Below are positions 1 to 45,033 of a stretch of 45,033 nucleotides of DNA, piece after piece. Every line of letters begins with the position of its first letter. Within the stretch, counting starts at the first letter, position 1. The notes under the pieces are model-generated. The model saw only the letters and a list, made by a program, of their open reading frames with translations. It was not told where the DNA came from and searched no databases. The stretch lies in IMG/VR virus record IMGVR_UViG_3300010334_002402, positions 1 to 45,033 of that record, one strand, 5' to 3'. This stretch comes from a virus. The position numbers and the translations under genes were made by a program.

Positions 1-146
1 ACACGACCCCAACGGTGTTTAACGCCTTCACTTTTCCCATCGTCGCTTGGAATAAAAATACCACCTTTTGATATTTGTTCACCAAAATTCATGTCCGTAA
101 TAAGAATATTATCACGGACTGGAATAAGTTTTCCTGTTACTTTCAT
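1..146 (-). CDS. GroES-like co-chaperonin, partial (runs off the left edge)
   Basis: Only the first 48 codons are present; the gene continues past base 1. The visible protein starts MKVTGKLIPVRDNILI and continues with a GGIFIP stretch. This is the layout of GroES: the P-x-x-D-x-I/V-L-I first strand, then the mobile-loop region ending in GGI. T4-like phages encode such a protein (gp31 in T4), which replaces host GroES on GroEL so that the enlarged phage capsid protein can fold. The start at 146 overlaps the previous gene by ATGA, which supports translational coupling. Family membership is a motif judgement on a partial protein; I cannot see the roof or the C-terminal strand. Confidence 0.75.
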   Translation of the reverse strand, partial: MKVTGKLIPVRDNILITDMNFGEQISKGGIFIPSDDGKSEGVKHRWGR

Positions 147-439
147 TCGTTGCCTTCCGGATCCATATCAGATACATCTTTTTTACTTGTGACAGCAACT
201 GGTGCAGGTACGGGTGTTGCCACAGGTACAGGTGCTGGAGCAGGTGCTGGCCTACTTAAATTTATTTGACTTGGAATTCCTGAAGATATAATTTTGCCGC
301 CGGGACCTAACTTATCTCCCCTAGCATTTACCTTCATATTTCCCACAGCTGGCTGTAACTCGTTTTGGTTAATTAGTTTGCCCATGTCTACTTCTCGACC
401 TTTAGCCGTTCTGTAAATACCTGTTTTTTGATTAGCCAT
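143..439 (-). CDS. Small phage protein with Pro/Ala-rich tail
   Basis: A 98-residue protein. Residues 1-60 are charged and Gly/Asn-rich and contain NMKVNARGDKLGPGGKI. Residues 63-82 are an almost pure Pro-Ala-Val stretch, followed by an acidic end. The Pro/Ala segment looks like an extended linker. The conserved-looking NMKVNARGDxLGPGGKI block resembles small proteins I associate with T4-like marine phages, but I know no function. A strong Shine-Dalgarno (AAGGAG, 7 bases before ATG) supports the start. It overlaps the GroES-like gene by four bases and follows the DnaE-like fragment by 26 bases, so the three are probably co-transcribed. Confidence 0.8.
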   Translation of the reverse strand: MANQKTGIYRTAKGREVDMGKLINQNELQPAVGNMKVNARGDKLGPGGKIISSGIPSQINLSRPAPAPAPVPVATPVPAPVAVTSKKDVSDMDPEGNE

Positions 440-465
440 TGTAATCTCCTTAATTATACTACTAC

Positions 466-975
466 TTATCTCAAGAATTCTTGCCAGTCTAAATTATATT
501 TGACAGAATCTATTTGGTGTACACCTAGTAAATATAGCACAAAACTAGCCACCGAACTGCCTCTACCTACTCCCCAAACAATACCATTTTCGTTACAAGT
601 GTCCACAAAATGTTTAGTCCATTGTAGCAATGGAATCATTTTACGACTACGATATTCTTCCATTTCGTCGTAAACACGTTCTTTTTGTTGGTTAGTTGTG
701 CAACGTTTAATACACCATTCTTCTACATCAAAGTCTTTATACTCAGGCGGCATAAACCAATCACTTTGAAGTGCTTGATCAAAATCCTCAATGCTGATAG
801 AGTCTAACTGATCGTTAAATCTTTGAAATGTAAACCCAGCAGTTTTTTCCAACTGCTCCATGTCTTCCGTATAGTCTACAGTTAGATCTTTGAGGTTGGT
901 TAGTTTTCCTTGATAAAGGAACTTAAATATATCTTGTGTATTAAAAATAGGATTACCAAATTTGTCTAGGCGCAT
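466..975 (-). CDS. DnaE-like (C-family DNA polymerase) fragment protein
   Basis: A 169-residue protein. Its last 60 residues match the region where the palm of bacterial DNA polymerase III alpha begins: a helix (EEYRSRKMIPLLQWTKHF), then NGIVWGVGRGSSVASFVLYL, then a GV-x-x-IDSVKYNL-x-x-x-x-FL block. In DnaE/PolC the equivalent is GPGRGSGAGSLVAYALGI followed by DPL-x-x-x-L-x-FERFL. The protein stops right after FLR, just before the place where DnaE carries its first catalytic aspartates (PDID), so it cannot polymerise by itself. The downstream gene starts with its own ribosome site, so a simple frameshift is unlikely. The N-terminal 100 residues are acidic and unrecognised. Possible roles are a nucleotide- or DNA-binding relic or a partner-binding decoy; both are inference. 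Confidence 0.65.
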   Translation of the reverse strand: MRLDKFGNPIFNTQDIFKFLYQGKLTNLKDLTVDYTEDMEQLEKTAGFTFQRFNDQLDSISIEDFDQALQSDWFMPPEYKDFDVEEWCIKRCTTNQQKERVYDEMEEYRSRKMIPLLQWTKHFVDTCNENGIVWGVGRGSSVASFVLYLLGVHQIDSVKYNLDWQEFLR

Positions 976-982
976 AGCCTAC

Positions 983-1011
983 ATTTTAACTGACTTTAAT
1001 TAAGCTGTCAA
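983..1011 (-). promoter_or_regulatory. Possible sigma70 promoter before the DnaE-like gene
   Basis: TTGACA (1006-1011) and TAAAAT (983-988) are 17 bases apart on the minus strand. The -35 lies inside the end of the upstream coding sequence, where its bases also spell Lys-Leu-Asp-Ser, so it may be chance. If used, transcription would begin almost at the ATG at 975, giving a leaderless message; the gene also has no clear Shine-Dalgarno. Confidence 0.35.
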
Positions 1012-1216
1012 GTTTTTTATCCCGGTTTTCCATCATTTTTTCTAGAGTCGCTTGTCGGCGTTTGCCCAATTCTTCATTATATGTATCCAACATCAAACTT
1101 ATTTGTTGTTTGACTCCGGGATTGCTGGTCATAAAATATTTTTTGGTAAGATCAAAGATCTTAGTTTCAAGATCTCCGTCTTTAATTTCTGACAAATTTC
1201 CAGAAAGTGGGTGCAT
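986..1216 (-). CDS. Small helical phage protein, unknown
   Basis: A 76-residue, highly charged protein predicted to be mostly helical (LETKIFDLTKKYFMTSNPG, then MLDTYNEELGKRRQATLEKM). It starts on the stop codon of the fibre gene before it (TAATG overlap), so it is translationally coupled to the tail-fibre operon. That position suggests a structural or assembly role such as a fibre chaperone or tail component, but this is inference only. I recognise no catalytic motif and assign no function. Confidence 0.75.
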   Translation of the reverse strand: MHPLSGNLSEIKDGDLETKIFDLTKKYFMTSNPGVKQQISLMLDTYNEELGKRRQATLEKMMENRDKKLDSLIKVS

Positions 1217-1791
1217 TAGTATTCGCCTAGATTTTTTATGTATACAGTGGACCCACCGTCAACAGTCCACACTTCAAATACTTCTACTTTTCCGGTAGTA
1301 GGAAGGGATACAGTAACAGGATTATTACCGTATGGCCACCCGGTAGCTGTTTTTAAAACTCCGTTATTTGTTGTAGACAGTGTTGCAGTTCTTGGACTTC
1401 CGTTATTGGTTAATATAAGTCTAACAGTACTCCACATTCCAGCATCGGGCCAATTTTCAAAAGTTAAAGTTGCATTAGCTGAAAGTGTTACTTGTTGGAT
1501 AGGACCGTTATCTACGTTAATTAATGCGCCGCCCGCACCAACAGTGCCTGCATTATAGAATACACCATTGAATTGTGAATACAATCCGTTATTAAATATT
1601 GTACCCTGCAATTGATTAACAGGCTGTGTAACATCTAATCCATTAGTCTGTAACAGTGTAATTTCTGCAGATGCTTCTGCAAGTCCAGCTTGGATTGCTG
1701 TGAAATTATCCCTAAAACCTTGGCTATCGTTATCTTGTCCTGCTACCGGGTATGCTACATTGATTGCTGAGTAATTTATTTGGCTTGTCAT
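1216..1791 (-). CDS. Tail-fibre/structural protein with shared N-terminal module
   Basis: A 191-residue protein. Residues 5-40 (INVAYPVAGQDNDSQGFRDN followed by FTAI) are a divergent copy of the module that starts three other fibre proteins in this operon. The rest is small-residue, beta-strand-rich sequence (LSANATLTFENWPDAGMW, RTATLSTTNNGV) typical of phage fibre domains. The start is set by the ATGA overlap with the 959-residue gene and by AGGA about ten bases upstream. A late-promoter box 31 bases upstream, inside the end of the previous gene, could boost its expression. Probably a virion surface or fibre-attachment protein. Confidence 0.75.
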   Translation of the reverse strand: MTSQINYSAINVAYPVAGQDNDSQGFRDNFTAIQAGLAEASAEITLLQTNGLDVTQPVNQLQGTIFNNGLYSQFNGVFYNAGTVGAGGALINVDNGPIQQVTLSANATLTFENWPDAGMWSTVRLILTNNGSPRTATLSTTNNGVLKTATGWPYGNNPVTVSLPTTGKVEVFEVWTVDGGSTVYIKNLGEY

Positions 1792-4667
1792 ACTGTTATC
1801 CTGTTATTCTTAAATATTAGATATTTATCGTCGGTATATCCTGCCGCCGAAGTTATTGTATATCTATCAATTGTGTAATCTATTTTGGTAAAATCAAAAC
1901 CGCTATGTTTGATATTTAATAAAATAGTATCTGCTGTTCCAACCTTACAGAAACATAGTGGTATAGCTAGTATGTATCCTAGTTGTTGTTTTTGTCCTGC
2001 TGGAATGGACCGCATCCATAGCGGCAAATAGTTTCTTTCAGTTTTTGCCAATATAGGAGTTCCATCTACAGTATAGCTATTAATAGCTGTGCTAATTCTT
2101 TCTTGCCAATTTGTAATACTACTAGGGAAATATGTATTAGGCTCGGGCGTATTGGTTTGATATCCTGTGCTGTCTACTGTGATATTATAATCAGGCCGAT
2201 TAACAAACGGAGCATTAACTTTTAAAGAGTCTAATTCAAATTGTTCAAAAGTTGTAGGATTTCTTACTTGCTCGAACGTGTGCGGATCTAATACAATTTT
2301 TCCATGTTCGTCTAGTACTTTATGAACTTCAAATCCTTTTTGCCAAATTGAGTTGCTTATATCTGCAGTAATGTTTTCTGAAGAATTATTGGACCTAATT
2401 GATAATGGTAAATGTTTTCCATTAGGTTCTAGAGGATCAACCATTTGTATATAAACTACTTCATATACTGATTCATTAGATACTGGATCTACAGCTATTG
2501 ATTTTTGTATACTTTTAAATTGAAATCGTTTACGCTTAGTGTTTAAGCCCATAGCCCCAACAATAGATGCAGCTGATTGCGCTTCTATTCCAGCATATAC
2601 CAACATTGTTAGTGATGTCTGCATACCAAAATTTGTATCTGTTGGTCTGTATATACTTGATGGTGTAAATACGGTTGGATTATTAATAAAACTTTTAAAT
2701 AAATCTCTTTGTTCAGGAATCAAATATGGTCTTACTGTGATGTTGTTATAAACAATATCGTTAGGGCTACTAATTGTAATTGTAAATTCTTTAGTAATTG
2801 CACTGTACCCATATTGATCTGCAGACTCGACACTGAATGTATAGGTTCTATCTACTGTGGTAGTATTTCTATCAAATGTAGTAGTTCTAGAATCAAATGT
2901 TATTAGTCCTAGTGTATCTGTATTTGCATTATAAAATTGATTCGGTATGCCAACTAGCTCGCCATCTAATTTTAAATGTATTCCTGGCGGCAAACTTCCT
3001 TTAACTACTGTATACGTAACTTTTGCACCTGCCACAGATGTTTCAGCCAATAGACGAAGTGTGCAAATATAATCTGCAGGAATAGTTCCTAAATTACGTG
3101 GACTAATCCAAGTAATTTGACTATGGATACTTCCTAATATAGTTAAATTAAACTCTTTGCTACTACTAACTAATTCTTCACTACTATCGCCGATTCGGGT
3201 TGCTGTAATTGTAAATGTAAACTTTTCTGTAACACTGGGTTGATATGGAACCATTCCATATAAATCTCCTGTTAGCGGGTCAAAATCAACTCCGGTAGGA
3301 AATTTACATAGTGTTCCTATATAAAATGCTGTATTATTTGGAATACTAATTAATAGATTAGATGTTAGTGTTAATCTATATCGCGTGTTACTTAATTTAT
3401 CAACTTGTATTATTTGATATAAATGGTCATACGCACCCTCAACATAATTATTAAGAGTAAACCACTGACCAATTTTTGGAGCAACTGACACATTATCTAC
3501 TGTAACATGATTGCTTGTAATAATATTATCAAGGCCATTTATTTGATAAGCTACAGCATATGTTTCGTGGTTAGTTGGTTCTTTTCTAAAAGTTACACCG
3601 GTATTATCATATAATGCTACAGGTACTGTAAGGTAATTATTAGATCTAAATGTTCCTAAATTACTATTTGTTAACCACTGGGGGTTTCTTACATAGGTAC
3701 TATCTGCGGTAAACGCATCGGCTTGACCATCTAAAATAGTTGCATCGGCTCTGAATTCGTCTGTTCCTGCAACAAATATTTTAAAAATTCGTTGTGCGTT
3801 ACTAACACCATCTGTTACAGTTACTTTAAACTGATAATTTAAACTTAATGAATGATTTATTGATGCCGGGATATTGTAATCAAACATTACGGTATCGTAC
3901 TGATAGCTATTAAAACTATTAGTATCACCGCTAACGTCAGCAACATTCATTAAACTATTAGTTCCAGTTATCTTTGGTATGGGCAAGATATATCCACTGA
4001 TAAGTCCAGAATTACTTAAAGTTAGCCCTGGCGGTAAACTTCCATCTCCGCTGGCTATAAAAAAACGTAATTCTCTATTTGTGGCAATACTTAAATCTAT
4101 AACTTCTAATTGATATTCTATGTAGGTTTGATCTGTAGTATAAAATTGTTTGTTTGGACCAACAGGCAAATTTCCAGCAGATGTAATAAATGTTGGACGA
4201 TGATTACTATTGATTGACATAAAGAATGTTCTGTCCGCAAAACCGGATGCAGTAACATTAACAGAATTGATGTTTTCTGTAGTGCTAACTCCAAATGTTC
4301 CGTTGTGATGGTCGGATGTAATATATGTCCCAGCAGGAATACCAGTTCCTGACAATTTCATACCAACTAAAAATGTTCCAGAAACAACTGTTCTTGGAAT
4401 AAATGCACCTCCAGAAAAGGTACTATTTTTACTACTAGCACTTGCTGACGCTCTTATACAAAATTCAAATTTAGTAAAATACGCAACAATGTACGGGCTA
4501 CCAAGAATATGATTTCCTTTGATATATAACCCTCCTGGCAATTTACCAGAGATTACATTATAATTTACTCCCGAATCATTTGTTACCGGCAATGGAATAT
4601 TTACGGTGCGTTCTTCTGTGAGAACTCCAAAATTATAACCCGATTCTTTATTCCAAATTTTTAGCAT
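1788..4667 (-). CDS. Large structural protein with putative Ig-like (He_PIG/cadherin-like) repeats
   Basis: A 959-residue protein. Motifs of the He_PIG type (L-P-x-G-L/I-x-L-x-x-x-G-x-L-x-G-x-P) recur: LPGGLYIKGNHILGSP near residue 45, LPPGLTLSNSGLISGYI near 210-230, FPTGVDFDPLTGDLYGMVP near 455, and LPPGIHLKLDGELVGIP near 555. Between them are strands such as YTFSVESADQYGYSAITKEF that resemble Ig/cadherin folds. Such repeats build rod-like adhesive shafts on phage virions. The C-terminal third (after about residue 640) lacks the motif and is unrecognised. It sits in the fibre operon, overlaps the next gene by ATGA and follows the 332-residue gene after nine bases. Probably a tail or virion surface adhesin; the substrate is unknown. 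Confidence 0.8.
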   Translation of the reverse strand: MLKIWNKESGYNFGVLTEERTVNIPLPVTNDSGVNYNVISGKLPGGLYIKGNHILGSPYIVAYFTKFEFCIRASASASSKNSTFSGGAFIPRTVVSGTFLVGMKLSGTGIPAGTYITSDHHNGTFGVSTTENINSVNVTASGFADRTFFMSINSNHRPTFITSAGNLPVGPNKQFYTTDQTYIEYQLEVIDLSIATNRELRFFIASGDGSLPPGLTLSNSGLISGYILPIPKITGTNSLMNVADVSGDTNSFNSYQYDTVMFDYNIPASINHSLSLNYQFKVTVTDGVSNAQRIFKIFVAGTDEFRADATILDGQADAFTADSTYVRNPQWLTNSNLGTFRSNNYLTVPVALYDNTGVTFRKEPTNHETYAVAYQINGLDNIITSNHVTVDNVSVAPKIGQWFTLNNYVEGAYDHLYQIIQVDKLSNTRYRLTLTSNLLISIPNNTAFYIGTLCKFPTGVDFDPLTGDLYGMVPYQPSVTEKFTFTITATRIGDSSEELVSSSKEFNLTILGSIHSQITWISPRNLGTIPADYICTLRLLAETSVAGAKVTYTVVKGSLPPGIHLKLDGELVGIPNQFYNANTDTLGLITFDSRTTTFDRNTTTVDRTYTFSVESADQYGYSAITKEFTITISSPNDIVYNNITVRPYLIPEQRDLFKSFINNPTVFTPSSIYRPTDTNFGMQTSLTMLVYAGIEAQSAASIVGAMGLNTKRKRFQFKSIQKSIAVDPVSNESVYEVVYIQMVDPLEPNGKHLPLSIRSNNSSENITADISNSIWQKGFEVHKVLDEHGKIVLDPHTFEQVRNPTTFEQFELDSLKVNAPFVNRPDYNITVDSTGYQTNTPEPNTYFPSSITNWQERISTAINSYTVDGTPILAKTERNYLPLWMRSIPAGQKQQLGYILAIPLCFCKVGTADTILLNIKHSGFDFTKIDYTIDRYTITSAAGYTDDKYLIFKNNRITV
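1822..1829 (-). promoter_or_regulatory. T4-type late promoter (GATAAATA)
   Basis: GATAAATATC on the minus strand matches the T4 late consensus TATAAATA in 7 of 8 positions. It lies within the last codons of the 959-residue gene, and the predicted start (about 1816) leaves a 25-base leader with AGGA before the ATG at 1791. Confidence 0.5.
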
Positions 4668-4676
4668 GAATGAACC

Positions 4677-5675
4677 TTACTTGATTAAAACAGCAGAAAA
4701 AACAGTTCCGGCATTTGCTTGTAAAACTTGTCCTGAACTAGAACTTGTAAAAGCTGCCAAAGATACATAATCGTTGATACCATTTAGATAAACTGGAAAA
4801 GACATTGGTACTGTTCTATTAACATTTGTATTAACTTGATTTTCATTTAAATGAACAGAACTAGTATTTTTTAAAATTTTTACATACATTGAACCTGTTC
4901 CTAACCCAGATGCAAATGTTACAGAATAAGATATATTATACCAACCTGGCATGTTTGGGCGAAACTTATTATTTGAAAACCAAACGTTTACATCTGACTG
5001 TGCAGATAATGTTATAACTGTTTCACTGTTAGTTGGTATAGTTTGTACTGAAGTTAAACTAGCAGTTGTTACTGTGGTACTAACTGGCACAACTTCGGTA
5101 CGAGCTAGCTCTCCAAAATCGTAATCGTTTTCTAGCGGATTATTGAATCCACTAAGAACTCCAGTGCCATTTAAATCGATAGTATAGCCTTTAGGATAAT
5201 TTTGAAATCCTGTAGGATATGTAATTGTTCCTAGATCTAAATCTAAACGATTGCTAGATAGTAGTGTTGATAAAATATTATTTGAGACAGGAAAATCTAA
5301 ACCATATATCGTACTATGTGTGTCACCGCCGTAGGTATAATTTCCGTTAAGATTTAAATTACCTGAAAGTTTAGGAGTACTGTCATTTTCTAATTTTGTA
5401 ACTGATGATAAATGTATATGATTACTATTACTTGTATCTACAATTATAGTGGTATCAGTTGTTATTGTTTTAAATTCTAAATTTAAATTAGATGTATTTT
5501 TTCCAGTAAGTATGGCCGCGCCATTTCCAAGATTAGTTCCATTAAGTACGGCACCTTCATCAAATAAGGTTTTGAAATTATCATTAACTTTAAGAAATGC
5601 CGTACGTAAATCATCTCCAGTACCGTCGTTTGGATAAGTTCCTAACTTTATTTCTTTTAATGTTGGTATTGTCAT
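4677..5675 (-). CDS. Fibre protein with C-terminal C1q/TNF-like jelly roll
   Basis: A 332-residue protein. Residues 6-40 (IKLGTYPNDGTGDDLRTAFL, then KVNDNF) are the shared N-terminal module of this operon. The middle is Asn/Gly/Ser-rich linker. From about residue 200 there is a pattern like C1q/TNF-type heads: NSETVITLS, then FRPNMPGWYNISYSVTF, then MYVKILKN, then YLNGINDYVSLAAF, ending in a hydrophobic strand FSAVLIK. That fold forms trimers and is a common receptor-binding tip in phage fibres. The gene is separated from the 1054-residue gene by 75 bases that hold a late-promoter-like box. Likely a receptor-binding fibre; the target is unknown. Confidence 0.75.
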   Translation of the reverse strand: MTIPTLKEIKLGTYPNDGTGDDLRTAFLKVNDNFKTLFDEGAVLNGTNLGNGAAILTGKNTSNLNLEFKTITTDTTIIVDTSNSNHIHLSSVTKLENDSTPKLSGNLNLNGNYTYGGDTHSTIYGLDFPVSNNILSTLLSSNRLDLDLGTITYPTGFQNYPKGYTIDLNGTGVLSGFNNPLENDYDFGELARTEVVPVSTTVTTASLTSVQTIPTNSETVITLSAQSDVNVWFSNNKFRPNMPGWYNISYSVTFASGLGTGSMYVKILKNTSSVHLNENQVNTNVNRTVPMSFPVYLNGINDYVSLAAFTSSSSGQVLQANAGTVFSAVLIK

Positions 5676-5693
5676 AATCCGCTCTCTTTAGTA

Positions 5694-5701
5694 TATTTAC
5701 C
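5694..5701 (-). promoter_or_regulatory. Late-promoter-like box (GGTAAATA)
   Basis: GGTAAATATAC on the minus strand, 19 bases before the ATG at 5675, in the only sizeable gap of the fibre operon (5676-5750). It matches the late consensus in 6 of 8 positions, with AAAGAGAG as a weak ribosome site. Weaker than the other late boxes in the window. Confidence 0.35.
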
Positions 5702-5750
5702 CGTTTTTAAACATTGAATCTGTTGCGTAACGCTGTGTAGTTTTGTCTCA

Positions 5751-8700
5751 TTATACCAATCTCTCAATTGAAATCATATTGTTGTTGTAAGCGCCACCAA
5801 TCATCACAGTAATGCGATAGGCTTTGGTGTAGGCGTAATTCAGTACATAGGTTGCAACGTCACCTTCGCCGGGAAAGTTCCATGAAAAAATTGATGCGCT
5901 TGGGGCTGTTGTCATTGAAAAACCAGCAGATGCTCCGCCAGAACCGACACCCGAGCCATAAGTACCACCTATATAACAAGTTGCTGTTCCGGATACTGTG
6001 GCCAAACTCAATCCACGCTGACCGCCGGTTGTCACTGTGGCTTTGATATTGTCCATTGTGACAAATGTACCAGCATTGACAAAAGCACTTACACGATTGT
6101 TTAGCAGTGTTCCTACACCGGCCGCTGCTTGTGAAAGATCAATATAAGCGCCGCGAGTTGTGCCACCAGCTTCAAAGAATCTAATTCTATCGATATACTG
6201 GTCAATAACAACTTGACTGCCGCTTAGACTAGAATTTGGTGATTTTGCTAGATCGACTTCTCCACCTTCGTCACCACTGGCATTTGTTGATACCAAAATA
6301 CTGCCAGTGGCATTACCAGCAGGTCCTTGTGGGCCTGTAGCGCCTGTGTCGCCTTTATCGCCTTTTGGTCCTGTAGTTAAAGTTGGTTTGTTAGTCAAGT
6401 CATCGTAATTGCCACTGAATGGAGCGGCTACACTGATAGTACCATCCAATGTCACACTGATATTAGAGCCAACCTTAACACCGCCTAATACACTTGATGT
6501 AGCTGCTGGTAGTGTGTATGTGGTGCCACCATATGTGCTACCATCACTATTTTTAATAACACCGCTTGCGGGCAATGTCAAATTACCACCCACGCCAAAG
6601 ATCCAACCTCGTGAATTGTCCACATCTGTCATTATCACTATGTCAGCATTGTCTGATTTGAGTGAGAATGCACCCCAGGTTTGTGTTCTAATAATACTTT
6701 GATCCGGCAACTTTGTTGTACCATCTGTGCCAAAGGTCCAAGTTTCTTGACCAGCTTTTAATACCAAATCTTCACTGTTAGAAATATCTCCAGCAACAGT
6801 TAGTCCAAATGGCAAGTATGTTTGTCCGCTACCAGCATCAAAACTCCAGTGTTTCCCATTAAGGTCCACATTAAAATCAGTGTCGCCAGTTGCAAAAAAT
6901 CCACCACTACTACCGGATATGTTTATGGCGGAAGTTTCTGGTAATGTTAGCGAGCCATCTGTGCCAAAGGTCCATGTTTTCTTGCCACCGCCAATATTAT
7001 CAGTAAATGAATTTAATTCAAATCCGCCAACTGCGTCGGCCTGGAATATTCCATCTCCGTATATATTAGTGCCATTGGGCAGGCTCAGTGTGCCATCTGT
7101 GCCAAACTCCCAGTAGTTTCCAACTTCAGTGTCTATGTTGCCTGTAAAAATGTTCAAACCGTTGCCGGCTATAACACCACCTGGTGGCATGATAAATCTG
7201 CCAACTGTATCGGTATCAAACACAAAGGTATGACCTTTAGATTCAATATTGACATTGTTAGTGGCAAACAGGTTAAGATTACCAGAGGCTGATTTAATAG
7301 TTGAGTCGGCTGGTACGGTCAAAGTGCCATCAGTTCCAAAAGTCCAATCGTTACTATTAGATGTAAGTTTAATAGCGTTGAGTGAATTGATAGTTGAAGG
7401 ACTTACAGGAGGCGCACTACACTCGACATTTGCGGTCCATCCAGCAAAGCCAGGATATTCTACATTGTTTAATACAATAGTAAGAGTATATCCAGCTATG
7501 CCGTGAGCGGTTTCAGTAAAGGTATAAGTATCACCAGTTTTATAACCTGGATTGTTTTGTATAGGGAATATCTGTGCCACTGTGGTGGATACCACATCAT
7601 GGGCATCTGCGGTAAAGGTCACATCCAAGGTCCAAGCATCGCCGCCATATGGTCCAATGTCTGGTGCAAACCCGTACACTGGCAACAGTACCGCAGAAAA
7701 TGTTTTGCTCCATGTTTTGGTCGGAACTGTTAATGAGCCGTTATTATCAAATGTCCAAGTGTAAGCAGTATCAAGCGCATTAGTTGTTAGTTCAACATTA
7801 TATCCAATCCTAACATTTGTCTTTGGTCCATTGCCTACAACATCTAAACTGTATAAATTCAAAGTGCTTTCCGAAGAGGAAATGCTGGCCCAGTTATATC
7901 CTTCCCAGTTGAAATTGATAGCACCGTTACCACCAAGACTGCCGTCTGGCATTGTCAATACACCATCTGTGCCAAAGGTCCACGCCTGATAAGAACCTGT
8001 GTTATCAAAGCGAGTATTGATTAAAAAATCTGTTCCGTTTGGACCAAAGATACCAGCAGAGCCTTCTAGAGATCCAATCAATGTACCATTAGGGAATGTT
8101 AGATAACCATCTGTGCCAAAGGTCCAAATGCTTGGATCCATAACATCATTGGAATTTAGTGTTGCTATTTCTACAGTAGCATCTGTTTGAGTTGGTTGTA
8201 GTCTAGTGTTATTGCTATAAGCACCTATTTCAAAATTGCCGTTGAGAGTTAGTCTATCGTTAGAATTACCAATAACAAGCCCTCCCGGCAATGTTGTAGT
8301 ACCATCTGTGCCAAAAGTCCAAAAATTTTGATTACTGTTAATTCTTATAGGGCTAGCACTTTGTAGTAATGCTCCAAGACCATCCGATCCGTTAGGAAGG
8401 TTTAGGTATCCATCTACGCCGAGACTTACTGTATAATCACCATTTACTAAGGTTGATCCATTTCCAACACTAGGTGTATTCCAACTCAATGTGCCTGTAC
8501 CATTGTTGTACAAGTAACCAGCTGTGCTGGTAGGTAACACAGCAAAGTTAGGTGCATTTGTGATGTTGTTCCATGTTAAGGAAGTACTGGTAATATAATT
8601 GGCATCGTTGGTAAAAGTACTCACATTGGTGGGCTTGTTTTTAATATAGTCAATGTGTGTTGAATCAGTTTCATTCCAATCAGCTTGTGTTTGATTGGGA

Positions 8701-8915
8701 ATACTGATAACACCATTTAAGTCCACATTGATATTTGTACCAACAGTAACACCGCCCAATCTGCTATTGCTAGCCGGAGGAAGTATGTAACCAATGCTAC
8801 CAGCTTGCGCACCCTCTACAGTCCACTTCTCTCCATCCCAGGTGTAGGTAATTCCGTTTTGTGCAAAAAAAGTTTGCCCTTGGTATGTAGGTGTTGGAAA
8901 ACTTAGTATAGTCAT
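5751..8915 (-). CDS. Long repeat-built tail fibre with collagen-like segment
   Basis: A 1054-residue protein. It starts with FPTPTYQGQTFFAQNGITY followed by WDGEKW, a different N-terminus from its neighbours. The body contains about eleven copies of a unit like WTFGTDGTLTLPNGT (for example near residues 195, 265, 310, 520, 600, 650 and 725), with variable sequence between them. Near residue 845 is a short collagen-like Gly-x-y run (GPKGDKGDTGATGPQGPAG), a trimerising element common in phage fibres. The C-terminal 150 residues have a different, Gly-rich character and may be the tip. By eye the base composition is richer in G and C than the genes on each side. Repeated DNA words inside the gene could support recombination between fibre modules. 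Confidence 0.85.
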   Translation of the reverse strand: MTILSFPTPTYQGQTFFAQNGITYTWDGEKWTVEGAQAGSIGYILPPASNSRLGGVTVGTNINVDLNGVISIPNQTQADWNETDSTHIDYIKNKPTNVSTFTNDANYITSTSLTWNNITNAPNFAVLPTSTAGYLYNNGTGTLSWNTPSVGNGSTLVNGDYTVSLGVDGYLNLPNGSDGLGALLQSASPIRINSNQNFWTFGTDGTTTLPGGLVIGNSNDRLTLNGNFEIGAYSNNTRLQPTQTDATVEIATLNSNDVMDPSIWTFGTDGYLTFPNGTLIGSLEGSAGIFGPNGTDFLINTRFDNTGSYQAWTFGTDGVLTMPDGSLGGNGAINFNWEGYNWASISSSESTLNLYSLDVVGNGPKTNVRIGYNVELTTNALDTAYTWTFDNNGSLTVPTKTWSKTFSAVLLPVYGFAPDIGPYGGDAWTLDVTFTADAHDVVSTTVAQIFPIQNNPGYKTGDTYTFTETAHGIAGYTLTIVLNNVEYPGFAGWTANVECSAPPVSPSTINSLNAIKLTSNSNDWTFGTDGTLTVPADSTIKSASGNLNLFATNNVNIESKGHTFVFDTDTVGRFIMPPGGVIAGNGLNIFTGNIDTEVGNYWEFGTDGTLSLPNGTNIYGDGIFQADAVGGFELNSFTDNIGGGKKTWTFGTDGSLTLPETSAINISGSSGGFFATGDTDFNVDLNGKHWSFDAGSGQTYLPFGLTVAGDISNSEDLVLKAGQETWTFGTDGTTKLPDQSIIRTQTWGAFSLKSDNADIVIMTDVDNSRGWIFGVGGNLTLPASGVIKNSDGSTYGGTTYTLPAATSSVLGGVKVGSNISVTLDGTISVAAPFSGNYDDLTNKPTLTTGPKGDKGDTGATGPQGPAGNATGSILVSTNASGDEGGEVDLAKSPNSSLSGSQVVIDQYIDRIRFFEAGGTTRGAYIDLSQAAAGVGTLLNNRVSAFVNAGTFVTMDNIKATVTTGGQRGLSLATVSGTATCYIGGTYGSGVGSGGASAGFSMTTAPSASIFSWNFPGEGDVATYVLNYAYTKAYRITVMIGGAYNNNMISIERLV
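6721..8126 (-). repeat. Dispersed exact 20-base repeats within the fibre gene
   Basis: The 20-mer CCATCTGTGCCAAAGGTCCA occurs exactly at 6721-6740, 6955-6974, 7963-7982 and 8107-8126, with near copies around 7092 and 8302. It encodes the WTFGTDG part of the protein repeat. Spacing is irregular (234, 1008 and 144 bases), so this is a coding repeat and not a CRISPR array. Confidence 0.85.
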
Positions 8916-8927
8916 TATAGGTCCTTA

Positions 8928-9439
8928 TTACCAATTATTGTTATTATCAAATGCTATTCTGCGCCAAATTGGTGTGCCCAGGCCTTGCCAAGTTGCTGTA
9001 CAGAAATAATAATAGTTGTCATCTGCACTCCATTCGCCTTGTGTATCGCCACTAGCACCTTCTGCATGCTCGGGAGGAATTGCCTTCCATTGGCTTAGAG
9101 GAGGACTAGCTTCGACCCAGTGATTTTGATAGTACACAAATAACCTACCACTTTGATCATCATACCATATATTATTTTGACTAGGATTACCAGGAGGACT
9201 AGCATCTAATGTAATTACAGCATTACCAAACGCATCAGGAATCAGTAAGTAACCAGTTCCCGATCCGTTAACAGCTAATAATTTATTAGCGTCCCCTATT
9301 CCAGGAGCTGGCACTACACCAGTTCCTAAACTGGCGTATAACTCATCAAAGTTATTATTGCATTTTATAAAAGCGGTTCGTATAGCATCCCCGGCTTTGT
9401 CATTTGCACTTGCACCAACTAGTATATTTTGTTTAGACA

Positions 9440-9440
<1 letters not shown>
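8928..9440 (-). CDS. Short fibre protein with shared N-terminal module
   Basis: A 170-residue protein. Residues 4-38 (ILVGASANDKAGDAIRTAFI, then KCNNNFDELYASLG) are the shared module. A block IWYDDQSGRLFVYYQNHW follows near residue 92. The C-terminal part ends in YYYFCTATWQGLGTPIWRR, a Trp/Tyr-rich strand motif that I associate with fibre proteins of T4-like marine phages. It starts on the stop codon of the 4009-residue gene (TAATG) and is followed after 12 bases by the 1054-residue fibre gene with AAGGACC as its ribosome site. It may be a connector between tail and longer fibres; this is inference. Confidence 0.75.
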
Positions 9441-21469
<12,029 letters not shown>

Positions 21470-21473
21470 TTAT

Positions 21474-21800
21474 TTAAACTCCAAAGCTAGAACCACATCC
21501 GCAAGTTGTAGTTGCGTTAGGATTCTTTATGCTGAATGTGCTACCCATTAATTCTTCTTTATAGTCTATTTCTGCACCTGTGAGGTATTGCATGCTCATT
21601 GCATCTACAAGTACTTTAAAACTGCCTGTTAGCGGAATTTCAAAATCGTCTTCATTTACTATTTCGTCAAAAGTGAATCCGTAACTAAATCCACTACACC
21701 CGCCGCCTTGGACAAATGTACGTAAAAATAAATTGGGATTGTTTTCTTCTGCTAAAAGATCTAGTATTTTTAGCTTGGCTGAATTGGAAATAGTGATCAT
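21474..21800 (-). CDS. erpA: ErpA/IscA-type iron-sulfur cluster insertion protein
   Basis: A 108-residue A-type carrier that transfers [2Fe-2S]/[4Fe-4S] clusters to apo-proteins. All three cluster cysteines are present: C35 in [15 protein letters not shown], and C100 and C102 in [10 protein letters not shown]. Length and ends match the family (usually 105-115 residues). The [15 protein letters not shown] ending is the form I associate with betaproteobacterial ErpA. A TTG at 21827 is in frame, but the ATG at 21800 has GAGGG six bases upstream and a late promoter box just before that, so I use 21800. It heads the tail-fibre operon and lies five bases before the giant fibre gene. As an auxiliary gene it may support iron-sulfur enzymes such as the phage radical SAM proteins; that link is inference. 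Confidence 0.93.
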
Positions 21801-21817
21801 GATTGCCCTCGATAGAG

Positions 21818-21825
21818 TATTTATC
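21818..21825 (-). promoter_or_regulatory. T4-type late promoter (GATAAATA) for erpA and the fibre operon
   Basis: GATAAATACTC on the minus strand, 18 bases before the erpA ATG. The predicted start leaves a leader of about 12 bases with GAGGG. The same ten bases GATAAATACT occur at the 490-residue fibre gene, which supports a shared promoter class. Confidence 0.7.
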
Positions 21826-21855
21826 AAAAGATTTTTATAATCTTAATGTAAATAC

Positions 21856-22146
21856 ATGATGTTCATAGGCACTGAATTTCGTCAAACACAACACGTGAGA
21901 ACTAGTAAACGTGGTAAACATCACACTTATAGTCGTAATAAGACTGTATTGGTACTTCAGTGTGATTGTTGCGGAGAAGTGTTTAACCGAGATAAAGGAT
22001 CTATGGATCCTAATCGATTAACAAATAATGTTTACCATGTATGCAGCAAATGCGATATTAAAAAATTTGCACAAAGTAAAGGCGTTGAAAGTAGGAATGT
22101 ATGGAGTATTCCTGCCAGTAGCCTTAAGACCGTAGACCAACTCTAG
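21856..22146 (+). CDS. Zinc-finger phage protein
   Basis: A 96-residue plus-strand protein with two cysteine pairs, C36-x2-C39 (CDCCG) and C63-x2-C66 (CSKC), that would bind one zinc ion as a zinc ribbon or treble-clef. Around them are a basic stretch (TSKRGKHHTYSRNKT) and DKGSMDPNRL. The layout resembles small zinc proteins and HNH-like remnants in phages, but the HNH histidines are not recognisable, so I do not call it a nuclease. No clear Shine-Dalgarno is seen and two ATGs are adjacent (21856, 21859). TATAAT at 21836-21841 could be a -10 without a good -35. Its 3' end overlaps the SOD gene by 23 bases in convergent orientation. Confidence 0.7.
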   Translation: MMFIGTEFRQTQHVRTSKRGKHHTYSRNKTVLVLQCDCCGEVFNRDKGSMDPNRLTNNVYHVCSKCDIKKFAQSKGVESRNVWSIPASSLKTVDQL

Positions 22147-22684
22147 AGCTGACAATATTCCAGTTGATAATTTTCCATTGGTTATTTAGGTAGCTTTTTT
22201 TATCAGCCTGGTAATCTAATGCCCAGGCATGTTCCCACCAATCAATTAACAATACAATATCTAGTTTTATTTGATGATTTTTAATTGTTTTGATAGTACC
22301 ATCACTTGCCAAATATATCCAACCGCTACCTTGTATTTTCATTGCTTCTTTTTGGAAATCATCCTTGAATTTATCAAAACTTTTAAAATATTTGTTGATA
22401 AAATTTTCAGCAATATTTGTGGGTTGATTGGATGCCTGTGGTGCTTGGTATTGTGTGAACAAAATATGGTGTAAAAACGCACCCGCTTCATTGAAGTCTG
22501 CATCGCCTTCGCCGTTGTTAAAACGGTCAACATAGCCCTTGTACAGTTTTCCATAATGATATTTCATAGTATCTTCGGATATAGCAGGCTCCAATTCGTC
22601 CTTTTTGTAGGGAAGAATTGCTTGCTCTAGTGTCTTAGGAGCATGGCCTTCATTTAAACTAACATAACGAATAAAGTTGTACAT
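22124..22684 (-). CDS. Iron/manganese superoxide dismutase
   Basis: A 186-residue protein of the Fe/Mn SOD family, which converts superoxide to hydrogen peroxide and oxygen. The four metal ligands are visible: His in MKYHYGK, His in AFLHHILF, and Asp and His in DWWEHAW. The homology begins near residue 20 (ILPYKKDELEPAISEDT), so about 18 N-terminal residues are extra. The second-sphere position carries His (IKNHQIKLD), as in some archaeal and mycobacterial enzymes, rather than the Gln of common E. coli-type Mn enzymes, so the metal cannot be told from sequence. A late box ends five bases before the ATG, so the message may be leaderless; no Shine-Dalgarno is seen. It may protect the cell from oxidative stress late in infection. 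Confidence 0.92.
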   Translation of the reverse strand: MYNFIRYVSLNEGHAPKTLEQAILPYKKDELEPAISEDTMKYHYGKLYKGYVDRFNNGEGDADFNEAGAFLHHILFTQYQAPQASNQPTNIAENFINKYFKSFDKFKDDFQKEAMKIQGSGWIYLASDGTIKTIKNHQIKLDIVLLIDWWEHAWALDYQADKKSYLNNQWKIINWNIVSSRVGLRS

Positions 22685-22689
22685 AATGA

Positions 22690-22697
22690 TATTTATC
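22690..22697 (-). promoter_or_regulatory. T4-type late promoter (GATAAATA) for SOD
   Basis: GATAAATATC on the minus strand. With T4 spacing the first transcribed base would be the A of the SOD start codon at 22684. It lies back to back with the plus-strand late box, two bases away. Confidence 0.6.
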
Positions 22698-22699
22698 AG

Positions 22700-22707
22700 T
22701 ATAAATA
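22700..22707 (+). promoter_or_regulatory. T4-type late promoter (TATAAATA)
   Basis: A perfect TATAAATA on the plus strand followed by AAGGAGG (22714-22720) and ATG at 22729. Spacing and sequence fit a strong late gene. Confidence 0.75.
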
Positions 22708-22728
22708 ATCCACAAGGAGGAACATATT

Positions 22729-23019
22729 ATGTTCAAAAAAATCAAAGAGTTTTTCGTAGGAAAACCAAAAGAAGTTGCTGTTGAAGCACCTTATAAAACT
22801 GAATCTGCCAATGAATCAGTTTTAACAGTTGTGCCAGCAGGTACTGAGGCTTCTGTTGCTGCTCCAACGCAAGTTGCTCCAGTTACTCTAGCTGTAGAAG
22901 GTGCCGGTGCAGTCGAAGCTCCAGCTGAAAAGCCAGTTAAAGCCAAAAAGACACCAGCAGCTAAAAAAGCACCTGCGGCTAAGAAGCCACGTGCGCCTAA
23001 AAAGCCTAAAGCAGAGTAA
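22729..23019 (+). CDS. Basic protein with histone-H1-like Ala/Lys/Pro tail
   Basis: A 96-residue protein. Residues 1-15 (MFKKIKEFFVGKPKE) form an amphipathic basic helix. Residues 25-62 are Ala/Val/Thr-rich and poorly structured. The last 30 residues are repeats of the type AKKxPAAKK, as in the tail of histone H1 and bacterial H1-like DNA-binding proteins. It has a perfect late promoter and one of the strongest ribosome sites in the window, so it is probably made in quantity late in infection. It could bind or condense DNA, or be an internal virion protein; neither is shown by sequence. It is one of only four plus-strand genes here, and a hairpin just past its end may terminate it. Confidence 0.8.
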   Translation: MFKKIKEFFVGKPKEVAVEAPYKTESANESVLTVVPAGTEASVAAPTQVAPVTLAVEGAGAVEAPAEKPVKAKKTPAAKKAPAAKKPRAPKKPKAE

Positions 23020-23250
23020 TTAAAACTTAGATAATTGGCTAGAATAGTTAGCCATATCTTCTTGAATCCTAACCCTTCGTTTTTCGTCGAGGTTAGGATT
23101 TTCTTCTAGCTCTTCCCTAAGAGTTTCCAACCTGTGTATTAGTTGTTCTCGAGATAGCTTTTGGCTTGATTGTACAGTTCCATGCTGGCGAGATTTTTTC
23201 CCTTGCTCTCGCACATTATGTCGAACTGGTTTAGAAAAGTTATTGCCCAT
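23020..23250 (-). CDS. Small charged helical protein overlapping the end of uvsE
   Basis: A 76-residue reading frame. Its N-terminal half is Lys/Gln/Ser-rich and its C-terminal half looks like a good helix (LIHRLETLREELEENP, KRRVRIQEDMANYSS). It overlaps the 3' end of uvsE by 112 bases in another frame and no Shine-Dalgarno precedes its ATG, which lowers confidence. The part beyond uvsE (23020-23138) is 120 bases of helix-like coding with no competing frame, which favours a real gene. It ends directly against the stop codon of the convergent H1-like gene. Confidence 0.5.
   Translation of the reverse strand: MGNNFSKPVRHNVREQGKKSRQHGTVQSSQKLSREQLIHRLETLREELEENPNLDEKRRVRIQEDMANYSSQLSKF
23065..23100 (+). 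terminator. Strong hairpin, likely terminator of the plus-strand H1-like gene
   Basis: Perfect 10-base arms AATCCTAACC (23065-23074) and GGTTAGGATT (23091-23100) around a 16-base loop, followed on the plus strand by TTCTTCT. It lies 46 bases after the plus-strand stop codon and inside the minus-strand 76-residue frame. Confidence 0.55.
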
Positions 23251-24167
23251 TCGTTAGTTTTGTGATTCCAATAAAAGTCACTGTGTGCCCTTAGTTTTTG
23301 TTTCTTGTAGCCATCTACAAGTAACTGTGCGTGATCAGGTGCTAGATTAGTGTCATGATTGACGAGATAATCTTCACGAGATACAGAATAATGAAGTGTA
23401 GGGCGGAGACCACGCCAACTATCCACGACACGCTTAACACGATCGTCTGTCGAAGAGATATACTCCCCTTCGCGAATCCAATGATGGTGAATATCGAGCA
23501 CAATAGGAACGATATCGCTAATATCAAGACAGTCATTTAGTCCCCATGCGTTTTCTTCGTTTTCAATTGTAATGCAATTTCTTGCTTCTGGACTGAGCCG
23601 GGCATATGCTCTGCGTATGCCTTCAGGGCCTTGCTTGCCTGAAATGTGGACATTAATTTTAAAGTCTTGGAACGATTTTCCAAAACCCATATAGCGGGCC
23701 ATATCTGTGTGATATTCAAATTCATCTATGCTTCGTCCGACAATGCCTTCGTTAATGCTAGCCAGAACAACAAACTGACCAGGATGCATACTAAGACGGG
23801 TATTGCTTGCACGAGCACTATCACCAATAAGGATAAAATTGCGTTCAAGATATTGAACCACATCGGGTCGTTGCCAAAAATAACTCCATGTTGGCTCGGT
23901 ATAAGCAGGAAGAATGTCGCTACTAAGACGGACCATCCTAAGATTTTCATTAAGTTCTCCTACACGGCCTACAAGTTTTTTTGTAGCCGCCAGATTCTGG
24001 ACCATTAGATCCCAGAGCTTTTGCTCTGCAACGTCCTTCGACTGTCTATTTAACCAACTTATGGTAGTTGTACCGGTGTTGTATTGTTTAGCATCGTCGG
24101 TTGCTTTAATACCGTTGACTTGTTCAGGAGTGTCGATCCATTTACATGCAAAGCCTATACGTTTCAT
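23139..24167 (-). CDS. uvsE: UV damage endonuclease (UvdE/UvsE family)
   Basis: A 342-residue TIM-barrel endonuclease that nicks DNA just 5' of UV photoproducts and so starts an alternative excision repair. Family blocks are visible: IGFACKWI near the N-terminus, MVRLSSDILP, RLSMHPGQFVVLAS, NCITIENEE, VPIVLDIHHHWI, and LHYSVSRED. The His, Glu and Asp in these blocks are the usual metal ligands. I place the start at 24167, because the stop codon of the small upstream gene overlaps it (TAATG); an in-frame ATG at 24245 would overlap that gene. Length agrees with the family (about 300-350). It is co-directional with queD behind a strong sigma70 promoter, so it is probably made early. Confidence 0.93.
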   Translation of the reverse strand: MKRIGFACKWIDTPEQVNGIKATDDAKQYNTGTTTISWLNRQSKDVAEQKLWDLMVQNLAATKKLVGRVGELNENLRMVRLSSDILPAYTEPTWSYFWQRPDVVQYLERNFILIGDSARASNTRLSMHPGQFVVLASINEGIVGRSIDEFEYHTDMARYMGFGKSFQDFKINVHISGKQGPEGIRRAYARLSPEARNCITIENEENAWGLNDCLDISDIVPIVLDIHHHWIREGEYISSTDDRVKRVVDSWRGLRPTLHYSVSREDYLVNHDTNLAPDHAQLLVDGYKKQKLRAHSDFYWNHKTNEWAITFLNQFDIMCESKGKNLASMELYNQAKSYLENN

Positions 24168-24337
24168 TACCAATGCCTTATGACGCCTGAGATTATAAAA
24201 ATGTTTGTAAGTATGTATGATAACACAATTACAGTACGAATGCAAGCAATTCGATCCGCTTCTGCGTCCGAACTGCCTGCTTTTTCACCTAATGCTTTGG
24301 CCCAACTACGCCAAAAATTATGAAAGAAGATCCTCAT
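24167..24337 (-). CDS. Small membrane protein between queD and uvsE
   Basis: A 56-residue protein. The first 30 residues are an amphipathic, charged segment (MRIFFHNFWRSWAKALG, then DAEADRI), followed by one membrane span (TVIVLSYILTNIFIISGVI) and a short RHW end. It overlaps the end of queD by 20 bases and its TAA overlaps the uvsE ATG (TAATG), so it fills a space that would otherwise be empty and is tightly coupled on both sides. Similar Trp-Ala-Lys-Ala-Leu-Gly plus membrane-span peptides occur, as far as I recall, in T4-like marine phages. Function unknown; it probably sits in the inner membrane. Confidence 0.75.
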   Translation of the reverse strand: MRIFFHNFWRSWAKALGEKAGSSDAEADRIACIRTVIVLSYILTNIFIISGVIRHW

Positions 24338-24824
24338 TCCACTCACGATGCCCTTCTCTAAAAGCCATATTAGCCTGTGTCTCGCGAACTTCTACACGAT
24401 AGCACCACAAACGTGCTGCCTCGCCCGGGCCCCACATCTCTGGAATATAAACTCCATTGACATACTTGTAGAGCATATCACTAAGGCCTTCACAGCCTAA
24501 ACGTGGTAGTACTACTACTTTTGCCATTTTCTTTTCTTGTAGCAACTTGTATGTTTCCATTTCTGGATCATCTTCTGCTACAATAAGAGTGTGATCAAAT
24601 TGATCTTCTAAAATCTTTTTGAGTTCTTTCAGCCCACCATAATCAGCCGCCCAATTACGAACGTCTAAATCATTGGTACCAAAATAGAACTTCATTGAAA
24701 AACTGTAGCCATGAATTAGGTTACAGTGACTATCGCTTCGCCATTGTCTGTAAGCACACGGAAATGCGTCCACATATTCTTTTGTGCTTTGATACTTGTA
24801 TACTACCGGTTGTAGTGTTGCCAT
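24318..24824 (-). CDS. queD: QueD/6-pyruvoyltetrahydropterin synthase-like protein with altered zinc site
   Basis: A 168-residue protein of the T-fold family. QueD makes 6-carboxy-tetrahydropterin for queuosine/7-deazaguanine, and PTPS makes tetrahydrobiopterin precursors. The HCNLIHGYSF block aligns with the CxxxHGH site and keeps the catalytic Cys34. The Asp-His pair (FDHTLI) and the pterin-anchoring Glu (VEVRET) are also present. Two of the three zinc histidines are Tyr: Y25 in AYRQW and Y40 in HGYSF; only H38 remains. It may therefore be inactive, use another metal mode, or have a new role. No QueC, QueE or FolE is in the window. The ribosome site AAGGAGAC lies in the loop of a hairpin that also pairs the start codon. 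Confidence 0.8.
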   Translation of the reverse strand: MATLQPVVYKYQSTKEYVDAFPCAYRQWRSDSHCNLIHGYSFSMKFYFGTNDLDVRNWAADYGGLKELKKILEDQFDHTLIVAEDDPEMETYKLLQEKKMAKVVVLPRLGCEGLSDMLYKYVNGVYIPEMWGPGEAARLWCYRVEVRETQANMAFREGHREWNEDLLS

Positions 24825-24848
24825 TGTTATGTCTCCTTGTTAACAATG
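24822..24848 (-). promoter_or_regulatory. mRNA hairpin over the queD start codon
   Basis: Minus strand: CATTGTTA, an 11-base loop containing AAGGAGA, then TAACAATG, whose last three bases are the queD start codon. The 8-base arms are perfect. The ribosome site is exposed and the ATG is in the stem, so it could tune translation. Confidence 0.5.
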
Positions 24849-24897
24849 ACATGCAGAATTTATATTGCGGGATGAATGCCTAAGGCCGCATATACTA

Positions 24898-24926
24898 ATT
24901 ATATAGGTTTATGATTACAAGGTCAA
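24898..24926 (-). promoter_or_regulatory. Sigma70 promoter of the queD-uvsE operon
   Basis: TTGACC (24921-24926), 17 bases, TATAAT (24898-24903) on the minus strand, in the 104-base gap before queD. The leader of about 65 bases includes a TTGTTAACAA palindrome (24837-24846). Confidence 0.8.
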
Positions 24927-24928
24927 GT

Positions 24929-26401
24929 TTATTGATTAGAAATCATTCCAAAGCCTAGCCATTGACCAGGAGTTCCAGGAGTTATGCAAACCCAACCAAT
25001 GTAGCTACTTGCTTTTGGCTCAGAATTCCAACACATATCTCCAGCATTGAATATGCCAGATGTTGGAGCAGTTTTTCCTGATGTAAATCTACGCCCTCCT
25101 AAACTAACATCTCCGTTAACACTAAATTGTAATGTAGGATCTGGATTATTAATGTTAATGCTCAAAGGTCCGAAAACTTTAACTGGTTTAGCTTGTATAA
25201 GTTTATCACCAATATTGATTTCGTTGATATCGCCGTAAAGCACTTCACTATTTTGACTAGTTAATTTAATTTGATTTTCAGAATTGATACCATTTTGAAC
25301 TAATTTGATTCCTTCACCGATGGTTATTTGATTTGCTGTTAAATCATTTAATGTAGTTGTGCCGTCTACTGACAATGTTTTCAATGTTCCCAGTGTAGTT
25401 AAACTACTAGTTGTAACTCCGGCGCCCAAGGCTGTTGAACTTAAGACAGGTCTTGAATCGATATAATAAAATTTACCTGCGGCTATATCAAAACTTTCTG
25501 TAGAATGTAATCTATCTGGAGAATTAGACATTATTAGCTGTCTTGGCGCACCCGCTCCTGCCCAAACTAAACCAAGACCATATATGCTATTATCCTTTGT
25601 TGCTAAGAATTGCAATGCATGTGTACGATCAATTCTGCTATCAGTAACTACACTAGTGGCGTTTAACGTTCCATAGACGTTTAATACCGCGCCTCCGTTC
25701 GCTGGGTTGCCTATATTAACTTCGCCACCTTTTGTAACAGTAATACGCTCTAGTCCGTCAGAAATGATAGCAATATCGTCGCTACTGTTTGTTCCAAAGT
25801 GTGCTATTCCGTTATTAGGACTACCAATAACAATGTTAACATTATTGTCTAATATATCAATTGTAAAGTTTGGTTCTTCTGTGCCTATACCTAGTCGATT
25901 AAATGTACTATTAACAAACATAAAATCGCCTAGAGTAGTATCTCCAGCGACTGACAGTTTATTCAGTGTTCCAAGACTAGTTAAATTACTCTTTGTAATA
26001 GTTCCGCCTAGTGCTGTTGCACTAATCACTGGAATATTATCAATATTGTAGGTGTTAGAAGAGCCAATATCTAAATTGGCATTGGCCCATAATCTTCCAC
26101 CAGATCTATATATTAGCTGAGTTTGCCCTGTTGCATGAGACCAACTAAAACCTTTGCCATTTAATTCAGAATCTACGGTAGAAACCCAACTACCTAAGTC
26201 TGTGGAATTATTATCTGCAATTAAATTCTTAACTTTAAGTGTTCCTACATTAAGGGTACCACCAATAGTTGCATCATTTGCTATGCTAACATTGCCGGTA
26301 ATACTGTAATTGCCGGTATGTGTTACTAACCCTTGAGTCGCACTCAGTGTTAGACTACTAATAAAAACGGTATTGTCTTCAATATGAAATATTTGGGCCA
26401 T
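24929..26401 (-). CDS. Tail-fibre/spike protein with internal duplication
   Basis: A 490-residue, Ser/Thr/Asn/Gly-rich beta protein. Two halves contain the same block: YNIDNIPVISATALGG with SLGTLNKLSVAG near residue 120, and YYIDSRPVLSSTALGA with TLGTLKTLSVDG near residue 325. The N-terminus (FISSLTLSATQGLVTHTGNY, then SITGNVSIAND) and the end (MCWNSEPKASSYIGWVCITP, then GTPGQWLGFG) are of the type found in phage fibre proteins with a stacked-strand shaft and a small C-terminal cap. It is separate from the main fibre operon and has its own late promoter inside an inverted repeat that covers its start codon. Probably a host-recognition or virion decoration fibre; receptor unknown. Confidence 0.8.
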   Translation of the reverse strand: MAQIFHIEDNTVFISSLTLSATQGLVTHTGNYSITGNVSIANDATIGGTLNVGTLKVKNLIADNNSTDLGSWVSTVDSELNGKGFSWSHATGQTQLIYRSGGRLWANANLDIGSSNTYNIDNIPVISATALGGTITKSNLTSLGTLNKLSVAGDTTLGDFMFVNSTFNRLGIGTEEPNFTIDILDNNVNIVIGSPNNGIAHFGTNSSDDIAIISDGLERITVTKGGEVNIGNPANGGAVLNVYGTLNATSVVTDSRIDRTHALQFLATKDNSIYGLGLVWAGAGAPRQLIMSNSPDRLHSTESFDIAAGKFYYIDSRPVLSSTALGAGVTTSSLTTLGTLKTLSVDGTTTLNDLTANQITIGEGIKLVQNGINSENQIKLTSQNSEVLYGDINEINIGDKLIQAKPVKVFGPLSININNPDPTLQFSVNGDVSLGGRRFTSGKTAPTSGIFNAGDMCWNSEPKASSYIGWVCITPGTPGQWLGFGMISNQ

Positions 26402-26434
26402 GGATAAACACTCTCTTTCGAGTATTTATCCATG
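26399..26434 (-). promoter_or_regulatory. Inverted repeat that hides the fibre start codon in read-through RNA
   Basis: On the minus strand CATGGATAAATACTC, loop GAAAGA, GAGTGTTTATCCATG. In RNA the 15-base stem is complete with one G-U pair and contains the ATG at 26401. The left arm carries the late box, and a transcript starting at the late promoter (about 26417) would begin in the loop and lack that arm. Confidence 0.7.
26423..26430 (-). promoter_or_regulatory. T4-type late promoter (GATAAATA) of the 490-residue fibre gene
   Basis: GATAAATACTC on the minus strand. The predicted start near 26417 gives a 16-base leader containing GAGAG before the ATG at 26401. Confidence 0.7.
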
Positions 26435-26446
26435 TTTTGCCTTAGA

Positions 26447-27634
26447 TTACTGAACTTTAAGAAGAATAGTATCTTCGTTAATGCGTCCGTTCATTTTAGT
26501 GTCTGTAGCATTGATCTCTTCTAGGAATTTGCGCAGAGCAATCTTACCTGCAGACTTAAACTCTTTGAGTTTTTCTTCAGGTTTACGCACAGTCTTTTGT
26601 ACACTCTTAAACTCATCAAAGCCCGTAATTGTAGTACCTTTAACACTTAATGTATTAAACTCTGCAGCCACATACTTGCCCAACTTACGAGATTTAGTGT
26701 TAAACACCCAAAGTTCGCCAGACCCAATAATATCCTTTGGATTAATACTTACAAGTTTTAGAGGTTCGTTAGACTTCATAAACTTGAGTTTAGCAACCAG
26801 CTTTTCAACGGGCACTGATTTCTTAGCACGAGGAGCACGATTAACTTTGGCTTCTTGTGCCAACATATCACACGCACTCGCAATTTCTTGATAAAATGCA
26901 ATCAGATTGCGGATTTGCTTTTTAGTACGATGACTATATGCTTCCTTCAATTGTTCATCGCCTTTACCGCTAGCAAGTTCCTCAAGTTCTGCCAAATCTC
27001 GTGCATACAACTCTTTAATAATTCGAGCATGCGCAGCCTTAACTTCTTTGCCTTTTAGCAAGTTGAGCATTTTAAATGCTTTAGGATCAAAATTCTCAGG
27101 ATCTGTTTGGAAATTTTCAATGGCATCTTCAATTTCTTCGGTCATGCGATACGATGCTTCACGCACACGTTCTTGAATGGTAGGCTGTGCTACTACAGGT
27201 TTAGTATCGACAACTTCATCTTCCTTGTCGTTTTTGCCTGCTTCAATTACTTCGACAATTGCTTTACGCAACCAAGCACTTGTATCTCGACCATCATTAA
27301 AATCTTCACGAACGGCAGGCATGCCGCGATTCAAACAACTAGCAATAGCACCCATTGTGACATTGCATCGATTATCTTTAGTTTTCTTAAAGGCAGCAAT
27401 GTCTTCTTTTGTACAACCAACATTAGTCATCCATTTGATAATAGCTGGCTTCAAATCTTTGCCGCTAAATTCCAAACGGTAATATTCCATAGCACCATGC
27501 CAATGGCGCAAAAATTGGTTAGCATCCATGGACTCTACATTATCCCATACGGGACTATAATCTTTAGCCGCTTTGGTGCGATGTGCTGTAACTTGTTTTT
27601 TAGTTACACGGGTTTTGGTTGCTACTTTAGCCAT
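26447..27634 (-). CDS. Large basic phage protein, function unknown
   Basis: A 395-residue Lys-rich protein. The first 25 residues are Lys/Thr/Arg-rich (MAKVATKTRVTKKQVTAHR). Residues 30-120 contain WDNVESMDANQFLRHWHGAM and later TSAWLRKAIVEVI. The middle (about 165-280) is charged, probably helical, and includes LLKGKEVKAAHARIIKEL and LAQEAKVNRAPRAKK. The C-terminal third has a strand-rich block (SGELWVFNTKSRKLGKYVAA, then FNTLSVKG). I recognise no catalytic motif. The start at 27634 has AGGAG seven bases upstream; an ATG ten codons earlier has no such site. A near-perfect sigma70 promoter suggests strong early expression. A nucleic-acid-binding or host-takeover protein would fit, as inference. 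Confidence 0.8.
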   Translation of the reverse strand: MAKVATKTRVTKKQVTAHRTKAAKDYSPVWDNVESMDANQFLRHWHGAMEYYRLEFSGKDLKPAIIKWMTNVGCTKEDIAAFKKTKDNRCNVTMGAIASCLNRGMPAVREDFNDGRDTSAWLRKAIVEVIEAGKNDKEDEVVDTKPVVAQPTIQERVREASYRMTEEIEDAIENFQTDPENFDPKAFKMLNLLKGKEVKAAHARIIKELYARDLAELEELASGKGDEQLKEAYSHRTKKQIRNLIAFYQEIASACDMLAQEAKVNRAPRAKKSVPVEKLVAKLKFMKSNEPLKLVSINPKDIIGSGELWVFNTKSRKLGKYVAAEFNTLSVKGTTITGFDEFKSVQKTVRKPEEKLKEFKSAGKIALRKFLEEINATDTKMNGRINEDTILLKVQ

Positions 27635-27666
27635 TTTTTGCTCCTGCTTTGTTAAACAATACACAT

Positions 27667-27695
27667 ATTATATACTCAAACAAAACAAATGTCAA
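27667..27695 (-). promoter_or_regulatory. Consensus sigma70 promoter of the basic protein gene
   Basis: TTGACA (27690-27695), 17 bases, TATAAT (27667-27672) on the minus strand, with both hexamers perfect. A TTGTT-x-AACAA palindrome (27649-27659) follows in the leader, before AGGAG. It sits in the gap between the BKACE gene and the basic protein gene. Confidence 0.85.
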
Positions 27696-27700
27696 CCTTT

Positions 27701-28567
27701 TCAAAATAATATTTCCCTTGCCTCACTGGACGATGCTACGTTACCACCCAATAGCTTTATAATATCTGCAGCCATTTTAACTAATTCGGCGTTAGTCTTT
27801 GCCAAAACACCTTTACTAGTATAGATATTATCTTCCATACCAACACGTACATGCCCGCCTAATATCATAGTTTGGGCTACCATTGGCATTTCTTGTTTAC
27901 CTATACCAAATGCGCTCCATACACTTCCTTTTGGTAGTTCATTGTAAGCATACATCAGTGCATTAGGAGTTGCATTCCATCCATATTTGATACCCATAGC
28001 AAATTGCCAAAATGGAGTTCCTTTGATTGTTCCGTCTGCCACAAATTCCTGTGCTATACGAAAATCTCCGCTATCAAAAATTTCTAATTCACACTTTGTT
28101 CCTGCCTGCTGTACAAGATCTACCATCCTCCTAGTTATTAACTTATGATTAATACGTATACCATTTTCGGCTTGATGCATAGTATTAAAATCTATGCTGC
28201 ACAAGTCAGGTTTAATTAATTCAATATGCTTAACTCTGTCAATAGCATGAAGCAATACCGTCCCCGGTGCTCCGTGTGATAAGTTATCTTTGCTTGGAAT
28301 ATACAATGCTCCAGGACCTGTTGTTAAATTAATCAACACATTGGTATTATGTTTTTTAATTCTATCAACAGTATCTCGGTATAAATCTACATCCATACTA
28401 GGCCGAGTTGTTTCTGGATTACGTACATGGATATGTACAATGGCTGCTCCCGCTTCTGCAGCCTCTAATGCACTTATAGCAATCTCTTCAGGTGTTACTG
28501 GCAGATAGGGAGTTTGTTCTCTATTAGTAACAGCACCGGTGATGGCACAAGTGATAATAGTTTTCAT
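27701..28567 (-). CDS. Beta-keto acid cleavage enzyme (BKACE, DUF849 family)
   Basis: A 288-residue zinc TIM-barrel enzyme. Family members react a beta-keto acid with acetyl-CoA to give acetoacetate and a shorter acyl-CoA (lysine fermentation, carnitine breakdown and others). The zinc ligands H45 and H47 (VHIHVRNPE) and E245, with catalytic R241 and D246 (RVGMED), are present, and length is normal. At the position of the lysine-fermentation enzyme's amino-binding Glu14 (TGAETT) this protein has Val (TGAVTN), so the natural substrate is probably not 3-keto-5-aminohexanoate. The start at 28567 overlaps the SDR gene by ATGA, which rules out the longer upstream start. Third gene of a ligase-dehydrogenase-BKACE operon. 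Substrate unknown. Confidence 0.9.
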   Translation of the reverse strand: MKTIITCAITGAVTNREQTPYLPVTPEEIAISALEAAEAGAAIVHIHVRNPETTRPSMDVDLYRDTVDRIKKHNTNVLINLTTGPGALYIPSKDNLSHGAPGTVLLHAIDRVKHIELIKPDLCSIDFNTMHQAENGIRINHKLITRRMVDLVQQAGTKCELEIFDSGDFRIAQEFVADGTIKGTPFWQFAMGIKYGWNATPNALMYAYNELPKGSVWSAFGIGKQEMPMVAQTMILGGHVRVGMEDNIYTSKGVLAKTNAELVKMAADIIKLLGGNVASSSEAREILF

Positions 28568-29313
28568 ACAGTTCTTCCACCGTCCACTAAAAATATACTG
28601 CCTGTGGCAAATCGTATGTGTGTACAACACGCTTCAATAGTACTAGCAATATCATCTGCATACCCAATACGCTTTAACGGACTGGATTCTGCCATCTTTT
28701 CGTTAACACCTGGACCTTTAACAGCACCACTAGTTGGCTCTACCATAAAACCGGGAGACACCGCTACAATACGAATTTCAGGAGCAAGTGCTTTTGCCAA
28801 AGTTTTAGTCAGTTGATTGATTCCAGCTTTGCTACAACCGTATGCTATATTGCTATTACTTGCACCTTCAGCACTGGTACTGGAAATATTAACTATTAAT
28901 CCATCTTTGGTTTCTTTAAGCATAGGAGCAAATGCACGTATTGTAGCAAATACTCCACGCAGGTTAGTTGTTACAATACTATCAAATATTTCATCTGTGA
29001 GCGCATCCAAATTTGAAGGCAACACATTTTTTGTAATGCTTGCACTGTTAACTAAAATATCACAACGACCAAACTGTTTTTTGATCATTGCAGCCGCCAA
29101 TGTCAAATCAGCTGAATTGGTAATATCTGCTAAAATTGCTGTGCCAGATAGTGCTTGCATTTTTTGCATGGCACTATCTATATCTTTTCGAACCAGTGCT
29201 ACTACTGTGGCTCCTTGCTGTGACAATCGTTGGGCGGTAGCATAACCCACTTGTCCGCATCCGCCTGTTATGACAGCAACTTGACCTTGGAGATTATTCA
29301 ATCGTTGGAACAT
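28564..29313 (-). CDS. Short-chain dehydrogenase/reductase (SDR)
   Basis: A 249-residue classical SDR. It has the Rossmann glycine motif TGGCGQVG (16-23), NSAS in place of NNAG (89-92), Asn118, a serine of the ISSTS block (144-148), and Y158-x3-K162 (YGCSK): a complete catalytic set. The C-terminus (TGSIFLVDGGRTV) is typical of the FabG-like group. Family members oxidise or reduce hydroxyl and keto groups with NAD(P)H. It is translationally coupled to the BKACE gene (ATGA) and follows the acyl ligase after 30 bases. The neat reading is oxidation of a 3-hydroxy acid to the 3-keto acid that BKACE cleaves, as in carnitine breakdown; this is inference from context. The reductive direction is equally possible. 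Confidence 0.9.
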   Translation of the reverse strand: MFQRLNNLQGQVAVITGGCGQVGYATAQRLSQQGATVVALVRKDIDSAMQKMQALSGTAILADITNSADLTLAAAMIKKQFGRCDILVNSASITKNVLPSNLDALTDEIFDSIVTTNLRGVFATIRAFAPMLKETKDGLIVNISSTSAEGASNSNIAYGCSKAGINQLTKTLAKALAPEIRIVAVSPGFMVEPTSGAVKGPGVNEKMAESSPLKRIGYADDIASTIEACCTHIRFATGSIFLVDGGRTV

Positions 29314-29343
29314 ATTACAAGTCCGTTAAATTAATATTTTTAT

Positions 29344-30675
29344 TCACAATGTATATATCCGCGCTTGTTCGATCAGTTTATTTTTATCAATCTTATTAAC
29401 GCCAGTAAGAGGCATAGAATCTAAAATCCAAATTTTACGCGGACATTCATTGTAAGACAATGTTTTCAAAATATGTGTTTTGATTTCATCTTCTGTTGTA
29501 TTATTTTTAATAGTTACAAATGCATAAGGTTTAACACCTTTTATATCGTCCTCTAAAGGAATAACCGCCGACTCTACTATACAAGGGTGTGTTTCTAATA
29601 TAGTTTCAATCTTCCTAGGATATATGTTATTGCCACCGCTGACAAACATATCATCGGCACGTCCCACAAAATAATAAAAACCTGCGGCATCTGTTTCAAA
29701 TATATCATTAGTGATAAAATATCCATCTTTTGTAAATCTAGTGTCCCCATTACTATAACTAGTCATCATAGACGGACTTTTGATTTCTAATATTCCATTG
29801 TCTAGTCTATAATCTATTCCTGTAGCCGGATACCCTACACTCATTTCAGGAGTGGGTAACCACGGATGTTTACTAAACAACCCAGGACCTGCTTCTGTAC
29901 TACCATATGCTATTGATATGGATATACTAGGAAATTTTTGTTTAATAAAACTATATAAAGTTTTGCTAACTGGAGCACTAGCCATGGCAATATGTCTAAT
30001 GGTCGTAAGTTTAGAAACGTCTTCTTGTAATAACAAAGCAATCATAGTAGGAACTGAAGTTATAAAATTGACCTTGTGTTGTTTAATAACTTCTACAGCA
30101 GATTTAGCTTCAAATTGACTCATTAGTATTATTGTAGCATTGCCAGCTAGTCCTACTTCTAGATTAGATAACCCATTCATGTGATAGCAAGGAGCTGCTA
30201 TTAGCATACGTTTTTTAGGCATTAATGGATCCTTAGCTTTTTGACTTATAGTCCATAGACGTTTATGAGGTATTACTACGCCCTTTGGCATTTTTGTAGA
30301 GCCAGATGTGTAAAGTATAATAGCAGGAGAATTTTCATCCATGCTAATTTTATCTGGGGTACCTATTTTAAAAAAATTAAAAAAGTTGTCTTCTGTTAGT
30401 ACGAGTTCACATTGACTATCTTTTATAATGTACTCACGAACTGTTTGAGGTAGTTTAGTGCTGATTAAAACTGCAGTTGCACCTGCCCGTAGTATACCTA
30501 AATAGGCCGCCACAAAATTAATAGAATTATTTGCTAGTATTCCAACACGTTTATACCCAGAAAGTCCTACAGTAAAGCCGTTGGCTAAGTTGTCGAGCTC
30601 AGTATAGCTATACTCTCTATCGGTTATTATTGCTGTTTTTTCTGACGGTTTAAAAAGATAACCTAAATTATACAT
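29344..30675 (-). CDS. AMP-forming acyl-CoA synthetase/ligase (ANL family)
   Basis: A 443-residue adenylate-forming enzyme. Motifs are in order: YTSGSTKMPKGV (122-133, ATP-binding P-loop), YGSTEAG (about 259-265), a TNDIF block, GRADDMFVSGGNNIYPRKIE (hinge and acceptor half), and the C-terminal catalytic lysine in TGVNKIDK (K428). It is shorter than most acyl-CoA synthetases (500-560), mainly through a compact N-terminal domain, similar to some O-succinylbenzoate-CoA or coumarate-CoA ligase relatives. It should activate a carboxylic acid to the acyl-adenylate and then a thioester. It is the first gene of the operon with SDR and BKACE. A phage copy of such an operon is unusual. Substrate not predictable here. 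Confidence 0.9.
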   Translation of the reverse strand: MYNLGYLFKPSEKTAIITDREYSYTELDNLANGFTVGLSGYKRVGILANNSINFVAAYLGILRAGATAVLISTKLPQTVREYIIKDSQCELVLTEDNFFNFFKIGTPDKISMDENSPAIILYTSGSTKMPKGVVIPHKRLWTISQKAKDPLMPKKRMLIAAPCYHMNGLSNLEVGLAGNATIILMSQFEAKSAVEVIKQHKVNFITSVPTMIALLLQEDVSKLTTIRHIAMASAPVSKTLYSFIKQKFPSISISIAYGSTEAGPGLFSKHPWLPTPEMSVGYPATGIDYRLDNGILEIKSPSMMTSYSNGDTRFTKDGYFITNDIFETDAAGFYYFVGRADDMFVSGGNNIYPRKIETILETHPCIVESAVIPLEDDIKGVKPYAFVTIKNNTTEDEIKTHILKTLSYNECPRKIWILDSMPLTGVNKIDKNKLIEQARIYTL

Positions 30676-30696
30676 TCAATGATCCTGTTTAAGTAT

Positions 30697-30723
30697 GTTA
30701 TATATTCAAATAAGAAAAGTCAA
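30697..30723 (-). promoter_or_regulatory. Possible promoter of the acyl ligase-SDR-BKACE operon
   Basis: TTGACT (30718-30723) and TATAAC (30697-30702) on the minus strand, 15 bases apart, which is shorter than the ideal 17. The leader then holds AGGAT before the ATG at 30675. It is divergent from the late promoter at 30750. Confidence 0.4.
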
Positions 30724-30749
30724 TAATTTTTTTAAGAAATATGCAACCC

Positions 30750-30757
30750 TATAAATA
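30750..30757 (+). promoter_or_regulatory. T4-type late promoter (TATAAATA) that decides the radical SAM start
   Basis: A perfect TATAAATA lies inside the longest possible frame, followed by AAGGAAA (30764-30770) and ATG at 30774. An upstream in-frame ATG at 30741 lies before the promoter and has no ribosome site. Confidence 0.75.
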
Positions 30758-30773
30758 TGTCACAAGGAAAATT

Positions 30774-31817
30774 ATGGACTTTACACCTGGAAAACCAATT
30801 AGAACTTATGCAGAAAATGGTGCATGGCGTGATTGGAGTACTGATGAATTGGTTGGGGACAAGCTAAACTTCTTACCAAATTGGAAATGTGGCGCAGGCG
30901 TTGACAGTCTATATGTTGATATGGATGGATACGTTTGGACAGCCAGTTGTCGTGTAGGCGGCAAATTAGGAAATGTATTTGAAGACTTTCGTGTGCCCGA
31001 TGATTGGATTGATTGCAAACGTAATGTTTGTAGTTGCGGCGCCGACCTCTTTATTCCAAAAGTTAATAAAATTGAATTTAAACCATTACTTCGTAGAGGT
31101 GCTGGGTTAGAAACTGAAATTGAGCTACGTGATGATACCCTAACTGATTTTGTTGCTATGGAAAGAACTCATGCAAGTAATCAAAAACAAGTTTATTGGG
31201 AAATAGGTCGTCGTTGCAATTATGATTGTAGTTATTGCTGGCCGTGGATACACAATAATACCGATCCGCACAAATCGCTAGAAGAACTAATGAAAGCTAC
31301 AGCACTGATAGAAGAGAAATTCACCAAAGGTGAAGCAGCTAACTTTATCATTAGCGGCGGCGAGCCAACGGTTAATAAAGATTTCTTAGACTGGTTGCGT
31401 TATCTAAACGCCATGGGACATCATGTTAGTTTGCATAGTAACGGAAGTCGTTTACCGGACTACTACAGAGAAATCATACACTATGGTGATTTAAATTTAA
31501 GTGTACATTTTGAATTTTATGATCGTGCAAAGTTCGTTCGTGTAGTAGAAGCTATTGCAGACGAAAAAGCCAATAACGGTGGGTTAGGTCATCTGGAAAT
31601 AAAATTCATGATGGCACCACATAATAGAGAAGAAACATTAAGTTTAGAAGAAGAACTCAAAACTCTTCCGAATTTTATAGACTTTTGTACTTGGGCAGTA
31701 GTACCTATCCGTGGCGGCTTAGATAATAAAAATAGTAAGCCAAATTCAACTAGCGGAAGCGAAGTTATGGAGGGTTACACAAAGGAAGACTATATTTTGT
31801 TTGGAGACAGAAAGTGA
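30774..31817 (+). CDS. Radical SAM enzyme with an N-terminal SPASM-like cysteine module
   Basis: A 347-residue protein. The radical SAM cluster motif C148-x3-C152-x2-C155 (RRCNYDCSYCW) and the SAM-binding GGEP (IISGGEPTVN) are present, so it should bind a [4Fe-4S] cluster and cleave SAM. Before the barrel, residues 39-88 carry five cysteines, C39-x19-C59-x21-C81-x4-C86-x1-C88, around VDMDGYVW. The same module is at the C-terminus of the second radical SAM protein at 34046-34993. Such cysteine sets bind auxiliary iron-sulfur clusters in SPASM/twitch enzymes, where they normally follow the barrel. The start at 30774 is chosen from the late promoter and ribosome site. The downstream glycosyltransferase-like gene overlaps by GTGA. 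Substrate unknown. Confidence 0.9.
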   Translation: MDFTPGKPIRTYAENGAWRDWSTDELVGDKLNFLPNWKCGAGVDSLYVDMDGYVWTASCRVGGKLGNVFEDFRVPDDWIDCKRNVCSCGADLFIPKVNKIEFKPLLRRGAGLETEIELRDDTLTDFVAMERTHASNQKQVYWEIGRRCNYDCSYCWPWIHNNTDPHKSLEELMKATALIEEKFTKGEAANFIISGGEPTVNKDFLDWLRYLNAMGHHVSLHSNGSRLPDYYREIIHYGDLNLSVHFEFYDRAKFVRVVEAIADEKANNGGLGHLEIKFMMAPHNREETLSLEEELKTLPNFIDFCTWAVVPIRGGLDNKNSKPNSTSGSEVMEGYTKEDYILFGDRK

Positions 31818-32722
31818 ATCACATTGTAACAGTTACTTGTGACAGAGACTTTGACATGATGTTGATGCAAGCACAGAGTATTGATAAATTTTTATTAGAT
31901 AGATCCACACACTGGGTTGTAATACAAACTTCTAGTAAACCAATACAAGAATGGGTCGATGCATTAAGTCCGTATTATACCGGGCCTTGCCAGTTGCGGT
32001 TTTTTGATACACGCTCTTATAAGAAGACACTGAGTGAAAATCTACTAACACCCGGGCATAAAAATTGGATTGATCAGCAGATGTTAAAATTATTAATTGT
32101 TGATCGCATTGATAGTGATTCCTACTTGGTATTGGATACTAAAAATTTCTTCATCAAGCCAACTAGGTTATCTGAATCTCCTCAACATGAGGGGAATGCT
32201 TTTATAGATGAGAGACAGAAACAATATCGATACTGGCCCGATTGGATAGAATTATTAGAAAATATAACTGGTAAAAAACCAACACATTTTTGGGAACCAA
32301 CAACTCCCTTTCGAATGAAAACATCAATCGTAAAAGAAATACTAAACAATCATCCTAAGCTAGAATTACTTTTTGATTATGTTCACAATGGACTTACAAT
32401 TCCAGCAGGAATAAGTGAATTTATATTGTATAGATTTTATAGTAATTTTGATTTTAATACATCTGTTAAATCTTTTTCATTTACTTTTTGGGGAAATTAT
32501 ACAATAGAAATGTTTAGATCGTGCCTTACTGACAATAACATTAAAATCATAGGATTTCATAGATTTTTTATACGAGATCAATCTGATGACTGTATTTCTG
32601 AAATTCAAAAATCTTTAATAGAAATAGGATTTGACAATAATATTGTTAACAGAGTATTTGATAAAAAGTATTGGGCAATAAATGTAAACAATCACAGTAA
32701 ATTAAACCAGCCTCAGCATTAA
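31814..32722 (+). CDS. Glycosyltransferase-like protein (DUF6492 type)
   Basis: A 302-residue protein starting at GTG, which overlaps the radical SAM stop (GTGA) and has GGAGA upstream. The N-terminus (IVTVTCDRDFDMMLMQAQSI, then DKFL) and the middle (WIDQQMLKLLIVDRI, then SDSYLVLDTKNFFIKP) fit a GT-A-like fold: a donor-binding start and a DxD-like LDTKN in the place of the metal site. A block FWEPTTPFRMKTSIVKEIL follows. I recognise this as similar to DUF6492 glycosyltransferase-like proteins. It is translationally coupled to the radical SAM enzyme, so the two probably act on one substrate, perhaps a surface sugar or modified nucleotide sugar; that is inference. Its end shares TTAA with the convergent methyltransferase. 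Confidence 0.65.
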   Translation: MNHIVTVTCDRDFDMMLMQAQSIDKFLLDRSTHWVVIQTSSKPIQEWVDALSPYYTGPCQLRFFDTRSYKKTLSENLLTPGHKNWIDQQMLKLLIVDRIDSDSYLVLDTKNFFIKPTRLSESPQHEGNAFIDERQKQYRYWPDWIELLENITGKKPTHFWEPTTPFRMKTSIVKEILNNHPKLELLFDYVHNGLTIPAGISEFILYRFYSNFDFNTSVKSFSFTFWGNYTIEMFRSCLTDNNIKIIGFHRFFIRDQSDDCISEIQKSLIEIGFDNNIVNRVFDKKYWAINVNNHSKLNQPQH

Positions 32723-33333
32723 ATTTTTTCTAACATTACATCACAATACATTTCGTTTTGTAATGCCATACCAGTTATCTTCCAACCCTCTTTTACACAC
32801 AACCAATTTACTACTTCTACGGTCCCGTAATCTTCTTTATTTCTATGATCGTACATCATATAATCGTTATAAATTAGTTTTCCTCCGGGCGATAGCTTTG
32901 CTTGGGCAGCTTTGGTATCTTTCCAAATACCTTTTAATGAATGATCCCCGTCTATATAGATCAAATCATAAGTGCCTTTGTATTTGTGTAAATTAGTAGA
33001 ACTATCTCCTTCAAATATCTGCAAATCTACGGTGTCACCAAATTTATTTTTTAGTCGATTGTAATAAAAATCACTGTGTGTTGACCCATTAAATTTTTCA
33101 ATGGCAGGTATTCCATTAAATGAAACATTTGCATTATGTAGTTTAAATATATCATATGCTCCGAATATTTTAGGTGTCAATGTTTCTATCATATATTCGG
33201 AAAAATCACCATAAGCAACACCTAACTCGGCAATAGATTTTATGCCAGATCCTACTAGGTTATCAATAAGGTTACGCCTGTGAGCAAAAAGTTTAGCATC
33301 TTTCAAATGTTCTGGTTGTAATGGTAAGGGCAT
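32719..33333 (-). CDS. Class I SAM-dependent methyltransferase
   Basis: A 204-residue Rossmann-fold methyltransferase. Motif I is AELGVAYGDFSEYM (SAM glycine loop), motif II-like acidic residues lie in FEGDSS, and a strong IYIDGDHSLKGIWKDTK block is followed by LSPGGKLIYNDY. The ID-GDH pattern is typical of the Methyltransf_24 group, often linked to polysaccharide or small-molecule O-methylation. It is the last gene of a co-directional run behind the sulfotransferase-like and radical SAM genes. Target unknown; the surrounding glycosyltransferase and sulfotransferase suggest a carbohydrate or other small molecule rather than DNA. No DNA-methylase catalytic motif (NPPY or PC) is seen. Confidence 0.85.
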   Translation of the reverse strand: MPLPLQPEHLKDAKLFAHRRNLIDNLVGSGIKSIAELGVAYGDFSEYMIETLTPKIFGAYDIFKLHNANVSFNGIPAIEKFNGSTHSDFYYNRLKNKFGDTVDLQIFEGDSSTNLHKYKGTYDLIYIDGDHSLKGIWKDTKAAQAKLSPGGKLIYNDYMMYDHRNKEDYGTVEVVNWLCVKEGWKITGMALQNEMYCDVMLEKI

Positions 33334-33335
33334 GA

Positions 33336-34046
33336 TTATCTAATATAAGTGTCATCTTTTAATGATTGTATAAAACTTTTAAGCTCTACAGCGTTAGCTA
33401 CTTTATCCCATAGCTGTTCAGTTTTTCTCTTTTTTAGTTGATCATTTATTTTCCCGCGATATATTGGACGTTGTATGTATTCAAATAGTTCTGCTACTAT
33501 ATTTTCATAGTGTATAGTAGTGTAAGTTATATCTAGCGATTTCAACCAATTATCAAAATTCTTATTTTGTTCGTATAACCAAGCCATTTCTTCAAAGTGA
33601 TGTATTTCTAAATCATCGGGTAAGTCAGATGCTGTAAATTCGTGCCACACACCTGTGGATAATGCTAGTCCGTAACTTAGTATTTGAGCTTCTATATCTT
33701 GTCTTTTTAACACTACAAATTCTATATTACATTTTTCTATTCTTTTAATAATTTCTTTATGATTAGGGATATTACTGTAAGGAAAAAATCTTACCACAAG
33801 TGATTGATTTTTGTCACCATTCTCTAATGCTAATAGCACATTTTCAACACGTTCTTCTATAGAAATTGAGCTAGTATCATCGTAATAGTTAAGAGTGTTA
33901 TCATCGTTTATTTTTACTCTAGTTTCTAAATTATGAGTAAATGGCTCGTATAGGTTTGCCATGTTACGAGTTGAACTTTCAAGCAGTGTGGCCAGTAATT
34001 GACTACCACTACGCGGTAACCCTAAAATGCAAAATCTCTTTTTCAT
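33336..34046 (-). CDS. Sulfotransferase-like protein
   Basis: A 236-residue protein. Residues 6-17 (CILGLPRSGSQL) match the 5'-phosphosulfate loop of PAPS-dependent sulfotransferases. The helix that follows (LLATLLESSTRNMANLYEPF) and the 3'-phosphate region (FVVLKRQDIEAQILSYGLAL, with Arg and Ser) also fit. It is somewhat short, as many bacterial and phage Stf0-like or sulfotransfer_1 members are. The reaction would move sulfate from PAPS to a hydroxyl or amino group. It starts on the stop of the radical SAM gene (TAATG) and is two bases from the methyltransferase gene, so the three are coupled. Substrate unknown. A kinase or nucleotide-binding relative is less likely because the loop lacks GxxxxGK[ST]. 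Confidence 0.75.
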   Translation of the reverse strand: MKKRFCILGLPRSGSQLLATLLESSTRNMANLYEPFTHNLETRVKINDDNTLNYYDDTSSISIEERVENVLLALENGDKNQSLVVRFFPYSNIPNHKEIIKRIEKCNIEFVVLKRQDIEAQILSYGLALSTGVWHEFTASDLPDDLEIHHFEEMAWLYEQNKNFDNWLKSLDITYTTIHYENIVAELFEYIQRPIYRGKINDQLKKRKTEQLWDKVANAVELKSFIQSLKDDTYIR

Positions 34047-34993
34047 TACTTTTCCTTAGTACTCATAATATCAAAATTACAATGACACATATTTTTGCTA
34101 CACACTATTGGCTCAGTTGGGAGAGTTAAATCTACGTCGTTTATTTTACCAACAGCACCACCCTCTTTACACCATCCTCGATAAATTGAACCATCCATAT
34201 CAACAATCAATTGCTCAATACCAGCATAGCATTTCCAGCCAGACCAGTCATTGATTTTTTCGCTAATGAACCTATGCGCACTTGATACTTGGCTAGTACC
34301 GTCAGGATATACTACACGCATAGCACCTCTGTAATAATCAAATGTCTTGGTAAATTTAATATGTTTACTGATTAATTCGTGTTGCTTATCAAATATTCTC
34401 TTTTGAAAATCATTATAATCATAGAGTGTATCACCAAAGTCGTGGATCAATGGCTGCAAGGCCATACTAATATTGCCTAAATTTTTAATTTTATTTGCTA
34501 CAGCATAACAATGATCAAACTTTTCAGGACTCATCATTATGTTAACGTGAGTGCGTACATCGTTGTTTAATAATTTAACTACGTCAATAAAGTGTTTATC
34601 GTCAGCATGCTCTGGATGAAAGCTAAGACATACATGATCAAAGTATTGTTTATTTTCTTCCCAGTATCTTAGTGTGCGTGATCCATTACTGATTAAACCA
34701 ACTTTGACACCCATCTCAGAACAAAATTGACAAATTTCAATAAAATGTTTATACATTGTGACTTCACCACCAGTGAATTCAAAATATATTTTTTTATGAA
34801 AATATTGATCTTTTACACGAGCAATGAAATTTTTAATTACGCTAGGATCAGGCCAATACTTTGATCCATCGTGCAGTGCTGAAGGACAATACGAGCAACT
34901 ATAGTTACAGGTATTGCCCAAGCACCAATTGACTACAAACCAATCTTCGTGCGAATTGTTTGAATGTTCTAACCGTATATATTTGTGTTCCAT
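34046..34993 (-). CDS. Radical SAM enzyme with a C-terminal SPASM-like cysteine module
   Basis: A 315-residue protein. The cluster motif is C29-x3-C33-x2-C36 (NTCNYSCSYCP), with GGEV (EFTGGEVTMY) as the SAM-binding loop. After the barrel, the C-terminus has C-x19-C-x22-C-x4-C-x1-C around VDMDGSIY, the same cysteine pattern as at the N-terminus of the radical SAM protein at 30774, which is close to the normal SPASM position. Ribosome site AAGG, start at 34993. It lies 27 bases after the Trp-rich protein gene and is coupled (TAATG) to the sulfotransferase-like gene. It may modify a peptide or sugar; the family alone does not tell which. A paralogue relationship with the other enzyme is likely, with rearranged domain order. 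Confidence 0.9.
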   Translation of the reverse strand: MEHKYIRLEHSNNSHEDWFVVNWCLGNTCNYSCSYCPSALHDGSKYWPDPSVIKNFIARVKDQYFHKKIYFEFTGGEVTMYKHFIEICQFCSEMGVKVGLISNGSRTLRYWEENKQYFDHVCLSFHPEHADDKHFIDVVKLLNNDVRTHVNIMMSPEKFDHCYAVANKIKNLGNISMALQPLIHDFGDTLYDYNDFQKRIFDKQHELISKHIKFTKTFDYYRGAMRVVYPDGTSQVSSAHRFISEKINDWSGWKCYAGIEQLIVDMDGSIYRGWCKEGGAVGKINDVDLTLPTEPIVCSKNMCHCNFDIMSTKEK

Positions 34994-35020
34994 GGAAAAC
35001 CTTATAATATACTAGTTATC

Positions 35021-35860
35021 TCAAGTCCATAGTGCGTCTCTAATTTTAATAAGTCGAATCATCATATCGGTATCTTCTTTTTCATATGCCGCTTCAATCT
35101 TTTGAAGCAACTTATGCGCCTTGTCGCTAGCCTTTTTAACAGCAGGATCTTTTTCCTGCCCCCAATTTAGCTTGCCACCATTGGCAATACGACTTGCTTC
35201 ACAGGCCGCAGTCCAACCACTGGCTTCGTATGGATCGGGTCGGTTACGATAGGTCACAGTCCACCAATTGTAAAGTTCTTTGATTTCCTTGGCACGTAGT
35301 GCTTGACCAGTTGGTTTGCCATAGTCAGGATGTTCGGGCCCACACCAGTCGTTATTAGTTAGTGTCATGGCCCAGTCTAAGTGATCAAGGCCTGCTTGCG
35401 GACAACGCCATGTACGCCAGCGGAACCAACCTGTGGCCCAGAATGGTGCATTATATTTGGCTTTATCTTTTTCATCACCCCAGGCAATGTGACTCCATGC
35501 TTGTTCTACTTCAACAAAGTCAACAAGTTCATTAAACAAACATGGCAAGAATCGATTCCCAACATCGCACCAGTTGCCAGGACGAATATCGCGAACATGA
35601 GCAGTAAGACTATGAGTCCGAGTAACCCACCGATTATTAATATAATACTTGATATCATAGAGTTTCCTTACAGGCCAAGTTACAAAATCTTGTAGATGGC
35701 CGAGCCCTTCTTCTGCTAGCCAGTAACGGAAATTGTGTTTCATTTGAGCTGTGGTTGTCCAGTCGTCCCATTCTTCGGCTGTTCCTGCACTCAATTTCTT
35801 AGTACCTCGGATCCAGTCTGCGAAAGGAGTACAACTCCAGTAGTTAGTGTGATGTGCCAT
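35021..35860 (-). CDS. Trp-rich phage protein, unknown
   Basis: A 279-residue protein with unusually many Trp (more than 20) and a polar, non-membrane character. Blocks include NYWSCTPFADWIRGT, EEWDDWTTTAQMKHNFRYW, WPVRKLYDIKYYI, and FWATGWFRWRTWRC. A Lys/Ala-rich helical end follows from about residue 230. I chose the start at 35860, one base after the stop of the upstream gene, over an ATG six codons earlier that would lie inside that stop. I recognise no catalytic motif. The density of aromatic residues and the fixed neighbours suggest a conserved T4-like phage gene of unknown job. It is in the co-directional run from DNA ligase. Confidence 0.75.
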   Translation of the reverse strand: MAHHTNYWSCTPFADWIRGTKKLSAGTAEEWDDWTTTAQMKHNFRYWLAEEGLGHLQDFVTWPVRKLYDIKYYINNRWVTRTHSLTAHVRDIRPGNWCDVGNRFLPCLFNELVDFVEVEQAWSHIAWGDEKDKAKYNAPFWATGWFRWRTWRCPQAGLDHLDWAMTLTNNDWCGPEHPDYGKPTGQALRAKEIKELYNWWTVTYRNRPDPYEASGWTAACEASRIANGGKLNWGQEKDPAVKKASDKAHKLLQKIEAAYEKEDTDMMIRLIKIRDALWT

Positions 35861-35861
35861 T

Positions 35862-36608
35862 TTATTTTTTAAACCCAAACGGGCATTTACTTTCGTATTT
35901 GTTTATGAGATTCTTTGTCGTTCCGTACTTATTAAGAAACGACGTAGGAATTAAACGCTCTCTTTTGTTCATAAACTCTTCTTCGCTGAGTTTATGCACA
36001 TGTACTTTTACACTCCTATCATCCATTGGTACAATATTAACCATAGGAGTTCCTTCTTTAATCAAAAGATTTTCTCGAAGATTTTGAAAACTAAAAAACA
36101 TGTTAATATCAGTTGTGGAATTATATTTGTAATTAACTACACCTGGGGGTATGATAAAATTTCCCGGATTTCTAAATCCCCATGTATTCTGAACCCACAT
36201 CCAGTTGATATTTTCCTTGCATTCAATTAACCACGGAGTTTGAATTTTTAAATGTGAATATTCATTCGGGTTTAAATAGCCTTCCATCTGTCTAAAGGCA
36301 TGATGGCCAGCGGCTGATATACCATCAGCAAACTGTAAACCAAACTGGCGATTAACCGTCAATCCAATCGCCATCTCACTCCATAAAGGAATGGTAATTC
36401 CGTTGTTAAAAAACTGATTAAATCCTGTACAACCTTTAATAGTTGACTGTGGGAATATACCCGACTCATCTGGATAGCTTTTATCCAACACCTTCCACCA
36501 ATCGGGGAAAAATTTGTTAGTATTATCAATCGGATAAAAGTCGTGAACATACTGTCTGCCGGTAAAGCAGTCTACATTAATAGTATTAGACTTAAACCAA
36601 AACATCAT
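35862..36608 (-). CDS. Unknown protein, possibly DUF6065-like
   Basis: A 248-residue protein with blocks DFYPIDNTNKFFPDWW, IKGCTGFNQFF, TPWLIECKENINWMWVQN, GNFIIPPGVVNYKY, and LLIKEGTPMVNIVPMDDR. The pattern of an internal beta-rich core ending in a G-x-P-x-x-x-I-x-P turn resembles DUF6065 proteins found near glycan or secondary-metabolite genes, but the match is from memory and weak. It starts at ATGATG overlapping the MazG-like stop (ATGA). It is next to the radical SAM/sulfotransferase/methyltransferase group, so it may belong to that pathway. Function not assigned. Confidence 0.7.
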   Translation of the reverse strand: MMFWFKSNTINVDCFTGRQYVHDFYPIDNTNKFFPDWWKVLDKSYPDESGIFPQSTIKGCTGFNQFFNNGITIPLWSEMAIGLTVNRQFGLQFADGISAAGHHAFRQMEGYLNPNEYSHLKIQTPWLIECKENINWMWVQNTWGFRNPGNFIIPPGVVNYKYNSTTDINMFFSFQNLRENLLIKEGTPMVNIVPMDDRSVKVHVHKLSEEEFMNKRERLIPTSFLNKYGTTKNLINKYESKCPFGFKK

Positions 36609-36970
36609 TTAACAAACGATTTTAAATCAGGCGGAGTCCAGCCTACAGGTTTTAATACCTTACCGTCCTCACGTTTACGAACTTTACCAGTATCTTTATC
36701 AATCTTGGCAAAATTTGTTTTCATAACTTCTTTCCAAGCACCTTCGGCATCAAAACCCGCACTATGTATAGCACCAATAGTAACGACTAAAATATCAATA
36801 AGTGCATCTAATTCTTCTACAGCATCGCGAGTTGCAAATGCAACACTATGCTCTTCCATTTCTTCTTTAATTAAATTAAGATACAATTTGTATTGATCTT
36901 CGTTGTGTGTGCCTACTGTCTGATCGCAGGCCCGCATAAATTTTTCTTGATCTCTAAAAGGGTTTGTCAT
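36605..36970 (-). CDS. MazG-like/PRA-PH family NTP pyrophosphatase
   Basis: A 121-residue all-helical protein of the MazG/PRA-PH superfamily, which splits nucleoside triphosphates to monophosphate and pyrophosphate. The metal-binding helices are visible: EEMEEHSVAFATRD (E-E-x-x-E) and VEELDALIDILVVTIGAIH (E-x-x-D-x-x-x-D), followed by WKEVMKTNFAKID and a C-terminal GWTPPDL. Length is right for the phage group. It overlaps both neighbours by ATGA. Roles in phages are proposed in dNTP pool cleaning or (p)ppGpp control; which applies is not visible here. Confidence 0.85.
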   Translation of the reverse strand: MTNPFRDQEKFMRACDQTVGTHNEDQYKLYLNLIKEEMEEHSVAFATRDAVEELDALIDILVVTIGAIHSAGFDAEGAWKEVMKTNFAKIDKDTGKVRKREDGKVLKPVGWTPPDLKSFVK

Positions 36971-37191
36971 CTCATTGCATCCATTGTTAGTTCTTTTCCA
37001 TATACATGGGCCACTGGTTTAATCCAACCATGATTAATACATTCTAAAATAAGATCTTTATAATTTTCTGGACAGCGATTACTTATTTCAAATCCTGCTC
37101 TTGGACAAGTTACAAATCCATCAGTTAGTGTAAACTTAGGATCACTTTGTCGTATAGTTCTAATATTGGTTGTTTTGCTAGTTATTTGCAT
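36967..37191 (-). CDS. Small phage protein, unknown
   Basis: A 74-residue protein with two cysteines in TCPRAGFEISNRCPENY and a short helix ILECINHGWIKPVAHV. It starts directly after the stop of the upstream gene (TGAATG) and overlaps the MazG-like gene by ATGA. The tight packing supports a real gene. No motif assigned; the Cys/His content is too low for a classical zinc finger. Confidence 0.75.
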   Translation of the reverse strand: MQITSKTTNIRTIRQSDPKFTLTDGFVTCPRAGFEISNRCPENYKDLILECINHGWIKPVAHVYGKELTMDAMR

Positions 37192-37395
37192 TCAGGCCAT
37201 CCTGTCTATATTTTGTCCTACGGCACAGTTCATTCGTCGTGCCATCTCAATGCGCTTTTGTTCGTTAACTTCTTTGTCGTACTTGATTCGTCGTTCTTCT
37301 AAAACTAATTCTTCGTGACGCTTGTCTATTTTTCTAATTTCAGATTGCTGATACAATTTGAGATTTTGTGCTGTAACACTAGTAATTGCTGTCAT
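37192..37395 (-). CDS. Small coiled-coil protein
   Basis: A 67-residue, strongly charged helix (LYQQSEIRKIDKRHEELVLE, then ERRIKYDKEVNEQKRIEMA) with coiled-coil character. It overlaps the DNA ligase end by four bases (ATGA) and abuts the next gene, so it is part of the ligase operon. Possibly a small regulatory or scaffolding protein; function unknown. Confidence 0.75.
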   Translation of the reverse strand: MTAITSVTAQNLKLYQQSEIRKIDKRHEELVLEERRIKYDKEVNEQKRIEMARRMNCAVGQNIDRMA

Positions 37396-38717
37396 AACTT
37401 TTCTCCAATTTCAAAACCTCTAAAACCCTTAAATCTTGGAAAACGTAAACTATATGTACCGTCTTGGTTTTGTGTAATAGCATCCGCTCTTACTTCGACA
37501 ATGTTTCCAAGCACGTTTGCACGGTTATTCCAATAATCATCACGATTACTATCAGTAAAACCGGATCCAACGTTGACACGTATTGCTTTACCGTCATCAA
37601 CACCTTCGCACACAAATGCACCAAGTTTACCAATATTTTTTCCTGTACCTTCTTCAACATTTACAACCTCCAATGATACTTCAATGAAAGGCTTCAACTT
37701 CAGCCATGCAACACTACGTTTACATTCATAAGGAGCTTCTGGATCTTTAATCATAATGCCTTCGTACCCACCAAGTACAGCTTGTTGATTAATTTCTTTA
37801 AATCTTGCATATCCTTCTGGTGTTTCCAAATCAACAAGTTCGTTGGCAACATAAGTTACATTAGGCAACATGTCTTGATTCTGCTCAACCCAAAACTTAA
37901 CCATGCTACTGCGAGTAGTTTGATCTTTGTTGTAGATACCTTTCTCAAAATCTTCTAATGGCAACACATCAAACAAGTTAAGCACGGCATCTCCTGCTTC
38001 TATATTGTCCTTACGGTGTACTTGCTTCATCAAATCTTGAAAACTACTAGACATAATTTCTCCATCTAGCACTAAGTCCATACTTTTACTGGAGCCTTTT
38101 AGTTGGACCACGTTTGAAATTTGTTGTGCTATGTGAGGGAAATTAGCAAGTTCTTTACCATTGCGACTGAACATGTCCACCCGACCATCAGCACGAACGA
38201 TAGTGATAACACGGACACCGTCAAGTTTAACTTCGATAAGTTTCTTGCCGGCGACTTTAGTTTCATGATTAGCACTATCATGAGCAAGCTGACAACCAAA
38301 TACGGGAATAGCATAGTCAGCATATTTCTTCTCCACTACTTTGTTAATTGTTTTTTCGCTTACACCACAGCGCAAGTCTTTGATTAAAATTCTACGATAC
38401 CAACCATTCCATTCTTTTTTGGTAGCTGACTTCATCATGGCCTGAATCATATCACGTGCTGTATTGCCGGTGACATTGCGAGTAACAAGGCCAGTAAGAG
38501 CGAGAGTAAAACTATCCCAAGGTAAGCCAGGGCCATCTTCATCTGTTTTCTCCGGAATTTGTTTAAGTCCAAACGTAATCATTGGATCAAGTGCAAGACG
38601 ACAACCGTGAAAGAATTCGTCATTTCCTTCTTGGGCAATAGCTTCAATAATTGCTTCTTTGTTCAAACGACTTGGATGACTTTCTAAAGCCCAGATATGA
38701 CTTGCGCAAACACTCAT
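37392..38717 (-). CDS. ATP-dependent DNA ligase (T4 gp30 type)
   Basis: A 441-residue enzyme that seals nicks through a lysyl-AMP. Motif I is EVKLDGVRVITI with nucleophile K164. Motif III is in LDGEIMSSSF, motif IV is YEGIMIKDP, motif V is SVAWLKLKPF, and an OB-fold C-terminal part (GTGKNIGKLGAFVCEGVDDG) follows. The residues before about 140 form the extra N-terminal helical domain found in T4 ligase (487 residues). It is driven by a TTGACA-17-TACAAT promoter overlapped by an 8-base palindrome. It begins a long co-directional run (37.4 down to 32.7 kb) through the MazG-like gene and perhaps the second radical SAM gene. Confidence 0.95.
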   Translation of the reverse strand: MSVCASHIWALESHPSRLNKEAIIEAIAQEGNDEFFHGCRLALDPMITFGLKQIPEKTDEDGPGLPWDSFTLALTGLVTRNVTGNTARDMIQAMMKSATKKEWNGWYRRILIKDLRCGVSEKTINKVVEKKYADYAIPVFGCQLAHDSANHETKVAGKKLIEVKLDGVRVITIVRADGRVDMFSRNGKELANFPHIAQQISNVVQLKGSSKSMDLVLDGEIMSSSFQDLMKQVHRKDNIEAGDAVLNLFDVLPLEDFEKGIYNKDQTTRSSMVKFWVEQNQDMLPNVTYVANELVDLETPEGYARFKEINQQAVLGGYEGIMIKDPEAPYECKRSVAWLKLKPFIEVSLEVVNVEEGTGKNIGKLGAFVCEGVDDGKAIRVNVGSGFTDSNRDDYWNNRANVLGNIVEVRADAITQNQDGTYSLRFPRFKGFRGFEIGEKL

Positions 38718-38735
38718 TTTAACTCCAATGATTAA

Positions 38736-38758
38736 CTGTACAAGTGTATATTGTACAG
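38736..38758. promoter_or_regulatory. Palindrome over the ligase -10 (operator candidate)
   Basis: Perfect 8-base arms CTGTACAA (38736-38743) and TTGTACAG (38751-38758), with 7 bases between. They span the -10 and the expected start of the ligase promoter, where a repressor would block RNA polymerase. Confidence 0.55.
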
Positions 38759-38778
38759 TGTAATTATCAGTATGTCAA
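38750..38778 (-). promoter_or_regulatory. Sigma70 promoter of the DNA ligase operon
   Basis: TTGACA (38773-38778), 17 bases, TACAAT (38750-38755) on the minus strand. The -35 overlaps the end of the metallopeptidase gene. The leader has TTGGAG before the ATG at 38717. Confidence 0.8.
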
Positions 38779-39492
38779 GTGGTTTGTGGTCTTAAATGGC
38801 TTGCCGTAGTAGGCATTTTCCAAATTACGCATGATCAAATTTCTCATTCTGCGTATGATTGGATGATTGTGATTCCAATCAAATGCTTTCAAATAATCGT
38901 TCCAAGTGGAATTTTTATGTCGTCGACATTGATTTGAATCTAGATAGTAACCTATTGCTGTGGGGTCGTAACCAAATCGATCAATCAACTCGCAGGCACA
39001 ATTGAAAGCATGGGCACCCATTTCGTCTCGATCCCCATAGTACTCTTGTTTTTTGCGTTCTTTGGCATATTCAGCTGTGCTTTGGTATCCAGGAATATTT
39101 TTGAAATTTCGGCTACGGAACTGACGTTGATGCACAATCTCATGTAGTACCACATCGGCAAATCTCACAGCCATGCGCTTAAATCGATGTTGGGTAAGTT
39201 TAAGTTTCTTGTCAGCAGGATTGTAATTAAAATTGACTTCTATAGCAGGCAATTTTTTTCGATCCAAATCGCTGTAATATACTCCTCCCATAAAAACAAA
39301 ACCTGGAGTGGTAGGTGCATAAATGCACTTTTTCAGTTTGAGAGGTATATGCGCTTTGACATGTCTAATAATGCGTTTTTGTATTTGGCTGGGGCTCAAC
39401 TCTTTGCCCACTATTTCACTATTGAGTGAATAGAACATAGAGTACAGATTACTGCGGGTTAATTCCGACCAATCAAATGGTAGCTGAGTCAT
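38767..39492 (-). CDS. HExxH zinc metallopeptidase-like phage protein
   Basis: A 241-residue protein with H117-E-I-V-H121 (VVLHEIVHQRQF), a zinc peptidase core. It also has E157 in DRDEMGAHAF, where an acidic helix would give the third ligand. The fold around it (IEVNFNYNP before the helix, YGYDPTAIGYYL after) resembles SprT-like or gluzincin phage proteins. It might cleave a phage or host protein, or a peptide crosslink in the wall; the substrate is unknown. The gene has a perfect late promoter (TATAAATA) and AGGAG, with a palindrome around them. It follows ClpP, so two proteases are side by side under different promoters. Confidence 0.7.
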   Translation of the reverse strand: MTQLPFDWSELTRSNLYSMFYSLNSEIVGKELSPSQIQKRIIRHVKAHIPLKLKKCIYAPTTPGFVFMGGVYYSDLDRKKLPAIEVNFNYNPADKKLKLTQHRFKRMAVRFADVVLHEIVHQRQFRSRNFKNIPGYQSTAEYAKERKKQEYYGDRDEMGAHAFNCACELIDRFGYDPTAIGYYLDSNQCRRHKNSTWNDYLKAFDWNHNHPIIRRMRNLIMRNLENAYYGKPFKTTNHLTY

Positions 39493-39500
39493 GGCACACT

Positions 39501-39529
39501 CCTAGTAAGTATATTTATAGTATACTAGG
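39501..39529 (-). promoter_or_regulatory. Inverted repeat hiding the metallopeptidase ribosome site in read-through RNA
   Basis: Perfect 7-base arms CCTAGTA and TACTAGG with a 15-base loop holding the late box. The right arm contains the AGG of the AGGAG ribosome site. RNA started at the late promoter (about 39506) would begin inside the right arm and so would not form the stem. Confidence 0.6.
39512..39519 (-). promoter_or_regulatory. T4-type late promoter (TATAAATA) of the metallopeptidase
   Basis: A perfect TATAAATA on the minus strand. The predicted start near 39506 gives a 14-base leader with AGGAG before the ATG at 39492. Confidence 0.75.
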
Positions 39530-39550
39530 GCGTACCGTTATATACGCATA

Positions 39551-40141
39551 TTATGGACGTTTTGTTATGATTTCGTCAATCAACCCGTATTCCAAGGCTT
39601 CCTGCGCACTCATGTATTTGTCTCGTTCCATGTCGTATTTGAATTGCTCGTAGGTTTTGCCCTTGCTGTTATGGTTAACATAGATCTGTGTCAAATTCTT
39701 CTTCATTTTAAGAATCTCTTCGACTTGGATTTCCATGTCTGTAGCCTGCCCACCTGCACCGCCCGAGGGCTGATGAATCATGTGTCGAGCGTTTGGTAGC
39801 ATTTTACGCTTGCCAGGAGCACCAGCAGTAGCAAGCAGACTTCCCATACTACAGGCTTGGCCCATGACGACTGTGCAAACATCAGGCTTAATGAATTGCA
39901 TAGTATCGTAAATAGCCATGCCAGCTGTAACCACTCCGCCCGGACTATTGATAAAAAAGGTAATGTCTTCATTTCCTTGACTTTCTAAAAAAAGTAATTG
40001 TGCCACTAACAAACTGGAACTATGTTCGTTAACATCGGTGTCTAGCATGACAATTCGATCTTTTAGTAAGCGACTGTAAATGTCGTAACTACGTTCTCCG
40101 CGAGCTTCTTGCTCAATAACCATTGGTACTAAATTTGGCAT
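39551..40141 (-). CDS. clpP: ClpP-type ATP-dependent protease subunit
   Basis: A 196-residue serine protease of the ClpP family. The catalytic triad is visible: S98 ([14 protein letters not shown]), H123 ([13 protein letters not shown]) and D170 ([11 protein letters not shown]). The oxyanion block [16 protein letters not shown] is also present. Length fits a mature ClpP without a long propeptide. In bacteria it forms a two-ring chamber fed by ClpX or ClpA; no ClpX gene is in the window, so it may use the host unfoldase or mix with host ClpP. Its ribosome site is AAGGATAAAG. It is co-directional with the PGDYG-like and envelope genes upstream. A role in redirecting host proteolysis is inference. 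Confidence 0.95.
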
Positions 40142-40143
40142 CT

Positions 40144-40596
40144 TTATCCTTTAAAATTTGATGTATCGTATGTTTGAGCAAAGATGTCTTTTTTAACTAC
40201 ACCGTAGTCATTTGTACCGTGACGAACAATAACATCTTCGCCTGTATTATAGTGTAGCTTCTCTCCCCAGCTGGTGTCAACACTTCCGGAATGATCTGCA
40301 AGTTTAGCAATCTTCATAATCTTTTTAGGAGTACAAACACCGTGGCCGTGATCATCTTTAAGTTCTTGGAACTTGTGCGGAGGGATTGGGTACTGTTCAC
40401 CTTTTGGTCCTGTTAAGATATAATAGCCTGCCTTATAGTTTACAGGACCTTCGAGTGTTTCAATTTGCCCATCTGAATCAGCAATTTCGTACTTTTCTTT
40501 GGCAGGCTTTTTGTAAGTTTCAAAGCCATCATGTTTGAACCAATTGTCGGTAATACCTTCAATTGATTCTACAATTTTAATAAATTCTCTAATCAT
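40144..40596 (-). CDS. PGDYG-domain-like phage protein
   Basis: A 150-residue protein. Residues 48-75 ([20 protein letters not shown], then PIPPHKF) and 119-145 ([20 protein letters not shown], then FAQTY) are two copies of a pattern like Gly-Asp-Tyr-x-x-x-x-Gly-x-x-Gly-Glu-x-Tyr-Pro-x-x-x-x-x-Phe, which is close to the PGDYG domain of unknown function. The N-terminus ([16 protein letters not shown]) is of the kind found on small T4-like phage proteins. Function unknown. It sits two bases from clpP and one base from the LPP20-like gene. Confidence 0.6.
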
Positions 40597-40597
40597 A

Positions 40598-41395
40598 TTA
40601 ATTACTAATAGTCACCTGGCCAACTACAGCACCAGGTTTTTGTAGTGCAGCTTCCCGCTTGGCTCGATACTCAGCATTATCTACTGGAAGTAGATTTAGT
40701 GTGCCGTTTCCAGTTGGAGTAACTACGCTAACCTTATCTGACTTAGCGGGAGCAATTTGCTCACTAGGGGATAGTGTTTGCGGTGCAGGAATTGGTGTTA
40801 CTGTAACTTGGTCTCGATCGAGTTCTTTAAATGCTTGTTCTTCTCGAGTCAATGCAACTTCTTTTTGTCGTTGTACTTCTTTACCAATTTTCAATACATT
40901 GGCATCACCTGTTGGCAACACAATCAATACATACGACCGAAAACGATTTCCTTCCGCAATATGTTTGACTTCTCGAACTTCTACGCCAAGTAAGCTGACT
41001 TCACGACAGGCTGTGCGAACAGCAAGTTCTGTATTGTCGGTACTGGCTTTTTCAGTATCAGTTTTAAAAATCTTAGTACTTTGGCTAGCTGTTCCGCCAG
41101 CTGTCATACAAATTTTACCATAAGCATCGGATTTAGCTTTATGATCGGCCATGGCCATATCGTAGCTTACACCGGTACCGGATGCGTAAACAGCATTGTT
41201 GCTTGAAGGCAATTTATACATCCATTCAGGAGCCTTGCTAATAGCATTATCTACATATTTTTCTTGACGCTGGCGTTCAGCATCTGCTCGGCGTTCGTAT
41301 GCGTCCGAAGTAGATCCAAAAATCTGTGCGCTAGCATTGGTGCCAAGAAGTGCAAGGGTTGAAGTCAATACTAGTGTCTTAAAATTATTTTTCAT
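40598..41395 (-). CDS. Secreted LPP20-like envelope protein
   Basis: A 265-residue protein with a Sec signal peptide (FKTLVLTSTLALLGTNASAQ), cleaved after ASA; there is no lipobox cysteine. Residues about 55-180 (PEWMYKLPSSNNAVYASGTG; then AMADHKAKSDAYGKI; RTACREVSLLGVEVREVKHI; RFRSYVLIVLP) follow the LPP20 pattern of an exported domain. The last 80 residues are Pro/Thr-rich and unstructured. LPP20 proteins sit in the outer membrane or periplasm of Gram-negative bacteria. It is three bases upstream-spaced from the entericidin-like gene and shares its promoter, with AAGGAAATTAAA before ATG. As a phage gene it could change the host surface, for example in exclusion or release; inference. Confidence 0.65.
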   Translation of the reverse strand: MKNNFKTLVLTSTLALLGTNASAQIFGSTSDAYERRADAERQRQEKYVDNAISKAPEWMYKLPSSNNAVYASGTGVSYDMAMADHKAKSDAYGKICMTAGGTASQSTKIFKTDTEKASTDNTELAVRTACREVSLLGVEVREVKHIAEGNRFRSYVLIVLPTGDANVLKIGKEVQRQKEVALTREEQAFKELDRDQVTVTPIPAPQTLSPSEQIAPAKSDKVSVVTPTGNGTLNLLPVDNAEYRAKREAALQKPGAVVGQVTISN

Positions 41396-41396
41396 T

Positions 41397-41543
41397 TTAA
41401 TTTCCTTTGTTAAGATCCACGGATGGCTTTGAAATCTTTTCTTTAGTCCATTCTGCAGACGATTGGAGATCCTTACCTACACCTGCTACTGTTGAGCAAG
41501 CGGCAAGACTTGTTACTAAAATCAATGCTACTACTGTTTTCAT
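41397..41543 (-). CDS. Entericidin-like small lipoprotein
   Basis: A 48-residue protein: MKTVVALILVTSLAAC then STVAGVGKDLQSSAEW. The signal segment ends in a lipobox (LAAC), so Cys16 would be lipidated. The CSTVAGVGKDLQ block matches entericidin A/B (C-N-T-x-x-G-x-G-x-D), small outer-membrane lipoproteins of a bacterial toxin/antidote pair. It overlaps the membrane peptide gene by ATGA, and its TAA lies one base from the start of the LPP20-like gene. The charged tail KISKPSVDLNKGN is longer than usual. It could affect envelope integrity or shield against it. The assignment rests on a short motif. Confidence 0.7.
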   Translation of the reverse strand: MKTVVALILVTSLAACSTVAGVGKDLQSSAEWTKEKISKPSVDLNKGN

Positions 41544-41668
41544 TTTGCCAACTCCGTACTTTGTGTCTTAACTGTGTCTACACCCTTGTCCAACATTTTA
41601 GCAATGCCGGAAAATCCAACTGTTGCTAGAACTAGTCCAAAGACTGTGCCTAAAATAAATGCCTTCAT
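41540..41668 (-). CDS. Small membrane peptide (42 residues)
   Basis: MKAFILGTVFGLVLATVGFS then GIAKMLDKGVDTVKTQ: one membrane span with Gly/Ala/Val followed by an amphipathic charged helix. AGAGAGGG precedes the ATG, and the stop overlaps the entericidin-like start (ATGA). As first gene behind the strong promoter at 41696 it would be made at a high level. The type resembles small inner-membrane or holin-like peptides, but one span without typical holin charge is not enough to call it a holin. Confidence 0.75.
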   Translation of the reverse strand: MKAFILGTVFGLVLATVGFSGIAKMLDKGVDTVKTQSTELAK

Positions 41669-41695
41669 ATAACCCTCTCTGTGTGTTAAAATTTA

Positions 41696-41724
41696 ATTAT
41701 AACGTAATGGTACGTTAAAGTCAA
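41696..41724 (-). promoter_or_regulatory. Sigma70 promoter of the envelope cassette
   Basis: TTGACT (41719-41724), 17 bases, TATAAT (41696-41701) on the minus strand. The leader is about 20 bases and has AGAGAGGG before the ATG at 41668. Confidence 0.85.
41700..41717. promoter_or_regulatory. Palindrome between -35 and -10 (operator candidate)
   Basis: Perfect 7-base arms TAACGTA (41700-41706) and TACGTTA (41711-41717) with ATGG (or CCAT) between. They fill the spacer of the envelope-cassette promoter, where a dimeric repressor or activator would contact polymerase. Confidence 0.6.
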
Positions 41725-41725
41725 C

Positions 41726-42262
41726 CTACCATTTATCCACAATTAGCCAATTTGTATCTGAATTATCAACTTGGCAAATTACACCGTTGAAGACTTTTAA
41801 TTGCCTATCTACAACTAAGTGTTCTTGGAACATACGGCAACGACTATTGCGATATGTAAAGTATTTTTTATTTGATCCAAACGGTGCTTCTGTTTCTAAA
41901 ATTGTATTACCTTTTTTAAGGGTTGCAGGTACCGTTTCACCTTCTCTACAACTAGTAACACTTTCGGTTTTGAACCGTCCGGGCATATCCATAAGAAGAT
42001 TCTTACGTGCTCGTTCTCGGGCATAGTAACAAAGGCTTTCGGGATTTTCCCAACCTTTTTCAGTTTCTCTCAAATGGTATGTTTTACCGTCTACATCCAT
42101 ATCAAATTCTACAGTACATTGGCCCATAATTTTAGTATCTTTTACTAAATTAGTAATTGGTCCTACTTGGCGTTCGTTTGTCAGTTGACTGGCTACTTTT
42201 ACATTACATTCTGCCATGGCAAAACTACTAACCAAACAAGACAATAGTATTAGTGTTTTCAT
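41726..42262 (-). CDS. Secreted cysteine-containing protein, unknown
   Basis: A 178-residue protein with a clear signal peptide (MKTLILLSCLVSSFAMAE, cleaved after AMA) and five cysteines in the mature part (C19, then one each in GQCTV, SLCYYA, SRCRMF and VICQV) plus a SCREGE site, consistent with disulfides in the periplasm. A block MDVDGKTYHLRETEKGW and ARERARKNLLMDMPGRF follow. I recognise no enzyme motif. The start at 42262 gives the signal peptide directly and overlaps the upstream stop by ATGA; an ATG four codons earlier would add a non-signal extension. It is two genes after a promoter at 42644-42672. Confidence 0.75.
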   Translation of the reverse strand: MKTLILLSCLVSSFAMAECNVKVASQLTNERQVGPITNLVKDTKIMGQCTVEFDMDVDGKTYHLRETEKGWENPESLCYYARERARKNLLMDMPGRFKTESVTSCREGETVPATLKKGNTILETEAPFGSNKKYFTYRNSRCRMFQEHLVVDRQLKVFNGVICQVDNSDTNWLIVDKW

Positions 42263-42612
42263 GATTGCACACAACTATAGGTATACCACCAAATAGTAGC
42301 CTTGAGCCTGCTATTAAAAATACGATCCGATTCTTCTAATTTTTCAGGATCGGGATTAAAATTCTTTGAACGCTGTAATTTTGTTAGCTCAGCTAATTGT
42401 TGATCTTTTTTATCACAACTTACTGGATATTTTTTTAGATCTTCGTAAGAAATTTCACGAAAATATTCAGTAGTCGGAACTACAGTTGCCGCAGAGTTAC
42501 TATGATCGAACAATGAGAAAAATGTCCAAATAATTAGTAAACCTATCAGGAACCTTAGTACCGGCAAAAATATTGCTAGTATGACACCTGCTGTAATAAT
42601 AAGTAAAAACAT
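42259..42612 (-). CDS. Single-span membrane protein, unknown
   Basis: A 117-residue protein. Residues 2-35 are hydrophobic (LLIITAGVILAIFLPVLRFL, then IGLLIIWTFFSLF), giving one long or two short membrane spans. A charged soluble tail holds YFREISYEDLKKYPVSC, a Lys/Glu-rich middle, and two cysteines. The tail probably lies on the periplasmic or cytoplasmic side; topology is not decidable from charge here. ATGA overlap with the secreted protein gene suggests they work together. No function recognised. A likely sigma70 promoter lies just upstream (42644-42672). Confidence 0.75.
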   Translation of the reverse strand: MFLLIITAGVILAIFLPVLRFLIGLLIIWTFFSLFDHSNSAATVVPTTEYFREISYEDLKKYPVSCDKKDQQLAELTKLQRSKNFNPDPEKLEESDRIFNSRLKATIWWYTYSCVQS

Positions 42613-42643
42613 ATTTGCCTATCAATGAAGTTTCATTAATAGT

Positions 42644-42672
42644 ATTATATGCTCATTACTGATACTTGTCAT
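42644..42672 (-). promoter_or_regulatory. Sigma70-type promoter before the membrane protein gene
   Basis: ATGACA (42667-42672), 17 bases, TATAAT (42644-42649) on the minus strand. The -35 overlaps the end of the 141-residue gene. A palindrome AATGAA-GT-TTCATT (42624-42637) follows in the leader. Confidence 0.55.
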
Positions 42673-43081
42673 CCAATTCGACGCTCGAAAGTGATGCAAT
42701 AGTTTGGAACTTTTCCCAAGCCATTTTAGCGGCTGGATTGGTCTCTAGCTCACTGTTTGGTAAAACTGCTTCTAACCAAATTTCTGGTCGGCGGCGTGGA
42801 TGCGCACCAAATTGTCGAGGCTGATGCATCTTGCCATCTTCGTAGATCATAATGCTTACGCTACGAAATTTATCTTCGTCGTCTTTACTATGGTAATCAT
42901 AGTTTCCCCATTCAGGGTTGCTTAATCCGCCGAGGCAGTAACCTGACCAAATTCCGGCCCATTGGTCGTCATCTCGAGGATCAAAGTCTGTACGAGTAAT
43001 TAATACCAATACATCGTCTATGTTTACCCGTCCTTCCACAATGTCTAAAATACAACGGCTGTAACTTAACCCAATTTTCAT
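42656..43081 (-). CDS. Conserved-looking phage protein, unknown
   Basis: A 141-residue soluble protein. Blocks include MKIGLSYSRCILDIVEGRVN, then VLVLITRTDFDPRDDDQWAG and IWSGYCLGGLSNPEW; later MIYEDGKMHQPRQF, PRRRPEIWLEAVLP, and ASLSSVELDDKYQ. The RTDFDPRDDDQW segment is acidic and could bind metal or nucleotide. I associate such a protein with T4-like phages but know no function. It overlaps the SGNH hydrolase gene by ATGA. Confidence 0.75.
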   Translation of the reverse strand: MKIGLSYSRCILDIVEGRVNIDDVLVLITRTDFDPRDDDQWAGIWSGYCLGGLSNPEWGNYDYHSKDDEDKFRSVSIMIYEDGKMHQPRQFGAHPRRRPEIWLEAVLPNSELETNPAAKMAWEKFQTIASLSSVELDDKYQ

Positions 43082-43485
43082 TTTGCCTTCTCTCCTAATT
43101 CTTTATAGCCTGCCCAACTTGGATGAATGCCGTCCGGTTGTAGGCGTGTAATTGGTAATACTGTATCTCCAAATCCTCCTGCAACTTCACGCACAATTGC
43201 TTGGACTTCTGGTTTGATTGCCGGTAGAATCCAATAGACACGCTTGGCCAATACCTTTGAACGGATAGCGGAAATTTCTTCTCGTGTGTTAACACCTTTG
43301 TGATCGTTTGATCCGAGACTAATGATTAATGTCTCAGCAAGTGGCAATGCACCTTTATCACCTTCAAGGTATTGTTTGCGCCATTGCCAACTATTAATTC
43401 CGCCCTTGGCAACAGCAACACAATCGGGTCTAAATTGTTTAGTACCAACAGCAATACTATCCCCAATAATTAAACAGTCAATCAC
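43078..43485 (-). CDS. SGNH-type hydrolase, compact
   Basis: A 135-residue protein with the SGNH blocks: S10 in IIGDSIAVG (block I), Gly in VAKGGINSW (block II), Asn in ISLGSNDHKG (block III), and Asp-x-x-His in PDGIHPSWAG (block V). All four catalytic and oxyanion positions are present, so it should hydrolyse an ester, acetyl or similar bond. It is shorter than most (180-200), with little between blocks III and V. Starts at GTG 43485 with AGAGG upstream. Could remove O-acetyl groups from host polysaccharide; inference. Confidence 0.8.
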   Translation of the reverse strand: MIDCLIIGDSIAVGTKQFRPDCVAVAKGGINSWQWRKQYLEGDKGALPLAETLIISLGSNDHKGVNTREEISAIRSKVLAKRVYWILPAIKPEVQAIVREVAGGFGDTVLPITRLQPDGIHPSWAGYKELGEKAK

Positions 43486-43486
43486 A

Positions 43487-43726
43487 TTAACCTCTTGATG
43501 CGGTTTTAGTGCGTATTACAGCCGGTCCGTCGCTTTCAAAATCCATTCCAGCATTTCGTCCTTCATAACATTTACCATTCCATTTCATACTAATTTTAAC
43601 TGCTTTGTTGACAATTACATTGAGTAAGACTTTGTCCTCAAAATCTTGCACAACCGCTTCGGTCATCTTAGCACTCTTTGCCATTTTGATTTGACAAGTA
43701 TCACTGTGCCTCAGTACTGTAGCCAT
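43487..43726 (-). CDS. Small phage protein, unknown
   Basis: A 79-residue protein (MATVLRHSDTCQIKMAKS..., then ILNVIVNKAVKISMKWN-like strands). It is probably a small beta-rich domain followed by a charged tail. The start at 43726 has GGAG six bases upstream; an ATG four codons before it has no such site. It overlaps the next gene by 26 bases in another frame, which is unusual but both ends carry good codons. No function recognised. Confidence 0.65.
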   Translation of the reverse strand: MATVLRHSDTCQIKMAKSAKMTEAVVQDFEDKVLLNVIVNKAVKISMKWNGKCYEGRNAGMDFESDGPAVIRTKTASRG

Positions 43727-44021
43727 TTTTATCTCCACGATTAAATGTAAAAGTTACATTTTTAATACTGTCCCAACGAAAGCTTCTCCAAGCGTTGGCA
43801 TCTAAATCAAACACAGGCATTACATCGTCATTTACTTTACGTTCTGATTTAGATTCTACACTAGCAGGATCTTTAAACATAATAAATGTTGGATTAGTAG
43901 TACACCGCATGACACGTTCACTACCATCTTTTTTAGTAAATGTAACCGATACATTTTCCTGTTTTAATACGTTTTTAAGCCAAAGTTTAAAACGTTTCAT
44001 ATTGGATTCACTTAGCGGCAT
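43701..44021 (-). CDS. WYL_2/DUF2693-like small phage protein
   Basis: A 106-residue protein with an SH3-like beta-barrel pattern: VSVTFTKKDGSERVMRCTTN, a Lys-rich linker, then MPVFDLDANAWRSFRWDSIK and VTFTF. This is the layout of DUF2693 (WYL_2), small Sm-like proteins common in T4-like phages. Two starts are possible (44021, or 44000 without the first seven residues); neither has a strong ribosome site, and the longer start overlaps the coiled-coil gene. Probably a nucleic-acid- or ligand-binding phage protein. Confidence 0.7.
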   Translation of the reverse strand: MPLSESNMKRFKLWLKNVLKQENVSVTFTKKDGSERVMRCTTNPTFIMFKDPASVESKSERKVNDDVMPVFDLDANAWRSFRWDSIKNVTFTFNRGDKNGYSTEAQ

Positions 44022-44172
44022 TTTCTAATTCAACAATACGTTCTTGTAACATAGAAATTCTATTTTCTAATTCATCAACATGTTCGGCAACTCGTTTCAT
44101 AAAGTCAGCGGTATTTTCACCAGTTGTACGAAGCATTTGCGGTACGCTTAGTTCTTTAGTTTCTTCACTCAT
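44008..44172 (-). CDS. Small coiled-coil protein (54 residues)
   Basis: A 54-residue protein: N-terminal SEETKELSVPQMLRTTGE, then a heptad-like coiled coil (FMKRVAEHVDELENRISMLQ, then ERIVELENAAK). It starts directly after the metallophosphoesterase stop (TAA then ATG) and its end overlaps the next gene. The clean heptads and tight spacing support a real gene. Function unknown. Confidence 0.75.
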   Translation of the reverse strand: MSEETKELSVPQMLRTTGENTADFMKRVAEHVDELENRISMLQERIVELENAAK

Positions 44173-45033
44173 TTAAATCTCCAATAAAATATCGGGGTTC
44201 CAGCCACTGTTTTCACTGTAGCCGTCGTTTTCATAACCACGGGGGTTGCATACAATTCGTGTTTCACCAATCACATAATCAGACGGCTGATGCATGTGAC
44301 CATGTGTCCACAGCACAATCTGTGGGTGATCCAAAATGAACTCACTTAGGTCACTGGCATAACCACCGTTCATAAGTGTCTGACTTGCGTATTGCTCATG
44401 CACACTTTTAAAACTGGGAGCATGATGGCCTACCACCACACACTTCTTGTCCTTGTGTTCTTGAACAATGTGTTTGATATAGCCCAGCGTCTTGTCGTGT
44501 CTAATAGCAACATCCAGCGGACTCATAGCCGCATACTCACGCTTTTCATTACGAATAATTTTAAAGTCGTTCATCATATCTTTGATAGCATGCATGGTCA
44601 AAGAATCTCGACGATTCATGTCAGTCCATAATGTTCCACCCACAAACACAACATCAGTTACTTCACCTGTTTCTTTATTCCTATCTTGAATAATGTAAGT
44701 ATCTTGTTCCAACATATGAATGTTGGGATACTTGGCACACTCGTCACGCATGTAATCAATGGCACTGTAAAACTTACCGTGATAGAATTCGTGATTGCCC
44801 ATGATGTAGATCACATGAGGAAACTGAAAACTACAACGCTTAAAGAAGTCGCGAAAACGAGCGACCCGTTGCATCTTACGGCTAAGATCTGCCAATGCTC
44901 CACTGCTATATGGATTAAAGTCAGCGGCATGATGATCGTGCAGATCCTGGGCGATGCAAATATCACCACCTAGGATCAGTACATCATAGTCCTGATCATT
45001 AACAATATTAATGTCGCTGAACTCCAAGTGGAG
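44173..45033 (-). CDS. Calcineurin-like metallophosphoesterase, partial (runs off the right edge)
   Basis: 286 residues are visible and the frame stays open to the last base, where the codons read Leu-His-Leu-Glu-Phe, the usual DxHLEF first motif of this family; the start is outside. The other motifs are present: LILGGDICIA (GD), IYIMGNHEFYHG (GNHE), VVVGHHAPS (GHH) and LWTHGHMHQP (GHxH). These bind two metal ions, so an active phosphoesterase is expected. Substrates of phage members include nucleic acid ends, cyclic nucleotides or proteins; the sequence does not decide. A TTG at 45027 could be read as a start but would remove the first metal motif. Confidence 0.9.
   Translation of the reverse strand, partial: LHLEFSDINIVNDQDYDVLILGGDICIAQDLHDHHAADFNPYSSGALADLSRKMQRVARFRDFFKRCSFQFPHVIYIMGNHEFYHGKFYSAIDYMRDECAKYPNIHMLEQDTYIIQDRNKETGEVTDVVFVGGTLWTDMNRRDSLTMHAIKDMMNDFKIIRNEKREYAAMSPLDVAIRHDKTLGYIKHIVQEHKDKKCVVVGHHAPSFKSVHEQYASQTLMNGGYASDLSEFILDHPQIVLWTHGHMHQPSDYVIGETRIVCNPRGYENDGYSENSGWNPDILLEI

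Follow-up and report, generated by a model that had tools for sequence, protein, structure and literature searches.

A recurrent operon of an acyl ligase, a dehydrogenase and a beta-keto acid cleavage enzyme in T4-like phages as a candidate auxiliary metabolic module

Analysis of a window of 45,033 nt (the whole stretch of DNA considered here) from a giant, T4-like phage represented only by a metagenomic record (IMGVR_UViG_3300010334_002402) revealed three linked genes encoding an ANL-family ligase, an SDR dehydrogenase/reductase and a beta-keto acid cleavage enzyme (BKACE, DUF849). On balance we think that the trio serves the phage as an auxiliary metabolic operon by which a putative 3-hydroxy or 3-keto acid substrate, presumably in this direction, would be converted with acetyl-CoA into CoA thioesters. 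Familiar phage auxiliary metabolic genes are mostly single and host-like; the trio is a linked, acetyl-CoA-using set that phages have retained for long enough that virus-only branches arose in two gene families, with a third gene that was probably added in phages. If our reading is right, phages shift carbon between organic acids and acetyl-CoA. The sequence-only reading of this DNA knew of no described phage operon of this set, and none was found in the literature searched either. Likewise, no phage BKACE was found in named phages, PHROGs (no match at E 0.001), the viral structure library or the literature searched, while single superfamily enzymes are already known in phages (FabG-like SDR phrog_3142, ANL-like phrog_36676 and phrog_28622).

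The three open reading frames are stop-free and lie on the minus strand (Table 1). Open reading frames, Pfam matches and sequence together confirmed the earlier description of three intact enzymes in one operon, the ANL and SDR genes being separated by 30 bases (29314-29343) and the SDR and BKACE genes joined by an ATGA overlap. The mechanical ORF list begins BKACE at GTG 28630 instead of at the start of the 288-aa protein. The promoter just downstream of BKACE likely marks the 3' border of the operon; promoter-like matches in 27400-31200 numbered 15, with a mean of 15.6 in shuffles, and thus showed no excess. Scanning the window for tRNAs and Rfam families gave no match.

Table 1. Features of the trio and its borders, in positions of the window.
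Feature	Position	Strand	Remarks
ANL-family ligase, acyl-CoA-synthetase type, 443 aa	29344..30675	(-)	operon's first gene; PF00501/PF13193
Classical SDR dehydrogenase/reductase, 249 aa	28564..29313	(-)	PF13561/PF00106
BKACE (DUF849), 288 aa	27701..28567	(-)	PF05853 1.9e-92; zinc ligands H45/H47/E245; Phe164
ATGA overlap, SDR stop/BKACE start	28564..28567	(-)	sequence
Divergent intergenic stretch, 65 bases	30676..30740		between ANL (-) and radical SAM gene (+); sequence
Weak promoter-like site TTGACT-17-TAACAT, 9/12	in 30676..30740	(-)	
Sigma-70-like promoter, 12/12	27667..27695	(-)	just downstream of BKACE, ahead of phrog_11903 gene (26447-27664)

The phage BKACE matched PF05853 with 309.9 bits (curated cut-off 24.8), and its model (pLDDT 94), a TIM barrel with the Zn ligands His, His and Glu, had 3c6c as top fold match (TM 0.95). 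All rows of an eight-row viral alignment carry H45, H47, R241, E245 and D246, so the proposed zinc site with R241/D246 is retained. The Val reported at the site of Glu14, which serves for the amine in the lysine enzyme (2y7d, residue number as in the earlier reading) is indeed found here as Val13, but V, K, G, Q, S or H occupy the site across viral rows. The protein missed both the equivalog of lysine-fermentation Kce (NF052387, 239.5 bits, cut-off 382) and that of the 3-oxoadipate BKACE (NF053568, 163 bits, cut-off 350). The SDR (PF13561, 3.3e-46) is of the classical type by sequence, with TGGxGxxG, Ser145, Tyr158 and Lys162 (YxxxK). The ANL (PF00501 3.3e-52, PF13193 8.2e-13) contains the TSGS/PKG loop, the GR-x-DD hinge region and the C-terminal Lys, T123, S124, G125 and K428 being invariant in 11 viral rows; its model (pLDDT 88) had MatB (chimera), 4CL and MenE as top Foldseek matches, and none of its best 25 of 103 NCBIfam matches reached the cut-off.

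The same combination was found in other viruses. BKACE, SDR and ANL, whose co-occurrence in viral metagenomes the sequence-only reading had suggested searching for, occur together in several uncultivated T4-like phages, including one viral contig of 345 kb that encodes a T4-type capsid and a terminase. Viral BKACE loci numbered 32, with many near copies among them; 25 have an adjoining SDR and 20 an ANL no more than 50 bases away. In one close group of five (L010-L014) neither was seen, L202 has no SDR, and L087/L088 had no ANL in the stretch examined. BKACE dN/dS values of 0.03-0.13 (three pairs) indicate purifying selection, and together with the recurrence in many viral contigs this argues against chance. 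Bacteria commonly carry all three families, which speaks for contamination by host DNA or a wrongly binned piece of a bacterial genome. We nevertheless rejected this very improbable explanation, and with it the idea that the trio occurs only as contamination: phage genes flank the trio, the GC content at the trio lies inside the range of the whole window, T4 Gp23 capsid and terminase domains were found, on contigs of 81-345 kb, in 5 and 6, respectively, of 21 BKACE-bearing viral records, and the BKACE and SDR clades are virus-only. The trio consists of metabolic genes of bacterial origin on a virus genome, as in an auxiliary metabolic module.

In the BKACE tree the 18 viral rows formed one clade (100/99), grouping with 46 mostly betaproteobacterial rows at 95/98. 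Near copies and cut genes were left out before the rows of the BKACE trees were counted (L002, L006, L008, L009, L011-L013, L081, L082, L084, L087, L091 and L092), as were L075 and 2y7d, and L051-L076 were omitted only from the BKACE tree that gave 100/99. The 18 viral SDRs likewise formed one clade (100/100), whose nearest rows are BKACE-adjacent SDRs of Polaromonas and Rubrivivax (88/94), followed by Massilia and Pseudoduganella (81/93). For the ANL, 15 of 18 viral rows fell into one clade (100/98). When the 30 top-scoring Burkholderiaceae loci were examined with flanks of 1.5 kb, the SDR adjoined BKACE in all 30 and an ANL was seen in none. A Burkholderiales operon, read in L255, runs LacI, intradiol dioxygenase, SDR, BKACE, hexapeptide protein, Zn reductase and cupin; variants, partly judged by eye, were L107, L256, L038 and the plasmid-borne L104. 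As in the phage, the SDR stands directly before a Phe-type BKACE, and both group with the phage pair, whereas dioxygenase, reductase, cupin and regulator are all absent from the phage operon. Judging from the trees and these neighborhoods, phages probably acquired the SDR jointly with BKACE, and the ANL was added inside phages; the virus-only branch is old and apparently stems from a single acquisition out of a bacterial breakdown operon. Against this explanation count the viral loci with no SDR or ANL (L010-L014, L202, L087/L088) and the disagreement of the three trees branch for branch. In addition, in the first bacterial set (L016-L050) the SDR stands beside BKACE in only 7 of 35 loci, and in the sister group no Polynucleobacter-type row had an SDR there.

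In the metabolic operon that we favor, an ancestral T4-like phage would have taken the pair from a Burkholderiales catabolic operon. During infection, the SDR would interconvert a small 3-hydroxy acid and its 3-keto acid, BKACE, using zinc and acetyl-CoA, would exchange an acetyl unit to yield an acyl-CoA and acetoacetate (presumably cleavage rather than C-acetylation), and the ANL would spend ATP to turn a free acid, perhaps acetoacetate or the starting acid, into its CoA thioester. The net result would be conversion of an acid poorly used by the infected cell to acyl-CoA and acetyl-CoA. Deoxyribonate catabolism offers a precedent for an SDR, a BKACE and acetoacetate activation (PMC6365646). 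Against this model counts that no thiolase was matched in the 21 viral records, which include many fragments, and that the SDR looks NADP(H)-type, which suits reduction no less than oxidation. The active site of BKACE also counts against it, because Phe164 replaces the Tyr held catalytic in lysine-type BKACEs (Tyr145 of CcaKce), and BsfD, which also carries Phe, does not cleave. The sequence-only reading had not considered this position. Phe was found in all 30 readable viral BKACEs, in 35/35 bacterial rows (L016-L050) and in 14/14 further rows; Tyr is therefore not defining for the whole Pfam family PF05853, which contradicts a 2026 preprint stating that the catalytic Tyr is present in all BKACEs. 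The Phe-type branch is common to the phages, bacteria and BsfD, and its chemistry is directly testable with purified enzymes.

BsfD, an enzyme of flavophos biosynthesis (PDB 9zsc) that acetylates its beta-keto acid instead of cleaving it (PMC12871164), opens the possible but rather doubtful alternative of a biosynthetic trio. Reversed or halted at acyl transfer, it would form an acyl or beta-diketone block, activated by the ANL for attachment to a surface sugar, lipid, carrier protein or small molecule. BsfD is the top PDB sequence match of the phage BKACE (1.1e-75) and shares with it the Phe and the inserted loop after beta-3; however, Arg91 of BsfD faces Leu88 in the phage enzyme, though bacterial relatives such as L024 and L025 have the Arg, and no phosphonate gene was found among the window proteins scanned with Pfam. 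Biosynthesis is also favored by the SDR, which has Arg and no Asp at the end of beta-2 (18/18 viral rows read alike). Beyond the ANL the window encodes radical SAM, DUF6492, methyltransferase and sulfotransferase proteins (Pfam), but in 17 chosen viral BKACE loci these sugar-type neighbors do not recur; ANL and SDR alone recur in nearly all. Free-standing acyl carrier proteins were found in 2 of 21 viral records, both >200 kb, yet about 17 kb (G002) and 101 kb (G004) away from the trio, and the bacterial relatives of the SDR-BKACE pair lie in seemingly catabolic operons.

Phe164 as proof of acetylation over cleavage was rejected, since Phe is also found in the BKACE beside an L-carnitine dehydrogenase (tested for L267; L266 and L269 appear similar). 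This carnitine-operon BKACE, which presumably cleaves its substrate, is Phe-type with the long loop, so the phage BKACE may cleave as well. A carnitine-type pathway, as suggested earlier, is chemically possible, but kinship did not hold: in the trees both phage enzymes, SDR and BKACE, fall with those of the Burkholderiales dioxygenase operon, and the carnitine-operon BKACEs are 42-43% identical to the phage BKACE. No carnitine dehydrogenase and thioesterase stand beside the phage BKACE, but an SDR and an ANL instead; the dehydrogenase of L267 is of the 3-hydroxyacyl-CoA-dehydrogenase type, a protein family other than that of the phage SDR.

T4-like infection involves the breakdown of DNA, which would suit a salvage of DNA sugar acids by the T4-like phages' own three-step route, an unlikely reading. 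The SDR would oxidize 2-deoxyribonate, a DNA sugar damage product for instance from host DNA breakdown, to the 3-keto acid, BKACE with acetyl-CoA would release glyceryl-CoA and acetoacetate, and the ANL would activate acetoacetate, thereby recycling carbon of degraded host DNA into acetyl-CoA in the infected cell. Deoxyribonate catabolism, described in Pseudomonas simiae, Paraburkholderia bryophila and Burkholderia phytofirmans, is the sole pathway we found in which the product of an SDR for a free 3-hydroxy acid passes to a BKACE using acetyl-CoA; its acetoacetate has to be activated by either a synthetase or a transferase (PMC6365646). The phage shows the same SDR-BKACE linkage, but the acetoacetate-activating gene of the described pathway lies outside the SDR-BKACE cluster (PMC6365646). 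The phage trio as one unit was found in none of the bacterial loci examined. No lactonase or glycerate kinase was found among ten window proteins scanned with Pfam, and the nearest bacterial kin read adjoin an intradiol dioxygenase. In 20 Burkholderiaceae BKACE loci of five genomes (similarity search of all 20, genes read in three) no cluster of the PS417_07245/07250 type was recognized; L273 was dropped as a candidate as its neighbors appeared by eye to be Rieske- and ferredoxin-type. In two of the 20 loci (L277, L290) about 1.5-3 kb separate an ANL from a BKACE that belongs to a different branch, with no SDR match.

Further candidate partners were considered in the viral loci. A DctP solute-binding protein occurs in 15 of 20 viral BKACE records, yet it was taken as background, because only 3 of the 80 loci kept from 436 viral DctP relatives in the scan carry BKACE, SDR or ANL in the stretch examined. 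PP-loop proteins were found in 10 of the 17 chosen BKACE loci but also in 35 of the 80 DctP loci, and are therefore not specific. TctC was observed in 8 of 20 viral BKACE records.

The locus carrying the ANL, SDR and BKACE genes in the 45,033-base virus record is phage. Flanking genes matched baseplate wedge, tail fibre, virion structural, head-protease-like, DNA polymerase and DNA ligase families, and the GC content of positions 27001-30000 was 0.379 (window range 0.342-0.422). Two viral contigs, L006 (345,369 bases) and L002 (19 kb; L numbers denote loci gathered by our searches), shared 17 proteins with the window at 99.7-100% identity within the stretch compared, and L006 also had a T4-type Gp23 capsid and a Terminase_6C match. 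The viral loci are metagenomic fragments; across 21 viral BKACE records, some of them near copies, Gp23 was found in 5 and a terminase domain in 6 (5 over its cut-off), while five of the six records above 100 kb had Gp23. The sequence-only reading had placed the three enzymes in a phage operon, which these phage families around the trio and on trio contigs confirm.

Thirty bases separate ANL from SDR, and SDR and BKACE overlap in ATGA. The operon probably ends with BKACE, because a 12/12 sigma-70-like promoter separates it from the next gene. Promoter-like sites overall did not exceed shuffles (15, shuffle mean 15.6), therefore this site alone is noteworthy. A divergent radical SAM gene lies 65 bases upstream of ANL; the two radical SAM proteins of this region resemble each other in parts (about 30%). 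A queD relative, as found close to the trio, directly adjoins a relative of the phage ANL in locus L195.

Features of the window and of related loci (islands: PP-loop-like (SGGxDS), ATP-grasp GARS-like, fatty acid desaturase and Rieske proteins)
Feature	Record	Position	Strand	Remark
ANL ligase gene	window	29344-30675	minus	
SDR gene	window	28564-29313	minus	
BKACE gene	window	27701-28567	minus	
Sigma-70-like promoter, 12/12	window	27695-27667		between BKACE and next gene downstream
Two radical SAM genes, DUF6492 protein, methyltransferase, Stf0-like sulfotransferase	window	30741-34993		adjoining the trio
QueD-like gene (phrog_2389)	window	24318-24824		close to the trio
Single open frame, 4009 aa	window	9440-21469	minus	amid tail genes
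DctP	L097 (345-kb contig)	243008-243850		
DctP	L003	9192-10148		
DctP	L108-L187			80 loci
DctP, interrupted frame	L010	11399-11869, 10907-11395		three records
Island	L003	1583-16013		
Island	L005, L078, L089			
Island	L010	11998-16434		
Acyl carrier protein	L292	5997-6236		free-standing
Acyl carrier protein	L293	5877-6146		free-standing
Bacterial operon	L255			LacI regulator, intradiol dioxygenase (PF00775), SDR, BKACE, hexapeptide protein, zinc dehydrogenase, cupin

Scans for viral BKACEs, using search patterns from viral sequences and not exhaustive, gave 30 loci, and an ANL scan added L202 and L203, making 32 viral loci with many near copies. The co-occurrence search suggested with the sequence-only reading gave a positive answer: SDR stood beside BKACE in 25 of the 32 loci (gaps from overlap to 173 bases), and in 20 an ANL lay no more than 50 bases from SDR or BKACE. 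No SDR was seen beside BKACE in L202 or in L010-L014, one close group whose BKACE adjoins a ClpP-like protease; L091 is cut off and so not among the 25, and L203 has a split BKACE match. ANL was 8-10 kb distant in L005 and L089, a shorter, distant ANL lay at 1-2 kb in L015 and L090, and none was seen in the stretches examined of L087 and L088. Gene order varies, L079 having ANL-BKACE-SDR, and two SDRs are present in L077. Comparing 17 chosen viral loci all against all, with flanks of up to 10 kb each, revealed no further family as widely common; PP-loop-like proteins came next (10/17) and also occurred at numerous viral loci whose examined stretch had no BKACE.

No phage operon with this set had been known to the sequence-only reading, and our searches agree. 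BKACE had no match in 50,697 records of named phages or, at E 0.001, in PHROGs, and no BKACE-like fold was present among 50 listed viral predicted structures (top TMq 0.52). Searches of the open-access literature, as far as titles and the beginnings of abstracts tell, gave no report of a phage BKACE/DUF849 and nothing joining phage, ANL, SDR and auxiliary genes. Phage auxiliary metabolic modules are already known, and we take the ANL-SDR-BKACE set to be a new variety of these.

The zinc site of BKACE (H45, H47, E245), together with R241 and D246, was intact, as first noticed, and the model (pLDDT 94) matched the best fold relative, 3c6c, with a TM of 0.95. The Val reported opposite Glu14 of the lysine enzyme is indeed present (Val13); however, other viruses have V, K, G, Q, S or H there, so the site is no stable mark. 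At the position of the Tyr regarded as catalytic in lysine-type enzymes, Phe stood in every viral row that could be read (30; one further row was cut), in 35/35 bacterial rows (L016-L050), in BsfD and 3c6c, and in 14/14 further bacterial rows; 2y7d and all 25 rows readable among L051-L076 had Tyr there. A 2026 preprint on BsfD (PMC12871164) states that Tyr is present in all BKACEs, links the Phe of BsfD to C-acetylation in place of cleavage, and calls an Arg in a BsfD loop unique to that enzyme. The large bacterial Phe-type branch (L016-L050, L258-L271) is at odds with a Tyr in all BKACEs. It includes L267, whose BKACE adjoins an L-carnitine dehydrogenase (662 bits, cut-off 414). Since carnitine BKACEs are known to cleave, Phe does not decide between cleavage and C-acetylation. 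BsfD has Arg91 where the window BKACE has Leu88; because the Arg occurs in bacterial relatives (L024 and L025, for example), it seems to have been lost in the phage line. In the loop after beta-3, Arg was also seen in L258-L263 and L271.

BKACE dN/dS was 0.026 (L085/L086), 0.126 (L010/L014) and 0.040 (window/L003, dS near saturation), a fourth pair being saturated; ANL and SDR ranged from 0.017 to 0.394 in six pairs. BKACE was the least changed of the trio in L085/L086 (by dN/dS) and window/L003 (by identity), which hints that its reaction is fixed and that ANL and SDR are freer.

The 18 viral BKACEs formed a virus-only clade in trees of 80 rows (100/98) and, with 30 further Burkholderiaceae proteins, 85 rows (100/99); in the latter it joined 46 mostly betaproteobacterial rows including BsfD (95/98). 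The 18 viral SDRs likewise formed one clade (100/100). Nearest to it were BKACE-adjacent SDRs of Polaromonas and Rubrivivax (88/94), followed by Massilia and Pseudoduganella (81/93); the exact sister is moderately supported. For ANL, compared with 20 bacterial loci only, 15 of 18 viral proteins grouped together (100/98), L204 joined them at 89/84, and L015 and L090 fell outside. Of 398 Burkholderiaceae genomes sampled, 186 had a BKACE at E <= 1e-70. SDR and BKACE were neighbours, as in most viral loci, at every one of the 30 Burkholderiaceae loci with the best scores, and none of these had an ANL within flanks of about 1.5 kb. Of the 35 loci gathered first from bacteria (L016-L050, several contigs being short), 7 had SDR next to BKACE, the Polynucleobacter-type rows of the sister group had no SDR there, and the sole ANL match, in Tistlia (L039), lay about 1 kb off on the opposite strand. 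The simplest account has the SDR-BKACE pair captured once and ANL added separately inside phages. The three trees differ in branching (L004, for example, moves), therefore parts were exchanged. Closer bacterial kin could exist, as the bacterial sample is broad, not complete.

In the Burkholderiales operon L255 the cupin match was slightly below cut-off. Intradiol dioxygenase also occurred in L256, L038 (Pfam) and L107 (by eye), and plasmid L104 pairs the gene set with a TRAP transporter.

Functional assignment of the trio draws on family knowledge; among the NCBIfam matches listed (the best 25 each of ANL and SDR, all 4 of BKACE), none reached its cut-off. The SDR has Ser145, Tyr158 and Lys162, and its strand 2 ends in Arg without Asp in all 18 viral rows read, which we take to be an NADP-type pattern. 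ANL, with MatB, 4CL and MenE as best fold matches, retains the TSGS loop and the C-terminal Lys. Amino-acid-activating enzymes are marked by an Asp where ANL has P-x-Y-H-x-N-G-L, and ANL should therefore activate a plain carboxylic acid. Among described pathways, deoxyribonate catabolism has the most similar logic: as set out in PMC6365646, a free 3-hydroxy acid is oxidised by an SDR, the 3-keto acid and acetyl-CoA give acyl-CoA and acetoacetate (a BKACE step its authors proposed without direct proof), and acetoacetate then needs activation by a CoA-synthetase or transferase. Because the trio has the same three enzyme kinds, we lean towards a salvage operon, in which the phage ANL would be a candidate for acetoacetate activation; a biosynthetic role seems rather unlikely. 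Deoxyribonate itself as substrate is a bold and improbable guess, as no such cluster was recognised in 20 BKACE loci of five genomes.

TctC/Bug-type solute receptors borne by these phages, near the trio or elsewhere (L003, L004, L005, L078, L079, L089), were found in 8 of 20 records, 6 over cut-off, several with signal peptides by eye. The islands look like modification or biosynthetic ones, and free-standing acyl carrier proteins were seen on the two trio contigs above 200 kb. Uncultivated phages widely carry DctP (PF03480) TRAP-type solute-binding proteins that lack a signal peptide: a viral scan gave 436 relatives, and of the best 80 kept, 75 had no hydrophobic N-terminus and five only via doubtful upstream starts. 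Named phage records had distant matches only (<=32%). One idea is that phage DctP stays in the cytoplasm and either soaks up or senses an organic acid. In the L010 group DctP may be decaying, since two TAA codons break its frame.
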